64,000 nucleotides of DNA from Oscillatoriales cyanobacterium CG2_30_40_61 (GTDB taxonomy: Bacteria > Cyanobacteriota > Cyanobacteriia > Cyanobacteriales > Microcoleaceae), in NCBI GenBank assembly GCA_001873365.1, contig MNYZ01000087.1, positions 1 to 64,000 of the forward strand, read 5' to 3'. The position numbers and the translations under genes are program-made. Below are positions 1-64,000 of this stretch, piece by piece (positions within the stretch are counted from its first letter, which is position 1; every line of letters starts with the position of its first letter). The notes beneath the pieces are model-generated. The model saw only the letters and a program-made list of their open reading frames with translations, made no database searches and had not been told where the DNA came from.

Positions 1-49
1 CGAGTTCGAGATGGATCGGAGTGGTTCCACTGAGCCATAGGCACCAGGA
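1..49 (-). rRNA. rrf: 5S ribosomal RNA, 5' part (runs off window start)
   Basis: Read on the minus strand, bases 49 to 1 begin TCCTGGTGCCTATGGC and continue with GGAACCACTCCGATCCATC and CGAACTCG, which is the conserved 5' half of bacterial 5S rRNA (helix I strand, loop A and the GGAACCAC and CGAACTC blocks). Only 49 nt are visible; the rest lies beyond the window. On this strand a 23S gene should end a short distance upstream (above base 49), but the next 300 bases hold no rRNA sequence and a J-domain gene follows. The copy therefore looks detached from an rRNA operon. Confidence 0.88.
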
Positions 50-356
50 AAGCTTTATAAAACTTTTCCGGTTTTTGAGGGTTTGGCGTTCTTGTGGTTT
101 GCTCGTTTTTCCCTCACAATTTACTAATCTACTTTATTTCTCTAGGAATGTCAACCCCTTTTGCCAAAGATTTTTTTTTCGTGGTCAAACTGAGCTAGAA
201 CATAAAGCCAGAAACCGATTCACCGAAATCCTATTACTGTAGATGTTACCACAAAGACACGAAGACACGAAGGAAGATATTGGAGGGTTTATTCTTGATT
301 ACAATAATTCTGATGGCTGAAAAATAAGAGCAGGTCAACCAATTTCAAACGTGGAG
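50..356. other. Intergenic region between 5S rRNA and the J-domain gene
   Basis: No gene is supported here. It holds the minus-strand 5S promoter and, at about 247-272, a copy of the dispersed sequence ACCACAAAGACACGAAGACAC, which recurs in this window near 52745-52770 (opposite orientation) and 54479-54500. The plus-strand frame open across 21-242 overlaps the 5S gene, has no ribosome binding site and resembles nothing. Confidence 0.6.
126..154 (-). promoter_or_regulatory. Sigma-70-type promoter for the 5S gene
   Basis: On the minus strand there is a perfect TTGACA (bases 154-149), a 17-base spacer, and TAGATT (131-126) as a -10 box matching TATAAT at four of six positions. Transcription would start near base 119, about 70 nt before the 5S 5' end. 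It points at the 5S gene and nothing else, so it is the likely promoter of a separately transcribed 5S RNA. Inferred from sequence only. Confidence 0.55.
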
Positions 357-1382
357 ATGGAAAAATATTATAAAATATTAGACTTAGAACCAGGGGTAAG
401 CTTAGAGGAAGTTAGACAAGCCTATCGACATCTAGCATTGATATGGCATCCCGATCGCTATCCCCAAGATTCTCCCTTACAAACCCAAGCGGAGGCAAAA
501 TTCAAAGAAATTAGCCACGCCTACGAAACCCTAAAAACCCATTTAAGTCACCCAACCTCCCCTGCTCCCTCTGCTCCCTCTGCTCCCTCTGCTCCCCCTG
601 CTCCCTCTGCTCCCTCTGCTCCCCCTGCTCCCCCTGCTCCTGCTATCCCCCTAGGCTGGCTCACGGGGGTATTTGTTTGTTATACCCTGATCGCTTGGAT
701 TTTAATAACTTTGAAGATTCCCTTCTGGGTTTGGATATTTGGCCTAATTGCTTGGTTTACAATTACTTTGGTCGCTAGTGAGGATTCGGATTCCTCCCAA
801 CCTTGGTTAATCTCGTTGATGTTTGCTGGGGCGATCGCGGGTTGGGTGCTAGGAAATCAAGCGGGGGGGATGATTACCGCAACTGTATGGGCGATGGTCG
901 GCATCGGATTAGGGGCGATCGCCGGCTCAGAAACGGTCTCTAAATCGGTAATTGGACTATTGACGGTGATGGGAATTGCCGCTATTGCCGGATTAATTGC
1001 ACCGAATCGCCGGGGAAACTGGTTAGGTTCGGTTTTCGGTGGGGGTTTTGGGTTAATTATGGGATTGATGTTAGGGATGATTTTGGATGCGATGTTTCAA
1101 TCAAAGGCCAAACTGGGAACGGGGAGTTTATTTGGATTAATATTAGGAGGATGGATCGGGGCTGGCCTTGGCTCGGGTCAGAAAGCAATCATCCGGGGTG
1201 AGCCGATACAGCCAGAGGTTATTATTGCAGCTTGGGGTGCGATCGCCTTGGTGGCTGGGGTTGTGGCGCAAATGGTAGCCGGAGAAAAATTACTGGCGTC
1301 GTACAATGGATTTTATACCTTTTTGATTTTAGGGATAATTTCCGGCCTTGGTTTTAGTTTTGGATGGTGGTTAGCCTACTAA
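357..1382 (+). CDS. J-domain (DnaJ-like) multi-pass membrane protein
   Basis: About 341 residues. The first 65 residues form a J-domain: [10 protein letters not shown] opening, helix II, the HPD tripeptide at 31-33, and [13 protein letters not shown]-domains stimulate the ATPase of DnaK-type Hsp70s. A proline/alanine/serine linker (about 66-97) built from repeated PAPSAP units follows, then roughly eight glycine-rich hydrophobic segments to the C-terminus, with no zinc finger or client-binding domain of true DnaJ. It is thus probably a membrane-anchored co-chaperone; clients are unknown. The open frame extends to a GTG at 351, but the ATG at 357 gives the normal MEKYY start. Several HIP1 octamers (831, 915, 1240) lie inside the gene, showing it is long resident in the genome. 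Confidence 0.8.
561..644 (+). repeat. 9-bp tandem repeat coding the Pro-Ala-Ser linker
   Basis: About nine imperfect copies of a CTGCTCCCT/CTGCTCCCC unit lie in frame inside the J-domain gene and encode repeated APS and APP tripeptides. The unit length is a multiple of three, so copy-number changes by slippage would alter linker length without breaking the frame. Confidence 0.85.
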
Positions 1383-1435
1383 TCCTTTGATAATAGATAC
1401 AAAATCAATTCAACATTCAAACTCATTCAATAACA

Positions 1436-2782
1436 ATGGAACTTGATCTTGATCGCTTTTTTAAAGCTTCTAATCCGGCTGAAACCCTAGATGTAGAAAA
1501 CCCAGAAGATAAACAATACTATATTGATTTTTCTCCGGCGCGCGGAGGTAAACTGATTGAGCAAATTGCTCGAACAATTACTCGTTTATCACCCGATCGC
1601 CCCACTTGTCAACTCTTTACTGGTCATGTTGGAGCCGGAAAGTCAACGGAATTACTCCGACTTCAAGCTCAACTCAAAAAAGAAGGATTCCATGTCGTTT
1701 ATTTTGAGTCGAGCAAGGATTTAGATATGGGGGATGTGGATATTACAGATATTTTATTAGCGATCGCCCGTCAAGTCAGTGAAAGTATTGAACTCCTACA
1801 AATTAAATTAAAACCTAAAGGCTTTAAGAGTTTATTAAGTGGAGTAATCGGGGTTTTAAATACACAAATTGATTTAAAAGGAGATCTTAATTTACCTGGA
1901 ATTGGCACAGTTAGTGGGAATACGGAAGGGGAGTTTTCCCTTTCCACAGGAATTGGTAATATTACCGCTAAAACCAAAGATAGCCCAGATTTAAGATCTT
2001 TATTACGTCAATATTTAGAACCTCGAACCAATAATATTTTAGAGGCAATTAATAAAGAATTATTGGAACCTTCAATCGAGCAATTGAAACAAATGGGTAA
2101 AAAGGGGTTGGTGGTCATTGTTGATAATTTAGACCGAATCCATAATACCCAAAGCAGTACCGGACGTCCACGACCGGAATATTTATTTATTGATCGAGGC
2201 GAACAACTGAATAAACTCAATTGTCATGTTGTCTATACAATTCCATTAGGTTTAATTTTTTCTAATGATTTAGGACAACTAATGAATCGCTTTGGTAGCG
2301 ATCCGAAAACCTTACCCATGGTTACGGTAAAATTTGAAGATGGCACACGCTGTGAAGAAGGAATTGAACTGTTAAGACAAATGGTAATGGCTAGAGCCTT
2401 TCCGGGGATTGATCCCCAAGAATATACAAATTTAGTAACACAAATTTTTGATAGTCACGAGACCTTAGATCGACTTTGTACAATTAGTGGTGGTCATGTT
2501 CGGAGTTTACTAATTTTGTTATATAGCTGTTTACAAAGAGAAGATCCTCCATTAACCAGACAGTCCTTAGAGGAGGTAATTTTGCAGCGGCGTCACCAAT
2601 TAACCTTAGCAATTGAAGCCAATGAAAGAGAAATGTTGCGTCAAGTTGCAGCAACTAAAAAATTAAGTGGTCAAATGGAATATCAAACCCTATTAAGAAG
2701 TTTATGGGTGTTTGAATATCATCAATCTCAACATTTTTGGTATGATATTAACCCGATTTTAGCAGAAGCTCAGGAATTTTGA
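1436..2782 (+). CDS. P-loop (AAA/STAND-like) ATPase of unknown role
   Basis: 448 residues, soluble. Walker A is GHVGAGKST at 63-71 and a Walker B-like strand VVIVDNLDR lies at about 225-233, followed by a region with a conserved HVRSLLILL helix typical of AAA+ lid or STAND-type ATPases. Similar stand-alone ATPases are common in filamentous cyanobacteria; I know of no assigned function. The last 60 residues are helical with no recognisable sensor or effector domain. It begins 53 bases after the J-domain gene, so the two may be co-transcribed, which would suit a chaperone-like ATPase pair, but this is inference. A MITE-like element starts 18 bases after its stop, so a downstream partner could have been separated from it. 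Confidence 0.7.
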   Translation: MELDLDRFFKASNPAETLDVENPEDKQYYIDFSPARGGKLIEQIARTITRLSPDRPTCQLFTGHVGAGKSTELLRLQAQLKKEGFHVVYFESSKDLDMGDVDITDILLAIARQVSESIELLQIKLKPKGFKSLLSGVIGVLNTQIDLKGDLNLPGIGTVSGNTEGEFSLSTGIGNITAKTKDSPDLRSLLRQYLEPRTNNILEAINKELLEPSIEQLKQMGKKGLVVIVDNLDRIHNTQSSTGRPRPEYLFIDRGEQLNKLNCHVVYTIPLGLIFSNDLGQLMNRFGSDPKTLPMVTVKFEDGTRCEEGIELLRQMVMARAFPGIDPQEYTNLVTQIFDSHETLDRLCTISGGHVRSLLILLYSCLQREDPPLTRQSLEEVILQRRHQLTLAIEANEREMLRQVAATKKLSGQMEYQTLLRSLWVFEYHQSQHFWYDINPILAEAQEF

Positions 2783-2800
2783 ACACGAATTTAGATGAAT

Positions 2801-2960
2801 AGGACTTACGCAGGTTGACCGAGAAACCGGGTTTTTTAGATCATAAGTGGGTCACACGAAGTATTTTCGCCAAAAAAAACCGAGAAACCGGGTTTTTTAG
2901 ATCATAAGTGGGTCACACGAAGTATTTTCGCCAAAAACCCGGTTTCTGTGCATAAGTCCT
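2801..2960. mobile_element. MITE-like inverted-repeat element with internal tandem duplication (copy 1)
   Basis: Starts AGGACTTACGCA and ends TGCATAAGTCCT, imperfect terminal inverted repeats. Inside, a unit of about 61 bp (GAGAAACCGGGTTTTTTAG, then GTGGGTCACACGAAG, then TATTTTCGCC) is present twice in tandem (about 2819-2879 and 2880-2937), so this copy is some 50 bp longer than its relatives at 17688-17791 and 58317-58425. It has no coding capacity. It sits between the ATPase gene and the psbA terminator. Confidence 0.8.
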
Positions 2961-3050
2961 GATGGATTCAACCGATTGCACGGATTTTAGCTGGGCTTTA
3001 CCTAGCTATTTTTGATTTTTATAGTGCTATAGACAAAAAATTGACACAAA

Positions 3051-3080
3051 AAAACGCCTTCCAAAAGGAAAGCGTTTTTT
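3051..3080 (-). terminator. Rho-independent terminator of psbA
   Basis: On the minus strand the sequence reads AAAACGCTTTCC, loop TTTT, GGAAGGCGTT followed by a run of T. The stem is about 10 bp with one mismatch and the T tract follows in the psbA direction, 18 bases past the psbA stop codon. Confidence 0.85.
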
Positions 3081-3097
3081 ATGATTTAAGTCAAGAA

Positions 3098-4180
3098 CTA
3101 AGCATTAACTTTAGGAGCAACTAAAGCTACGGGAATAGATTCACCGGAAGCTAAGTCTAAGGGGAAGTTGTGGACATTGCGTTCGTGCATTGCCTCAATT
3201 CCCAAGTTGGCGTGATTGATCACATCAGCCCAGGTATTAATCACTCGACCCTCTGCATCCAGTAAGGACTCGTTAAAGTTAAAACCATTCAGATTGAATG
3301 CGAAGCAAGCCACCGCTAGGGATGCACACCAGATCCCAACTACTGGCCAAGCACCTAACAGGAAGTGTAAGCTCCGGCTGTTGTTGAAACTAGCGTACTG
3401 GAAGATTAAACGACCGAAGTAACCATGAGCCGCCACAATGTTGTAGGTTTCTTCTTCTTGACCGAATTTGTAACCCTGGTTTAGAGATTCATTTTCGCTA
3501 GTTTCACGAACTAAAGAAGATGTCACTAACGATCCGTGCATGGCGGCGAACAAAGCCCCACCAAAAACACCGACCACACCTAACATATGCAGGGGGTGCA
3601 TTAAGACGTTATGTTCGGCTTGCAGCACGATCATAAAGTTGAAAGTCCCGGAAATTCCCAGGGGTAAACCATCGGAGAAAGAACCCTGACCGATGGAATA
3701 AATCAGCAACACCGCAGTAGCAGCAGCCACAGGAGCACTGTAGGCAACAGCAATCCAAGGTCTCATCCCTAAACGATAGGATAATTCCCATTCCCGACCC
3801 ATGTAGCAAAAGATGCCGATCAGGAAGTGAAACACAATCATTTGGTAAGGGCCACCGTTATACAGCCACTCATCAATATTTGCGGCTTCCCAGATGGGAT
3901 AGAAGTGCAGACCAATGGCATTAGAACTCGGCACAACTGCTGCTGTGATCATGTTATTTCCGTAGAGCAGTGAGCCGGACACGGGTTCGCGGATACCGTC
4001 GATATCCACCGGAGGTGCGGCAATAAAGGCAAGGATGAAGCAGATGGTGGCTACCAGTAAGGTCGGAACCATCAAAACCCCAAACCACCCCAGATACAGG
4101 CGGTTTTCGGTACTTGTGACCCAGTTACAAAACCGTTCCCACAAGTTTTCACTTGACTGTCTTTGAATGCTAGTTGTCAT
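3098..4180 (-). CDS. psbA: Photosystem II D1 protein, D1' (low-oxygen) isoform
   Basis: 360 residues, the exact family length, five membrane helices. D1 carries P680, pheophytin, QB and most ligands of the Mn4CaO5 cluster in the thylakoid membrane. All functional residues are in place: Y161, D170, E189, H190, H198, H215, S264, H272, H332, E333, H337, D342 and the A344 processing site, followed by a 16-residue tail. Residue 130 is E, as in high-light type D1. The protein also has A80, L158 and A286, where common D1 forms have G, F and T. That triple set is the published hallmark of D1', the normally silent copy induced under microaerobic conditions in several cyanobacteria (established knowledge). 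C285 and C292 in helix V also differ from the usual sequence. This gene is therefore unlikely to be the main D1 copy; others should lie elsewhere. It stands alone with its own terminator and AT-rich upstream region. Confidence 0.97.
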
Positions 4181-4384
4181 TGAAGTTATATATTGCGTAT
4201 GTATTTTTCTAGGTGCGATATTTCGCTAACTGGTTTTACAACCATATAGTTATACTATTTGATTTTTTTAAATTTGTCTAGGGGTTTTAAATAAAAAAAA
4301 TATTGTTTTTTGAAGAAAAACATAATCTATGCTAATATATCGCCATCCCTCCCATCAGGAGAGGAATAATTTACAAGCAGAGGA
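4181..4384. promoter_or_regulatory. Divergent promoter region between psbA and the DUF3122-type gene
   Basis: A 204-base AT-rich region serving two divergent genes. For psbA (minus) a TAGACA box near 4273 and TATAAC/TAGTAT near 4249-4255 are plausible promoter elements. In the psbA leader the palindrome GCGATATTTCGC (4215-4226) could be an operator or RNA hairpin. For the plus-strand gene, GCTAATATA (about 4330-4338) resembles a -10 box. Exact boxes are tentative. Confidence 0.45.
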
Positions 4385-4900
4385 ATGATGTTGAGATTAT
4401 TAACTAAAGCCGTAGTCATCGGGATGACTTTGTTGTTCTTAAGCTTAGGGAGCCAATTTTTCATCCTAGAACCGGCCAACGCGACTATCAGGCAGCAACA
4501 GGAAGCCCCTGGACAAATTTTGTATCAATCCCGTCATAGCTTACGAGACGAAACCGGGACAGCTTGGCAAGTTGTTCTGTTTAAACGAGTCAAGAATGAT
4601 CAGATTGACACCATTAATTTACGTTTAGTGGGATTTCCGAATCAGGCTGTATTTCTTCATCCTCAAGGGTTAGAAATTATGACTTCTCAAGGCAGACTGT
4701 TTCAAGCTGAGGATCAATTCACTAAAAAGTCACCAGCCGCTAATGTTGGTGAATATAACCTCAAGGAAATTTTGCCTCAACTCCCCTCCACAGAACAGGT
4801 GAAACTACATTTACCGTTAGAGGGTCAACAACGCACTCTAAATCTTCCTTCTCCTATTATTTTAGAATGGCAAGAATTGATTAAACAGGAGAAAGGATGA
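4385..4900 (+). CDS. Secreted protein, DUF3122-like
   Basis: 171 residues with a clear signal peptide: a hydrophobic stretch at about 8-28 and likely cleavage after ANA at 33. The mature part contains YQSRHSLRDETGTAWQVVLF and later SQGRLFQAEDQF, a pattern I associate with the cyanobacterial DUF3122 family of unknown function (recognition moderate). It is preceded by AGAGGA. The stop overlaps the aroE start (ATGA), so the two genes form one transcript and are probably translationally coupled; no functional link to the shikimate pathway is evident. Confidence 0.75.
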   Translation: MMLRLLTKAVVIGMTLLFLSLGSQFFILEPANATIRQQQEAPGQILYQSRHSLRDETGTAWQVVLFKRVKNDQIDTINLRLVGFPNQAVFLHPQGLEIMTSQGRLFQAEDQFTKKSPAANVGEYNLKEILPQLPSTEQVKLHLPLEGQQRTLNLPSPIILEWQELIKQEKG

Positions 4901-5760
4901 TTAAAGGCACAACTAAACTACTAGGAGTAATCGGTGATCCGATTGAACATTCCCTTTCTCCAGTGATGCACAATGCCGCGATCGCCCATTTGGGAGTAGA
5001 TTATGTTTACCTGCCATTTGCTATTTCTCCTAATCATTTAAAAACCGCCCTGGAAGGATTTGCAGCTATTGGAATTCAGGGATTTAATATTACCATTCCC
5101 CACAAACAGGCGATTTTACCCTTTTTATCGGAAGTAACCACCCTAGCCCAGTCCGTCGGGGCGGTCAATACTGTTTGGCGGACTCAAAAAGGCTGGAGTG
5201 GCACAAATACCGATGTTGTGGGTTTTCTGACTCCCCTAGAGGTGTATCATCAAAACTGGAATGATCAGGTGGCTGTTATTCTGGGATATGGTGGGGCGGC
5301 GCGGGCGGTGGTGGCTGGATGTGCCCAGTTGGGGATCGGGGAAATTTATGTGGTCGGTCGTGATCCTCAGAAATTAGAGACATTTCAACGGAGTTGGAGC
5401 ACCTCCCCCCTGTCGGTCGAGGTTAAAACCTGTCCCTGGGAAGAATTATCGAGTCTGCTTCCCCAAGCGGACTTATTGGTAAATACGACCCCCGTAGGAA
5501 TGTATCCTAAGGTTCAGGAGTCTCCCGTTGAGGCGTCGGTGATGGATAAAATTAAACACCGGTGCATCGCCTATGATTTAATTTATATTCCTGAAACGAC
5601 CCAATTCTTGAATTTAGCCGCCACTAGAGGTGCGATAATTTTAAATGGATTACCAATGTTAGTAATTCAGGGAGCCGCCGCCTTAGAATTGTGGTTACAG
5701 CAACCTGTTCCTGTCGAGATTATGCGTCAGTCTCTCCGGGATTATCTAAATCTAAAATAA
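4897..5760 (+). CDS. aroE: Shikimate 5-dehydrogenase
   Basis: 287 residues, full length. It reduces 3-dehydroshikimate to shikimate with NADPH in aromatic amino-acid and quinone-precursor synthesis in the cytosol. Visible landmarks: substrate site SLSPVMHN (19-26), NITIPHK with catalytic K70, N91, D106 in GTNTDVVGF, and the Rossmann loop GYGGAARAVV (130-139). C-terminal NGLPMLVIQGA is typical of the family. It overlaps the upstream secreted-protein gene by four bases and is followed 12 bases later by another small secreted protein gene. Confidence 0.96.
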   Translation: MIKGTTKLLGVIGDPIEHSLSPVMHNAAIAHLGVDYVYLPFAISPNHLKTALEGFAAIGIQGFNITIPHKQAILPFLSEVTTLAQSVGAVNTVWRTQKGWSGTNTDVVGFLTPLEVYHQNWNDQVAVILGYGGAARAVVAGCAQLGIGEIYVVGRDPQKLETFQRSWSTSPLSVEVKTCPWEELSSLLPQADLLVNTTPVGMYPKVQESPVEASVMDKIKHRCIAYDLIYIPETTQFLNLAATRGAIILNGLPMLVIQGAAALELWLQQPVPVEIMRQSLRDYLNLK

Positions 5761-5772
5761 TTTAAAATTTCC

Positions 5773-6204
5773 ATGAAATTTAGAATTTTACCCGTTATTT
5801 TTTGCCTTTGTTTCTGGGTGTTAATCACCAGTTTTTGGGCTCCGAACGCTTGGGCACTAATTCCAATTCAACTCCAAGATTTAAGTTATAAAGACTGTCC
5901 TCCTGAATTATCAGAAGGGTATGTTTCTAGTGGTTCCAGTCAAGATGCCTACTGTTTTATTATTACCGGAAAAGCCAATAATACATCGGGAAAAGTCGTT
6001 GTAGATGCCGATATTTTTGGTCGGATTTATGATGCTACTAATAACCCGGTGATGCAAAATCGAGGACGGTTAGGCAATATTGATACAGTTCCCCCTGGAA
6101 TTAGTGATTTTGAATTTAGAATTTCGATTCCTTCTAATCTGGAACCGCCTCTGCAACTCAAACAATTTAAAGCCTCTGGTTTTACAAATAGAATTGGTAG
6201 ATAA
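5773..6204 (+). CDS. Small secreted protein, unknown function
   Basis: 143 residues with an N-terminal signal peptide (hydrophobic 5-24, probable cleavage after AWA at 28). The mature part of about 115 residues has two cysteines (in YKDCPPEL and DAYCFI) that could pair, and a beta-rich pattern (SGKVVVDADIFGRIYDA, then FEFRISIP) resembling FxLYD-type domains of extracytoplasmic proteins. I do not recognise the family. It follows aroE by 12 bases and is probably the last gene of that transcript; the convergent kinase gene ends 6 bases downstream. Confidence 0.75.
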   Translation: MKFRILPVIFCLCFWVLITSFWAPNAWALIPIQLQDLSYKDCPPELSEGYVSSGSSQDAYCFIITGKANNTSGKVVVDADIFGRIYDATNNPVMQNRGRLGNIDTVPPGISDFEFRISIPSNLEPPLQLKQFKASGFTNRIGR

Positions 6205-6209
6205 ACTAA

Positions 6210-8399
6210 TTAACCCCCGGATTGTAAGCGTTTAATTTGGAACTGGGCATCTTTATAACCCCCGGTTAAGCCTTGTTCCAAATAAAGTTTTCCCGCCTGT
6301 TCAAAATCACTAATTGCACCGCTTTTATCACCGATTTCAATTCTAATTAATCCCCGTCCATAATAGGCGGCTGCATAGTTAGGTTTCAGACGAATAGCTT
6401 GGGCATAATCGGCGATCGCTTGATCATTATTATTCATTTTAACATGAACTTGGGCGCGATTTCCGTAGCCTTCGGCATCATTGGGATTAATATTAATTCC
6501 TTGGGTATAATCCGCAATAGCCCCTGGATAATCCTGGGCAGCGGAACGGGCTAATCCTCGATTACTATAGGCTTTATAATCATCTCCTTTAATTTCAATA
6601 GCTTTTGAACAATCTTCAATCGCTTGGGGATAATTTTTTAAATTCAAATTAGCAATACAACGATTATTATAAGCAACTTCATTGGGAGTTCTATTAATCG
6701 CTTCCGTGCAATCTTTAATCGCTTGATTATAGTCCCATAAATTAATATAAACGCTACAACGATTAGCATAGGCTTCCGAATTATTCGGATCAAGTTGCAA
6801 GACCGTATTATAATCCGCTAAAGCTCCTTGATAATCGCCTAAATGAAATCTCGCCCGACCTCGATCATAATATCCCATAGGGTTCTTAGGTTCTAGGTTA
6901 ATCGCTTCCGTATAATCGGCCATTCCTGATTGTAAATCCCCCGATTTAACTAATGCAGTCCCTCTAGCGCGATAGACTTTACTTTGTTTGGGTTGCAGTC
7001 GTAAAACCGTATTATAATCTGCAATAGCGGCGGTATAATCTTCTAAATCATAATGAATTAAACCTCTTTTATAGAAAGCCTCTCCATCCTGTGGTTCTTT
7101 TTTTAAGACTTGGTTAAAATCCGCTAAAGCCCCCGATAAATCTTTGACATCATAACGGGTTAACCCCCGATTAAAATAAGCATTTACATAGTTTGGGTCA
7201 AGTTCAATCGCTTTTGTATAATCTTCTAAGGCTTGTTCATATTCCTTTAAATCATAATAAGAATTAGCTCGTTTATGATAAGCTTCGGGATTGTTAGGAT
7301 TGAATTTAATCGATTGATTAAATAACCTAATCGCGCCTTTTGCATCCCCAGCATCGGATTTTTCAATACCTTTTTTAAACGCATTTTCAGCTTTCAAGGG
7401 ACTGGGACGATTTAAAACTTGAATTAACCCAAAAATCACAATTAAACCCACTAATCCGGTGAGCGTGATCGCGACTATTTTTGGCCAGGGAATCGGCAGC
7501 TTTTCCTCTTGGTAAACCGGAAAGTTTTTTAACTTATTAATATTAAATCCTGAACGTCCCGTGGCTTTTCTTAAATCATCTAAAACATCAATTACAGTTA
7601 GATAGCGTTTGCTATAATAAGGGTGTACCATTCTATCAATAACTTGGGCTAATCCAGCACTAACTTTGGCATAATTTTTCCAACTTAGTTCTCCGGTATC
7701 GGATAAACTTGGATCTTGTAATTTAGGTAAATCCGAAGCTTCTAACCCCGTAATTGCTTGAATGGCAATCATACCAACAGCATAAATATCACTATTATAT
7801 TGGGGATGACCTTGGAACTGTTCAATGGGCATATAAAAAGGAGTTCCGGTGGCGATAGTTCGTAATCCTTGACCATTACCATCGGCGAGTCGGGTACTAA
7901 CTTCTTTGACGGAACCGAAATCAATTAATACTAATTTTTGATCAGATTGACGACGGATTAAATTAGAAGGGTTAACATCCCGATGAATCACTTGATTATC
8001 ATGGACAAAAACTAAAATTTCTAAAATATCTTCGATTAATAAAATCACCTGTTCTTCTGACCAAGGAACCCCCGGAACTAACTCTTTCATCAGAGGCTGT
8101 CCACTCACAAATTCTTCGATTAAATAAAATTGATTATGATCTTCAAAATAAGCTAATAACTGGGGAATTTGATCATGTTTTCCCAACCGTTCTAAAATTT
8201 CTGCCTCTTGGCGAAATAATCGTAATGCGGTCTTTAAAGTATTAGAATTATTATTAGGCGGTCGCAGTTGTTTAACCACACATTGGGGATGACCCGGACG
8301 GCGAGTATCCGCAGCCAAATAGGTTTGTCCAAAGGCTCCCGAACTTAAGACTTGAACAATTCGGTATCTTCGATCTAATAGTTGACCAATCATTTCCAT
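6210..8399 (-). CDS. Ser/Thr protein kinase with C-terminal TPR repeats
   Basis: 729 residues. An N-terminal Hanks-type kinase domain (about 12-280) has a glycine loop SSGAFG at 19-24 (first glycine replaced by serine), lysine K43 in VVKQLRP, HRDVNPSN with catalytic D141, and DFG at 160-162. One membrane helix at about 307-329 follows, then about ten tetratricopeptide repeats (338-715) with consensus AYxNRGLxxxxxxDYxxAIxDY. The kinase is cytosolic; the TPR part would lie on the other side of the membrane and is likely a protein-binding sensor. Such kinases are abundant in filamentous cyanobacteria and few have known targets. The acs gene starts divergently 116 bases away. Confidence 0.93.
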   Translation of the reverse strand: MEMIGQLLDRRYRIVQVLSSGAFGQTYLAADTRRPGHPQCVVKQLRPPNNNSNTLKTALRLFRQEAEILERLGKHDQIPQLLAYFEDHNQFYLIEEFVSGQPLMKELVPGVPWSEEQVILLIEDILEILVFVHDNQVIHRDVNPSNLIRRQSDQKLVLIDFGSVKEVSTRLADGNGQGLRTIATGTPFYMPIEQFQGHPQYNSDIYAVGMIAIQAITGLEASDLPKLQDPSLSDTGELSWKNYAKVSAGLAQVIDRMVHPYYSKRYLTVIDVLDDLRKATGRSGFNINKLKNFPVYQEEKLPIPWPKIVAITLTGLVGLIVIFGLIQVLNRPSPLKAENAFKKGIEKSDAGDAKGAIRLFNQSIKFNPNNPEAYHKRANSYYDLKEYEQALEDYTKAIELDPNYVNAYFNRGLTRYDVKDLSGALADFNQVLKKEPQDGEAFYKRGLIHYDLEDYTAAIADYNTVLRLQPKQSKVYRARGTALVKSGDLQSGMADYTEAINLEPKNPMGYYDRGRARFHLGDYQGALADYNTVLQLDPNNSEAYANRCSVYINLWDYNQAIKDCTEAINRTPNEVAYNNRCIANLNLKNYPQAIEDCSKAIEIKGDDYKAYSNRGLARSAAQDYPGAIADYTQGININPNDAEGYGNRAQVHVKMNNNDQAIADYAQAIRLKPNYAAAYYGRGLIRIEIGDKSGAISDFEQAGKLYLEQGLTGGYKDAQFQIKRLQSGG

Positions 8400-8453
8400 A
8401 AACAGTAATTAGTAAATAGTAATCACAAAAGTTAAGAATTATCAAGCCCATTC

Positions 8454-8478
8454 TTAACTCTTAACTCTTAACTCTTAC
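8454..8478 (+). repeat. Heptanucleotide tandem repeat (TTAACTC)
   Basis: Three to four copies of TTAACTC lie between the divergent kinase and acs genes. This is a typical short tandemly repeated repetitive (STRR) sequence of cyanobacteria. It is followed by GTAACTGATG/GATTACTGATTA, another element of the same class. Confidence 0.8.
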
Positions 8479-8515
8479 ACTGGTAACTGATGATGCGGAT
8501 ACTTGATTACTGATT

Positions 8516-10483
8516 ATGTCACAACCTACGATAGAATCGATTCTGCAAGAAAATCGGTTGTTTAAACCAACACCGGAGTTTTCCCAGAATGCTCATATTA
8601 AAAGTTTAGAGGATTATAAACAACTCTATGAAAAAGCTAAAGCCGACCCGGAAGCGTTCTGGGCAGAACTAGCGGAAACAGAACTTCATTGGTTTCAAAA
8701 ATGGGATCAGGTTTTAGACTGGCAACCCCCTTTTGCCAAATGGTTTGTCAATGGCAAAATTAATATTTCCTATAATTGTTTAGATCGACATTTAACCACT
8801 TGGCGGAAAAATAAAGCCGCCTTAATTTGGGAAGGAGAACCGGGCGATACCCGAACTTTAACCTACTTCCAACTGCATCGAGAAGTCTGTCAAATGGCGA
8901 ACGTTCTCAAACAGTTAGGAGTGCAAAAAGGCGATCGCATTGGCATCTATATGCCCATGATACCCGAAGCCGCCATTGCCATGTTAGCCTGTGCCCGTAT
9001 TGGCGCGCCCCATACCGTGGTTTTTGGGGGGTTTAGTGGAGAAGCCTTAAAAGATCGGTTAGTGGACGCCCAAGCTAAATTAGTGATTACCGCCGATGGT
9101 GGCTGGCGAAAAGATGCCATTGTCCAGTTAAAAGAACAAGTCGATAAAGCCATTGAAGCCGGGGCGACCAGCGTTGATAACGTTTTAGTGGTACAAAGAA
9201 CTAACCAAAAAATTAACATGGAACCCGGACGGGATCATTGGTGGCATGATCTCAGACAAGGGGTTTCCGCCGACTGTCCCGCCGAACCGATGGATAGTGA
9301 GGATATGCTGTTCATCCTCTACACCAGTGGCACCACAGGTCAACCCAAGGGCGTTGTTCACACCACAGGTGGGTATAACCTCTACAGCCACATTACCAAT
9401 AAATGGGCATTTGACTTACAGGATACCGATGTCTATTGGTGTACGGCCGATGTCGGTTGGATTACTGGACACAGTTATATTGTCTATGGGCCGTTATCCA
9501 ATGGCGCGACAACCCTAATGTATGAAGGGGCGCCGCGTACTTCTAACCCTGGTTGTTTCTGGGATGTGGTGGAAAAATACGGGGTGACGATATTCTATAC
9601 CGCCCCCACCGCGATTCGGTCGTTTATGAAGATGGGCGAACACCATCCCAAGTCCCGTGATTTATCGTCTCTAAGGCTATTAGGAACCGTTGGAGAACCG
9701 ATTAACCCGGAAGCTTGGATGTGGTATCAACGGGTAATTGGTAACGGTAACTGCCCCATTGTAGACACTTGGTGGCAAACGGAAACGGGCGGGTTTATGA
9801 TTACCCCCTTACCTGGTGCAATTCCCACCAAACCCGGTTCGGCAACCTTACCTTTCCCCGGGATTTTAGCGGATGTTGTGGATGCGGAAGGTCAACCCGT
9901 AACCGATGACAGTGGTGGTTATTTAGTGGTGCGGTATCCTTGGCCGGGAATGATGCGGACGATATATGGTGATCCTGATCGTTTCCGCCGGACATATTGG
10001 GAATATTTGAAACCCAAAGATGGTATTCCCCTCTATTTTGCCGGGGATGGAGCCCATCAAGACCGGGAAGGCTATTTCTGGGTTATGGGTCGGGTGGATG
10101 ACGTGATCAATGTGTCGGGACACCGTTTAGGGACGATGGAAATTGAGTCAGCGTTGGTGTCCCATCCGGCGGTAGCTGAGGCGGCGGTGGTCGGGAAACC
10201 CGATGATATTAAGGGTGAGGATATTGTCGCCTTTGTCACCTTGGAAGAAGGTCAGGAAGCGTCCGATGAGTTGGCCAAGGAACTCAAAAAGCACGTTGTT
10301 GGTGAAATTGGGGCCTTAGCTCGTCCTGGGGAAATTCGGTTTACGGATGATTTACCGAAAACCCGGTCTGGGAAGATTATGCGGCGGTTGTTGCGATCGT
10401 TGGCGTCGGGTCAGGAAATTACCGGAGATACCTCTACGTTACAGGATCGGAGTGTATTAGAAAAATTGCGCGGTGGGGCGTAA
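8516..10483 (+). CDS. acs: Acetyl-CoA synthetase (AMP-forming)
   Basis: 655 residues, the usual length. It activates acetate to acetyl-AMP and then acetyl-CoA in the cytosol, feeding lipid and central metabolism. Landmarks: the ATP/AMP-binding motif [11 protein letters not shown] at about 267-277, TWWQTETGG (A5-type core), [15 protein letters not shown] near 526-540, and the C-terminal [10 protein letters not shown] whose lysine (about 618) is the residue acetylated in regulated family members. The start ATG follows an STRR-rich gap. A hairpin with a T tract about 100 bases downstream ends the transcript. Confidence 0.97.
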
Positions 10484-10489
10484 TTAGTT

Positions 10490-10552
10490 GTAGGGGCGGG
10501 TTCATCGAGATGCGCGGTGATTAACAACAGATATAAAAGAACCCGTCCGTAC
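10490..10552 (+). repeat. Dispersed hairpin repeat GGGGCGGGTTC...GAACCCGTCC
   Basis: GTAGGGGCGGGTTC and GAACCCGTCCGTAC can pair at 12 of 14 positions around a loop of about 35 bases. Related hairpins follow cobJ (20826-20884) and clpX (29412-29462). It lies directly after acs and before the acs terminator. Confidence 0.6.
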
Positions 10553-10580
10553 CAGTTATCAGTGTTAATATTGCTATGTT

Positions 10581-10605
10581 CCCAGGTCAACCTGGGATTT
10601 TTTAT
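10581..10605 (+). terminator. Rho-independent terminator after acs
   Basis: CCCAGGT, loop CA, ACCTGGG form a perfect 7-bp stem followed by ATTTTTT. It ends the acs transcript. Because it lies inside the longest possible frame of the next gene, it argues for the later start of that gene. Confidence 0.85.
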
Positions 10606-10645
10606 AATTGTAGGATGGGCTTTGCTGATCATTTCAATTAATAGA

Positions 10646-13147
10646 ATGAGTTCTCTTATAAATTTAACAATGCGTATTTCCTTTGGTATAAAATTAGGTA
10701 TTTCAATTACGTTATTAACCCTGGGAATTAGCACAGCCAGTCTATACTATTTTTATTCAATTACTTCTAAATTAGTGATGGAACAAATTAGAGGACGACT
10801 TAAAGATATTGGTAGTACCAGTGCCTTTTTATTCAGCAATGAAGATCGTGAAAGCATTGTCAGGTTAAAAGCTGAAATTGACAAGCAAGCTCAATTTTCC
10901 ATGGCAGAGCTACAAAAAGTACCACCAGGTGGCACATTGAATAGTCTGACTCCTGAAAATATTCGTAAATATCAGTCCACAAAAGAGTGTAAAGATATCG
11001 TTCAAATTCTTAGAAAAATTCATACTGCCAACCTAAATAATAATAATAAAATAGCCCCGTTAAAAGACTTTTATCCACAAACTATTTCAGCTTCTGAAAA
11101 TATTTCAGATTATGGCGATTCAATTTTACCTTATATTCTGATTACAATTCCAGAGTCGCCTGATCACAAGTTTTTAAAATTTATTGCCTCAGATACCCAA
11201 GAGCCAGAAGGTTGGTGGCAAGGTAATCCCATCGGCAATCTCTATGTTCCAAATTCTCCTGTCTTTGATATGGCTTTTAAAGCAGGTGAAATATTTGTTG
11301 CCAAAGACTATTATACAGATAGTTTTTATACTTCTATTACAGTCGCTATCCCCATTAAGGATAAACAAGGCAAAACCATCGCCCTTCTTGGCTTAGATTA
11401 TATAGCAGGAAGTCAGCAAGACCAACTCAGTAATTTGAAATACATCAGCCTCGGCATAATTGCCATTAGTTTTATCCTCTCAATCTTACTTTCGATTCTC
11501 TTGGCTCGTTATTTAGGGTATCCGATTAAACAGCTACAAATCGCCGCTCAAAAAGTACAATCTCAAAATTATAATGTAACAATAGATCTAAAACGTAAAG
11601 ACGAATTAGGTCAACTTGCAGAAACTTTCAATTTAATGGTTGCTGATGTGCGTAACTATGCAGAAACGCTGGAGCAAAAAGTTGAGCAAAGAACCGAAGA
11701 ATTAGTTATTGCTAAAGAAAAAGCCGAAGTTGCTAATCAAGCAAAAAGTAGTTTTATTGCCAATATGAGCCATGAATTGCGGAGTCCATTAAATGCAATT
11801 ATGGGTTTTTCTCAGTTAATGTTACGCACAAAAAATTTACCTTCTGAACAATATCAAAATGCGGGTATTATTCATCGGAGTGGTGAATATTTATTAATCT
11901 TAATTAATAATGTTTTAGATTTTTCTAAAATTGAAGCTCAAAAAACTACTCTGAATCAAAAGGATTTTGACCTATATCAATTGTTAGATGATTTGGAAGA
12001 TATGTTACATTTAAGGGCGTTTAATGCGGGATTAGAATTGATTTTTGTGCGTGAAGAAAATCTACCGCGTTATATTTACACTGATGACGTAAAATTACGT
12101 CAAGTTTTACTTAATTTATTAGGTAACGCGATTAAATTCACATCTCAAGGTGAAGTAATTTTAAGTGTTAACAGCCAGGAAAATAAAGACAATCAAAATC
12201 AGAGTTTAAACTTTCAAATTAGGGACACAGGGAAAGGAATTTCTGAAGCAGAATTAACTAACTTATTCGAGGCATTTTCTCAAACTGAATCAGGACGAGA
12301 AGCCCAAGAAGGCACAGGATTAGGATTATTAATTAGTCGTCAATTTGTGCAGTTAATGGGGGGAGATATTACGGTAGAGAGTGAATTAGGGAAAGGCGCA
12401 ACTTTTCAATTTTCGATTTCGGTAGAATTAGGTCAAGAATCAACTAAAATTGAACAAATTAATCTCCAACGGGTATTAGCACTAGCACCCGAACAACCGA
12501 CTTACAAAATCTTGACGGTAGATGATAAAGCGATTAATTGCCAATTATTAATTAAATTACTTTCCCCTTTAGGATTTGAGGTGAAAGAAGCCAGTAATGG
12601 AATTGAAGCTATTAATATTTGGAAAGAATGGCAACCCCATTTAATTTTTATGGATATGAGAATGCCTGTCATGGATGGTTATGAAGCTACTAAATATATT
12701 AAATCCACAACTCAAGGTAATACTACTGCGATTGTTGCTTTAACGGCGAGTGTCTTAGAAGAAGAAAAAGCGATCATTCTATCAGCAGGGTGTGATGATT
12801 TTATGCGAAAACCCTTTAAAGAATCTACAATTTTTGAAGTATTAACTAAACATTTAGGAGTAAAATATATTTATGAACATAAGACAGATGGGAATAGTCA
12901 AATAGGAGGGGCAATTAATGAATTATCCCGACTAACTACAGAACAATTCCAAATCATGCCCCAGGAATGGGTAATCAGATTATATCAAGCAGTCCTCGAA
13001 GCAGATGAGCAGCAAATCATGAGATTAATCCCAGAAATTCCCGAAACCGAAACTTATTTGGCTACAAGCTTGACTAAACTGGTGCGTCAATTTCAATTTG
13101 AGCAAATTATTGATTTGATAGAACCTTTTATTGGGGATTATAATTAA
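10646..13147 (+). CDS. Hybrid sensor histidine kinase with receiver domain
   Basis: About 833 residues from the ATG at 10646 (a second ATG is at 10670); the frame is open from 10517, but that stretch contains the acs terminator and a hairpin repeat. Order: membrane helix, an extracytoplasmic sensor of about 220 residues (Cache-like, with FIASDTQEPEGWWQGNP), second membrane helix, HAMP, short coiled coil, HisKA with the phosphoacceptor H376 in NMSHELRSPLNAI, HATPase with NLLGNAIKFT, DTGKGI and GTGLGL, and a receiver domain (ILTVDDKAIN, phosphoacceptor D670 in MDMRMPVMDG, KPF). A C-terminal helical tail of about 110 residues may be a degenerate phosphotransfer domain, lacking an obvious histidine motif. 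The signal is unknown; no cognate regulator is adjacent. Confidence 0.92.
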   Translation: MSSLINLTMRISFGIKLGISITLLTLGISTASLYYFYSITSKLVMEQIRGRLKDIGSTSAFLFSNEDRESIVRLKAEIDKQAQFSMAELQKVPPGGTLNSLTPENIRKYQSTKECKDIVQILRKIHTANLNNNNKIAPLKDFYPQTISASENISDYGDSILPYILITIPESPDHKFLKFIASDTQEPEGWWQGNPIGNLYVPNSPVFDMAFKAGEIFVAKDYYTDSFYTSITVAIPIKDKQGKTIALLGLDYIAGSQQDQLSNLKYISLGIIAISFILSILLSILLARYLGYPIKQLQIAAQKVQSQNYNVTIDLKRKDELGQLAETFNLMVADVRNYAETLEQKVEQRTEELVIAKEKAEVANQAKSSFIANMSHELRSPLNAIMGFSQLMLRTKNLPSEQYQNAGIIHRSGEYLLILINNVLDFSKIEAQKTTLNQKDFDLYQLLDDLEDMLHLRAFNAGLELIFVREENLPRYIYTDDVKLRQVLLNLLGNAIKFTSQGEVILSVNSQENKDNQNQSLNFQIRDTGKGISEAELTNLFEAFSQTESGREAQEGTGLGLLISRQFVQLMGGDITVESELGKGATFQFSISVELGQESTKIEQINLQRVLALAPEQPTYKILTVDDKAINCQLLIKLLSPLGFEVKEASNGIEAINIWKEWQPHLIFMDMRMPVMDGYEATKYIKSTTQGNTTAIVALTASVLEEEKAIILSAGCDDFMRKPFKESTIFEVLTKHLGVKYIYEHKTDGNSQIGGAINELSRLTTEQFQIMPQEWVIRLYQAVLEADEQQIMRLIPEIPETETYLATSLTKLVRQFQFEQIIDLIEPFIGDYN

Positions 13148-13168
13148 TTATAGAAATAATTTTTTTAT

Positions 13169-13939
13169 ATGTTTCCTGCTATCCTTATGAGTCATAAAAA
13201 AAGAGTCTTAATTTTAGGCGGAACAACCGAAGCAGTAGCAATAGCAACTCAAATTAATCAAATTCCGGGTATGGAGGCGATCGCTTCTTTAGCAGGTCGA
13301 ACTCAGCAACCCATCACTCAAACTAACCCGGTTTCTGTTAGAATTGGAGGGTTTGGGGGAGCTGCTGGATTAGCAGATTATCTACGCCAGGAACACATTG
13401 ATTTGGTAATTGATGCTACCCATCCTTTTGCCGCGCAAATTTCTTTTAATGCTGCTCAAGCTGCCTGCGAGTGTGGGATTCCGCGATTAATGCTAATTCG
13501 TCCCGCCTGGAAAGCAGTATTAGGAGATGATTGGATTGAGGTAAACACAAATCAAGCGGCGGCCAAGGCTTTACCAGGGTTAGCTGAACGCATATTTCTT
13601 ACTATTGGTCGGCAAGAACTCCCGGCCTATTCCCAGGTAAAAAATATCTGGTTTTTGATGCGGATGATTGACCCTCCTCAACCGGATTTACCCATACCCC
13701 CCGGACAGTTAATTTTGCAACGGGGGCCCTTTTCTTTGGAGTCAGAGCGATCGCTTTTACAAAAACATCAAATCGGGGCAATTGTTAGTAAAAATAGCGG
13801 GGGTGATGCGACTTATGCCAAAATTATCGCCGCCCGGGAGTTAGGATTACCAGTTGTCATGGTGCAACGTCCCCCAGTGCCTGAAGGAGAAACCGTTACG
13901 GATGTAGAAAGTGTGATCTTTTGGGTGAAAAACCAATAA
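13169..13939 (+). CDS. cobK: Precorrin-6A reductase
   Basis: 256 residues (250 if the internal ATG at 13187 is used). It reduces precorrin-6A (or the cobalt form) with NADPH in corrin ring synthesis. Landmarks: VLILGGTTEA at the N-terminus, DATHPFAAQIS, and the C-terminal SKNSGGDATYAKI followed by LGLPVVMVQRP, all diagnostic of CobK/CbiJ. It follows the histidine kinase gene by only 21 bases but belongs functionally to the cobalamin genes further on. Confidence 0.95.
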   Translation: MFPAILMSHKKRVLILGGTTEAVAIATQINQIPGMEAIASLAGRTQQPITQTNPVSVRIGGFGGAAGLADYLRQEHIDLVIDATHPFAAQISFNAAQAACECGIPRLMLIRPAWKAVLGDDWIEVNTNQAAAKALPGLAERIFLTIGRQELPAYSQVKNIWFLMRMIDPPQPDLPIPPGQLILQRGPFSLESERSLLQKHQIGAIVSKNSGGDATYAKIIAARELGLPVVMVQRPPVPEGETVTDVESVIFWVKNQ

Positions 13940-13963
13940 TCAGACTCAATTAAATTATTATTG

Positions 13964-14485
13964 TTAATAACGTTCGTGAATCGATTTACATTCCCAAAAA
14001 AGTCCCGGCCCAACGGTCAAAACTTGCTCAGTTGGCATGAATAATTCCCAATAGGCAAGCCCAGAATTATCTTGCAAATCTGGCTCTAAAATCAGTTGGT
14101 AATTGCCCTCAAATAAGAGAGTGAGACTAATATTTTGAGCATCAATCACAAAATTAATTAATTCTTTGTTTTCCAATTGCTGCAAAACTTTTTTGATAGT
14201 ATCTATGTCTACATCTATATTAACTTGTAACGTCGAAATTAAAACTTGATCTCCTTGCTGGAAAATCCAAGATGTTGCCCTTGTGCCAAATTGCCAACTT
14301 CCTTTGCGTAGATGTTTCAATTTAGGGTGACTATAGGCAGACATTTCACCAAGATCTAGCCGTAATTCATCCCCATAACTAAATGTAACCTGATGACAAG
14401 TTTCTCCAATAATGGGTTTAGTAATCACCGAAATAATTTGCTCTATATTTGGCTGTGAATTAGCAAGAGATGTCTGAGTAACCAT
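13964..14485 (-). CDS. Unrecognised 173-residue protein (possible immunity-like partner)
   Basis: 173 residues, soluble, no signal peptide. After a variable N-terminus it has a compact beta-rich pattern: SYGDELRLDLGEM, KGSWQFGTRATSW, then SLTLLFEGNYQLILEP and AYWELFMP. The sequence GSW-FGTRATSW followed by a terminal WELF block reminds me of small immunity-type or DUF proteins found next to secreted toxin genes, but I cannot name a family. Its ATG follows the stop of the 65-residue gene with no gap (TAA then ATG), so the two are translated from one message. The pair sits between cobK and cobL and has nothing obvious to do with cobalamin. Confidence 0.7.
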   Translation of the reverse strand: MVTQTSLANSQPNIEQIISVITKPIIGETCHQVTFSYGDELRLDLGEMSAYSHPKLKHLRKGSWQFGTRATSWIFQQGDQVLISTLQVNIDVDIDTIKKVLQQLENKELINFVIDAQNISLTLLFEGNYQLILEPDLQDNSGLAYWELFMPTEQVLTVGPGLFWECKSIHERY

Positions 14486-14683
14486 TTAGATATCCTCTAA
14501 AAATTCTTTAGCTTTTTGGCGGAGTTCTTCATAGGTAAAGTCGCCTCTAAGGTTTAGATTTCCACCATAACCATTTCTTTTTTCTTCCTCAAGAAATATG
14601 CCAAAAGCATTCCTTAATTCCCCTGTAATATGAAACTCTTTAGCGATGGCATCAACCTGTTTAATATCCCTTTTTCTGCCCAT
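14486..14683 (-). CDS. Unrecognised 65-residue protein (possible toxin-tip or antitoxin-like)
   Basis: 65 residues, highly charged and helical: GRKRDIKQVD, FHITGELRNAFGIFLEEEKR, GYGGN, then GDFTYEELRQKAKEFLED. The closing pattern FTYEELRQKAKEF after an arginine-rich FG helix is one I associate with small proteins and C-terminal segments in polymorphic-toxin neighbourhoods; this is pattern memory, not a search result. It is the first gene of a two-gene unit with the 173-residue gene. The 100 bases upstream are very AT-rich and could hold its promoter. Confidence 0.65.
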   Translation of the reverse strand: MGRKRDIKQVDAIAKEFHITGELRNAFGIFLEEEKRNGYGGNLNLRGDFTYEELRQKAKEFLEDI

Positions 14684-14784
14684 GAATAGATAAAAACCAT
14701 AATTATTATCAATTTAGCATATATACAATTTAAGACAATTATAACATTTTCTTGAGTTAATTAAAATAACAAACTAAAAAGATG

Positions 14785-16014
14785 TCAATAAGGTTTTAAA
14801 ACAACCCATTGAGTTACGGGAGCCATGGCTTTCCAGCCTAAAAATTTACCCACAGGTTCAGCCCTTTGAATCCCAATTCGGATCAGTTCTCCCCCTAATT
14901 TACTGTACCACTGAAACATGATTAATTCGCTTTCTACGGTAACAGCATTAGCAACCAGACGACCACCCGATGGTAAGGCTTGCCAACAGGTTTCTAAAAG
15001 TTCGGGGACTGTAATTCCACCACCAATAAAAATAGCATTAGGTTGGGGTAAATCTTGGAGGGCACTCGGCGCTTTTCCTGCCACAATTTTGAGGTTAGGA
15101 GTTCCCAAGGCCGTTGCGTTATCAGCAATATATTGTAATCGGGTGGGGTGCTGTTCGATCGCAATACTTTGACAACGGCGATCGCTGCGCATCCACTCAA
15201 TCCCAATGGAGCCACAACCCGCCCCCACATCCCATAGCAGTTGTCCGGGTAGGGGAGCCAGGGCCGCCAGGGTAATCGCCCGCACTTCTCTTTTTGTTAA
15301 CTGGCCGTCATGGTGATAGGCAAGATCGGGCAGTCCGGGGAGACGAGGGGGGAGGGGGACGGGATGGGAGGAAATACAGGTAATCGCGATCGCATTCAAA
15401 TCCGCGATATCCGTGGCATTCCAACCCCAGGCAGTCCCCTCAATTCGGCGTTCTCGGGTTCCCCCTAGATGTTCTAATACCACCATTGGACTCTCACCAA
15501 AGCCCCGTTGGGTTAGTAGTTGGGCGACAATTGCGGGGGTTTGTCGATCAGCACTGAGCACTAATAGTTTAGCCCCCGGATAAATTACCGCATTTAACAA
15601 AGCTGGGGGGCGACCACATAAACTCAAGGTTTCTACCTCTGTTAGCGACCAACCCAAATGACTACAGGCGAGGCTAAAGGTAGACGCAGAGGGAACAATT
15701 GTGATTTCGTTAATCGGAATCTGGCGAGTTAGGGTAACACCAATGCCATAACACATCGGATCACCACTGGCTAAAACACAGACGGCTTGACCACGACGGC
15801 GGATAATCTCATTAATTGAATCTTCAATTGGAGCAGTCCAGAGAATTTTTTCTCGCTTATCTTCCGTGGGCAGCATAGCTAAATGACGTTCGCCCCCGAC
15901 AATTACGGAGGCAAGGGAGAGGAGAGTCCGGCCTACGGAGGTTAAGTCCTCTAGTCCATTGTCCCCAATTCCCACCACCGATAGCCATGGATGTGGCTGA
16001 TCCTGATCGCTCAT
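14785..16014 (-). CDS. cobL: Precorrin-6Y C5,15-methyltransferase (decarboxylating), CbiE-CbiT fusion
   Basis: 409 residues from the ATG at 16014; an upstream in-frame TTG at 16035 is less likely. The N-terminal half is CbiE-like (WLSVVGIGDNGLEDL, ASGDPMCYGIG) and methylates C5; the C-terminal half is CbiT-like with the SAM motif DVGAGCGSIGIEW and methylates C15 with loss of CO2. The fused CobL form is common in cyanobacteria and aerobic-pathway bacteria. It is divergent from the riboswitch-controlled cobG transcript, so its promoter lies in the same short intergenic region. Confidence 0.95.
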   Translation of the reverse strand: MSDQDQPHPWLSVVGIGDNGLEDLTSVGRTLLSLASVIVGGERHLAMLPTEDKREKILWTAPIEDSINEIIRRRGQAVCVLASGDPMCYGIGVTLTRQIPINEITIVPSASTFSLACSHLGWSLTEVETLSLCGRPPALLNAVIYPGAKLLVLSADRQTPAIVAQLLTQRGFGESPMVVLEHLGGTRERRIEGTAWGWNATDIADLNAIAITCISSHPVPLPPRLPGLPDLAYHHDGQLTKREVRAITLAALAPLPGQLLWDVGAGCGSIGIEWMRSDRRCQSIAIEQHPTRLQYIADNATALGTPNLKIVAGKAPSALQDLPQPNAIFIGGGITVPELLETCWQALPSGGRLVANAVTVESELIMFQWYSKLGGELIRIGIQRAEPVGKFLGWKAMAPVTQWVVLKPY

Positions 16015-16048
16015 AATTAAAAAAATTATTGTCAACTATAGTCTATGG

Positions 16049-16054
16049 TATAAT
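16049..16054 (+). promoter_or_regulatory. -10 box of the cobG transcript
   Basis: A perfect TATAAT lies just upstream of the riboswitch. No convincing -35 box at ideal spacing is seen (TTGTCA is only 14 bases away). Transcription would start near 16061. Confidence 0.45.
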
Positions 16055-16061
16055 TTCCTAG

Positions 16062-16178
16062 CTTGTTGTTGGGAAAGTCCGGTGGGATTCCGTTACTGTG
16101 CCGCAACTGTAATCAAGGAAAAAATAATTGGATTCTACCTTTTTACCTTTTCTCTTGCGAGTCAGAATGCCAATTTCA
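16062..16178 (+). promoter_or_regulatory. Cobalamin riboswitch
   Basis: The sequence contains in order GGGAAAGTCCGGTGGGATTCC, CTGTGCCGCAACTGTAATC (the highly conserved CCGCAACTGTAA block), and the B12-box GCGAGTCAGAATGCC at 16157-16171. These are the conserved elements of the adenosylcobalamin-class riboswitch, oriented plus. It precedes cobG by about 80 bases and is expected to repress the cobG-cobH-cobI-cobJ transcript when cobalamin is abundant. Confidence 0.9.
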
Positions 16179-16258
16179 AGCGGTTCAAGATTGGATAGAA
16201 ACACGGTTTTCAAATAATAACAAAAAAACCCTTGTTTCTAACTAATTCTCTGCGTCGC

Positions 16259-17704
16259 ATGGAGAAAAAAATAACTGTGAATTGGTTAGTTAAAGCAAAT
16301 GTTTGTCCGGGGTTATTTTATGGGACTCCCGCCCAAGATGGGTTTTTAATTCGCATCCGCACCCCTGGGGGATGGCTGAATGCTCAACAGGGAGAATTAA
16401 TCGCCCAATTACTGAAAGCATGGGGAAGTGAAACCCTACAAGTCACAAATCGAGGAAATTTGCAAATTCGGGCGGTACAAACTTCCCCTAGTTTAGAAGT
16501 ATTTCAGACCTTACAAAATTTAGGGTTAGCCGCGTCTGATCCTCGGATCGATCACCTGCGAAATATTATGGCTAGTCCCACCGCCGGAATTGATCGTCAA
16601 GAATTAATTGATACTCGTCCATTGGTTCAAAAATTAGATAATTTTATTCAGAATCATCCCTCAATTATTGAACTTAGTCCTAAATTTAGTATAGGTATTG
16701 ATGGCGGTGGAATGTTAGGAATTGGAACTCGCTCGCCGATGGCTTGGGAACACCGTTATAATGAAATTCAACTCTCATCAATTGCGATTAATAATATAAA
16801 TTCAACCCCTGATATTTACTTTCAGTTAAGCCTCGGAGGGGATAAAAATTTATATCATACTTCGATATTAATTGAGCCAAAACACTGTTTATCTGTGGTG
16901 GCTGCTCTGATTAAAGTTTATATCGATTATGTTCAACAAAATCCATCCCCAACGGGTAAAAAACCCCGGATGAAACACTTACTTAAAGATTGGGGTGTAG
17001 AAAAGTATATCGAAGCAGTTAAGACTGAGTTAGAGTATCCTTTAGAGCAAATTATTGATGCAGAAAATACGGTTTTAGAAACTTTAAATCCCTTACCCTC
17101 CCAACCCTATGCCCATTTAGGAATTCATCCCCAAAAACAAGCCGGATTATCCTATCTGGGTTTATCCTTGAAATTAGGAAAATTGAGTATTGATCAACTC
17201 TTGGAATTAGTGGAAATATCAAAAACTTTTGGTAGTGATCAATTACGTTTAACTCCTTGGCAAACTATTTTAATTCCCGATATCCCCGATGAAAAAATAG
17301 CGGAATTATTACCCAAACTAGCCCCATTTGGATTATCGAATTCTTTAGTTGATGCGGGAATTGTTGCCTGTGCGGGAAAACCTGGGTGTGCGGCGGCGGC
17401 CACTGAAACCCAAATCCATGCTTTAATATTAGGAGATTATCTCAAGGAACGGTTAACACTAAATTCTCCGGTGAATATTCATGTGACGGGTTGTAATAAA
17501 TTATGCGCCCAACCGAGTCCGGCAGAAATTACACTTTTAGGAACAACAATTGAACAAAATGGCAAAAAAGTTGAGGGGTATCAAGTTTATATTGGCAAGG
17601 GTCAAGCATCATTAAACCATCAAGTTTGTGAGGGAAAACTGGTTGATATTCTTCCCTTAATTCAAAAAATTTGCGTTGATCTCAATCAGGACTTACGCAC
17701 CTAA
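16259..17704 (+). CDS. cobG: Precorrin-3B synthase (CobG-type)
   Basis: About 481 residues from the ATG at 16259; an upstream TTG at 16232 is in frame. CobG is related to sulfite/nitrite reductases and in the aerobic pathway uses O2 to hydroxylate C20 and form the gamma-lactone of precorrin-3B. It has the duplicated ferredoxin-like repeats (GFLIRIRTPGG; NRGNLQIRA), and the siroheme/Fe-S cysteine clusters CAGKPGCAAA and VTGCNKLC. The last four codons (QDLRT region) and the stop TAA come from the terminal repeat of a MITE that begins at 17688, so the natural C-terminus has been replaced, probably with little effect because all cofactor residues lie upstream. Confidence 0.92.
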   Translation: MEKKITVNWLVKANVCPGLFYGTPAQDGFLIRIRTPGGWLNAQQGELIAQLLKAWGSETLQVTNRGNLQIRAVQTSPSLEVFQTLQNLGLAASDPRIDHLRNIMASPTAGIDRQELIDTRPLVQKLDNFIQNHPSIIELSPKFSIGIDGGGMLGIGTRSPMAWEHRYNEIQLSSIAINNINSTPDIYFQLSLGGDKNLYHTSILIEPKHCLSVVAALIKVYIDYVQQNPSPTGKKPRMKHLLKDWGVEKYIEAVKTELEYPLEQIIDAENTVLETLNPLPSQPYAHLGIHPQKQAGLSYLGLSLKLGKLSIDQLLELVEISKTFGSDQLRLTPWQTILIPDIPDEKIAELLPKLAPFGLSNSLVDAGIVACAGKPGCAAAATETQIHALILGDYLKERLTLNSPVNIHVTGCNKLCAQPSPAEITLLGTTIEQNGKKVEGYQVYIGKGQASLNHQVCEGKLVDILPLIQKICVDLNQDLRT

Positions 17705-17791
17705 CCAAAGAAACCGGTTTTTTTTACAAAAATACTTCGTGTGACCCATATATTATCTAAAAAACCCGGTTTCTCGGTCTCCATAAGTCCT
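17688..17791. mobile_element. MITE-like inverted-repeat element (copy 2), overlapping the 3' end of cobG
   Basis: 104 bp. Left end AGGACTTACGCACC, right end ATAAGTCCT. Core arms GAAACCGGTTTTTTT and AAAACCCGGTTTCTC are inverted, and the centre ACTTCGTGTGACCCA is the reverse complement of the centre of copy 1. No coding capacity. It starts inside the cobG reading frame and supplies its stop; cobH begins 49 bases beyond it. Confidence 0.85.
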
Positions 17792-17839
17792 ATTAATAAA
17801 ACCCAACCCGAATAATTTTTTAAACATCAAACAATTAAT

Positions 17840-18469
17840 ATGCTAGATTACCTGCGAAATGGTGACGATATTTATAGAAAATCCTTTGCGATGATTCGCG
17901 CTGAAACTCCCTTAGAAAATCTATCCCAGGATTTAGCTCATGTGGCAGTGCGTTTAATTCATGCCTGTGGCATGACCGATATTGTTCAGGATTTAGAAGC
18001 CTCATCCGATGCGGTAAAAATCGGACGGGATGCCCTTATAAATGGTGCTAAAATTCTTTGTGATTCTCAGATGGTTGCTAATGGGATTACCCGCAAGAGA
18101 TTACCTCAAAATAACTCAATTATTTGTACCCTGAATCATCCAGAAGTTACCGAAATAGCCCAGCGAATTAATAATACTAGATCGGCCGCAGCTTTGGAAT
18201 TATGGAAACCGGATTTAGCCGGGGCTGTAGTTGCCATTGGCAATGCCCCCACTGCCCTATTTTACTTACTGGAATTACTGGATTTGGGAATAGCAAAACC
18301 CGCCCTAATTTTAGGTTTTCCCGTGGGGTTTGTGGGGGCAGAAGAATCAAAAGCCGAATTAGCAGCAAATAGTCGCGGTGTTCCCTTTATCACCCTACAC
18401 GGTCGGCGGGGGGGAAGTGCGATCGCCGCCGCAGCAGTCAACGCCTTAGCAAAGGAAAACGAATTATGA
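17840..18469 (+). CDS. cobH: Precorrin-8X methylmutase
   Basis: 209 residues, normal length. It moves the methyl group from C11 to C12, giving hydrogenobyrinic (or cobyrinic) acid. The catalytic histidine is in RLIHACGMTD, followed by GRDALINGAKILCDSQMV and the C-terminal GFPVGFVGAEESK, all family hallmarks. It overlaps cobI by four bases (ATGA). The upstream MITE separates it from cobG; transcription from the riboswitch promoter must pass through that element. Confidence 0.96.
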   Translation: MLDYLRNGDDIYRKSFAMIRAETPLENLSQDLAHVAVRLIHACGMTDIVQDLEASSDAVKIGRDALINGAKILCDSQMVANGITRKRLPQNNSIICTLNHPEVTEIAQRINNTRSAAALELWKPDLAGAVVAIGNAPTALFYLLELLDLGIAKPALILGFPVGFVGAEESKAELAANSRGVPFITLHGRRGGSAIAAAAVNALAKENEL

Positions 18470-19170
18470 GCCCATTAGGACGACTTTATGGATTGGGTAT
18501 TGGCCCCGGAGATCCCGAATTACTCACCCTCAAAGCCCACCGCATCCTAACTACTGTCCCGGTAATTGCCTATCCGACCCTAGAAAATGGCAAGGTTTTG
18601 GCCAGGGCGATCGTGGCTGATTTTATTCGCCCCGATCAGATTGAAATTCCCATGCCCCTACCCTTCAGTGTGGAGCGCAGTTCCCAACCCTATTATGATA
18701 TCGCGGCCGACAAGATTGCCGAACAGTTGAGCCTGGGGCGAGATGTGGCGGTGCTTTGTGTGGGCGATCCGATGCTGTATGGCAGTTTTATGTATATCTT
18801 TAATCGCCTAGCGGGGCGGTTTGTGATTGAAGTTGTCCCCGGAATTTCTTCGGTGATGGCCAGCGCGGCTATGTTGGGCGTGCCGATCACCTATCGAAAT
18901 GATGTTTTTAGCATTATGCCTGGGACATTGGAGGCGGAAATATTGCGCGATCGCCTTTCCCAAGTTGACGCGGCGGCTGTTATTAAATTAGGCCGACATT
19001 TTGCTAAAGTTCGGGATATTTTGCAGGAATTAGGGTTATTAAATCGCGCCCTTTATATCGAAAGAGCCACTTTACCAAATCAAAAAATTATTCCGATTAC
19101 GGAAGTTGATCCCGAAACCGTCACCTATTGGTCATTAATTTTAGTTCCGAGTACCACCCAACCCCAATGA
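18466..19170 (+). CDS. cobI: Precorrin-2 C20-methyltransferase
   Basis: 234 residues. A class III SAM-dependent methyltransferase: GLGIGPGDPELLTLKA at the N-terminus, VLCVGDPMLYG and VVPGISSVMASAA in the middle. It methylates C20 of precorrin-2 (or its cobalt form), the first committed step toward cobalamin. It overlaps cobH at the start and cobJ at the end, each by four bases, so the three are tightly coupled. Confidence 0.96.
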   Translation: MSPLGRLYGLGIGPGDPELLTLKAHRILTTVPVIAYPTLENGKVLARAIVADFIRPDQIEIPMPLPFSVERSSQPYYDIAADKIAEQLSLGRDVAVLCVGDPMLYGSFMYIFNRLAGRFVIEVVPGISSVMASAAMLGVPITYRNDVFSIMPGTLEAEILRDRLSQVDAAAVIKLGRHFAKVRDILQELGLLNRALYIERATLPNQKIIPITEVDPETVTYWSLILVPSTTQPQ

Positions 19171-20642
19171 AACCACCCGCTATTATTATTCTAACAGAAA
19201 CCAGTATAAAAGTTGCTCGGCAAATTCAAGAGGGCATCAATTCAGCGATGATTTATGGTTTAATTAATCGTACCCAATCGGCGGATTTAAGCTATACTAA
19301 TTTTGGGGAAACGGTGCGAGAATTATTCCAAACCGGAACACCAATTATCGGGGTTTGTGCGGCGGGAATTTTGATTCGGACAATTGCGCCTTTATTAATT
19401 AATAAAAATACCGAACCTGCGGTTTTAGCGATCGCTGAAGATGGCAGTGCTGTTGTGCCTTTATTGGGAGGTTTACAAGGAGTTAATGATTTAGCTCGTA
19501 AAATTGCCTCCGCCCTGCAAATTTCCCCGGCAATTACTACCAGTGGCGAGATTAGATTTAAAACTACGTTATTATCTCCTCCGGTGGGTTATCAATTAGT
19601 TAATCCCGATCATGCTAAAACTTTTATTGCCGATTTATTAGCGGGGGAAACAGTAAAATTAATCGGTAAAGCCGACTGGTTAGAAAACAGTCAGTTACCC
19701 TTTACAACTGATGGAAAATTAACTATTGACATTCGAGATCATAATAGTTTAGAATTAGCAAAACCCAGTTTAAATTGTTTGGTTTATCTCTTGGATAATG
19801 GCAACTCAACGGAGGATCAAAAGGATTTATACCCCACTATCCTAGGGGAAGAAAACCCGATTTCCCCGCCAGAAACCGGGCTAAATCCGGGCAAATTAGC
19901 GATTGTGGGGACGGGGCCAGGTGCAGCCCGTTGGATGTCTCCAGAGGTGCGAGAGGTGCTGGAAACCGCCACGGATTGGGTGGGTTATAAAACCTATTTA
20001 GATTTGGTAGAATCCCTGCGGAAACCGGAAATTATTCGCCATGAATCGGATAATCGGGTGGAATTAGATCGGGCGGAAACGGCCTTAGATTTAGCGGCTG
20101 GGGGGCGGTCAGTGGTGGTTGTTTCTTCCGGTGATCCGGGGATTTATGCCATGGCGGCGGCGGTGTTTGAGGTATTAGAAAAAAAGGCAAAACCGGAATG
20201 GGAAAACCTGGATATTCAGGTATGTCCTGGGATTTCAGCGATGCAAGCGGCGGCTGCGAGTGTGGGAGCACCCTTGGGACATGATTTTTGTGTGATTTCC
20301 TTATCTGATATTCTCAAATCCTGGGAAACCATTGCTAGACGGATTGAGTTAGCAGCAGAAGCGGATTTAGCGATCGCATTTTATAACCCGGTTTCTCAGG
20401 ATCGGACTTGGCAATTGTTGAAGGCAAAAGAGATTTTATTAAAGTGGCGATCGCCCCAAACCCCTATTATTTTAGCCCGTAATTTAGGAAGAAAAGGGCA
20501 AACCGTGACGATTAAATTCCTAGAGCAATTAACTATTGAAGATGCGGATATGCGCACAGTAATTTTAATCGGATCAAGTAAAACTCGGATGATTCAGCAA
20601 GGAGAGAAAAAGCCATGGGTTTATACTCCACGTCACCAGTAA
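19167..20642 (+). CDS. cobJ: Precorrin-3B C17-methyltransferase with N-terminal CbiG domain
   Basis: About 491 residues from the ATG at 19167, which overlaps the cobI stop. Residues 1-220 are CbiG-like (AAGILIRTIAPLL; AEDGSAVVPLLGGLQGVN; TTSGE), the domain that opens the delta-lactone in the anaerobic route. Residues about 240-490 are CobJ/CbiH: VGTGPGAARWMSPEVREVL, VVVVSSGDPGIYAMA, VCPGISAMQAAAA, FYNPVSQDRTWQL. CobJ methylates C17 with ring contraction. The CbiG-CbiH/CobJ fusion is usual in cyanobacteria. Its presence together with CobG means lactone chemistry of both oxygen-dependent and oxygen-independent types is encoded in one operon. Confidence 0.95.
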   Translation: MKPPAIIILTETSIKVARQIQEGINSAMIYGLINRTQSADLSYTNFGETVRELFQTGTPIIGVCAAGILIRTIAPLLINKNTEPAVLAIAEDGSAVVPLLGGLQGVNDLARKIASALQISPAITTSGEIRFKTTLLSPPVGYQLVNPDHAKTFIADLLAGETVKLIGKADWLENSQLPFTTDGKLTIDIRDHNSLELAKPSLNCLVYLLDNGNSTEDQKDLYPTILGEENPISPPETGLNPGKLAIVGTGPGAARWMSPEVREVLETATDWVGYKTYLDLVESLRKPEIIRHESDNRVELDRAETALDLAAGGRSVVVVSSGDPGIYAMAAAVFEVLEKKAKPEWENLDIQVCPGISAMQAAAASVGAPLGHDFCVISLSDILKSWETIARRIELAAEADLAIAFYNPVSQDRTWQLLKAKEILLKWRSPQTPIILARNLGRKGQTVTIKFLEQLTIEDADMRTVILIGSSKTRMIQQGEKKPWVYTPRHQ

Positions 20643-20957
20643 TCAATCCGATCGCTCTTTTCTTTTACCTCCGCAAAAAGCGATCGCTCCTCAATTATTA
20701 GAAAATCAACCTATAATTTTTTCCATCGTCTTTAGTTCTAATTCATATTACTATAATATGATAAACTATCACTTTTAAATTAACAAAAATTTACAATAAT
20801 TTGTGACAATTTTTTTGCTAATTAAGAGGGCAGGTTGATCAAGGTTGTTTCTAACTAACAATATTCTGAAATCACCCGCCCTTACCCCTGATTTAATAGT
20901 TGTAAAAAAAGGTGCGAAACTTAATGTTAACACACCCTCAACAGGATTTTCAAAATA
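20643..20957. other. Intergenic region between cobJ and fcl (convergent)
   Basis: No gene is supported. It contains a HIP1 octamer near 20679, an AT-rich stretch, and at about 20826-20884 a hairpin-forming repeat (GGGCAGGTTG ... CACCCGCCC) of the same family as those after acs and clpX. The hairpin may end transcription from both sides. Confidence 0.55.
20826..20884. repeat. Dispersed hairpin repeat after cobJ
   Basis: GGGCAGGT and ACCCGCCC can pair with one mismatch around a loop of about 40 bases containing CTAACTAACA. Related in arms and loop to the repeats at 10490-10552 and 29412-29462. Confidence 0.5.
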
Positions 20958-21902
20958 TTATTCCCCGTGTTGACGATACCACTCAATGGTATTTTTCAAC
21001 CCTTCCTTAAAGCCAACTTCTGCCATAAAACCAAACTTTTCTTTAGCTCTAGTTGTATCCAAACAACGGCGAGGTTGACCATTAGGTTTATCAGTTTCCC
21101 AGACAATTTCCCCCTGAAATTCCATTAATTCACAAATCGTTTCTACTAAGTCTTTAATTGTGACTTCGTGATTTGTGCCTAAATTCACCGGGTCGGGTTC
21201 ATTGTATAATTGAGTTGCCATCACAATTCCCCGGGCTGCATCCGTTGAATACAGAAACTCCCGGGTAGGACTACCATCTCCCCAAACCGGAAGGGTCTTG
21301 TCTCCCCGTTTTTGAGCTTCATAAACCTTTCTAACTAATGCCGGAATTACATGGGAACTTTTCGGATCAAAATTATCTTCTGGGCCGTATAAATTCACGG
21401 GTAATAGATAGATACCATTAAAATTATACTGTTGACGATAGGATTGTAATTGCACCAATAAGGCTTTTTTAGCAATTCCATAAGGTGCGTTAGTTTCTTC
21501 GGGATAACCTTCCCAAAGATTGTCTTCTTGGAAAGGAACTGGGGTAAACTTAGGATAGGCGCAAATTGTCCCTATGCAGACAAACTTTTCCACCCCCGCA
21601 CGATAGGCACTCTCAATTAATTGAGTTCCCATGATTAAGTTATCATAGAAAAGTTCGGCGGGTTTGACTAAATTCAAGCCAATTCCACCCACATGGGCTG
21701 CTAAATGAATGATAATATCCTGACCCTGAACAACTTTTTGGCAAGCTTCCAAGGTACAAAGATTATACTCCTGAGAACGAGGAATCATAATCTTATTAGG
21801 ATCAGCGCCGGACTGGAGTAGTTGAGCGACCACTTGACGCCCTAAAAAACCTGCCCCTCCTGTTACTAAAATCCGTTTATTTGTCAGATCTAAGGAACTC
21901 AT
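20958..21902 (-). CDS. fcl: GDP-L-fucose synthase
   Basis: 314 residues, normal length. It epimerises and reduces GDP-4-keto-6-deoxymannose to GDP-L-fucose with NADPH. Landmarks: Rossmann motif [28 protein letters not shown], catalytic Y-x3-K in APYGIAKK, and YGPEDNFDP. It follows gmd by 26 bases on the same strand, so both steps from GDP-mannose are co-expressed for surface polysaccharide. Confidence 0.95.
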
Positions 21903-21928
21903 AAATTTAGCCTCTATTGTATCAGTAA

Positions 21929-22957
21929 TTAATCAAATTGATGGGTTGCTTCTTGAGTTTCTTCTAAGGCTTTAAGATCGGAATCTACCATTAATTTAAC
22001 CAATCCTTCAAAAGTAATACTGGGTTCCCAGCCTAATTTTTCTTTGGCTTTACCCGCATCTCCAATTAAAATATCTACTTCCGCCGGACGCAGATAACGC
22101 TGATCAAATTTGACGTAATTTTGCCAATCTAAATTAACATGACCAAAGGCAATATCTAGGAATTCTCGAATTGAATGGGTTTGGTTGGTAGCGACCACAT
22201 AATCATCCGGTTCAGAATGTTGGAGCATCAACCACATAGCTCGAACATAATCTTTAGCATAGCCCCAATCCCGTTTGGAGTCGAGATTTCCTAAATAGAT
22301 TTCCTTTTGTTTTCCTTTGACAATTCGAGCCACCGCCCGGGTAATTTTCCGGGTAACAAAAGTCGGGCCACGACGGGGACTTTCATGGTTAAATAAAATC
22401 CCATTAGAGGCAAATAAACCGTAGGATTCTCGATAGTTTACGGTTTGCCAATGTCCGTAAACCTTAGCACAGGCGTAGGGACTGCGAGGATAAAAAGGTG
22501 TGGTTTCTTTTTGGGGAATTTCTAACACTTTCCCGAACATTTCCGAGGAACCCGCTTGATAAAATCGGACTTCAATTCCGGTACGTTGCTGATAGTCTCG
22601 AATTGCTTCTAATAAACGTAATACCCCCATACCAACGGTATCAACCGTATATTCTGGGGAGTCAAAACTGACTCTAACATGAGATTGAGCACCCAGATTA
22701 TAAATTTCTACGGGTTTAACTTCTTCGATAATCCGCCGTAAAGTTGTACCATCGGTTAAATCTCCATAGTGTAGAAATAACCGAGCATCAGGGTTGTGAG
22801 AATCTTTATAAATATGGTCGATGCGATCGGTATTGAAACTAGAACAACGGCGGATAATCCCATGCACCTCATAGTCTTTTTCTAGTAACAATTCACTTAA
22901 GTATGAGCCATCTTGACCCGTGATTCCAGTAATTAATGCCCGTTTCCGTTCTGTCAT
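21929..22957 (-). CDS. gmd: GDP-mannose 4,6-dehydratase
   Basis: 342 residues. Converts GDP-D-mannose to GDP-4-keto-6-deoxy-D-mannose. Landmarks: [17 protein letters not shown] at the N-terminus, [10 protein letters not shown], catalytic Y-x3-K in [12 protein letters not shown], and [17 protein letters not shown], which is diagnostic of Gmd. First gene of a two-gene unit with fcl. Confidence 0.96.
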
Positions 22958-23310
22958 TTAAATGATTCCTTAGAGTTTTGTAGGTTAATATTCCCTAGTT
23001 AATTATATAATAACTAATCACCGGAAGTGTGTTGATTATGCACCCTAGAATAGATTCAGTGATTTAGTCGTTAAAGTCTTGCTTGACCTTTGAGTGTTAC
23101 AGCCGTAGCTACACCCAAATTAACCTGAGATTAGGTTTAATTCAATGGTAGACTCAATTCCTACTTCTATCCGTTTAATTTATAAACCGGAGATCTAAAC
23201 CTAACTTCAGTATTTAATTCTACCTCGATTATACTCAAAATAAAACCCCTGAACCCATCGATGAAAGAGTTAAGGGGAAATAGAATTATCTATGTATTTT
23301 TCTGTTTGAA
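22958..23310. other. Intergenic region upstream of gmd
   Basis: 353 bases with no supported gene. It holds the gmd promoter region (AT-rich near 22985-23020) and, at its far end, the terminator of the upstream sugar transferase gene. No RNA gene or repeat of known type was seen. Confidence 0.5.
23245..23277 (-). terminator. Rho-independent terminator after the sugar transferase gene
   Basis: On the minus strand CCCCTTAAC and GTTCAGGGG pair (one mismatch) around a 13-base loop, followed by TTTTATTTT. It lies about 35 bases past the sugar transferase stop codon. Confidence 0.7.
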
Positions 23311-24045
23311 CTAATAAGCTCCATTATTTTTAGGAAAAATCACAACCCCAATAGTTTTGATGACAATTCCCAAGTCTGTCCAAAAATTCTGGAAAGTGAC
23401 ATAGTATAAATCCATCTGAACTCGACGGGGATAGGGAATATCATTGCGTCCCGAAACTTGCCAAAGTCCAGTGATTCCAGGTTTAATAGTTAGGATTTTA
23501 TCCATGTGACGACCATATTTGTGTAGTTCTTCCACCACTAAAGGTCGGGGGCCGACTACACTCATGTCTCCTATTAAAACATTCCAAAATTGGGGGAATT
23601 CATCTAAACTTGTCACCCGCAGAAATCGGCCTATCCAAGTAATTCTAGGATCATGTTTGAGTTTGAAATTGTTCTGAAATTCCTCTCGTAAATGGGGAGA
23701 AGTTTCCATAATTTGCGTTAACATTTCATCGGCATTACTCACCATGGTTCTGAATTTAATGCAGCCGAATAACTGGCGGTTTTTTCCGACTCGTTCCTGT
23801 ACATAAAAAACCGACCCTGGAGAGCTTAAGGCAATCAGCAGAGCCAAAATTAAATAAACCGGAGCGAATAAAATCAGAACAAACACAGAGAAGACAATAT
23901 CAAATAATCGCTTCCAAAATTCCTCATCTACACGCTGTAGAGAGAGGCGTTCAGGTATCGCTCGATCGGCCAAGGGCAAAACCCCTCGCCTTGTGAACCC
24001 ACGCCGAAGTCCCTTACCAAAGATGAGTTGGCTATTGGCTGTCAT
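23311..24045 (-). CDS. Polyprenyl-phosphate sugar-1-phosphate transferase (exopolysaccharide priming)
   Basis: 244 residues. Bacterial sugar transferase family (PF02397 type): one membrane helix at about 48-72, then FYVQERVGKN, GCIKFRTMVSNADE, and near the C-terminus SVVGPRPLVVEEL, PGITGLWQVSGRND and MDLYYV. It attaches the first sugar phosphate to the lipid carrier for exopolysaccharide or O-chain assembly. It lacks the long N-terminal multi-helix domain of WbaP/WcaJ, so it is the short form. The start follows a strong AAGGAG site. Confidence 0.93.
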   Translation of the reverse strand: MTANSQLIFGKGLRRGFTRRGVLPLADRAIPERLSLQRVDEEFWKRLFDIVFSVFVLILFAPVYLILALLIALSSPGSVFYVQERVGKNRQLFGCIKFRTMVSNADEMLTQIMETSPHLREEFQNNFKLKHDPRITWIGRFLRVTSLDEFPQFWNVLIGDMSVVGPRPLVVEELHKYGRHMDKILTIKPGITGLWQVSGRNDIPYPRRVQMDLYYVTFQNFWTDLGIVIKTIGVVIFPKNNGAY

Positions 24046-24046
24046 C

Positions 24047-24283
24047 TTACTCCTTCAATTCACACCACACACAGTCCTGATCATAAAGCCTCAAGACACC
24101 CAATAGGTAATTCGGCTTTAGTTCGTCAAAATTCGGATAGAAAAGCGTTCTAGTTAAGACGGGAAAACTCAAGTACCGCAAGGGGAAACAGCTAAATTTG
24201 TTACCCACAAATCTAAGTATTCTTGGATTTTCAACTATATCTAATCGGGAACGGATTTTCAGAAGTCCGAAATTAATTGGCAT
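24047..24283 (-). CDS. Unrecognised 78-residue ORF fitted between two glycan genes
   Basis: A 78-codon frame fills the whole gap between the GT4 gene and the sugar transferase gene: its ATG lies one base after the GT4 stop and its stop one base before the sugar transferase ATG. There are no intervening stops although the sequence is AT-rich. The product is basic and aromatic-rich (SCFPLRYLSFPVLTRTLFYP), with no motif I know and no signal peptide. The AAGGAG of the next gene is inside its last codons. It may be a real small protein or a remnant; evidence is positional only. Confidence 0.4.
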   Translation of the reverse strand: MPINFGLLKIRSRLDIVENPRILRFVGNKFSCFPLRYLSFPVLTRTLFYPNFDELKPNYLLGVLRLYDQDCVWCELKE

Positions 24284-24284
24284 T

Positions 24285-25442
24285 TTAGCTGATATTGCCC
24301 GATTGAAACTGTTGCCAGCAATGCTCTACGAATCCCAAGTAATGTTCTTGGAATTGTTTCGGGCTAAATTGGGTCGCATTTAATCGAGCCATCTCGGGGT
24401 TGAACTTGTCCTGGGACTGCTCAAAGGCTTCTACGGTCTCCACTAAAGCCTCCTCAGTTTGGGCTGGAAATAATAATCCCGTTGCCGAATCTGGATATTG
24501 TCGCAGATCGCGCACCGTTTCCAAAGCACCTCCGGCCCCGTAAGCAATTACCGGAGTCCCACAGGCTTGAGCTTCGACTAGGGCGATACCAAAATCTTCA
24601 CAAGAGGCATAGACAAAGGCTTTAGCATCGCGCATATACTGGTCTACTACGTGATTGGGTTGCCACCCTAACACCTGAATATTCGGTTTTGCCATCTGCT
24701 CAATAGCATTCAATTCGGCCCCCGTCCCAATTACAATTAACGGGTATCCTAGGCGGTTAAAGGCTTGGACAATCAAGGCGATTTTTTTATAACTAACCAA
24801 ACGACAAACCGTTAAGTAAAAATCCTGTTTTTGCGGTTGAAACTGAAAGCGTTCCACCTGTACCGGGGGATAAATCACCGTAGCCGGACGTCGATAACAG
24901 CGCCAAATTCGTCGGGCTGTATGTTTGGAATTCGCCATGAAATAATCTACCCGGTTCGCCGAGATCACATCCCACTGGCGCAAACGATGCAACAGATAGC
25001 GGGTAAACACCCCTTGCAGCCCCTTTCCAGCCCAACTGCTGTTCAGGTAGTCAAAGGTTAAATCCCAGGCGTAGCGCATGGGTGTATGGCAGTAACAGAG
25101 GTGCAGTTGATGGGGACTGGTGATCACTCCTTTAGCCACCGCATGGGAGGAGGAGAGAATCACGTCATACCCTCGGACATCGAGTTGTTCAATCGCTAGG
25201 GGGAGCAAGGGCAGATATTTCTGTACCCCCTTCCGCGCCTGGGGGAAATGTTGCAGAAAGGTTGTACCGATGGAGCGTTGATACAAATAGCTTTCGGGGT
25301 TGGTAGATTCAAAATCAATTAGTGAGTAAACATCCGCCTGAATATGGTTGAGAATTTCTTGGACAACGAGTTCTGAACCTCCCGTCGCCAGGGGTGTTAG
25401 CCATTCATGAACCATTGCATAAGTTAACGACACAGCAAACAT
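24285..25442 (-). CDS. GT4-family glycosyltransferase
   Basis: About 385 residues from the ATG at 25442; an upstream TTG at 25460 is in frame. GT-B fold: N-terminal MVHEWLTPLATGGSELVV, a middle FYLTVCRLVSYKKIALIVQA, then GWQPNHVVDQY, and the EX7E-type donor site in ASCEDFGIALVEAQACGTPVIAYGAGG. It transfers a nucleotide-activated sugar, probably mannose or related, to a growing lipid-linked polysaccharide. It leads a short same-strand run with the 78-codon ORF and the priming transferase. Confidence 0.92.
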   Translation of the reverse strand: MFAVSLTYAMVHEWLTPLATGGSELVVQEILNHIQADVYSLIDFESTNPESYLYQRSIGTTFLQHFPQARKGVQKYLPLLPLAIEQLDVRGYDVILSSSHAVAKGVITSPHQLHLCYCHTPMRYAWDLTFDYLNSSWAGKGLQGVFTRYLLHRLRQWDVISANRVDYFMANSKHTARRIWRCYRRPATVIYPPVQVERFQFQPQKQDFYLTVCRLVSYKKIALIVQAFNRLGYPLIVIGTGAELNAIEQMAKPNIQVLGWQPNHVVDQYMRDAKAFVYASCEDFGIALVEAQACGTPVIAYGAGGALETVRDLRQYPDSATGLLFPAQTEEALVETVEAFEQSQDKFNPEMARLNATQFSPKQFQEHYLGFVEHCWQQFQSGNIS

Positions 25443-25861
25443 CCGTCCGGGAGACTGCAATAATTAATATCCCACAGCTTGGGAATTAGAGGAATATTTT
25501 GATTGTCTGTGCCTAAAGGTTGATCAAATTTTTGATTAAGCTAGAATGCCATCGAGTTTCTAAATAAAATCCTGTCTCTTTGCCCAAACCAGACTATCCT
25601 GTTCTACACTATGTTTGAATCGTCACAGTCATTCAGGGTGCAGGGAAAATGTCAGCGACGATAGGAATTGACTCCGGCTTCGTCCTCAAAGTCATGGGAG
25701 TCGCCAGAATCAGACTCGGACTTTTATCTAATATTAACCATAGGCTATTGGATTGATGCCGATTATTGATAGATGAGTCGATTTTCCCTTAGTTTGCTAT
25801 TGGCAAATTACCCGTTAATGGGTTTTTTATTAAACCTTTAGTTCAACCTTTAAACTCTTGA
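25443..25861. other. Divergent intergenic region upstream of GT4 and the PAS-GAF kinase
   Basis: 419 bases without a supported gene. Near 25810-25830 a short hairpin (ACCC, loop, GGGT) is followed by TTTTTTATT, which could end an unannotated short transcript upstream of the kinase, but the stem is only 4-5 bp. Nothing else of note. Confidence 0.4.
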
Positions 25862-27862
25862 ATGATGCTAGAAAAAAAACTTTCCCCAGAATCCTTTATG
25901 GGTCAAACCCATTCGATCTTTCCAGAAGTTGAAATCTGGAAAGATCCCACCGTTGATCTCAAAGTCTGGCCCGAAAAACAAAAACTTCTTTCTGCGGATA
26001 GTCCTGAACTCTTGATCCCACAACCAGAAATTTTTGAAGCGATCGCGGAAATTACACCGATTCCGATCATGATTAGCCGTTTATCCGATGGTTTAATCTT
26101 ATCCGCTAATTCTTTTTCCAGTCAGTTATTTAATTTCCCCCTGAATCAAATCAAAATTATCACAACTCTGGATTTTTATACTATTGCCTCAGATCGACAA
26201 AAATTAATTGATAAAATTATCACGGAAGGCTATGTTCACAACCATGAATTAGAAGTCAGAAAAACCGATAGAACTCCTTTTTGGGTGATGGGTTCCTTCC
26301 AAATTATCCCCTTTCAAGGAGAGCAAGCCATCCTTTCGATTTTCCATGATATTACGAAGCGAAAAAAAACCGAAGCCACCCTACAATTAAGTACAGAAAG
26401 ACTATATCGCCAAAATGTTGCCCTACGGGATTTAAGTCGAGAACAAACCCGCAATTATGATCATATCGATACAGCTATTCGTCAAATTACCGAAACCGCC
26501 GCTCATACTTTAGATGTTGACAGAGTGAGTGTTTGGCTCCATAGTGGCTTGGGTGATTCTGTGTCAGATCACGAGGGAGTCAATGATTTAAACCCAGCCT
26601 TTGGAGATGAAATTTGGGTAAAACAAAATGCTTTAGAATGGATTTGTTTAGACTTATATGAACGTCAAACCCATCACCATTTCCCCGAGGAATCAGCCAT
26701 CATTAATCATAATATTTCCCTGTTTTCAAATCCGTTTAATTTGAAAAAATTCTCATTTTATCCCCTAGATTTATTAACTAAATCTTTAGCTAAATCATCC
26801 CAAATAATTGACAATAATCTTAGCTCTTTTTTGAGTCACTGTTTAGATATACCTATTTGGTTAGATGGCAAAATTATTGGGTTTATTTGTGTTGAATATC
26901 CCATAAATCAACAGGACTGTAGCCTAGAAGATCGAATATTTATTGATTCCTTAGCGAATTTAGTTGCCTTAGCAATTGAACGATTTGAACGAATTAAAGC
27001 TGAAAAAGCCTTAGCTCAGGTCAAAAATGAGCTAGAAATTAGAGTTAAAAAACGCACAATAGAATTACAAGAAGCCGTCCAACAGTTACGAATAGAAATG
27101 ATAGAAAGGTTGAAAGTAGAAGGGGTTTTACAAACGGCTTTACATCAAGCTCAAGCCGCTTCCCAAGCTAAAAGTACCTTCTTAGCAAACATGAGTCATG
27201 AGTTACGCACACCTCTACACGCCATTATCGGCTTTAGCGATTTATTACTCGAAGAAGTAGTTGAGCAAAAACTTGATGATCTCTTACCCGATGTGGAAAA
27301 AATCCATCAGTCCGGCCACCATTTACTTACCTTAATTAATGACATTCTGGATTTATGTAAGGTTGAAGCTGGACAAATGCCTTTATCTTTAGAAACCTTT
27401 GAAGTGGCTAGTTTTGTTCATGATGTGGTGACTTCCTTACAACCCCTCGCCGATCAAAATCAAAACCTGGTACAAATTTGTTGTAAAAATAATTTGGATA
27501 TCATGGAGGGAGATATCAATAAAATTCGACAAATTCTTTATAATATAATCAGTAATGCCCTAAAATTTACCCATCAGGGCAAAGTCACCCTCAGTCTCAA
27601 GCGAGAACAAAATGAAGATTTAGACTGGATTTGTTTTGAAGTCACGGACACCGGAATTGGGATTTCTCGTGAACAGCAGAAAAATTTATTTCAAGCCTTT
27701 ACTCAAGTTGATAATTCTTTCAGTCGGGAGTATGGTGGCACGGGTTTAGGTTTAGCAATTACCCATCACTATTGCAAAATGCTGGGAGGACAAATCAGCG
27801 TTTCTAGCCAACTCGGAGTCGGTTCTAAATTTACAGTTTATCTCCCAACCGCCCCGATTTAA
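25862..27862 (+). CDS. PAS-GAF sensor histidine kinase
   Basis: 666 residues, no membrane helices, so cytosolic. Order: PAS domain (about 60-180, ending in ILSIFHDITKRKK), coiled coil, GAF domain (about 200-380) interrupted by a long insert, coiled coil, HisKA with phosphoacceptor H446 in NMSHELRTPLHAIIGFS, and HATPase with NALKFT, DTGIGI and GTGLGLA. No receiver domain is attached and no response regulator is adjacent, so it is an orphan kinase. The signal could be a small ligand or light/redox cue sensed by PAS or GAF; the GAF lacks an obvious bilin-binding cysteine motif. Confidence 0.92.
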   Translation: MMLEKKLSPESFMGQTHSIFPEVEIWKDPTVDLKVWPEKQKLLSADSPELLIPQPEIFEAIAEITPIPIMISRLSDGLILSANSFSSQLFNFPLNQIKIITTLDFYTIASDRQKLIDKIITEGYVHNHELEVRKTDRTPFWVMGSFQIIPFQGEQAILSIFHDITKRKKTEATLQLSTERLYRQNVALRDLSREQTRNYDHIDTAIRQITETAAHTLDVDRVSVWLHSGLGDSVSDHEGVNDLNPAFGDEIWVKQNALEWICLDLYERQTHHHFPEESAIINHNISLFSNPFNLKKFSFYPLDLLTKSLAKSSQIIDNNLSSFLSHCLDIPIWLDGKIIGFICVEYPINQQDCSLEDRIFIDSLANLVALAIERFERIKAEKALAQVKNELEIRVKKRTIELQEAVQQLRIEMIERLKVEGVLQTALHQAQAASQAKSTFLANMSHELRTPLHAIIGFSDLLLEEVVEQKLDDLLPDVEKIHQSGHHLLTLINDILDLCKVEAGQMPLSLETFEVASFVHDVVTSLQPLADQNQNLVQICCKNNLDIMEGDINKIRQILYNIISNALKFTHQGKVTLSLKREQNEDLDWICFEVTDTGIGISREQQKNLFQAFTQVDNSFSREYGGTGLGLAITHHYCKMLGGQISVSSQLGVGSKFTVYLPTAPI

Positions 27863-28059
27863 TTATAACTTTACAAAACAATAACTAATAATTCCCACGT
27901 TTTCCTCATTTAGTGTTAGTTTAAGGAAAGATAGTATGGGGTTGATATCGCCTGTGGATGTTCGGAAACTTACCCTAGTCTCAGTCGCGATCAAATTCAG
28001 TCTATCTCCCCTATTTAGGGAAAAACCACCAGCAGTTGTTAATTAAAAATTAATTCAAT

Positions 28060-29403
28060 ATGTCCAGATATGACTCTCATTTAAGATGTTCGTTCTGCGG
28101 TAAATCTCAAGAGCAAGTTCGCAAATTAATTGCCGGCCCTGGTGTTTATATCTGTGATGAATGCGTCGAACTCTGTAACGAGATTTTAGAAGAAGAATTT
28201 TCTGACAAAAATCTAGCTACGGCTGTCACAGGACAACCGGGGGTAAGTTCTTCCAAACAGTCTAAGAATAAAGGATTTTCTCTGACTTCCATTCCTAAAC
28301 CCATCGAAATTAAAAACTATTTAGATGATCATGTCATTGGTCAAGATGGGGCAAAAAAAGTGCTATCCGTTGCGGTTTATAACCACTATAAACGCCTGAG
28401 TGTAGACAAGTTAAAAGGTTCTGATTCAGGATCCGATGATCCTGTAGAATTACAAAAAGCTAATATTTTGTTAATGGGGCCTACAGGTTGCGGTAAAACC
28501 TTACTGGCTCAATCTTTAGCAAAATTATTAGATGTTCCCTTTGCCGTTGCCGATGCCACAACTTTAACCGAAGCCGGTTATGTTGGGGATGATGTGGAAA
28601 ATATTTTATTGCGGTTATTACAGGTTGCTGATTTTGATATTGAAGCCGCACAACAGGGGATTATTTATATTGATGAAATTGATAAAATAGCCCGCAAAAG
28701 TGAAAATACCTCCATTACACGAGATGTGTCTGGAGAAGGGGTACAACAAGCCCTATTAAAAATGTTAGAAGGGACTGTAGTTAATGTTCCTCCCCAGGGT
28801 GGACGCAAACATCCCTATCAAGATTTTATCCAAATTGATACCAGCAAAATTCTATTTGTCTGTGGCGGTGCTTTCGTGGGTTTAGAAAAACTAATTGAGC
28901 AACGTTTAGGGAAAAAATCCCTAGGTTTTGTACAGTCGGGAGAAGATCAGAAAACTGCGATTGTTCCCCTCCAGTCCGACGAAGTTTTGTATCATGTTCA
29001 ACCGGAAGATTTAGTAAAATTTGGCTTAATTCCTGAATTTATTGGTCGCCTTCCGGTTTTAACTCGGGTTTCTCCTTTGGATGAGGGAGCATTAATGCAG
29101 ATTTTAACCGAACCAAGTAATGCTTTAGTTAAACAATATAAAAAGCTATTACGCATGGATAATGTGCGCTTAGAATTTGAACCGGAAGCATTAAAAGCTA
29201 TTGCCAAAGAAGCCTTCCGTCGGAAAACCGGGGCGCGAGCTTTACGGGGAATTCTGGAGGAATTAATGTTAGAAGTAATGTATGAAATTCCCTCCAGAAA
29301 AGATGTAGTTCACTGTGTAATTACCCAAGAAATGGTAGAAAAACGTTCCACAGCAGAAATATTATGGCATCCCGCTTGGCATCGACAACATGAGTCGGCA
29401 TAA
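28060..29403 (+). CDS. clpX: ATP-dependent Clp protease ATP-binding subunit ClpX
   Basis: 447 residues, full length. Unfoldase that feeds substrates to ClpP. N-terminal zinc-binding domain CSFCGK...CDECVELC (residues about 10-40), Walker A GPTGCGKT, Walker [12 protein letters not shown], pore loop region GYVGDDVEN, and sensor-2 GARALR. It is not preceded by clpP here, although the clpP-clpX order is common in bacteria, so it is transcribed from its own promoter in the 197 bases upstream. Confidence 0.97.
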
Positions 29404-29411
29404 TTAACTTT

Positions 29412-29462
29412 AATGGGTGGGTTTTGCTAACAAATTGGATATGCTAATAAACCTGCCCGTTT
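29412..29462. repeat. Dispersed hairpin repeat after clpX
   Basis: GGGTGGGTTT and AAACCTGCCC pair over 10 positions with two G-U pairs around a loop of about 24 bases (TGCTAACAAATT...). Same family as those at 10490 and 20826; each lies just after a stop codon and could help end transcription. Confidence 0.5.
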
Positions 29463-29507
29463 GACGGATGTAATTGTTTTTTGTAGTCTAACAAAGCAAA
29501 TCAAACA

Positions 29508-29870
29508 ATGAAAAAAAACCTTCTGATCCCGGTAATTTTTTCATCTGTTTTTACCGTTATTTTACCCGCTAACGCCCTAGAAACCCGTTGTGGATGGCTG
29601 GTCAATCCCACTCCCGCCAATTGGTATTTAAAAGACACAGACGGGACTTGGACTCTTTCGCTTCAGGGGGGATATCAAGCTAGTGGAATGGAAAATATCC
29701 CCGATCTTGATGGGCCAGAATATGTCAAAACCAATGGCAATTATGGATATACCTGTGCCTGTTTAGATGTGGATACCGACAGTAACCAAATGAGAATTAC
29801 TCGGGTTCAAAATACTCAACAATTATCGCTTTCCACCTGTGAACAAGATCAAAATTTACCCCCTTGGTAA
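29508..29870 (+). CDS. Secreted DUF4087 family protein
   Basis: 120 residues. Signal peptide with hydrophobic core 4-20 and cleavage after ANA at about 23. The mature protein carries TRCGWLVNPTPANWYLKD, TWTLSLQGGYQA, YVKTNGNYGYTCACLDV and LSTCEQD, the pattern and four cysteines of the DUF4087 family. Function unknown; probably a small disulfide-stabilised periplasmic protein. Stands alone between clpX and a convergent ABC exporter. Confidence 0.85.
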   Translation: MKKNLLIPVIFSSVFTVILPANALETRCGWLVNPTPANWYLKDTDGTWTLSLQGGYQASGMENIPDLDGPEYVKTNGNYGYTCACLDVDTDSNQMRITRVQNTQQLSLSTCEQDQNLPPW

Positions 29871-29879
29871 TTCTCCAAA

Positions 29880-31625
29880 TTAAACCAATAATTCTTCCAG
29901 TTTGTGTTGGTTCCACAGGGTTTGATATAGTCCTTTAATAGCGACTAATTCCCTATGGGTTCCAGTCTGAATAATACTGCCTTTTTCCATGACTAAAATC
30001 CGATCCGCCATGGCCGCCGCCGACATTTGATGGGAGATAAAAACAACGGTTTTGCGTTGGACTCCTAGTTTTAAATTTCGTAAAATTTCCGTAGCGGTTT
30101 GATTATCTACACTCGAAAGAGCATCATCTAAAATTAAAATTGGTGCATCTACTAATAGTGCTCTGGCTAAAGCTGTTCGCTGTCTTTGTCCCCCAGATAA
30201 GGTAATTCCCCTTTCACCCACTAGGGTTTCATATTGTTTCGGGAAATTCAAAATTTCCTCATGAATTTTAGCAATTTTAGCCGCTATTTCAATTTCTGAT
30301 TGTTCGATTAGGGGGTTACCGTAAGCAATATTATTCTGAATACTGGTACTAAATAAAAAGCTCTCTTGAGGAACATAGGCGATCGCACTTCTCAAATCCG
30401 ATAACTTTAATTGCGTAATATCCTGACCATCGACAAATAACTGATCAATCTTAATATCTAATAACCGAGGAATAGCATTAGCTAAAGTCGATTTACCCGA
30501 ACCAATTGGGCCAACAATGGCAACGGTTTCCCCAGGTTTAATCATAAAATTAACATCATTCAGAGCCGGAATTTTGCTTCTGGGGTAGGTATAATTCAGA
30601 TGAAAAGCACTTAACCAGCCTTGAATTGGGGTGGGTAAAGGTAAAGGTTCTAAAGGGTCTTTGATCCGAGGTTCAACACTTAAAATCGCTTCAACTCGAT
30701 CAATACTCACTTCTCCCCGTTGATAGGCTGTAATTGTAAATCCTAATAAAGCCGTGGGAAATACTAAGCGTTCCACATATAAAATTAATGCTACAAAATC
30801 ACCGATACTCAGTTCTCCGTTAGCGATAAAATCATCCCCAATTCCCAATAAAATTAAAAAACTTAAACTGGCAATTCCCCCCAAAATGGGAAACAAAAGA
30901 TTTCGGGTTTTAGCTAAATCTAAATTAGCATAAAATAATTGTTGGTTATTTTCGTCAAAGGCTTGGCGTTCATTTTCTTCTTGAGCGTAAATCTTAATTA
31001 AAGAAATGCCGCTCATATCCTCTTGAATTAAATCACTAATATTTGATAGTTTTTCCTGAACTGTCATTTGTTGATCTCTGAGTTTCCCACTAAAAACCTG
31101 GACTAAAATCAACATAAAGGGATAAACAGAAATTGATAATAAAGTCAAGCGGAAGTTAATCGCTAACATTACCGGAAGGGTTAACCCATAGGCAAAAATA
31201 GTATTAGCAATACTCAGAACTGCAAAACCCAATAAACGGCGAATATTATCAACATCACTGGTGGCGCGATTAATTAAATCTCCCACGGTACTTTCTGAAA
31301 AATAGGAGGATTCTAGGGTGAGTAAATGATTGAAAATCTTTTGTTTTAAATCAAACTCAACTTGACGACCAACCCCAAAGGTGATAGTGCGGGATAACAT
31401 CCGAATCACCCACATAATTGAGGCTAAAATAAAAATTAAGAATACCTGATTTTGTACCGTATTAAATTTAATCGCAACTTGTAGTTCATTTACCACATCC
31501 CGAATCAAAATTGGAATATAAACCCCTAAAAGATTAACCATAAATAATGCCACAATGCCTAAGATTGTAGCTTTCTTATGGGGACGTAAATAGCCTAGCA
31601 GTTTTTGGAATCGAGAAGATTTCAT
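29880..31625 (-). CDS. ABC exporter, fused permease-ATPase half transporter
   Basis: 581 residues. Six-helix ABC-B type membrane domain (about 1-310) followed by an ATPase: Walker A GPIGSGKS, Q-loop YVPQESFLFSTS, signature LSGGQRQRTALARAL, Walker B ILILDDALSSVD and the H-loop FISHQMSA. It resembles MdlB/MsbA-like lipid or multidrug exporters and would act as a dimer in the plasma membrane. Substrate cannot be told from sequence. No partner half transporter is adjacent. Confidence 0.94.
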   Translation of the reverse strand: MKSSRFQKLLGYLRPHKKATILGIVALFMVNLLGVYIPILIRDVVNELQVAIKFNTVQNQVFLIFILASIMWVIRMLSRTITFGVGRQVEFDLKQKIFNHLLTLESSYFSESTVGDLINRATSDVDNIRRLLGFAVLSIANTIFAYGLTLPVMLAINFRLTLLSISVYPFMLILVQVFSGKLRDQQMTVQEKLSNISDLIQEDMSGISLIKIYAQEENERQAFDENNQQLFYANLDLAKTRNLLFPILGGIASLSFLILLGIGDDFIANGELSIGDFVALILYVERLVFPTALLGFTITAYQRGEVSIDRVEAILSVEPRIKDPLEPLPLPTPIQGWLSAFHLNYTYPRSKIPALNDVNFMIKPGETVAIVGPIGSGKSTLANAIPRLLDIKIDQLFVDGQDITQLKLSDLRSAIAYVPQESFLFSTSIQNNIAYGNPLIEQSEIEIAAKIAKIHEEILNFPKQYETLVGERGITLSGGQRQRTALARALLVDAPILILDDALSSVDNQTATEILRNLKLGVQRKTVVFISHQMSAAAMADRILVMEKGSIIQTGTHRELVAIKGLYQTLWNQHKLEELLV

Positions 31626-31738
31626 AAAAAAGTTAATTTATTAATTGAATTGATCATATCAAATATCAGACTATTAAAGCAGTCGCGCCTGGCAGTTAGG
31701 ATATTAAAACCTTGCGCAGAGAACTCTTTTCCTGTCTG

Positions 31739-31771
31739 TTCCCTGTTCCCTGTTCCCTGTTCCCTGTTCCC
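31739..31771 (+). repeat. Heptanucleotide tandem repeat (TTCCCTG)
   Basis: Four to five copies of TTCCCTG lie between two minus-strand genes. Typical cyanobacterial STRR sequence. No known function. Confidence 0.85.
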
Positions 31772-31816
31772 CGCCATAAGATAGGTTCCAAATATATAAT
31801 TTAACTGCTGGACAGG

Positions 31817-33853
31817 TTACGGATTACTGATTACCGATTGAGGCATTTTCCAAATTTTAATCGTTTTATCTTCACTGCCACTGACAATAATTTCGCCATT
31901 GGAACTTACAGCTAAAGCATTAATCGGTTGATAGTGACCCCACAAGGTAGCCAGTTTTTTGCCCGTTTTGAAATCCCAAACAATCACACTATCACCTCCA
32001 CTGACCAAGGTTTTACCATCCTTAGTAATAGCCAAGGATTTCACGGGATTATTATTCGCTTTCCAGACCGCTTTTTGTTCCCCCGTATTCGGATTCCACA
32101 ACCGAACAGTACCGTCATCACTGGCACTGATTAGGGTTTTTCCGTCAGGATGATAAACCAAAGCATTAATAGTCCCGTTATCACCCGATATACTCCGCTT
32201 GCGAGTCCCCGTTGGCAAATTCCATAACCGAATACCTTGGTCTGACCCCCCACTAGCCAGAGTTTGACCATCAGGACTAAAAGCCAGGGCATGAACACTG
32301 CCTTCATGGCCGACAAATTTCAATTGTCGAGCTCCTGGATTTAAAGGCCAAAGGAGAATAGTTTTATCGTCACTCCCACTAGCTAAAGTTTGACCATCGG
32401 GACTAAAAACCACCACATTCACCCCCTCGGTATGTCCTTCAATGGTTCGGATTCTATTTCCATCCTTCAAATCCCACAGACGAATGGTTTTATCATTGCT
32501 CCCACTAGCAATGGTAGTACCGTTGGGACTAATCGCTAAGGCTTTCACCCAACTGGAATGGGCCGCAATGGTGCGAGGTTTAACATCTGTGGTTAAATCC
32601 CAAATTCTAATAGCTCCAAAACTCCCTACCGCCAGATTTTTATTATTGGGACTAATCGCCACGGCATAAATTTGGCCAACGGCTCGTTCATAACCCTCTA
32701 AAAAAATACTCCCGGGTAACCCTTTTAAAATCAGAATCGGATTAACCGGAATAAATCCATAACGGACATAGCCATCAATTTGGGTATAAACTCCGCCCAA
32801 TACCAGTAAAGATGTTCCTAAAACCCACAAATATTTAAGCTGAATTTTAGGAAACGTAATTTTAGGAATAGAAAAATTAAACCCATCATTCCAATTAGAC
32901 TTTGCTGCCTTTGTATCTTTAGGGGAGAGTTGGGCTGGCTCCTTCTGGGCGCCCACAGGCTTAATCTCAGCTAAACATTGCAAAATTTCTTGTGGAGTTT
33001 GAGGCCGATTTCCCGGGAAAGGAGCCATTAAATAATCAATCGTTACTGCAAATTGCTCAGAAAGATTAGGCGCGCCCTTTCGCCATAATAACTTTCCGGT
33101 TCGGGGGTTTTCTGGATAGGCCGTGGGAGGTTTTCCCGTTAATAAATAAATAAAAGTTCTTCCTAGGGCAAAAAAATCCGATTGAGGAACAGCCTTACCA
33201 TTAGTTTGTTCTGGCGGTGTATATCCAGGCGAAACAATCCCGGTTACATTTTGCCCCTCATTAATCTTAATCATAAAAGTCTCTGTAACTTCCCTAGCAG
33301 TTCCAAAATCAATTAATACCAACTGCCCATTGGGTTTGCGCATAATATTTTGAGGCTTAATATCCCGATGGAAGTATTGCAAATTATGGACTTGCTCTAG
33401 GATCTCAGTCAGTTCTTTTAACCATGCCAAAGCCAGTTCTTGACTGATAGGTTCCTTTTTCCGTTCCTTCATCCAGTCTTGTAAATTTTGCCCTTCAATT
33501 TTCTCCATCACCAAACAGTGGAGAGCCTCCTCGCTCCCCTTGGGAAGATAGGTAAAATAGCCATCGGGATCAACTTTAGGAATACCCGGATGGTTAAGCT
33601 GACTCAAGACCTTCGCTTCTTGTTTGAACAAAGAGACAGCCTTAGGATGGTTTTTTAATAAAACCTTGACTACCTTACATTTGCCTTGATCATCAATTTC
33701 AAATGTTTTGCCAAAACCTCCTCCTCCCAGTTGTTTGATCACACGATAACGTCCCTCCAGCAAAAGTTCTGAGCCACATTGACAGCAAGTGCGCCGATTC
33801 TCGTTTGCCGGATCAGTTGGATTTGGACACTTAGGATTAAGGCAATAACTCAC
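31817..33853 (-). CDS. Ser/Thr protein kinase with C-terminal WD40 propeller
   Basis: About 678 residues if translation starts at the GTG at 33853, which gives VSYCLNPKCPNP, the usual beginning of this cyanobacterial kinase family; the frame is open further upstream. A four-cysteine zinc ribbon (CLNPKC ... CCQCG) precedes the kinase domain (GGGGFGKTFE loop, HRDIKPQN catalytic loop, LIDFGTAREV). One membrane helix follows (YLWVLGTSLLVLGGVY), then about seven WD40 repeats (LASGSDDKTILLW type) as an extracytoplasmic or luminal propeller. Kinase targets unknown. This is the second eukaryotic-type kinase in the window, with WD40 in place of TPR. Confidence 0.92.
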   Translation of the reverse strand: MSYCLNPKCPNPTDPANENRRTCCQCGSELLLEGRYRVIKQLGGGGFGKTFEIDDQGKCKVVKVLLKNHPKAVSLFKQEAKVLSQLNHPGIPKVDPDGYFTYLPKGSEEALHCLVMEKIEGQNLQDWMKERKKEPISQELALAWLKELTEILEQVHNLQYFHRDIKPQNIMRKPNGQLVLIDFGTAREVTETFMIKINEGQNVTGIVSPGYTPPEQTNGKAVPQSDFFALGRTFIYLLTGKPPTAYPENPRTGKLLWRKGAPNLSEQFAVTIDYLMAPFPGNRPQTPQEILQCLAEIKPVGAQKEPAQLSPKDTKAAKSNWNDGFNFSIPKITFPKIQLKYLWVLGTSLLVLGGVYTQIDGYVRYGFIPVNPILILKGLPGSIFLEGYERAVGQIYAVAISPNNKNLAVGSFGAIRIWDLTTDVKPRTIAAHSSWVKALAISPNGTTIASGSNDKTIRLWDLKDGNRIRTIEGHTEGVNVVVFSPDGQTLASGSDDKTILLWPLNPGARQLKFVGHEGSVHALAFSPDGQTLASGGSDQGIRLWNLPTGTRKRSISGDNGTINALVYHPDGKTLISASDDGTVRLWNPNTGEQKAVWKANNNPVKSLAITKDGKTLVSGGDSVIVWDFKTGKKLATLWGHYQPINALAVSSNGEIIVSGSEDKTIKIWKMPQSVISNP

Positions 33854-34313
33854 ATTGATCGAGAACCCAGATCTAGGTTGAAGAATCGTTGTTAATTGGT
33901 AGCTAGGTTTTAGTTCAAATTTAGCTTTCTTAAACAGCAACACGGTTAGGTGTGACTCCGCAATTAACCAATTTAGTTAAGTTTTTACGTTGTTTAATTA
34001 TGCTGAATTTAAAAACCTGTCACAATAATAGCACTCCAGACGCCAAACCGACAAAAAATTCAGTCAGGAGAAATAACCTCCGGGGGAGTTTCCCGAAAAA
34101 ACAACAACCGGGTTTTTGAATTAAGGCTCAGATTAGTAAAATCAGTTCTTGTAGAAACTCGGTTTCTTCTGCGCCATCGCTGGGGTTAGCGGGGTGGGTG
34201 TCGGCAATTGTGGTATTAATTTAAAAATACAAAGGATTTAGTTTCGCTGATCCTGGTGTTTGATCTGGTGGTTTGAACAACCTCGATATCCACTATTCCA
34301 TGATTATTTTCTT
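33854..34313. other. Divergent intergenic region before ssb
   Basis: About 460 bases. The 5' end of the kinase frame overlaps its beginning. At 34080-34170 there are weak matches to the core of the MITE family (GGGAGTTTCCCG, ACAACCGGGTTTTTG, GTAGAAACTCGGTTTCTTC) without terminal repeats, likely a decayed copy. No gene is supported. Confidence 0.45.
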
Positions 34314-34673
34314 ATGAACCTAAATGTTGTTACTTTGGTCGGTCGCGCTGGCAGAGATCCAGAGGTGAAATATTTTGAGTCCGGTAGTGTCGTCTGTAAC
34401 CTAACCTTGGCAGTTAACCGTCGGACTCGAAAAACAGATGAACCCGATTGGTTTAACTTAGAAATTTGGGACAAAACAGCAGAAGTGGCGGCTAACTATG
34501 TCCGAAAGGGCAGTTTAATTGGGATTAAAGGAGTGTTAAAGTTTGAGCATTGGCAGGATCGCAATACCGGAACTCAAAGATCAAAACCTGTAATTCGAGT
34601 GTATGAATTGGATCTATTGGGTTCTAAGCGGGATGAAGAAGGCGCGCCTCGGAACAACTATGATGAATTTTAA
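34314..34673 (+). CDS. ssb: Single-stranded DNA-binding protein
   Basis: 119 residues from the ATG at 34314; the frame is open to 34260, but NLNVVTLVGRAGRDPEVKYF is the normal N-terminus. The OB-fold is complete (VCNLTLAVNRR, DWFNLEIWDKTAEVAANYVRKGSLIGIKG). The acidic tail is very short and ends NNYDEF instead of the usual DDIPF-type tip, so partner recruitment through the C-terminus may be weakened. It is followed 12 bases later by a TPR gene. Confidence 0.93.
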   Translation: MNLNVVTLVGRAGRDPEVKYFESGSVVCNLTLAVNRRTRKTDEPDWFNLEIWDKTAEVAANYVRKGSLIGIKGVLKFEHWQDRNTGTQRSKPVIRVYELDLLGSKRDEEGAPRNNYDEF

Positions 34674-34685
34674 CTGGGGAAAACC

Positions 34686-35225
34686 GTGGCCCAAGAACCC
34701 TTAGACACCGTTCAAACTTCCTACCAAGCGGGTCAGTTTGCCTTTGAACAGGGACGTTATCGAGAGTCGGTTCAATATTTAGAACAGGCTCTCCAAGGCG
34801 CCGGGGCCAATACTCGTCTCGGTGGAGAGATCCAAATCTGGTTAGTCACAGCATGGTCAGCCTCTGGAAAAAGGCAAGAAGCGATCGCTCTATGTAAACA
34901 GTTGACCCGTCATCCTAATATTGGCACTCGTCAACAGGCTCGTCGTTTACTCGAAGTCCTAGAAGCGCCTCAACTCTACATTGACCCGGAGGGATTTGTA
35001 AAAATTCCTGATTTGGATCATCTGGATGTCCCAGGTAATACCCGCTCTCAAAACGATTCCGTGGCCACGGTTCGCTCGATTCCCAAACCCCCGGTTTCGC
35101 CTATTGTCAACTCTGGGGATGGGGTGGAGACTCGAGACAATCAATTTTTGGGGATCGCTTTAATCATCGTGCTTCTAGTGAGTGGCGGGTTAATCTGGGT
35201 CAGTTCTTTAATCGGTAATCAGTAA
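34686..35225 (+). CDS. TPR-repeat protein with C-terminal membrane anchor
   Basis: 179 residues, starting at GTG (34686) behind GGGGAAAA. The first 95 residues form two to three TPR-like helical pairs (AGQFAFEQGRYRESVQYLEQAL; IWLVTAWSASGKRQEAIALC). A proline-rich spacer follows, then one membrane helix at about 153-173 near the C-terminus. Probably a tail-anchored scaffold on the plasma or thylakoid membrane; partner unknown. Conserved in cyanobacteria by my recollection. Likely co-transcribed with ssb. Confidence 0.8.
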   Translation: MAQEPLDTVQTSYQAGQFAFEQGRYRESVQYLEQALQGAGANTRLGGEIQIWLVTAWSASGKRQEAIALCKQLTRHPNIGTRQQARRLLEVLEAPQLYIDPEGFVKIPDLDHLDVPGNTRSQNDSVATVRSIPKPPVSPIVNSGDGVETRDNQFLGIALIIVLLVSGGLIWVSSLIGNQ

Positions 35226-35330
35226 TCAGTAATCAGCTATAATCACAAAATCAGTGGTTAGACGCGCCATGGCAAATCTAACCACTAATCACCGATAACT
35301 GATCACTGGTATCAATAAACGTTCTTTAAC
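35214..35330. repeat. Heptamer repeats with inverted copies (GTAATCA / GTTAG)
   Basis: GTAATCA occurs three times in a row at about 35216-35236, and AATCAGTGGTTAGA with TCTAACCACTAATCA about 45 bases apart form an inverted repeat (about 35248-35290), able to fold into a hairpin. The heptamer overlaps the last codons and stop of the TPR gene. Confidence 0.7.
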
Positions 35331-35344
35331 AAGAATCGGTATAG

Positions 35345-36286
35345 ATGGAAGTTGAAATTCCCCAACTAGAAAGTGTTAAGCTCCAACTCATGAACCATCA
35401 AAGACCCAAAAAGCCTAAGATGTTGGTCGTTGACGATGAGCCGGATAATTTGGATCTGCTCTATCGGACATTTCGACGTAACTTTAATGTATTTAAGGCC
35501 GAAAGCGGGGGTCAGGCTTTAGAAATTTTGGCGGCCGAAGGAGAAGTGGCGGTCATTATTTCCGACCAACGAATGCCAGAAATGAAGGGTACAGAGTTTC
35601 TCAGCAAAACTGTACCGGAGTTCCCCAATACGGTGCGAATTATTTTAACCGGATTTACAGATATTGAGGATTTGGTGGATGCGATTAATTCCGGGCAGGT
35701 CTACAAATATATTACAAAGCCCTGGGATCCTAATGAACTCAAAGTCGTGGTCGAAAGAGCCGCCCAAACCTATGAATTGCTGAACCAACGCACCGCAGAA
35801 CTTAATCGTGCGAGGGCTCAAACCCAACTGTTAGCGACGATTATGGAAGCAGCCCAAGTAGCGACGACCCTAGAAAGTCTATTCACTACCCTGTGTGCAG
35901 CCGTAGCAGCCGAGTTCCGGGCGGATGTTTGCATTTTGCAACAAATTAAAGACAATCGCTTAACTTCTGTAGAAGGTCATTATAGTTCCACCGGTGTTGT
36001 GGAAAACTGGTTAGAGATTGATCCCTTAGTTCAGGAAAGCATAACTACGGTCACGGTACAAGCATCAATTAATATTACGAGTGATCCCGAATTGGCGACC
36101 CTAGCCCATTATCAAAGTTCTGGTATTCAAGCCCATATCAATATCCCCATTACCTATCGGGAAAAACTCATTGGTCTGTTATCAGTACAATGGAAACGCC
36201 CTTGTCAGATGGGTCTGGATGATTTAACTACGGTTCATTTAGTGGCTCAACAAATCGCTTTAGCCTTAATTAGTCTGGGGCATTAA
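35345..36286 (+). CDS. Response regulator with GAF output domain
   Basis: 313 residues. N-terminal receiver domain (about 25-145): MLVVDDEPDNLDLL, phosphoacceptor aspartate in VIISDQRMPEMKG, T in ILTGFTD, K in YITKPWDP. A short coiled coil and a GAF domain (about 165-310; LESLFTTLCAAVAAEF ... HINIPITYREKLIGLLSVQW) follow. No DNA-binding domain, so it acts through protein contacts or small-ligand sensing. No kinase lies beside it. Confidence 0.92.
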   Translation: MEVEIPQLESVKLQLMNHQRPKKPKMLVVDDEPDNLDLLYRTFRRNFNVFKAESGGQALEILAAEGEVAVIISDQRMPEMKGTEFLSKTVPEFPNTVRIILTGFTDIEDLVDAINSGQVYKYITKPWDPNELKVVVERAAQTYELLNQRTAELNRARAQTQLLATIMEAAQVATTLESLFTTLCAAVAAEFRADVCILQQIKDNRLTSVEGHYSSTGVVENWLEIDPLVQESITTVTVQASINITSDPELATLAHYQSSGIQAHINIPITYREKLIGLLSVQWKRPCQMGLDDLTTVHLVAQQIALALISLGH

Positions 36287-36301
36287 TCAATTTGAAGAAG
36301 G

Positions 36302-36370
36302 GAACACCGGAACACCGGAACACCGGAACAGGCAATAGGTCACAGTTAACAGGTCACAGCTAACAGGTCA
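36302..36370 (+). repeat. Octamer repeat (GGAACACC) and 14-mer repeat
   Basis: Three and a half copies of GGAACACC at about 36302-36330 are followed by AACAGGTCACAGTT-type units (three copies) to about 36370, directly before menG. The same octamer occurs in opposite orientation at 50087-50115. Confidence 0.85.
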
Positions 36371-36378
36371 CTAGAGGA

Positions 36379-37125
36379 ATGGTGAAGGAAAATAACTCGA
36401 TTCAAGGGATTTTTAATCGCATCGCCCCGGTCTATGATCAGTTAAATGATCGGTTAAGTTTGGGACAACATCGGATTTGGAAAAAAATGGCCGTGGGCTG
36501 GAGTGGGGCTAAACCCGGAGATACCGCTTTGGATTTATGTTGTGGAAGTGGAGATTTAGCACTGTTATTAGCACAACAGGTCGGAGGGCGCGGACAGGTG
36601 TTTGGGGTGGATTTTTCCAGTTGTCAATTGGAGATTGCCCAGCATCGACCCCGACCTTTTACTATTCCTACGGCTAGGATCTCTTGGCTAGAAGCGGATG
36701 TATTAAAATTGCCGTTTGCAGATAACACCTTTGACTGTGCCACCATGGGCTATGGTTTACGGAATGTTGCAGATATTCCCCGCAGTCTTGAGGAACTCCA
36801 TCGGGTACTCAAACCCGGGGCGAAGGCTGCTATTTTGGATTTTCACCGTCCTCAAGGTTCCCTATTGCGTACTTTTCAACAGTGGTATTTAAGGCAGTTT
36901 GTGGTGGAGACGGCTGATAAATTTGGGTTTCGAGAAGAATACGCTTATATTAACCCTAGTTTAGATCAATTTCCCATCGGCACAGAACAGATTCGGTTAG
37001 CCCAGCAAGCAGGATTTTCCACCGCCACACATTACCCGATCGCAAGCGGTATGATGGGGATATTAGTAATAACTAAAGGCAATGGGCAACAGGCAACAGA
37101 CAACAGGGTTGTTCCAAGAGAGTGA
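36379..37125 (+). CDS. menG: 2-phytyl-1,4-naphthoquinone / demethylmenaquinone methyltransferase
   Basis: 248 residues, UbiE family. In cyanobacteria it makes the last methylation of phylloquinone (photosystem I) and related quinones. SAM motif LDLCCGSGDLALLL, DNTFDCATMGYGLRN, HRVLKPGAKAAILDFHRP and the C-terminal SGMMGILVITKG are present. The final 14 residues (NGQQATDNRVVPRE) come from a GGCAACA-type heptamer repeat that has extended the reading frame past the normal end. RBS AGAGGA precedes the ATG. Confidence 0.95.
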   Translation: MVKENNSIQGIFNRIAPVYDQLNDRLSLGQHRIWKKMAVGWSGAKPGDTALDLCCGSGDLALLLAQQVGGRGQVFGVDFSSCQLEIAQHRPRPFTIPTARISWLEADVLKLPFADNTFDCATMGYGLRNVADIPRSLEELHRVLKPGAKAAILDFHRPQGSLLRTFQQWYLRQFVVETADKFGFREEYAYINPSLDQFPIGTEQIRLAQQAGFSTATHYPIASGMMGILVITKGNGQQATDNRVVPRE

Positions 37126-37204
37126 CCTAGTTTTTCGGATTTGGGTCTGTTCCCTGAGTGAGCTAATGGACTAGATATATTTCTGGCGGGCTGCTGCGAC
37201 AAGA

Positions 37205-38437
37205 ATGGTCAATTTTTCTGAACAGTGGGTTTTAATTACGCCCCCGATAGTCGGTGGAATTATTGGCTATTTTACCAATGATTTAGCCATTAAAATGTTA
37301 TTTCGTCCCTATCGACCTGTACAAATTTATGGCCGTCGGGTTCCGTTTACGCCCGGTTTGATTCCCAGAAATCAAGAACGTTTAGCCAAACGAATTTCTG
37401 ATACTATTATGGGGTCTTTATTGACTCCCGAGGAATTACAAAAATTAGCGCGTCGGTTGCTAGAAACTGAACGAATGCAAGCCGCAATTCAGTGGTTTCT
37501 CAGACTGGCTTTAGATCAAATTAAAGTTGATACGGAACCTAAAACAGCGAAGATTTTATCAGGAATTTTACGGGATTTTATTGGAGAATCTTTACCTAGA
37601 ATTTTAAGGGTTTTAGCCCGAAAAGATGATTTTTTGGCTCCTCAAATTAACCAAATCTTTGATCAAGTTTTATTAGAATTTCAATTAAATAATCAACAAT
37701 CGAAACAGTTATCTCAATGGCTGTTAGAAGTTGTAATCACACCGGAAGTTTTGCGACAGGCTTTAATTGATTTTCTGACGGATAAAAATATTTCTATTAT
37801 TGATGAAGGATTCCGAGAACAAAGTAGTGGAACCTATTGGGTTGTTGCGAATTTATTAGGATTAAGGAATAGTTTAACTAGGTTAAGAACCTTTTTTTTA
37901 GATGAAAGAGAGGAAACCAATCGACGATTAACAGAATTAATTAAATCTTTGGGATTACGAGGAAGACTACAGGAGTGGTTACAAAATATCTCGTTACAAA
38001 ATTTACCTGTTTCTACTGTCAAACAGTTAAGAAAAACTCTTAGAGATGCGGTTATCACCTATATTCAAGAACAAGGTATTGATGTGATTCAAGATTTGAC
38101 TCAATCCATCAATTGGGATCATATTTCAAATTGGGTTTTAAAACGGTTACAAACTTCTCCCGTGATGAATACATCTTTAGAATTAGTTAGTCAGGAATTA
38201 GCTTTAATTTTAGAACGGTATTTAGAAGAAGATATAGAAAAAATTATGGCTCAAGTGATTCCGATTTTGAATATTGAACAGGTGATTATTAATCGAGTTC
38301 GGGAAACTTCTCCTGAAAACTTGGAAGCTGCTATCAATGGTATTGTTAAAAGTGAATTACAAGCCATTGTAAATTTAGGGGGAATTTTGGGGGTTGTGAT
38401 TGGGTTATTGCAGACAGTTTTGTTAGTATTAAGATAG
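37205..38437 (+). CDS. DUF445 family membrane-associated protein
   Basis: 410 residues. N-terminal membrane helix with [19 protein letters not shown], then [20 protein letters not shown], both diagnostic of DUF445 (YheB-like). A long helical middle and a C-terminal membrane helix ([20 protein letters not shown]) follow. The function of the family is not established. The next gene, also a membrane protein, starts 28 bases later. Confidence 0.9.
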
Positions 38438-38465
38438 ATGAAAATGGCTTAAACTAAAAACCAAT

Positions 38466-38762
38466 ATGAAAACTCCTAAATCTAATTTTTCTAAAGACAA
38501 TTCCCAACTCAGTCCCGAACAATATAGCCGTCTGAAGGCGGAAGCGCTCGCTCCTTATCGGGGTTTACGACAGTTTCTCTATATTGGTTTTGGGGCTTCG
38601 GGTTTTATTGGTGCGGTGGTATTCTTGGCTCAACTATTGGGAGGGCGGAATGTTGCTTCGGCGTTACCAAACCTAGCTCTACAAATAGGAGTAGTGGCCC
38701 TAATGGTGGGCTTATTTCGTTGGGAACAGCGAGCCAGTAGCCGTAGATCGGGCCCAAAGTAA
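38466..38762 (+). CDS. DUF3493 family small membrane protein
   Basis: 98 residues with two membrane helices (about 37-58 and 70-87) after RLKAEALAPYRGLRQFLY. That pattern fits DUF3493, which in plants includes the low-PSII-accumulation protein LPA3; the cyanobacterial role is less clear. Ends in a basic tail. Followed by a 260-base region with a repeat pair and a terminator. Confidence 0.8.
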   Translation: MKTPKSNFSKDNSQLSPEQYSRLKAEALAPYRGLRQFLYIGFGASGFIGAVVFLAQLLGGRNVASALPNLALQIGVVALMVGLFRWEQRASSRRSGPK

Positions 38763-38875
38763 CATAACTACATATTTCTCAATCTACCGACATAAGACGT
38801 AAACAAAAGAAAATAAAAAAAACATTAAGAAATCTAGGTTTTGCCTTGATCCCTGGCATGATTATATATAGTCAA

Positions 38876-38960
38876 TCAAATGGGGTCAGCTTTTATAAAG
38901 ACCCTAACCATAAATCTGATTTAGTCGCTCAAATGGGGTCAGCTTATATAAAGACCCTAA
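38876..38960 (+). repeat. Pair of 32-bp direct repeats, each able to form a hairpin
   Basis: Two copies (38876-38907 and 38929-38960) differ at one base and are separated by 21 bp. Each contains GGGTC, then AGCTTTTATAAA (or AGCTTATATAAA), then GACCC, so each can fold into a 5-6 bp stem. They lie about 110 bases after the DUF3493 gene and before a terminator. No other copy was seen in the window. Confidence 0.85.
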
Positions 38961-38990
38961 ATATAACAAATCTACATATAAAAATCTGAA

Positions 38991-39023
38991 GGTCAGCTTC
39001 CCGTAGTTGGAAGCTGGCTTTTT
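38991..39023 (+). terminator. Rho-independent terminator
   Basis: GTCAGCTTCC, loop CGTAGTT, GGAAGCTGGC followed by eight T. A 9-10 bp stem. It ends plus-strand transcription, probably of menG-DUF445-DUF3493 or of a short RNA carrying the direct repeats, just before the convergent beta-helix gene. Confidence 0.88.
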
Positions 39024-39025
39024 TT

Positions 39026-40075
39026 TCAGAACTCTGCTGCACCGGAGATGCGGGTTTGATCGATTTCATTTCCAATCACGGTAATAGTATAACCGCGGGT
39101 GGCATTATAGACATCATAGCGACCATTGCTCCGAATAATATTTTGGCCGGGACTGTCAACCGTACCTAAATCTGGTTGAGCTTGGGAGATGGCAACTACT
39201 CCATCTCGTTGATTATTTTCAATTAAATTGTTTCGTAAAATAGGTTTTGCTTGGTGAGAAATCACAATTCCATCCCGATTTTCAATGATTTTATTTTCGG
39301 TAATAGTAGGGGAAGCCTCATCATTAACTGAGATCCCAAATCCAGTATTTTGAAAAACATTATTCCGAATTTCTCCGGCTCCTGAACGGGCAATTGAAAT
39401 CCCATTTCCGGCATTTTGAACAAATATATTACTCTGGATTTTAGGATTACTTTCAGACGTAATAAAAATCCCATCCCGCTTACTCTCAATAAACGTACAG
39501 CCACTAACTACAGGACTAGAAGATTCTATCCATAAACCTGTTCCCCTAGTATTGGGATTGGTAACTGTAACCCCGATAATTTGGCTATTTCCTTGGGTTT
39601 TAATGGTGGCATTTTGTCGCGCAAAGGTGGGACTAACGAAATTCCCCCCGCCCATAATCACAATATCCTGTCCATTGGTGGCCTCATTTCCTTGCAATGT
39701 GATTCCATCTTTGAGGGATAGGGGAAACACTTCTCCGGTTTCCTGACTATAAGTACCTGGGTTAAGTTGAATCACCGTACCCGGTTGAACCTTTTGCAAC
39801 GCATAGGTAATCGAACGATAGGGGCTTGTTTGGCTTCCAGTCGAGGTGCCATCATCTCCCGTATTGGGATCAATATGGATGATGGCATTTTGAATTCCAT
39901 TTTGGGACAGTAACAGGGGGTTGGGTTGAATCCTGGGGATATGGGCCAAAACGGGACTTCCCATTCCTGATATCAGTCCTAATCCTACAATCACTGTTAC
40001 CCATCCCCTTAACCCTTGAGAACTCCATCGGTAGGGTAAAGTCAATCGTTGCATCGGCTCCTGTTGATTTGACAT
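39026..40075 (-). CDS. Secreted right-handed beta-helix (DUF1565-like) protein
   Basis: 349 residues; an internal ATG at residue 8 is an alternative start. Signal peptide with a hydrophobic core at about 24-40 and AHA-type cleavage near 46. The mature part begins IHIDPNTGDDGTSTGSQTSPYRSITYAL, the DUF1565 start, and continues with parallel beta-helix repeats of about 23 residues (NGISIARSGAGEIRNNVF, DGIVISHQAKPILRNNLI). Such folds bind or process polysaccharides or act as surface proteins; no lyase active site is evident. Single gene with its own upstream region. Confidence 0.85.
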   Translation of the reverse strand: MSNQQEPMQRLTLPYRWSSQGLRGWVTVIVGLGLISGMGSPVLAHIPRIQPNPLLLSQNGIQNAIIHIDPNTGDDGTSTGSQTSPYRSITYALQKVQPGTVIQLNPGTYSQETGEVFPLSLKDGITLQGNEATNGQDIVIMGGGNFVSPTFARQNATIKTQGNSQIIGVTVTNPNTRGTGLWIESSSPVVSGCTFIESKRDGIFITSESNPKIQSNIFVQNAGNGISIARSGAGEIRNNVFQNTGFGISVNDEASPTITENKIIENRDGIVISHQAKPILRNNLIENNQRDGVVAISQAQPDLGTVDSPGQNIIRSNGRYDVYNATRGYTITVIGNEIDQTRISGAAEF

Positions 40076-40787
40076 AGATATCGCTGGGATTCATTTAACT
40101 ACAAGCATTTTAGCTGATCGGGATCAATCAATTTGGTTTTCACCGAATAAAATCATAATTCCGTTGGGAACTTCTCAGACTTGTGGTCAGTCAATGAAGC
40201 CAGATTGTCCTTACGTCTGCTTTGACTCCGGTGCTAAGTCAGTCTGTTGCAAGGCCGTTCTAAACAGGGTATGTCAAGAAACCCTTGCCATTTAGGACTG
40301 GTTGGTGACCATCAGGAGGTCAATCGTTTCACATCAAGCGATAGTCAGTTTTTTTGAACCCGAACCTGGGAATGGATGTGAGATCAAAGCCTATTCCTTT
40401 TCTCGATATTGAAGGCCAAGACGAAAATTTATCAATCTCTTGCTATTTTCTTGACACTTCTGTTAAGCTGATACGATATTTTTTTACTCATTACTGACGG
40501 GTGCTTGGCTTCACTCCATTGGGTTCTAGTTGGTAGTGTCAAACCGTTGTTTGTATCTACTAGACGGGGACTTTGTGCAATTCCTAACACTGTCCTTTTT
40601 TCTGTTAAGATCCACTGGATTGTTTGTTCTGTTTAGGATAAACTGAACGTGGCATTCATTAGCCGAATGGAATCCCTGGTAGGTTGAAGTTTAATGATCC
40701 CTAAAGCTACCAGTAACTAAGTTCCTATTGTAGAATCCCAGAAAGATCAAAACGCTAACATTATTAATTCAAGTGAGGAGCACTTAA
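40076..40787 (+). other. Long region upstream of the RTX gene
   Basis: 712 bases with no open frame of note on either strand. It holds the beta-helix gene promoter region at its left and a probable promoter for the RTX gene (about 40451-40480) leaving an unusually long leader of about 300 bases. Short hairpins such as GACC-ATCAGGA-GGTC (about 40307-40321) occur. No tRNA or known small RNA was recognised. Confidence 0.5.
40451..40480 (+). promoter_or_regulatory. Candidate promoter of the RTX gene
   Basis: TTGACA (40451-40456), 17 bases, CGATAT, with an alternative TACGAT two bases earlier, followed by a T-rich stretch. The -35 is perfect, the -10 weak. It would give a leader of some 300 bases before the RTX start codon. 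Confidence 0.4.
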
Positions 40788-41690
40788 ATGTCTCAGGTAA
40801 TAACATCCGACGGTATACAAGAATTCCAGAGCCCTTTTGGGGGAATCGCTCTAGTAGGTGTAGACGGTAAAGCTAATAGTATTTCAGGTACAGCTACCAC
40901 CACCCTAATTGTAGGTGGTAACCAAGGTGATATTGTTTCCGCCGGAGCCTCAACCAATGTGGTAATTTACGGTTTTGATGGCCCCGACAAAATCTATGGT
41001 GGAACCGGAAATGATGAACTTTTCGGTAACCCAGGAGATGATGTTATCTATGGTCTAGGTGGCAATGACTTTATTGCTGGTGGTACTGGCAATGACCTGC
41101 TCTATGGTGGTGATGGAGATGATAGCGTCTTTGGTGACCTAGGAAACGATACGATTTCCGGTGATGCTGGCAATGACATCCTTGCTGGTGGTCAAGGAAA
41201 TGACGTCATCGACGGTGGCATGGGCAATGATGTCATCTGGGGTGAACAAGGCAATGATTCCCTTTATGGTGGTGACGGCAACGATACCATCTATGGTGGC
41301 CAAGGAAATGACGTCATTGCTGGTGGAGACGGTAATGACTTCATTACTGGAGACAAGGGCAATGATAACTTAACCGGTAACGCTGGAAACGATACCTTTG
41401 CCTTTGCGCAGGTTGGTGCTGCCGATGCCGATATAGTGGTTGATTTCACCTCTGGACAAGATAAGATTGCCTTAGCTTCTAGTGTGTTCTCTGCTCTAGG
41501 TGTGAGTGTAGAAACCACTGAATTCCAGGTGGTTGCCAACTTCAACCCTGCTACTCCTCTTGCTAGTACTGGACTGGTTTATGACTCTGCCAATGGCAAG
41601 TTATACTTCGTCAATGGTGGTGCTGCCCAAGAAGTGGCTACCTTTGTAAATAATCCTAACCTACAAGCCAGTGACTTTGAATTATTCTAA
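40788..41690 (+). CDS. RTX-type calcium-binding repeat protein
   Basis: 300 residues, acidic, no N-terminal signal peptide. About 15 nonapeptide repeats of the GGxGNDxLx type (residues about 68-205) form a parallel beta-roll that binds Ca2+. The C-terminal part (FAQVGAADADIVVDFTSGQDKIAL ... VNNPNLQASDFELF) is the usual RTX end that carries the uncleaved type I secretion signal. The function could be surface-layer, adhesive or motility-related. Strong RBS GTGAGGAG before the ATG; own terminator follows. No intact exporter is near; a broken one lies at 51.7-52.7 kb. Confidence 0.93.
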   Translation: MSQVITSDGIQEFQSPFGGIALVGVDGKANSISGTATTTLIVGGNQGDIVSAGASTNVVIYGFDGPDKIYGGTGNDELFGNPGDDVIYGLGGNDFIAGGTGNDLLYGGDGDDSVFGDLGNDTISGDAGNDILAGGQGNDVIDGGMGNDVIWGEQGNDSLYGGDGNDTIYGGQGNDVIAGGDGNDFITGDKGNDNLTGNAGNDTFAFAQVGAADADIVVDFTSGQDKIALASSVFSALGVSVETTEFQVVANFNPATPLASTGLVYDSANGKLYFVNGGAAQEVATFVNNPNLQASDFELF

Positions 41691-41716
41691 GTCTTAACTT
41701 GTAGTCATACAGAATT

Positions 41717-41742
41717 AGGGGTAGGTAGTCTACCCCTTTTTT
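41717..41742 (+). terminator. Rho-independent terminator after the RTX gene
   Basis: AGGGGTAG, loop GTAGT, CTACCCCT then TTTTT: a perfect 7-8 bp stem with T tract 27 bases after the RTX stop codon. Confidence 0.92.
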
Positions 41743-41750
41743 GTTTGTAC

Positions 41751-41978
41751 CTAATCTTTGGGCTTGGGAGGAATGGGGTCATACCCACCTGGATGATAGG
41801 GATGACAGCGTAAAATCCGTTTCAGGGCTAACCAACTTCCTTGAATAATTCCAAAGGTTTCTAGGGCTTCAATGGCATATTGGGAACAGGTGGGATGGAA
41901 GCGACAAGCGGGGGGAAATAGGGGAGAAATTAACAATTTGTAGCCTTTAATTAGGGTAATGAATAGGGTTTTAATCAT
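41751..41978 (-). CDS. yidD: Membrane protein insertion efficiency factor YidD
   Basis: 75 residues, normal size. [18 protein letters not shown] and [14 protein letters not shown] are the family signature. YidD helps YidC-dependent insertion of membrane proteins at the inner face of the membrane. It lies 13 bases after truB on the same strand, not in the more usual rnpA-yidD-yidC order, and is probably co-transcribed with truB. Confidence 0.95.
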
Positions 41979-41991
41979 CTTAAAAAATTGG

Positions 41992-42885
41992 TTAATTTTC
42001 AGTTAGAACAACTTGGGGAGTCAGGAGAATTTGATCGGAAGTTTTGATTAATTTTCCTATGCCTAAAAGTTGGTGATTTTGGTCATAGACACTTACGGGA
42101 TGATCTGCTATTATTTGATTTTCTACGATGATAGATTGTCCTTGAAACCAGCGTTTTGTTGATTCAGCAGTTAGGATTATTGTTGTTAAATGATTTAAGG
42201 CAATAGTAGGGGATAGGGGGGAAAAAGTTTGCTCCTGAACTTGGGTTTCTAAGGTTTCTAAGGTGAGACTATTTTCTAAACCAAAACCACTACTTTCGGT
42301 TCTGATTAAATTTACTAGGGTGGCTCCTGTATTTAGTATAGCACCTAAATCCCGAGCAATAGAGCGAATATAGGTTCCTGAACCACAGGCGATCGCAATT
42401 TCTAATTCGGGAAATTCCCCCGGATACCAGTTAAGAATTTTCAGATCAAAAACTTCGACTGTCCGACTGGGAACTTCAACAATTTCTCCTTTTCTAGCTA
42501 AATCATATAAGCGTTTTCCTTGAACATGAATCGCACTATACAAAGGCGGAACTTGTTCAATTTTACCGATAAATTGGGGTAAAATAGCTTGAATATTTTC
42601 TAGTTGTAAATGGGGTACGGATTGAGTAGTTAGGGTTTCGCCTTCTAAGTCATCGGTGGTTGTGGTGATCCCGAATCTAATTCTAGCATGATAAGCCTTA
42701 TTAGAGGGGAGAAATTGTAACAGGCGAGTGGCTTTTCCTAGGGCTATTGGTAATACTCCCGTGGCGGCTGGATCAAGAGTTCCGGCGTGTCCGACCCGTT
42801 TTAATTTTAAGATTCGGCGAACTTTTGCCACACAGTCATGGGAGGTAAATCCCGCAGATTTATTAAGGTTGAGAAACCCGTACAT
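41992..42885 (-). CDS. truB: tRNA pseudouridine-55 synthase
   Basis: 297 residues. Makes pseudouridine 55 in the T-loop of tRNAs. Landmarks: [22 protein letters not shown], catalytic aspartate in [39 protein letters not shown] and [16 protein letters not shown]-terminal PUA-like tail is short. It heads the truB-yidD unit. Confidence 0.96.
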
Positions 42886-42932
42886 GAGGATTAAATTTCC
42901 TATCTAAAAGGGTAATTTTATGGGATGATTGA

Positions 42933-43784
42933 TTAAGGTAGGGATTTAAAATTTCCCGATGTTAAATTTCCGGTAAAATTAGGAATAAATGCTAAGTAAG
43001 TGGGGTTATCTCGATCATCTGTCCGAATAAATAAACCGTTAACTCCATCCAAACGAGCCGTCTCAAATTGTAATTTACTAAAGGCTAGGTCGTTGGGTAG
43101 CAAAATCACATCATTATTTTGATTATAGTCATCAATAATATCAGCTAAAGCCCGATTTCCACTACCAGAATTAATAGAAATAAAGAAAGTATCCCTGCCG
43201 TCACCCCCGACTAAAATATCTTGACCGCGATCGCCGGATAAAAAATCATCTTTATTGCCGCCAACTAGACAATCATCTCCGGCTCCACCATACAGGGTAT
43301 TATTACTATCATCCCCGGCAATTAACAGATCATTATCATTATTTCCGAATAATAAATCTTTGCCATTACCACCATCTAAAGTATCTGCGCCCTTGCCTCC
43401 AAATATGGTATCATCTCCATCACTACCGAGAATATAATCGCGATTTTGATTGCCATTAATATAATCATTTCCAATTTCCCCATCAATGAAATCTTCGCCG
43501 TCGTCTCCAAAAATTGTGTCTCCTCCCCCGCGACCATACAAACTATCACGGCCGATATTCCCCCGCATAATATCTGCCGCAGCAGTCCCGGCTAGACTAG
43601 CACCTAGAGTATCGGTAATTTGGGGAATTGTATTACCAGTCAAACCTGTACCTGTGTCCCCAGGGATGGTTGTGTTACCATTGGTTAGGGTGTCGCCGGG
43701 TATAGTGTCGCCGGGTATAGTGTCGCCGGGTAGGGTGTTATCGAGTAACAAAAAAATTAAATTGGGATCAAATGCAGATGTCAT
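42933..43784 (-). CDS. Second RTX-type calcium-binding protein
   Basis: 283 residues, acidic, no signal peptide. An N-terminal low-complexity region contains repeated LPGDTI/IPGDT units (about 17-45), followed by RTX nonapeptides (GGKGADTLDGGNGKDLL and similar) at about 85-205. The C-terminal part has IIDDYNQNNDVILLP, typical of the domain closing RTX repeats. It differs from the protein at 40.8 kb in sequence and in the N-terminal repeats, so it is not a recent duplicate. Likely exported by a type I system. Confidence 0.9.
   Translation of the reverse strand: MTSAFDPNLIFLLLDNTLPGDTIPGDTIPGDTLTNGNTTIPGDTGTGLTGNTIPQITDTLGASLAGTAAADIMRGNIGRDSLYGRGGGDTIFGDDGEDFIDGEIGNDYINGNQNRDYILGSDGDDTIFGGKGADTLDGGNGKDLLFGNNDNDLLIAGDDSNNTLYGGAGDDCLVGGNKDDFLSGDRGQDILVGGDGRDTFFISINSGSGNRALADIIDDYNQNNDVILLPNDLAFSKLQFETARLDGVNGLFIRTDDRDNPTYLAFIPNFTGNLTSGNFKSLP
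43686..43737 (-). repeat. 15-bp tandem repeat in the second RTX gene
   Basis: Three copies of GTGTCGCCGGGTATA (plus-strand reading) encode repeated PGDTI units near the N-terminus. The unit is a multiple of three, so copy number can vary in frame. Confidence 0.85.
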
Positions 43785-43925
43785 AATAGGTTAAAAATTA
43801 GGTTGATCTGAAATTTTGCCCCTAGCTGGAGAAGGGATTAATCGAATATAATTAGGTTAAGCCTTGAAACCCAGGACTAGATAACTGATTATCTAGTTTG
43901 TAGCACTTTATTTAACTAATAAGTT

Positions 43926-44888
43926 ATGATTAATGCCACAGCCATTCTAATTGATGTCTTTGTTCAACAACTACAAGGAGGATATCGTCGGACTTACGGA
44001 GGGTTTAAACCAGACTACCCCGAAATTATCGCTTGGGCTGGAACAATGGCATTAGAAAATATTGCCAATTGTGATGCTCTTTACCACAACGTTGAGCATA
44101 CCATGTTAGTGACGTTAGTGGGACAGGAAATTTTACGCGGAAAACATATTCGCGAGGGGGGAGTAACTCCTCAAGACTGGTTACATTTTATTATTTCTTT
44201 ACTGTGTCATGATATTGGCTATGTCAAGGGTGTTTGTCGGCAAGATCAAGAGTCTGTTGGTTTATTTGCCACGGGAATTGGAGATGGAATTGTGCCGATT
44301 TCAGTGGGAGCAACATCGGCTAGTTTAACAGCTTATCATGTTGATCGGGGAAAATTAGTAATTGATGAACGATTTGGGGGGCATAATTTAATTGATGCGG
44401 AACAAATTAAACGGAATATTGAGTTAACTCGTTTCCCAGTTCCCGCCGATGAAACCCATCAAGATCGACATAATTATTCAGGACTAGCAAGGGCGGCGGA
44501 TTTGATTGGTCAACTTAGTGATCCCCGGTATTTGAAAAAAATTAGTTCCCTATTTTATGAGTTTGAAGAAGTAGGAACTAACAAGGTTTTAGGCTATAAA
44601 ACCCCTGGGGATTTACGTCGAAATTATGCTAAATTTTACTGGAATGGCGTGTTTCCTTATATTCCAGCAGCACTGAAATATTTGGAATTAACCCAAGAAG
44701 GAAAACAGATTGTTGCTAACCTCTACGCCAATGTGTTTCAAGTGGAAAATGAATCCCGAATTTTACAAGGAATTAATCAATTTCCGCCGGAAATGAATGG
44801 GAGTAGTCCTACACAAACTAATAAGAATGGTATCGCAACAGATGAAAAAGAGTTAGTGTTTAGTGAATTAACAAATCTGAACCTATAA
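43926..44888 (+). CDS. HD-domain metalloprotein (putative phosphohydrolase)
   Basis: 320 residues, cytosolic. HD-type metal site visible as YHNVEHT (about 57-63), CHDIGYVKG (HD pair) and a downstream aspartate region HQDRHNYSGLARAADLIGQL. It matches a cyanobacterial HD-domain family seen widely in Nostoc relatives (Npun_R2479 type by recollection), substrate unknown; nucleotide or cyclic-nucleotide phosphate hydrolysis is plausible. Own terminator downstream. Confidence 0.85.
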   Translation: MINATAILIDVFVQQLQGGYRRTYGGFKPDYPEIIAWAGTMALENIANCDALYHNVEHTMLVTLVGQEILRGKHIREGGVTPQDWLHFIISLLCHDIGYVKGVCRQDQESVGLFATGIGDGIVPISVGATSASLTAYHVDRGKLVIDERFGGHNLIDAEQIKRNIELTRFPVPADETHQDRHNYSGLARAADLIGQLSDPRYLKKISSLFYEFEEVGTNKVLGYKTPGDLRRNYAKFYWNGVFPYIPAALKYLELTQEGKQIVANLYANVFQVENESRILQGINQFPPEMNGSSPTQTNKNGIATDEKELVFSELTNLNL

Positions 44889-44917
44889 GGGAGCGAAAAA
44901 CTGCCTATTCATATCCA

Positions 44918-44946
44918 GGAAGGTTAATCAATTGACCTTCCTTTTT
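44918..44946 (+). terminator. Rho-independent terminator after the HD gene
   Basis: AGGAAGGTTAA, short loop TCAA, TTGACCTTCCT then TTTT: a 9-10 bp stem with T tract about 30 bases past the stop codon and 24 bases before ligA. Confidence 0.88.
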
Positions 44947-44960
44947 AATCAAAAATCTAG

Positions 44961-47018
<2,058 letters not shown>

Positions 47019-47053
47019 TTATCTTTTTTTGGATATTATTTAAGACAGTTAAA

Positions 47054-48634
47054 ATGATCAATTTTATGAATCCTCAAATTAGATCTGAAAAAATTGAACA
47101 AATTGTTGTCACCGCCGAACAGATGGGAAATATTGAGGAGCGGATCTTTTCCGCCGGGATACCTGTAGCGGCTTTAATGGAAAAAGTTGCCGGGAAAATT
47201 ACCCAAAGGATAATAAATTTATTCTTAGAAAAATCAATCACCCCGGAGCATAAAATTGGGATATTAGTAGGGCCAGGACATAATGGGGGCGATGGGTTAG
47301 TTGTAGCGCGGGAACTCTATTTTCAGGGATATTCTGTTGTAATTTATAGTCCCTTTTCAAAGCAAAAAGAACTCACCCAAACCCACGCTAAATATGTTCA
47401 GAATTTGGGAATTAATTTCACTGCTAATATCAAAGAATTAGAGCCTTGTGATGTTATTATTGATGGGTTATTTGGATTTGGGCTAGAACGGGAAATTACT
47501 GGGGAAATTGCTGAAGATATTAATATTATAAATCCTTGGAATAAATTTGTAATTAGTATTGATTTACCTTCGGGAATTCATACGGATACAGGAGAAATAT
47601 TAGGAACAGCAATTAGAGCTAATATAACCCTCTGTTTGGGACTATGGAAACAGGCTTTTTTACAAGATACCGGATTAGATTATATTGGCAGAGCCGAACT
47701 AATTGATTTTGATATTCCATTGATGGATATTAATGCTATTATCGGAGAATATCCTATCTTAAATCGCATCACTCAGCACACCGCAATTAATAATTTACCC
47801 TTGCCCCGTCCCGCTAATCATCATAAATATAAAAATGGTCATTTATTAATTATAGCAGGTTCAAAACAATATACAGGAGCCGCTATTTTAGCTGGATTAG
47901 GAGCTAGAGCAAGCGGTGTGGGAATGCTTTCTATTGCTGTGCCTAATTCTATTAAACCCTGGTTAGGTTTGCAATTACCAGAAGCCTTAATTATAGGCTG
48001 TCCTGAAACCGAAAATGGAGCTATTCTTAAACTTCCAGAAAATCTGGATTTAAGCCGCTATCAAACGATTGTTTGTGGCCCTGGATTAACCTTAGAAGCT
48101 CAAGCCATCGTTGAAAGAATATTAACAGCAAATTGTGCAATTATTTTAGATGCGGATGCTTTAAATATCTTAGCTCAGTTGAATCCAATTTTTACCCTAT
48201 CTTCTCGTAAATTTCCGACTATTATAACACCCCATTTAGGAGAATTTAAACGGCTATTTCCAGAATTGATAGAATTAGAAAAAAATCAAATAAAATTAGC
48301 CGAACAAGCCGCCGAATTGACGGGTGCAATTATTGTTTTAAAAGGGGCTAGAACCTGTGTAGCTACCCCAAATCAAGTTTGGATTAATTCTGAGAGTACC
48401 CCGGCTTTGGGTCGAGGAGGAAGTGGGGATGTGTTAACGGGATTATTAGGAGGACTATTACCCCCTGTGATTCTCGCGGAAAAACCTATACAATTAATAG
48501 TTAATACGGCGGTTTGGTGGCATTCCCAAGCCGGGATTTTAGCCGCAAGAGAACGCACGGAATTAGGGGTTGATGCCTATACATTAACTCAATATTTAAT
48601 TCCAGCTTTGCTCTCGTTTCTAGGTTCTACCTAG
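47054..48634 (+). CDS. nnr: Bifunctional NAD(P)H-hydrate epimerase / ADP-dependent dehydratase
   Basis: 526 residues; the ATG at 47066 is an alternative start. The N-terminal half (about 10-225) is the epimerase (VGPGHNGGDGLVVAREL, SIDLPSGIHTDTGE), the C-terminal half (about 240-520) the dehydratase (HKYKNGHLLIIAGSKQYTGAA, VCGPGL, ILDADALNIL, GRGGSGDVLTGLLGG). Together they repair hydrated NADH and NADPH. Probably transcribed with ligA, which consumes NAD. Confidence 0.95.
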   Translation: MINFMNPQIRSEKIEQIVVTAEQMGNIEERIFSAGIPVAALMEKVAGKITQRIINLFLEKSITPEHKIGILVGPGHNGGDGLVVARELYFQGYSVVIYSPFSKQKELTQTHAKYVQNLGINFTANIKELEPCDVIIDGLFGFGLEREITGEIAEDINIINPWNKFVISIDLPSGIHTDTGEILGTAIRANITLCLGLWKQAFLQDTGLDYIGRAELIDFDIPLMDINAIIGEYPILNRITQHTAINNLPLPRPANHHKYKNGHLLIIAGSKQYTGAAILAGLGARASGVGMLSIAVPNSIKPWLGLQLPEALIIGCPETENGAILKLPENLDLSRYQTIVCGPGLTLEAQAIVERILTANCAIILDADALNILAQLNPIFTLSSRKFPTIITPHLGEFKRLFPELIELEKNQIKLAEQAAELTGAIIVLKGARTCVATPNQVWINSESTPALGRGGSGDVLTGLLGGLLPPVILAEKPIQLIVNTAVWWHSQAGILAARERTELGVDAYTLTQYLIPALLSFLGST

Positions 48635-48725
48635 AAATGCTCTGAAGGAGGCTCCGCCTCCAAAAAACTAGAGGCGAAGCCTCTGAAAGCCATTCCCTGG
48701 AAGACCCAGGAAACAAGGAAAAAAC
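48615..48725 (+). repeat. Cluster of three short hairpin repeats after nnr
   Basis: CTAGGTTCTACCTAG overlaps the nnr stop codon; GGAGGCTCCGCCTCC and TAGAGGCGAAGCCTCT follow, each a near-perfect palindrome, then CCTGGAAGACCCAGG. These are typical dispersed palindromes and may protect or end the ligA-nnr transcript. Confidence 0.75.
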
Positions 48726-48749
48726 CATAAATTAAATTAGGAGATAACC

Positions 48750-49472
48750 ATGAAATTAAAAGTTTTAGAACCTACGATTTTTAAGCTCCATCCCGTTGCA
48801 GCAGAAGCTGTTGCTGATAATGAAAAAATCGGGGTTTATTGTGATACAATATTTGAAATAGAAAGCTATTCTGAGGCAGAAGATAACCATTTACGGGTTA
48901 ATTTTATCTCTCCTAAACCCAAAAATATAGCAACTTGGTTTGTTCTGGCTCATCAAGTTAAACTATTAGAAACCGATGCAGAATTAACCGCCTCTCGTTC
49001 CGTTTCTTCGGCTTCCTTTGCCGCATATAATACAGAATGGATATGGCCGATGACCGGAACCAGTATGGGTTACAGGGCTGAATTTGGTTATGCGAGGGGA
49101 AGACTTCACGCAGGTGTTGATATTGGGGGATATACTCCCGATGAATGTTATGCGGCGAGTGATGGAGTGGTTGATTATATTAAAAATGATCCTAGTGGTG
49201 CGGAAGGTCGGGCGATTTATATTAAACGTTCTAATGGTTGGGAACACGTTTATTTTCATTTACAATCTATTCGGGTGAAAGTGGGTCAAACCGTTACCAA
49301 AGGTCAATTTATCGGAGTGCGAGGCGGTTCGGGTTTTGGGTATGAAGGGTTAGAAATTGATGGGGGCGGATATTCAATTCATTTGCATTTTGAAATTCGT
49401 CAACCCAATGGTGAAAAGGTTAATCCCCGTTCTATTTTACCCGATGATGGTAGTGTTCCTATTGTGGGTTAA
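48750..49472 (+). CDS. M23-family peptidase without signal peptide
   Basis: 240 residues. The LytM metal site is intact: HAGVD (H and D ligands) in RLHAGVDIGG and HLHFEI near the C-terminus. M23 enzymes cut peptide cross-links of peptidoglycan. The N-terminal 90 residues are an SH3-like or other beta-rich domain (LRVNFISPKPKNIATWFVLAHQVKLLE). There is no signal peptide or membrane helix, unusual for an enzyme that should act outside the cell. RBS TAGGAGATAACC precedes the ATG. Stop overlaps the convergent NUDIX stop. Confidence 0.88.
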   Translation: MKLKVLEPTIFKLHPVAAEAVADNEKIGVYCDTIFEIESYSEAEDNHLRVNFISPKPKNIATWFVLAHQVKLLETDAELTASRSVSSASFAAYNTEWIWPMTGTSMGYRAEFGYARGRLHAGVDIGGYTPDECYAASDGVVDYIKNDPSGAEGRAIYIKRSNGWEHVYFHLQSIRVKVGQTVTKGQFIGVRGGSGFGYEGLEIDGGGYSIHLHFEIRQPNGEKVNPRSILPDDGSVPIVG

Positions 49473-49891
49473 ACTAACTTTTGAGCTATGAAATCTAATA
49501 AAATCTTTCTATGCAGAGTTCCTATTAATCTGACCATTCCGGCTTTTTCAGAATAACATTCTCCAGCTTGAATATCCTCGGGGGTTAATAATCCCATATC
49601 CCAGCCTTCATTTAAGACTAATTGACTCAAATCAACCGTTAAAGGAGCATAAAAAACAATCCGATTTACTAGGGAATCTGCATAGTAATTGAAGTGGGAA
49701 AATTCAGGAACATTATAACCAATTTCTTCAAGTAATTCTCGTTTAAAAGCCGTTTCTGGGGTTTCTCCAGGTTCTAAATGTCCCCCAAATAATCCCCAAA
49801 CCCCAGGATGAACAATATTAGGGTTATTATCTCGTAACTGCAATAAAAACTTTCCATCTCGATAAAGAATTGCTATAGCAACTTGAATCAT
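49469..49891 (-). CDS. NUDIX hydrolase
   Basis: 140 residues. The NUDIX box is GGHLEPGETPETAFKRELLEEIGY, matching GX5EX7REUXEEXGU. Such enzymes hydrolyse nucleoside diphosphate derivatives; substrate not deducible. The stop codons of this gene and the M23 peptidase overlap by four bases, tail to tail. Confidence 0.93.
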   Translation of the reverse strand: MIQVAIAILYRDGKFLLQLRDNNPNIVHPGVWGLFGGHLEPGETPETAFKRELLEEIGYNVPEFSHFNYYADSLVNRIVFYAPLTVDLSQLVLNEGWDMGLLTPEDIQAGECYSEKAGMVRLIGTLHRKILLDFIAQKLV

Positions 49892-50061
49892 AATTTGTTA
49901 CTCATTACCCATTACCCCAGGGCTGTTTCATTCTCAGGGAAACCAGGGTTTTGTCGGGGTAGTGCCCGGTGTGCCTACCCTCCCCATCCCCGATTTGCAG
50001 GCGTTTCAGGGATGGGGGCCACCACGGGGGGATTGCCCCTACAAAGAATGAAACAGCCCTG

Positions 50062-50117
50062 CCCATTACCCATTACCCATTACCTATTCCGGTGTTCCGG
50101 TGTTCCGGTGTTCCCGG
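50062..50117 (+). repeat. CATTACC heptamers and GGTGTTCC octamers
   Basis: Three CATTACC heptamers at about 50062-50083 are followed by three to four GGTGTTCC octamers at about 50088-50115. The octamer is the reverse complement of that found at 36302-36330. The octamers form the end of the following minus-strand gene. Confidence 0.85.
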
Positions 50118-50506
50118 TTAGTTTCTTTGAGATAAACATCTCCAATATCTTTTCCTTTCATCTCCTTAATTAAAATACTTTTATATTCTACTTTACCTTG
50201 AATTAATAGGTTTTGTCCGAGGGGTGGTAAGGGTTGAGTGGTAAATACCCAAATTGAACCTGTATCATCTTGGAGTTGATAAGCGCCTGCCCCTAAAAAG
50301 GGTGCATGACTCTTGACTTTACCTCTGAGATAAACTTTAGCACCTATTTTGTGTTTTTGTTGTAGCAGTTCAATTTTAGCGGTATTAAAATTAATCCAAC
50401 TTTCCGAGTGAGAAATACTTTGACAACCGACTAATCCGGTCACAAATAGTAATACAATACTAATTTGCCAGGTTTTGGTGAACTTCTGTGAAAATGAAAA
50501 GGTCAT
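50084..50506 (-). CDS. Small lipoprotein with OB-fold-like domain
   Basis: About 140 residues from the ATG at 50506. A hydrophobic segment ends in the lipobox VTGLVGC, so the cysteine is probably lipid-modified. The rest has an OB-like pattern (KVYLRGKVKSHAPFLGAGAYQLQDDTGSIWVFT; GQNLLIQGKVEYKSI), as in periplasmic nucleic-acid- or oligosaccharide-binding-type domains of unknown role. The last ten residues (HRNTGTPE region) are encoded by the octamer repeat, so the true C-terminus has been lost or extended. Divergent from folD with a 42-base gap. Confidence 0.75.
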   Translation of the reverse strand: MTFSFSQKFTKTWQISIVLLFVTGLVGCQSISHSESWINFNTAKIELLQQKHKIGAKVYLRGKVKSHAPFLGAGAYQLQDDTGSIWVFTTQPLPPLGQNLLIQGKVEYKSILIKEMKGKDIGDVYLKETNREHRNTGTPE

Positions 50507-50548
50507 GGAGTCACTGAATATATTAATTGACAAGAGAGAGAACAAATT

Positions 50549-51412
50549 ATGGATAATCTATTAGACGGTAAATCTACGGCTAAAAAGATTCAAGCCCACC
50601 TGCAAGAGCAGGTACAAATATGGCAAGCTAAAGTTGGACGTCCGCCCGGTTTAGCGGTGATTATGGTAGGAGAGAATCCCGGAAGTGTGGTATATGTTCG
50701 CAATAAAGAACAGGCCTGTGCTAGGGTGGGAATTGCCTCTTTTGGTCAACATTTCCCCGCAGAAACTAGGCAAGAAGAACTCACTCGTATTATCCATGAA
50801 CTGAACAAAAATGAACAAGTTGATGGAATTTTAGTTCAGTTACCCCTGCCTGCTAATTTGGACTCCGTTGGGTTACTATATGAAATTGCTCCGAATAAAG
50901 ATGCTGATGGTTTGCACCCGGAAAATTTAGGCCGATTAGCTAGGGGGGAAAGGGGGTTAAGAAGTTGTACCCCGGCGGGAGTTATGCGACTATTTGAGGA
51001 ATATAATATAGAGCTAAAAGGCAAACACGCGGTGGTTTTGGGTCGCAGTATTTTAGTCGGGAAACCGATGGCTTTGATGTTATTAGAAGCTGATTGTACC
51101 GTAACTATTGCCCATTCTAAAACTCAAGATTTAGCTAAAGTTAGCCGGGATGGGGATATTGTGGTGGCGGCTATCGGACGTCCGCAAATGATTACAGCGG
51201 ATTTTGTGAAACCTGGGGCGATTGTGATTGATGTCGGAATTAATAAAATTACGGATAATAATGGTAAATCTCGCCTAGTCGGGGATGTGGATTTCGAGAG
51301 TGTTCAACCCATCGCCCAATATATTACCCCAGTTCCGGGCGGTATTGGCCCGATGACCGTGGCGATGTTATTGCAAAACACCTTCTGGAGTTATTTGCAA
51401 AAGGTGCAGTAG
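50549..51412 (+). CDS. folD: Methylenetetrahydrofolate dehydrogenase / cyclohydrolase
   Basis: 287 residues. Interconverts 5,10-methylene- and 10-formyl-tetrahydrofolate for purine and one-carbon metabolism. Landmarks: [56 protein letters not shown] (NADP site) and [16 protein letters not shown]. Single gene. Confidence 0.97.
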
Positions 51413-51490
51413 ATTAAGTTATTGATGGGTAGAAGCGGGGTAACCATCCGTGTCAACGACCGTCGAAAACCTGTGATTACAGCCGAGATC

Positions 51491-51567
51491 AGATCCCCCT
51501 AAATCCCCCTTCCCAAGGGGGACTTTGATCTCCTGTTCCCCCCTTGTTAAGGGGGCTAGGGGGGATC
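51491..51567. repeat. Large palindromic repeat (GATCCCCCTAAATCCCCCTT family)
   Basis: GATCCCCCTAAATCCCCCTT at the left and AAGGGGGCTAGGGGGGATC at the right are inverted, with a second inverted pair (CCCAAGGGGGAC, CCCCCCTTG) inside. This is a common dispersed palindrome of cyanobacterial genomes. A partial relative lies near 58200-58220. The 51413-51671 stretch otherwise holds nothing recognisable. Confidence 0.75.
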
Positions 51568-51671
51568 ATTGACTTGGGATCAGATAGCGCGTGAATTCGG
51601 GTTTGAGCGCCTACTTTTAGCGTTAAGTTGACACTGATGGGTAACCCGCCTCTACGACTATTAACTGTTGC

Positions 51672-52400
51672 TTATGATCTTAAAAAATTTAAGTGTTGTC
51701 CATCAAGTTGCTGGAGATCATCTAAGCTTCCTTGTAATTTTAATTGACCTTCTTCCAAATAAATAATCTCATCGGCTCGGCGATTGACGCTGGGACGATG
51801 ACTAATTAAAATTGTGGTTTTACCTTGACGAGATTTTAATAATTTATCTAAGAATTTTCCTTCACTAATGGGGTCTAATCCTGCGGTAGATTCATCTAAA
51901 ATTAGAATGGGTGGGTCGTTGACAAGAGCTCTAGCAATTGCTAATTTTTGACGTTGACCTCCTGATAAGTTAGTACCAAATTCTCCTAATACAGTTAAAT
52001 ATTTTTCAGGAAGTTTATCAATAAATTGATCAGCTTCATCGACTTTGTAAGTCTTCCCAAAATTGAGGTTCTGCGGTGGTTGTTTTTAAGGTGACAGCAC
52101 CTTTAAATCTTTTCCTCTCAGGATTTTTGTCTCTCCTCGGATTAGCAGATCATCGGTTAATATTTGAATCAGAAAAGGTGAGGTTAAAGATAAAATACCT
52201 ACGCAAATATTGATTAAAAATGCTTCAAACAGAATCAATTTATCAGGTGCAACCCGCACAAAGAAACGGCTAATTCCTTGAACTTTATCTTCAGGTTGTT
52301 GTGCAAATCGTCAGAAGTCTGGTTGTAATAAAAGAGTGGTTAATCCTGTCCAGTTTTGGGCTAATTCTTGACGAGTAACATAACGAATTCCCACTTGGGG
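51672..52400 (-). pseudogene. Fragment of a peptidase-type ABC exporter
   Basis: Minus-strand translation from 52400 gives PQVGIRYVTRQELAQNWTGL, an in-frame TGA at 52313-52311, then RFFVRVAPDKLILFEAFLINI and LTSPFLIQILTDDLLIRG, which is the beginning of the membrane domain of a C39/SunT-type ABC exporter. The frame then breaks, and most of the membrane domain and Walker A are missing; it resumes with [45 protein letters not shown] and ISHRP to a TAA at 51672. Signature and Walker B remain, but the protein cannot function. It is a remnant of a type I or bacteriocin exporter. Confidence 0.85.
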
Positions 52401-52708
52401 ATATTAGTAAAGTAAAAATAGGGCAAAAATCACAAATGCGGGTCAGTGCTTATCCTTACCCAGATTATGGGATTTGGGAAGGAAGGGTTATCAGCATTTC
52501 TCCTGATGCGATTATCCCACAAAATACTGGAGTTAATTCTATTATTCCTTATTATGAAGTTACAATTCAACCGGATAAAGTTTATTTAAAAGATGATCCT
52601 AAGAATGCTTTACAGCCGGGTATGGAAATTCAGGCTGATATTGTTGCTAAAAATGAAACGGTGTTAACGTTTATTTTACGCAAAGCGAGGTTATTGACTG
52701 ATTTGTAA
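52400..52708 (+). pseudogene. C-terminal fragment of an HlyD-type membrane fusion protein
   Basis: Plus-strand frame from 52400: DISKVKIGQKSQMRVSAYPYPDY, WEGRVISISPDAI, ALQPGMEIQADIVAKNETVLTFILRKARLL, the C-terminal beta-barrel and tail of HlyD/MFP proteins. The N-terminal membrane helix and coiled coil are absent; the first in-frame ATG is at 52436 with no RBS. It abuts the ABC fragment head to head at 52400, so an inversion or deletion joined two broken genes of one export system. Confidence 0.85.
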
Positions 52709-53032
52709 AGTTGTAGCAATGAGTAGTTGAATCTTGACAACAACCTTAGTGTCTTTGTGTCTTTGTGGTTAAATTAAGCTTGATTTTGTTAGGATAACTA
52801 TGGGGACTTCTGCACTTTGAATGATTGAAATCGGGATTTTTGATGGGCGGAGCCCATCCTACGAAGGTTTAATCTGTCCTTGTCCCATCTTCATAAATTC
52901 ATGATCACTTCTGTGTCACAAGACTCGTAAAATAGTGAAGTTAAGACTTTGCTCCTGAAATCAAGGGAAAAATTAAGTCCCCAGGAGTCTACTTCTGTTA
53001 ACATCACCCCTCCCTATACACAAGCACTCGTC

Positions 53033-53959
53033 ATGGTATTGGTCAGCGAAATTAACTCACCGTTGGAAAACTCTCAGTTTGACTTATCGGCCTATCTCAA
53101 CCAACGAAAAACCCTAGTAGAAAAGGCTTTAGATGAGTCTCTCCCCCTAATCTACCCTGAAAAAATCTATGAGTCCATGCGCTATTCTCTGCTAGCCGGA
53201 GGGAAGCGTTTGCGACCGATTTTGTGTTTGGCGACCTGTGAGTTAGTTGGTGGGACGGTAGAAATGGCCATGGCTACGGCTTGCGCCCTGGAAATGATTC
53301 ACACTATGTCCTTAATTCATGATGACCTCCCGGCGATGGATAATGATGATTACCGTCGGGGAAAACTGACCAATCATAAGGTTTATGGAGAGGATATGGC
53401 GATTTTAGCTGGGGATGGTTTACTCAGTTATGCCTTTGAATTTGTGGCGACTAAAACCCCTAATGTTCCCGCAAATCAAGTTTTACAGGTAATTGCTCGT
53501 TTAGGTCGGGCGGTGGGGGCTGCGGGCTTGGTGGGAGGCCAGGTGGTGGATTTAGATTCCGAAGGACTAACGGATGTTTCCGAAGAAACTCTAACTTTTA
53601 TTCATACCCATAAAACCGGGGCGTTATTAGAAGCCTGTGTGGTCTGTGGGGCGATTTTAGCCGGGGCTAAGGAAACGGAAATTGCCGGGTTATCTCGCTA
53701 TGCCGGCAATATTGGTTTGGCGTTTCAGATTGTGGATGATATTCTCGATATTACGGCAACCCAGGAGGAGCTAGGAAAAACCGCAGGTAAGGATTTAACA
53801 GCTAAAAAAGTCACCTATCCCAGTTTATGGGGTATAGATGAATCCCGACGTCAGGCTCAAAACTTAATTGAATCGGCAAAAGCTGAATTATCTAACTATG
53901 GAGACCGGGCTATTCCTTTGTTAGCGATCGCTGATTTTATTACTAATCGCACTCACTAA
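53033..53959 (+). CDS. crtE: Geranylgeranyl diphosphate synthase
   Basis: 308 residues from the ATG at 53033; the frame is open to 52949 but [12 protein letters not shown] gives the family-like start. A trans-prenyltransferase making GGPP for carotenoids, chlorophyll phytol tail and quinones. Both aspartate-rich motifs are present: [11 protein letters not shown] and QIVDDILD, with GGKRLRPIL and [11 protein letters not shown]. Followed 19 bases later by the PAP2-like gene. Confidence 0.95.
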
Positions 53960-53978
53960 AGCTATTGATTTCTATTAT

Positions 53979-54455
53979 ATGCAAGATTTTGCTCAAATCC
54001 TAAATAACCAAGTGTTATGGGTTGCCCTGTTAGCCTGTATTCTGGCTCAACTTTCTAAATTAGCGGTGGAGCTAGTCCAACATGGCAAAATTAATCTGCG
54101 GGTGTTGGTGACAACCGGGGGAATGCCCAGTTCCCACTCGGCATTTGTCGGGGCTTTAGCAACGGGAGTGGGCAAAACCATGGGGTGGGGAAGTCCTGAT
54201 TTTGCCATTGCTGTTGTTTTTGCGTTTATTGTCATGTACGATGCCGCCGGAGTCCGTCAAGCCGCCGGAAAACAAGCCCGCATTTTAAATCAAATTATTG
54301 ATGAAGTCTTTGAAGAACATAAACAATTAAGCGAAGAAAGATTAATTGAATTATTAGGTCATACCCCCTTTCAAGTGATTGTGGGTTTAGGATTAGGGAT
54401 TGCGATCGCTGCAATTGGAGACATAACTTGGCCCCTACATTTCCTGCCAGTATAG
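53979..54455 (+). CDS. Divergent PAP2 family protein (DUF212)
   Basis: 158 residues with about four membrane helices. GGMPSSHSAFVGALATGVG and MYDAAGVRQAAGKQA are the signature of the DUF212/divergent PAP2 family, related to phosphatidic-acid phosphatases. The partner reaction is unproven; proximity to crtE suggests lipid or prenyl diphosphate dephosphorylation, but that is inference. Confidence 0.92.
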   Translation: MQDFAQILNNQVLWVALLACILAQLSKLAVELVQHGKINLRVLVTTGGMPSSHSAFVGALATGVGKTMGWGSPDFAIAVVFAFIVMYDAAGVRQAAGKQARILNQIIDEVFEEHKQLSEERLIELLGHTPFQVIVGLGLGIAIAAIGDITWPLHFLPV

Positions 54456-54478
54456 CCAAGGGTTAAGTCTGATTTAAC

Positions 54479-54503
54479 CACCAAGACACGAAGACACAAA
54501 GAA
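54479..54503 (+). repeat. Dispersed repeat ACCAAGACACGAAGACACAAAG
   Basis: Copy of the dispersed sequence also seen at about 247-272 and, inverted, at about 52745-52770. It lies between the PAP2 gene and a convergent gene. The last 80 bases of that gap hold nothing else. Confidence 0.7.
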
Positions 54504-54582
54504 GTCGTTAACACCCTTGCTGCTTATTGCTATATTTCTATAGAAACCTTGGAATACAAGGTCTCTAGCTATTATTTTTAAT

Positions 54583-55275
54583 TTAAGGTTTAACCGGAGG
54601 ACTAATCACGGTGACTCGGTTACTATCAACTAACATTGACCAAAAGCCCCGACTACTTAACTTCTTTAAAGTTGCTGTTGCTCGTTCGGAATCCGCCGTA
54701 TATTCTACTAATAAATAACGTCGCTGACCATAGGAAACTAAACCTAGATTTTCACCAATTAGGATTCGTAATTTTGCGGCTAATTCGGGCTGGTTCAAAT
54801 CATCCACTAAAACTGCATAACCTGACCCCAAAAATTGAGAATTAGATGTTGGTTGTTTCTGGGGTATGGGTGGGGTTTCTCGAACAATCGGGGTCGGGCC
54901 AAGACCCGAATTCGGACTCGGACGGGGTATGGCCGTGACCTCCTGTTTCACCACATAAGCTGGTAACTTCACCTGCTCCTGTAGATAGGTGGCCCAATCC
55001 TCTGCAATTAAAGGATCACTGAATCCTCCTACCCGGGTCACAACATTAGTCAAATAGCGACAAACCTCACTATTGATGTCATTGGGTAACGTGCGCTGCA
55101 CCAATTTTTGTTCCTCGGAAGTGTTACTGACAATCAATAACAAATATTCTCCAGGCTTTGGTGCTGCACACGTTTCCTGGGCTAAACTGGTTCGGACTGC
55201 TAAACCCCAACTGCTGGCCGTGAGCAGACTAGAAACCAAGATGGCAGATAACCTTTTGACACCACTTTGACGCAT
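54583..55275 (-). CDS. Secreted SPOR-like protein of unknown function
   Basis: About 230 residues from the ATG at 55275. Signal peptide with cleavage after SLAQE-type site near 32-35. Two domains of similar pattern are separated by a proline-rich spacer: CAAPKPGEYLLLIVSNTSEEQ and FLGSGYAVLVDDLNQPELAAKLR, the latter ending in GLVSYGQRRYLLVEYTADSERATATL, reminiscent of SPOR domains that bind denuded peptidoglycan. I cannot assign a function. Single gene. Confidence 0.7.
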   Translation of the reverse strand: MRQSGVKRLSAILVSSLLTASSWGLAVRTSLAQETCAAPKPGEYLLLIVSNTSEEQKLVQRTLPNDINSEVCRYLTNVVTRVGGFSDPLIAEDWATYLQEQVKLPAYVVKQEVTAIPRPSPNSGLGPTPIVRETPPIPQKQPTSNSQFLGSGYAVLVDDLNQPELAAKLRILIGENLGLVSYGQRRYLLVEYTADSERATATLKKLSSRGFWSMLVDSNRVTVISPPVKP

Positions 55276-55349
55276 AAACACCGCAGTTGACAACAATTAA
55301 GCAACAGCTTTTATTGTACTGATCAGGGTCAACTATTGGATCGGAATTT

Positions 55350-55679
55350 TTAAGCCGCCGTTGCTAAAGACTTTAAAGCATCGGGAATACTGGCTGTTGG
55401 GGCTTGAAATTCTCCGGTAAGTACATACTCCAAACGCAATTTTAACCAGACAACCACTTGTTTATTTGTGGAAATAATTGCTACCGCCGGTTTAGGGCAT
55501 TTGGCTTTAATATCGGCCATTTCCGGCGCTTCTAAAAAAGCAGGTTGCTGCACTAACCAAAAATCGATTTCTTTTTCCTGTTCCTGATAGTTGCGTTGGC
55601 GTTCGCGCAACACTTCTTCTAAGGGTTCTTCCTCCAATAAAAACTTGTGACTGCCTAAAACGTAGTAATAAGTCTGCAT
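55350..55679 (-). CDS. ycf54: Ycf54, subunit/assembly factor of the Mg-protoporphyrin monomethyl ester cyclase
   Basis: 109 residues, normal size. TYYYVLGSHKFLLEEEPLEEVLRER, EKEIDFWLVQQPAFLE and VWLKLRLEYVLTGEF are diagnostic of Ycf54 (DUF2488). It is needed for the aerobic cyclase that closes ring E in chlorophyll synthesis. It lies 40 bases after pdxJ on the same strand and may share its transcript. Confidence is high from the sequence pattern. Confidence 0.95.
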   Translation of the reverse strand: MQTYYYVLGSHKFLLEEEPLEEVLRERQRNYQEQEKEIDFWLVQQPAFLEAPEMADIKAKCPKPAVAIISTNKQVVVWLKLRLEYVLTGEFQAPTASIPDALKSLATAA

Positions 55680-55719
55680 GGTTAATCGTTGTAAATTCTA
55701 TCATGGGACGATTTCAGGG

Positions 55720-56439
55720 TTAGAGTTGCCCAAGAATCGCTTGTTTCATTTCTCGGACGGCCCGCTCTAAACCGACAAGAACTGCCCGACTTATTATTGT
55801 ATGACCAATGTTGAGTTCTTCCATCCCTTCTAAGGCGGCAACGGGATAAACATTCCAGTACGTTAACCCATGTCCGGCATTCACCCGCAGTCCGGCTTCT
55901 AAGGCCTGTTGACACCCCTCGGCTAAAATTCCCAGTTCCCGAGCCTGGTCTTCCCCTGTGGCTTCTGCGTAGCATCCCGTATGCAGTTCGATGAATTTAG
56001 CCCCCACTTGGGCCGAGGCGGCAATTTGTTCGGGGTTGGCATTGATAAATAAACTCACCGGAATTCCGGCTTCCTGTAGGGTGGTTACTACATCGGTCAT
56101 CCGAGGAATTTGTCCGGCGATATCTAACCCCCCTTCGGTGGTAATTTCTTCCCGACGTTCGGGGACAAGCGTTACATAGTCGGGTTTGATATCTAAGGCG
56201 ATCGCCACCATTTCATCCGTCCCGGCCATTTCTAAATTCAGATGGGTTCTTACCGTTTGGCGCAATAGTCGCACATCCCGGTCTTGAATATGGCGTCGAT
56301 CTTCGCGCAAATGCACCGTAATTCCATCAGCCCCCGCTAATTCCGCAAGCACAGCCCCCCCTACGGGATCGGGTTCAACGGTGCGACGGGCTTGGCGAAT
56401 CGTGGCTATATGATCAATATTGACTCCCAGTGTCGGCAA
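55720..56439 (-). CDS. pdxJ: Pyridoxine 5'-phosphate synthase
   Basis: 239 residues. Forms the pyridine ring of vitamin B6 from 1-deoxyxylulose 5-phosphate and 3-amino-2-oxopropyl phosphate. Landmarks: [66 protein letters not shown] and [11 protein letters not shown]. The start is a TTG at 56439 preceded at ideal distance by AAGGAGGGA; no ATG gives the conserved N-terminus. Confidence 0.96.
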
Positions 56440-56637
56440 TTTTTGTCCCTCCTTGTATCCATACCGTCCTTCACCTTCCCAAATAATTCCACTACGGTCA
56501 AGTCGAATCTCATGGGAAAAATGTAGTATAATTGAAACTATGTTGTAATTCGATCCTTGATAAAACTAGACGGTACAGTTTATGCTAATATGGTAACAAA
56601 TGTATACGGTCTAATCAATCCGCGTGAGGGCGCACTT

Positions 56638-56751
56638 ATGGATATTATTTCTTTAGCGATCATTTTAGGTGTGGTTGTAGCATCGGATGAGATTCTCAAC
56701 AATCAATTGAAAGTTTCAAAACGTTTGTTAGATTGGTTAGATAAGCAATAG
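56638..56751 (+). CDS. Possible 37-residue membrane peptide
   Basis: ATG at 56638, preceded by GAGGG at about 8 bases, begins a 37-codon frame: MDIISLAIILGVVVASDEIL, a hydrophobic helix with an internal aspartate-glutamate, then a basic amphipathic tail ending in LDKQ. The frame is open further upstream to 56557 without a better start. A -10-like TAGTATAAT lies near 56525. It does not match the small photosystem subunits I know. Evidence is RBS and composition only. Confidence 0.35.
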   Translation: MDIISLAIILGVVVASDEILNNQLKVSKRLLDWLDKQ

Positions 56752-56944
56752 GTAATGGGGATCACGGATTTAAGAGGATTTCACGGATTTCACGGATTTT
56801 AAGCTGTCCCCCAATTAAGTCGAGATCCGGGTTAATCTGCACAATCTTATTCAATCCGTGATAGGTTATGGATAATAGTTATTTATTTTTCTAGTAATAA
56901 ATTAACTCTTACAATGATGACTGATAACTGATAACTGATTTAAT

Positions 56945-58180
56945 ATGTCTTATTATGTTTCGCCTCGTTTTCTCGATAAAGTAGCTGTTCATATCACCAA
57001 AAATTTCTTACAATTACCGGGTGTGCGAGTTCCTTTAATATTAGGAATTCACGGACGCAAGGGAGAGGGAAAAACCTTTCAATGTGAATTAGTTTTTGAG
57101 AAAATGGGTTTTGAACCCGTGATGATCTCCGGTGGAGAATTAGAAAGTCCTGATGCCGGAGATCCGGCACGTTTAATTAGATTAAGATATCGAGAAGCAT
57201 CAGAACAAGTGAAAGTTCGGGGGCAAATGTGCGCCTTATTTATTAATGATTTAGATGCGGGTGCAGGACGGTTTGATTCAGGAACTCAATACACCGTTAA
57301 TACTCAATTAGTCAACGCTACATTAATGAATATAGCGGATAATCCAACTAATGTACAATTACCCGGAAGTTATGATGCAACGCCATTAAATCGGATTCCT
57401 ATTATTGTGACAGGAAATGATTTTTCTACCCTATATGCGCCCCTAATTCGGGATGGAAGGATGGAAAAATTTTATTGGGAACCGACTAGAGAAGAACGCA
57501 TTGGTGTGTTACGCGGAATTTTCCCGACGGGGGAACTATCCCAACAGGATATTACCCAATTAGTTGATACTTTTCCTGAACAATCCCTGGACTTTTTTAG
57601 TGCAGTGCGATCGCGAATTTATGACGAACAAATTCGCGATTTTATTCATAAATTGGGAGTAGAAAGCATTTCTAAAAGGATTGTTAATAGTACGGAAAAA
57701 CCTCCCGAATTTCAAAATCCCAATTTTAAATTATCCCATTTAATTGAAATGGGTCAACTGATGGTAGGAGAACAAAAACGCATTCAAGATATGCGATTAG
57801 TAGAAGAATATAATCAGTTTCGGACATTTAATAGTCAATTTGGAGCCTCGCCAATTCCGGTAAATTCCGAAAACACAATTATTTTTCCGAACCAAATTGA
57901 ACCCAATTCCGAGAGTAATAAATTACCCATTGAAGTCCTAGAAAAAATTGATTATATTTTATCGAGTGGCTATCGTATCGGCTTAGAATCTGCCGATAAA
58001 CGTCGATTTAAAACCGGATCTTGGAATAGCTGCGGGTTAAATTTTAACGAATCAAAAGCCAATATTATTCAAGGAATTGAAACCTGTTTAATTGAACATC
58101 CACAGGATTATATTCGTTTATTAGGAATTGATCCCATTGCTAAACGGCGAGTGATTGAAATGATCATTCAGAAACCATAA
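56945..58180 (+). CDS. rca: Rubisco activase with C-terminal small-subunit-like (SSUL) domain
   Basis: 411 residues. AAA+ core (about 1-290): LGIHGRKGEGKTFQ (Walker A GRKGEGKT, near 35-43), ALFINDLDAG (Walker B), IVTGNDFSTLYAPLIRDGRM. A linker and a domain at about 325-411 follow (LEKIDYILSSGYRIGLESADKRRFKTGSWNSC), which resembles Rubisco small subunit and binds the carboxylase, recruiting the activase to carboxysomes in cyanobacteria studied. It removes inhibitory sugar phosphates from Rubisco. Single gene; no Rubisco genes in the window. Confidence 0.94.
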   Translation: MSYYVSPRFLDKVAVHITKNFLQLPGVRVPLILGIHGRKGEGKTFQCELVFEKMGFEPVMISGGELESPDAGDPARLIRLRYREASEQVKVRGQMCALFINDLDAGAGRFDSGTQYTVNTQLVNATLMNIADNPTNVQLPGSYDATPLNRIPIIVTGNDFSTLYAPLIRDGRMEKFYWEPTREERIGVLRGIFPTGELSQQDITQLVDTFPEQSLDFFSAVRSRIYDEQIRDFIHKLGVESISKRIVNSTEKPPEFQNPNFKLSHLIEMGQLMVGEQKRIQDMRLVEEYNQFRTFNSQFGASPIPVNSENTIIFPNQIEPNSESNKLPIEVLEKIDYILSSGYRIGLESADKRRFKTGSWNSCGLNFNESKANIIQGIETCLIEHPQDYIRLLGIDPIAKRRVIEMIIQKP

Positions 58181-58316
58181 GTCTTCAGTTTAAAGTTGCC
58201 CCCTGATCTAAAAAAAAGGGGGGATTTAGAATTAATATAAAGTAGCTTGCCTTGTTTAACCCTCTAGGAAGCCATTTTGAGATAAACTATAGCAGTCGCG
58301 TCTAACAGTATTTGAC

Positions 58317-58425
58317 AGGACTTACGCACCCAACCAAAGAAACCGGGTTTTTTTCCGAAAATACTTCGTTGTGACCCACATATTCTCTAAAAACCCGGTT
58401 TCTCGGGCGACGGTGCGTAAGTCCT
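58317..58425. mobile_element. MITE-like inverted-repeat element (copy 3), perfect 14-bp ends
   Basis: 109 bp. Ends AGGACTTACGCACC and GGTGCGTAAGTCCT are perfect 14-bp inverted repeats. Inner arms GAAACCGGGTTTTTTT and AAAACCCGGTTTCTCG and the centre ACTTCG(T)TGTGACCCACA match copies at 2801 and 17688. It lies between rca and the pentapeptide-repeat gene; the rest of 58181-58510 holds a partial GGGGGGATTTAG repeat and no gene. Confidence 0.88.
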
Positions 58426-58510
58426 ATTTGAGAAAGAATGATCCAGTAAACCTTACGGTGAAGCCTTTCTCCCCTGTTGCGTGCTATACCATCACAATCT
58501 GAGTTATGCC

Positions 58511-59194
58511 ATGAAAGGGATTACTTTCGTGATTAAAATTGGGTTAATTATAAGTTTGATTTTTGGCTGGACATTTCCTGCTAATGCAGTTAACCCAAAA
58601 ACGATCAAACAATTGATAGAAACCAAAGATTGTCATTCATTTATCTGGAAAAAGTGTAACTTATCAGGGGCAAATTTACAAGGATTAGATTTATCAAATA
58701 CTAACTTATCCGGGGCAAATTTAAAACAAGCAAATTTAAAAGGAGCTAACTTAAAATATGCTAACTTATCGGGAGCAAATTTAAGGCAAGCCCACCTAGA
58801 AAACGCTATTTTATTAAGAGCAAATCTCAGCAATGCTCAATTATCCTTTGCTAATTTAACTCAATCTAATTTGTTAGAAGTAAATTTAACCTTAGCTAAT
58901 CTCAGCTATGCTAATTTAGAAAAAGCCAGATTATTAGGAGCAAGATTATGGGGAACAAATTTAAGTCAAGCTAATTTAAGCCAGACAAGTTTACGGGGAA
59001 CAAATTTACAATATGCCAATTTAGAAAATAGTAATTTAAGTTTTGCAGATGTGAATAGTTTATTATTTCGAGATGCTACTCAATTTACTAATTTTAGTAA
59101 TGCTAATTTACAAGGAGCAAACCTCGAAGGAGTGCACCTAGAAACCGTAATCTTACAAGGTGCTGTCATGCCCGACGGTTCAATTCATGAATAA
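58511..59194 (+). CDS. Secreted pentapeptide-repeat protein
   Basis: 227 residues from the ATG at 58511 (a GTG at 58481 is also in frame). Signal peptide: hydrophobic 6-22, cleavage near ANA at about 27. Then CHSFIWKKCNLSG and about 35 pentapeptides of the A(N/D)Lxx type (about 48-220) that fold into a right-handed quadrilateral helix. Many cyanobacteria encode such proteins in the lumen or periplasm; functions are mostly unknown. No partner gene is evident. Confidence 0.92.
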   Translation: MKGITFVIKIGLIISLIFGWTFPANAVNPKTIKQLIETKDCHSFIWKKCNLSGANLQGLDLSNTNLSGANLKQANLKGANLKYANLSGANLRQAHLENAILLRANLSNAQLSFANLTQSNLLEVNLTLANLSYANLEKARLLGARLWGTNLSQANLSQTSLRGTNLQYANLENSNLSFADVNSLLFRDATQFTNFSNANLQGANLEGVHLETVILQGAVMPDGSIHE

Positions 59195-59252
59195 TCCTCA
59201 AAGGTCAAAATAGGTTATAATCTTAAAGGAAACAAACTGTTGATTTAATTTC

Positions 59253-59990
59253 ATGCTGGAAACTCTACAAATTAAATTGTATGAACTAGCACAACTGGCA
59301 AATTATCTGGTTCAAACCCAACTGAATCACCTAAGTTTTGTTAGTATTGGTGTTATTTTTATCGCAGGTTTATTGACCAGTTTAACTCCTTGTATGCTAT
59401 CGATGTTGCCAATTACAATTGGTTATATTGGGGGCTATGAAACCGAAAATCGAATCCAAGCCGCAATTCAATCAATCTGGTTTGCATTGGGACTGGCGAC
59501 CACCTTAGCCGGGTTGGGAATTTTAGCGTCTTTTGTCGGACAAGTCTATGGTAAAATTGGCTTGGGTTTACCAATTATTGTGAGTTTAATTGCCATTTTA
59601 ATGGGGTTAAATTTATTAGAAGCTCTACCAATACAATTACCCGCCTTTGATACCATAGGATGGATACCTAAAGGGTTTCCCCATAGCTTGAAATCCTATT
59701 TATTAGGGTTAACCTTTGGGTTAGTGGCTTCTCCCTGTAGTACCCCCGTTTTAGCTACCTTATTAGCCTGGGTTTCAACCACAGGAGATATGATTTTAGG
59801 CGGAGTTTTATTATTATCTTATGGGGTGGGTTACGTCGCCCCATTGGTATTAGCAGGAACCTTTACCGCCACAATTAAAAAGTTACTAGAACTGCGAAAA
59901 TGGTCAAGTTGGATTACCCCTAGTAGTGGAGTTTTATTAGTGGGATTTGGTGTATTTTCTCTATTATTTAGATTTTTACCTGTTGCTTAA
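59253..59990 (+). CDS. ccdA: Cytochrome c biogenesis protein CcdA
   Basis: 245 residues with six membrane helices. TSLTPCMLSMLPITIGY and ASPCSTPVLATLLAW carry the two reactive cysteines that pass electrons from stromal/cytosolic thioredoxin to the lumen. It keeps apocytochrome c heme-binding cysteines reduced in the system II pathway. Ccs1 follows after 15 bases. Confidence 0.95.
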   Translation: MLETLQIKLYELAQLANYLVQTQLNHLSFVSIGVIFIAGLLTSLTPCMLSMLPITIGYIGGYETENRIQAAIQSIWFALGLATTLAGLGILASFVGQVYGKIGLGLPIIVSLIAILMGLNLLEALPIQLPAFDTIGWIPKGFPHSLKSYLLGLTFGLVASPCSTPVLATLLAWVSTTGDMILGGVLLLSYGVGYVAPLVLAGTFTATIKKLLELRKWSSWITPSSGVLLVGFGVFSLLFRFLPVA

Positions 59991-60005
59991 TTTAAGGAGA
60001 TAAAA

Positions 60006-61415
60006 ATGGATACGGAGCTTTCAATATTTCAAAAAATCATGGCTGGAGAAACGGCTATTCAAAAAATGATTAGGAAAGAGATTTTGCCACTTTTGGCAGA
60101 TTTACGACTAGCAATTTTATTGTTATTAATTATTGCTGTTTTTAGTATTTCTGGAACCGTTCTGGAACAGGGACAATCCCTGGAATATTATCAATCTAAT
60201 TACCCTGAACATCCGGCTTTATTTGGGTTTTTAACCTGGAAAGTTATTGTTTTTATTGGAATTGATCATGTCTATCGAACTTGGTGGTTTTTATCACTTT
60301 TAGTATTATTTGGTAGTAGTTTAACTGCTTGTACCTTTACCCGACAATTACCTACTTTAAAATCCGCCCGTCGCTGGACATATTACGATAAACCAAAACA
60401 ATTTCAAAATATCGCTTTAAGTGCTGAATTAACTACAGGTTCATTAACAGCTTTAGAACCTTTATTAAAAAAACGCAATTATTTAGTCTTTCAAGAAGGT
60501 AATAAACTTTATGCGAGACGGGGACTGATTGGCAGAATAGGGCCAATTATTGTTCATGCTAGTATGTTAATTATTTTAGCCGGATCTATTATCGGTTCCA
60601 TGACGGGATTTATTGCTCAAGAATTAGTTCCGGGCGGGAATACTTTTCAAGTTAAAAATATCCTAGATGCGGGACAATTTTCTCAATCTCAAATTCCTAA
60701 AGATTGGTCAGTTAAAGTTAATCGGTTTTGGATTGATTATGATGCGGAAGGTAGAATTGATCAATTTTATTCTGATTTATCAGTATTAAATCAACAAGGA
60801 GAAGAAGTTGATCGCAAAACGATTCACGTTAACGAACCTTTGCACTATCAAGGTGTTACTTTTTATCAAGCAGATTGGGGTATTGCAGCGTTACGAGTAC
60901 GGGTGAATAAAAGTCCGGTCTTTCGTTTACCGATGGCACAATTAGAAACCCAAGGAAAGGGTAGAATTTGGGGAACTTGGATTCCAATTAAACCGGATTT
61001 TAGTGCGGGGGTTTCTGTCTTAGCTAGGGATTTAAAAGGAAATGTATTAGTTTATAATGGCAAGGGTGAATTAGTTTCAACAGTTAGAGAGGGAATGTCA
61101 ACGGAAGTGGATGGAGTTACAGTATTTATTGATGAAATTATCGGGAGTACAGGATTACAAATAAAAGCCGATCCGGGGATTCCTATTGTTTATTTAGGGT
61201 TTGGATTATTAATGATTAGTGTGATCATGAGTTATGTTTCCCATTCGCAAATTTGGGCATTAAAAGAAGGCGATCGCTTATATATTGGCGGGAAAACAAA
61301 TCGAGCTAAAGTTACTTTTGAACGAGAAATTGTCGCCATTTTAGATGACTTGGATAATCTAGATCAGAATAATACACTTTCGTTAGGGAGTTTGTCAGAA
61401 AATCCTCAAAGTTAA
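60006..61415 (+). CDS. ccs1: Cytochrome c biogenesis protein Ccs1 (ResB family)
   Basis: 469 residues. N-terminal helices with [28 protein letters not shown] and [20 protein letters not shown], a histidine in [16 protein letters not shown], a large luminal domain and a C-terminal helix ([23 protein letters not shown]), all of the ResB/Ccs1 family. With CcsA it delivers heme to apocytochromes on the lumen side. Good RBS (AAGGAG) at the start; co-transcribed with ccdA. A short hairpin (AGAAACTG ... CAGTTTCT) lies at 61421-61451. Confidence 0.96.
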
Positions 61416-61420
61416 CTATA

Positions 61421-61451
61421 GAAACTGAGTTTCTCCCAAAAACCCAGTTTC
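61421..61451 (+). repeat. Hairpin after ccs1 resembling the MITE core
   Basis: AGAAACTGAGTTTCTC and AAAACCCAGTTTCT form an 8-bp inverted repeat that resembles the inner arms (GAAACCGGGTTT) of the MITE family without the outer ends. It may be a decayed copy. No T tract follows, so it is not called a terminator. Confidence 0.5.
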
Positions 61452-61477
61452 TGGTAATTATTTTTAGGTAAAAAAAT

Positions 61478-63574
61478 ATGACTGAAATTCTTCAAAATCA
61501 AGCCTTATTATTTCTTAGACAAGCTCTCAATAATCCTACGGCTAATTTTAGAGATGGACAATGGGAAGCGATCGCCGATTTAATCCAAAATCGTTCTCAA
61601 CTTCTCGTTGTTCAACGCACAGGATGGGGTAAAAGTTTAGTCTATTTTTTGGCAACTCGCCTGCTCAGAAATCAAAAATCAGGCCCGACTTTATTGATTT
61701 CTCCCCTATTAGCATTAATGCGAAATCAAATGGTGGCGGCGGAACGAATTGGGGTGAAAGCTGCTACAATTAATTCAGATAATCAAGAGCAATGGGATAG
61801 CATTCAAAAGCAATTATTAGCCGGACAGATTGATCTTTTATTAATTTCTCCAGAACGTCTTGGAAATGAAGACTTTAGAAACAATATTTTAATTCCTATT
61901 TCTCAAAAAATCGGTTTATTTGTGGTCGATGAAGCCCATTGTATTTCCGACTGGGGACATGACTTTAGACCTGATTATCGTCGCATTGTCAGAATTTTAC
62001 AAGCTCTCCCGAAAACTATTCCGGTTTTAGCTACAACCGCTACTGCAAATAATCGAGTTGTTGAGGATATTAAAACCCAACTGGGAGACAATTTACACAT
62101 CGTCCGAGGAGCTTTAACTCGGAATAGTTTAAAACTGCAAAATATTCACCTTCCTAACCCGGCTAGTCGTCTGGCTTGGTTAGCAGAAACCTTGCCCAAT
62201 TTACCCGGAAGCGGCATTATTTATACCTTAACGGTGAAAGATGCAGAAAGAGTAGCAGAATGGTTACAAACGCAAGGAATTGATGGGAAAGCCTATCACG
62301 GACAATCAGAATCACGGGAACCTTTAGAAAATCAACTCTTGAATAATGAAATTAAAGTTTTAGTAGCAACAACCGCATTAGGAATGGGTTTTGATAAGCC
62401 CGATTTAGGGTTTGTAATTCATTATCAAAGACCGGGTTCTGTTGTGCATTACTATCAACAAGTAGGACGGGCAGGAAGGGCTGTTGAACAAGCTTATGGG
62501 ATTCTTTTGTGTGGCGATGAAGATGATGATATTATTAATTATTTTATTCAAACAGCCTTTCCACCAGAAGCCCATACTCAATCCATTTTAAATGCTTTAA
62601 ATCAATCTCAAAATGGTTTTTCAACCCCGGAACTTGAAAAATATTGTAATTTATCCAGAGGACAAATTGACAAAGTTTTAAAACTACTATCTTTAGAATT
62701 TCCCAGTCCAGTTGTCAAGCAAAAAACGAAATGGTATGCGACATCAATTGATTATCAACCTAATAGTCAAAAAATAGAAATATTAACTCAAATTAGACGA
62801 CAAGAACAAGCTCAAATGCAAGATTATATGAACAGTCAATCTTGCTTAATGGAATTTTTATCAACAGCTTTAGATGATCCCTATGCTCAACCCTGTGGAA
62901 AATGTGCCGTTTGTTTAGGTCAACAATTATTCCCTGAAACGGCTGCTTTAGAAATAGTTAATCAAGCCATTCAATACCTAAAACGTTGTGATTTAATCAT
63001 TGAACCTCGCAAACAATGGCCGTCAAAAGGAGCCTTACAAATTTATGATTTTTCAGGTAACATTAAACCAGATTTAAAGTCAGAAATTGGACGAGCGTTA
63101 TGTCTTTGGGGGGATGCAGGTTGGGGAGAATTGGTAAAAACTGGAAAATATCAAAACCGTTATTTTGATGATGTCTTATTGCAGGGTGTAATCGAAATGA
63201 TTCAGCGATGGCAACCGCAACCAAAACCAACTTGGGTAACTTGTGTTCCTTCCTTAAATCGTTCTCAATTAGTGCCGGATTTTGCTGAAAGATTAGCTCA
63301 AAAATTAGGTTTACCTTTTTTTCCAGTAGTGCAAAAAATTCGCCAGACCCAACCTCAAAAAACCATGAGTAATAGCTATCAACAAGCTCATAATTTAGAT
63401 GGTGCATTTCAAATTGATCTGGAAAATATTCAAAAAGGTGCTGTTTTTTTAGTCGATGATTTTGTGGATTCTCGATGGACATTAACTATCGTTACCGCCC
63501 TATTACGTCAAGGGGGAAGTGGTCAAGTTTTTCCCCTGGCTTTAGCTTTAAATTCCTTATCTCAATCTAGTTAA
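61478..63574 (+). CDS. recQ: RecQ-family DNA helicase with C-terminal phosphoribosyltransferase-like domain
   Basis: 698 residues. Helicase core: RTGWGKS (Walker A), VVDEAHCISDWGHDFRPDYRRI (DEAH), TATANN, GIIYTLTVKDAERVAEWL, ALGMGFDKPDLGFVIHY and QQVGRAGRA. A zinc site CLMEF ... CGKCAVC follows. HRDC is absent; instead the last 160 residues include KIRQTQPQKTMSNSYQQAHNLDGAF and VFLVDDFVDSRWTLTIVTALLRQGG, a ComF-like phosphoribosyltransferase pattern whose PRPP loop is altered (DDFVDSRWT instead of DDVxTTGAT). Enzymatic transferase activity is therefore doubtful. dprA starts 11 bases downstream. Confidence 0.92.
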   Translation: MTEILQNQALLFLRQALNNPTANFRDGQWEAIADLIQNRSQLLVVQRTGWGKSLVYFLATRLLRNQKSGPTLLISPLLALMRNQMVAAERIGVKAATINSDNQEQWDSIQKQLLAGQIDLLLISPERLGNEDFRNNILIPISQKIGLFVVDEAHCISDWGHDFRPDYRRIVRILQALPKTIPVLATTATANNRVVEDIKTQLGDNLHIVRGALTRNSLKLQNIHLPNPASRLAWLAETLPNLPGSGIIYTLTVKDAERVAEWLQTQGIDGKAYHGQSESREPLENQLLNNEIKVLVATTALGMGFDKPDLGFVIHYQRPGSVVHYYQQVGRAGRAVEQAYGILLCGDEDDDIINYFIQTAFPPEAHTQSILNALNQSQNGFSTPELEKYCNLSRGQIDKVLKLLSLEFPSPVVKQKTKWYATSIDYQPNSQKIEILTQIRRQEQAQMQDYMNSQSCLMEFLSTALDDPYAQPCGKCAVCLGQQLFPETAALEIVNQAIQYLKRCDLIIEPRKQWPSKGALQIYDFSGNIKPDLKSEIGRALCLWGDAGWGELVKTGKYQNRYFDDVLLQGVIEMIQRWQPQPKPTWVTCVPSLNRSQLVPDFAERLAQKLGLPFFPVVQKIRQTQPQKTMSNSYQQAHNLDGAFQIDLENIQKGAVFLVDDFVDSRWTLTIVTALLRQGGSGQVFPLALALNSLSQSS

Positions 63575-63585
63575 ATTTAAACCCC

Positions 63586-64000
63586 ATGCTCAACCATCAA
63601 TTACCTTCTGATACCCAAGCAATTTTATTATTATGTGCCAACTTTGGTCAAAATCGCAAAACCGAACCGCAACCGTTAACTTTAAGTGAATATAATACCC
63701 TAGCTAATTGTTTACGGTTACAGCAATTAACGCCAAAAAATTTATTAGAAGAAACGGCTAAAAAACAGCTATTAGAAATGATCATTCCTCTTGATCCTAA
63801 CCGAATTATTGCCTTATTAGAACGGGGAATGATGTTAAGTTTAGCGGTAGAAAAATGGACAAGTCAAGGGTTATGGATATTGGGACGAAGTGATCCTGAA
63901 TATCCTCGCTGTCTCAAACAAAAACTTCAACATTTAGCCCCAGCAATTTTATATGGTGTGGGGAATTTTGAACTACTTTCTCAAGGGGGTTTAGCGGTGG
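63586..64000 (+). CDS. dprA: DNA processing protein DprA, N-terminal part (runs off window end)
   Basis: ATG at 63586; 138 codons are visible. The sequence has an N-terminal helical domain, then RIIALLERGMMLSLAVEKW, SQGLWILGRSDPEYPRCLKQKL and APAILYGVGNFELLSQGGLAV, which is the DprA lead-in to the Rossmann-fold ssDNA-binding domain. DprA loads RecA on incoming single strands during natural transformation. It follows recQ by 11 bases and the two are very likely one transcript. Confidence 0.9.
   Translation, partial: MLNHQLPSDTQAILLLCANFGQNRKTEPQPLTLSEYNTLANCLRLQQLTPKNLLEETAKKQLLEMIIPLDPNRIIALLERGMMLSLAVEKWTSQGLWILGRSDPEYPRCLKQKLQHLAPAILYGVGNFELLSQGGLAV

Follow-up and report, generated by a model that had tools for sequence, protein, structure and literature searches.

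A conserved candidate promoter element, shared with chlAII, at the gene for a low-oxygen D1 isoform (D1') in Planktothrix

Introduction

The stretch of DNA analysed here (the window, 64,000 nucleotides and part of contig C17 in the 4.82 Mb genome, of 119 contigs, of a freshwater Planktothrix) carries a psbA gene, which raises the question of whether the D1 protein it encodes is a functional low-oxygen isoform and, if so, how that gene might be switched. The D1' isoform and its induction at low oxygen are established, as passages of three papers set out (PMC4582080, PMC5061849, PMC4500134), and we evaluated the window gene by its residues, its relatives, its site in the genus and its upstream region.

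Results

An intact D1' gene with all manganese-cluster ligands

The gene and its diagnostic codons are placed as follows, the codon coordinates being derived by arithmetic from the ATG at 4180:

3098..4180, minus strand: psbA, D1' (microaerobic, group 3) isoform, 360 aa, from ORF, profile match, residues and tree
3941..3943, minus strand: codon 80, Ala (Gly in standard D1)
3707..3709, minus strand: codon 158, Leu (Phe in standard D1)
3695..3697, minus strand: codon 162, Ser (Pro in standard D1), adjoining TyrZ Y161; a mark of the D1' subgroup
3323..3325, minus strand: codon 286, Ala (Thr in standard D1)

The open reading frame is intact from its ATG at 4180, whereas the plus-strand reading of 3098-4180 holds 19 stops, and the protein matched the NCBIfam psbA equivalog at 734.7 bits (cut-off 596). 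Reading residues by script, we recovered everything that the first-pass annotation had counted from the translation, namely the D1' triple A80, L158 and A286, the residues E130, Y161, D170, E189, H190, H198, H215, S264, H332, E333, H337, D342 and A344, and the two cysteines C285 and C292. All Mn4CaO5 ligands are kept, without the ligand loss that defines rogue D1 or ChlF, and because the Mn/Ca ligands are intact it is a sensible expectation that the protein would assemble into a water-oxidising photosystem II. The dN/dS of the gene against five congeneric D1' orthologues was 0.069-0.078, so it is not a decayed reading frame and, judged by these ratios, is under purifying selection.

Three further psbA pieces lie at contig ends of the same genome, on C12 (residues 1-90), C13 (1-48) and C40 (265-359), and look like standard D1 broken by assembly. 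G80 is present in the C12 piece and T286 in the C40 piece, while no match covers residues 91-264, so that position 158 is unreadable there. The alignment with the genome's psbA copies that had been proposed thus showed that A80/L158/A286 is not common to all of them.

Residue marks and tree position of the D1' class

Comparing 135 distinct psbA proteins (32 with S162, 94 with the standard G/F/T triple and 9 with neither), in which S162 and the standard triple are given by the grouping and positions 186, 192, 293 and 336 are independent of it, we found L186, V192, F293 and V336 in 32/32 S162-type D1' and F186, I192, M293 and A336 in 94/94 standard proteins. Within the S162 type, A80 and A286 were invariant, position 158 was Leu in 31 and Ile in one, position 289 was Ala in 29 of 32, and position 292 was Cys in 24 and Ser in 8, against Thr in all 94 standard proteins. 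At every one of these positions the window protein agrees with D1'. Both cysteines of helix V had been listed as further departures; C292 turned out to be a mark of the class, and C285 keeps that description, being found in 10 of the 32 (six Planktothrix, L116, L285 and the Nostoc-type L027 and L134, which are 97% identical). E130 is not diagnostic, occurring in 14/32 S162-type and 62/94 standard proteins. When rows were picked by the A/L/A triple (33 including duplicates), 32 of 33 carried S162, the exception being PsbA2 of Thermosynechococcus elongatus. The three-residue signature on which D1' identity had been based is thus present, but the class has more marks than that, and L186, V192, F293 and V336 make a sharper sequence test for this D1' subgroup than the usual three. 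As a separate observation, some standard-like D1 proteins hold a single D1' replacement, either L158 alone (L063, L026) or A80 alone (L055, L062, L056), with Y124 and A162 in L055 and L062.

A maximum-likelihood tree of 74 rows (all 43 non-standard and 31 of 93 standard) placed 38 D1'-type rows, T. elongatus PsbA2 among them, in one bipartition against the rest with support of 100, and recovered the S162 subclade of 33 rows with support of only 54. This tree supports placing the window protein in the D1' (group 3) clan, and the identity first proposed for it is borne out by residues, tree and promoter together. An apparent position of T. elongatus PsbA2 nearer to standard D1 was rejected as an artefact of midpoint rooting, given that bipartition.

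Known D1' proteins differ in how closely they resemble the window protein. The T. elongatus/vestitus PsbA2 (PDB 7yq2) shares the clan, A80/L158/A286, L172 and I328, but unlike the window D1 it keeps P162, F186, I192, T292, M293 and A336; it also has P144, F147 and M173 and groups with the P162 proteins L293-L296 (support 73), so that on residue positions and tree grouping it is without most marks of the window protein's subgroup. It is the microaerobic D1 in whose crystal structure Ala286 loses a hydrogen bond to PD1, according to passages of PMC9709244. The psbA1-type D1' of Synechocystis (S. salina L074 and other S162 proteins) agrees with the window D1 in A80/L158/A286, S162, L186, V192, C292, F293, V336 and all ligands and, as in Planktothrix, is a minority copy beside standard copies, whereas the S. 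salina protein has F285 and C144 in place of C285 and A144, and its promoter is without the TATAAC-TATATRGTT element of the Planktothrix D1' promoter. The Arthrospira D1' proteins (L006, L090, L091; PDB 8wql chain D1) are 87% identical and have the same marks, but they carry F285 and their genes lie in another neighbourhood; the two Arthrospira genomes that we searched each have a single acsF and a single heme oxygenase gene. The D1' of Planktothrix paucivesiculata PCC 9631 (NZ_LR735013.1) is 98% identical. In PDB 8wql, which we take to be linked to the 2024 paper on the in situ phycobilisome-PSII assembly, the deposited D1 (chain AD) equals Arthrospira D1' (L090/L006) over 358 residues and not standard D1, so either those cells contained D1' or the model used the other paralogue.

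Two readings would deny the gene a place among cellular, functional D1'. An ordinary D1 could have reached A80/L158/A286 by convergence and without D1' function, and single replacements do occur in standard-like D1 (3 AFT and 2 GLT rows among 143), with A286 reported for T. vulcanus PsbA1 in passages of PMC12107152; however, the four further positions match 32/32 S162-type and 0/94 standard proteins, and the window protein lies inside the D1' clan and has a D1' promoter element, which led us to reject a convergent triple as very improbable. A phage-borne psbA, carried as an auxiliary metabolic gene, draws on the match of the window D1 to PHROG 182 and on the 512 phage records with psbA, yet the best listed phage D1 is about 80% identical, and a Pfam comparison of six neighbouring proteins turned up no phage family, one of the six being without any match. 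With cellular D1' closer (98% and 87%), phage origin was likewise rejected and appears extremely improbable.

An accessory gene at variable sites in Planktothrix

The surroundings of the gene are these:

1436..2782, plus strand: P-loop ATPase ORF (448 aa), left border of the variable D1' site
3049..3080, no strand: inverted repeat just 3' of the psbA stop, possible terminator
4385..4900, plus strand: DUF3122 protein, right border of the D1' gene
4897..5760, plus strand: shikimate dehydrogenase (aroE), right anchor of the site

D1' is intact in six of ten Planktothrix genomes (the source genome G000, G047, G048, G050, G052 and G053) and lies in two pieces in the G049 assembly (73% complete); it was not found in G045, G046 and G051, which are 99-100% complete. 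It occupies three sites, one between the ATPase and DUF3122-aroE (G000, G047, G049, G052), a second in G048 and a third in G050/G053, and the ATPase-aroE interval is empty (about 80-90 bp) in G045 and G051. Intact copies in 6/10 genomes, three sites and two clean empty sites make D1' an accessory trait within Planktothrix. In G052 the D1' and DUF3122 genes are close to those of the source genome, yet a tree of acs and aroE groups G052 with G048 (support 100), a discordance that points to exchange of D1' between species. The same tree joins G051 to G047 (96) and has nodes of 54 and 48, so that an empty site may reflect either loss or a state before insertion. An inverted repeat like that at 3049..3080, which a terminator scan did not flag, occurs in the other aligned Planktothrix D1' loci, and because this repeat and the last ~110 upstream bases are conserved across differing gene neighbourhoods, the D1' gene appears to be mobile together with its own control region.

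Elsewhere in the genus the ATPase-aroE interval (window 2782-4897) holds other cargo, with Septu (PtuA/PtuB) genes in G048 and AbiLi-like, weakly HEC-01B-like and PDC-S03 genes in G046, so that a photosystem gene here occupies a spot otherwise used by defence-type genes.

A palindromic element upstream of D1' genes

Reading D1' upstream regions side by side, we saw a palindrome with the consensus TATATAACTATATAGTTATA, represented at the window gene by:

4237..4256, minus strand: palindromic element AGTATAACTATATGGTTGTA, candidate operator, matrix score 24.3
4249..4280, minus strand: promoter-like hexamers TAGACA (4275-4280) and TATAAC (4249-4254) with a spacer of 20, overlapping the candidate operator; tentative

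A promoter scan paired TAGACA alternatively with TAGTAT (spacer 17) and gave no more promoter-like sites than in shuffles. Across the 64-kb window the element at 4237-4256 was the only match of at least 12, the next scoring 11.2 at 26848, and across 212 kb of other Planktothrix and Arthrospira stretches this threshold was reached by six D1' promoters and otherwise by a single weak site (12.0).

Allowing at most two mismatches, the consensus TAACTATATAGTTA occurred in 16/22 D1' upstreams against 0/96 standard ones and in 1.2% of dinucleotide shuffles, the 16/22 and 0/96 being counted on sequences from which the consensus itself was read. An enumeration of 2,816 inverted-repeat patterns in D1' and standard upstreams was headed by TATA-N4-TATA (10/25 versus 0/88, p 5e-8) and ATAT-N4-ATAT (13/25 versus 3/88), both of which occur in the element. 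After removal of near-duplicates (D1' upstreams from 56 to 25, standard from 108 to 88), leave-one-out matrices trained without proteins at least 92% identical gave 21 of 25 D1' upstreams a higher score than any of the 88 standard psbA upstreams, whose maximum was 7.0; the window upstream scored 12.9, a value reached by 0/88, and the four misses were L117, L131, L287 and L281. Among P162 D1'-like upstreams, L293 (18.3) and L294 (10.4) exceeded 7.0, with L296 (5.6) and L295 (-8.3) below it. A later hold-out at up to two mismatches gave 3/13 D1'-like against 0/5 standard upstreams, every match being of the S162 type (3/9 with S162, 0/4 with P162). L027 had been left out of the upstream counts for a one-residue length difference, being 97% identical to L134, and when scored afterwards had the element at 27.1.

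The element is absent from the Synechocystis-type D1' upstreams L074, L281 and L282. Its position relative to the presumed promoter varies between genera, so an activator and a repressor are indistinguishable. Other candidate signals separated the two gene classes less well or were rejected: exact TAAC-N6-GTTA was a weak separator (9/25 D1' versus 5/88 standard); a promoter with a fixed 20-base spacer (9/23 versus 2/97) fits less well than the palindrome; and TGGTT-N4-AACCA, from the window D1' promoter, with TAGTT-N4-AACTA, from chlAII, resembled a shared operator but was given up for the wider palindrome, because across nine genomes of the genus it gave 20 hits against 33 for the reversed control, with recurrence at the two source promoters and, in G050 and G053, at a further site resembling them.

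Two further patterns were observed in D1' upstreams. Members of family f29 (L117, L120, L131) share, by eye, AAAAAGTGATTAAGC instead of the palindrome, suggesting that a different regulator may act in that family, and a second inverted repeat, AAGG-N8-CCTT, occurs in 8/25 D1' (L123, L119, L118, L134 and others) and 0/88 standard upstreams, lying between palindrome and start codon where inspected, as a possible 5'UTR hairpin.

The element recurs upstream of chlAII

The source genome has two acsF and two heme oxygenase genes, the second pair forming a divergent chlAII / ho2-hemN module with hemJ after it and an ArsR-family gene before it; chlAII is the second cyclase gene, of the low-oxygen type. 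We scored 49 acsF loci, none used in building the matrix, over 350 bp upstream, taking as chlAII the copy beside a heme oxygenase or else the copy closer to the ChlAII of the source genome. The element exceeded 7.0 upstream of 18/23 chlAII (11/15 outside Planktothrix, 7/8 within) and of 2/24 chlAI genes (2/15 outside, G082 at 21.0 and G263 at 7.4, and 0/9 within), counts which, the genomes being related, are not independent events. The two single Arthrospira acsF copies did not score above 7.0, and further matched acsF genes went unscored (full-length in G335, G333 and G381, fragments in G201 and G045, and G049). The chlAII/ho2 spacer of the source genome scored 10.7, above the standard psbA maximum of 7.0 and below the scan threshold of 12.

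At least two acsF genes were found in each of 15 chosen D1'-bearing genomes from other families, a sample of D1'-bearing genomes only. In both Arthrospira genomes D1' and its element occur beside a single acsF and a single heme oxygenase gene, and G046 and G051 keep chlAII and ho2 without D1', so the association of D1' with a second acsF/heme oxygenase set is suggestive and not strict. In G045, which is without D1', the chlAII-ho2-hemN module is reduced to fragments (L257 5878-6075) and the ArsR gene and hemJ remain.

A candidate ArsR/SmtB-family regulator

Scanning 191 kb that surround D1' or chlAII genes of nine further genomes, together with the source genome's own module, we found 24 sites of at least 12 (3 of them D1' promoters used in matrix training) against 0-2 in each of five shuffles; 22 of the 24 lay outside ORFs, where non-ORF DNA made up 17%, and no such site was seen in L349 or in the source genome's own L249. 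In G355, a stretch of about 16 kb has sites ahead of chlAII with its divergent hemF, of an ArsR gene, of D1', of a flavoprotein resembling SQR (105 bits, where the curated cut-off is 525) and of a Rieske protein, PetC, which passes its cut-off of 250 with 280.7 bits.

Homologues of the G355 ArsR protein (48-71% over the aligned part) occur in D1'/chlAII loci of several genomes and also in two Microcoleus standard psbA loci. Measured edge to edge, an ArsR gene lay within 1.5 kb of psbA in 4/22 S162 loci against 1/79 standard loci, and within 2 kb in 4/22 against 2/79 (Microcoleus L012 and L021); measured to midpoint, the standard count was 0/79. In the source genome the ArsR gene, on contig C71, is near chlAII and not near D1'. 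Our candidate is an ArsR/SmtB sensor, encoded close to chlAII in this genome and close to D1' in certain other cyanobacteria. Within 250 bp upstream, seven non-Planktothrix ArsR genes of D1'/chlAII loci have a site (9.3-22.8), while ten Planktothrix (at most 2.7, the source genome's own at -0.9) and two Microcoleus ones (0.4 and 5.8) have no element. Among 19 ArsR proteins, a Cys before the recognition helix was present in 16, and two near the C-terminus in 18 and 19. This pattern recalls BigR/SqrR, the sulfur sensors with two Cys that passages of PMC8960804 describe, and we infer that these proteins may sense thiols or persulfide and bind the element.

For SufR, as a further candidate, the exact site CAAC-N6-GTTG was found in 0/25 D1' upstreams, while the looser core AAC-N6-GTT occurred in 14/25 D1' against 11/88 standard upstreams. 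A SufR paralogue was rejected as regulator, each of 14/14 genomes having one SufR and no paralogue, which does not reject SufR itself.

Discussion

We interpret the window gene as a functional accessory D1' isoform in Planktothrix with a proposed low-oxygen/sulfide switch acting through the element, and give this reading a probability of roughly 0.8. The element would be an operator, most likely for a thiol sensor of the ArsR/SmtB family. In oxic cells D1 would be supplied by the standard psbA genes; as oxygen falls (or sulfide rises) the regulator would be released or recruited, and D1' would then be made together with ChlAII, HO2 and HemN and would replace D1. Because A80, L158, A286, S162 and L186 are situated around TyrZ, ChlD1 and PD1, D1' should alter P680 and TyrZ energetics while water oxidation stays. 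Passages of PMC5295598 cite the view that photosystem II with the Acaryochloris low-oxygen D1 evolves no oxygen; that protein may not be of the D1' class. Against our interpretation, control is not uniform, given the missing element in Synechocystis-type D1' and the binding of ChlR to psbA1 there; the source genome's own chlAII/ho2 spacer reaches only 10.7 and its own ArsR upstream -0.9; and Arthrospira has D1' with the element beside single acsF and heme oxygenase genes, as G046 and G051 have chlAII/ho2 without D1'.

Two other accounts would keep the D1' identity and change its regulation or its fate. The main regulator could be ChlR, as in Synechocystis 6803, where passages of PMC4500134 describe this MarR protein with a [4Fe-4S] cluster as binding the psbA1 promoter and activating chlAII-ho2-hemN, the palindrome then being a different or secondary site. 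The target genes are indeed of the same kind, but the published ChlR motif, TTMCC-N3/4-GGWAA (given in passages of PMC13421787 and PMC5295598), differs from the palindrome, and as an exact pattern it is in neither the D1' upstream nor the chlAII/ho2 spacer of the source genome; it was rejected as the D1' element, and we consider ChlR control unlikely here. The candidate regulator in this case is of another family, ArsR/SmtB. That the genus is losing the gene, or carries it unexpressed, would fit its lack in G045, G046 and G051, its two pieces in G049 and the empty ATPase-aroE sites, but the low dN/dS and an upstream region conserved in three gene neighbourhoods speak against it, as do the transcripts that passages of PMC8651085 report for a Planktothrix bin with type 3 psbA, and we regard it as improbable. 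By that same report D1' in Planktothrix is already published, and the window gene, as a gene, is a further member of a known family.

More broadly, the switched accessory D1' may be one target of a hitherto undescribed regulon for low oxygen or sulfide that many cyanobacteria would share. The palindrome TATATAACTATATAGTTATA would be its mark, and its regulator an ArsR/SmtB thiol sensor that has a CxxxC near the C-terminus and a Cys in the helix preceding the recognition helix; we hold this to be slightly better than an even bet. Further targets of the regulon would be chlAII, a second hemF or ho2, a PetC Rieske variant and an SQR-like flavoprotein, and the sensor would also control itself, outside Planktothrix only. 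Were this so, D1' and the chlAII/ho2-hemN module of this organism would answer to one switch, and the palindrome would be the cis-element behind the link proposed between sqr and alternative psbA genes; a 2016 genome paper (passages of PMC5061849) put forward, as a target for study, that psbA of groups 2/3 may be controlled jointly with sqr and arsR-like genes. The palindrome, its sharing with chlAII and the ArsR genes that in places lie close by make D1' switching directly testable beyond Synechocystis, where ChlR is documented. The conserved D1' promoter element shared with chlAII is, as far as a text search that left most subscription papers outside its scope can weakly indicate, new, the palindrome being absent from the literature searched, and it is this element, with the regulator to which it may point, that raises the interest of the locus.

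A last observation concerns repeats. Near the downstream end of D1' (window 2818-2937) a 59-base unit (ACCGAGAAACCGGG...) stands twice in tandem, the copies being identical and containing inverted repeats; it may be a small mobile repeat, and a similar-looking stretch interrupts the source genome's chlAII/ho2 spacer (L249 about 5445-5552), which is ~105 bases longer than those of its relatives.
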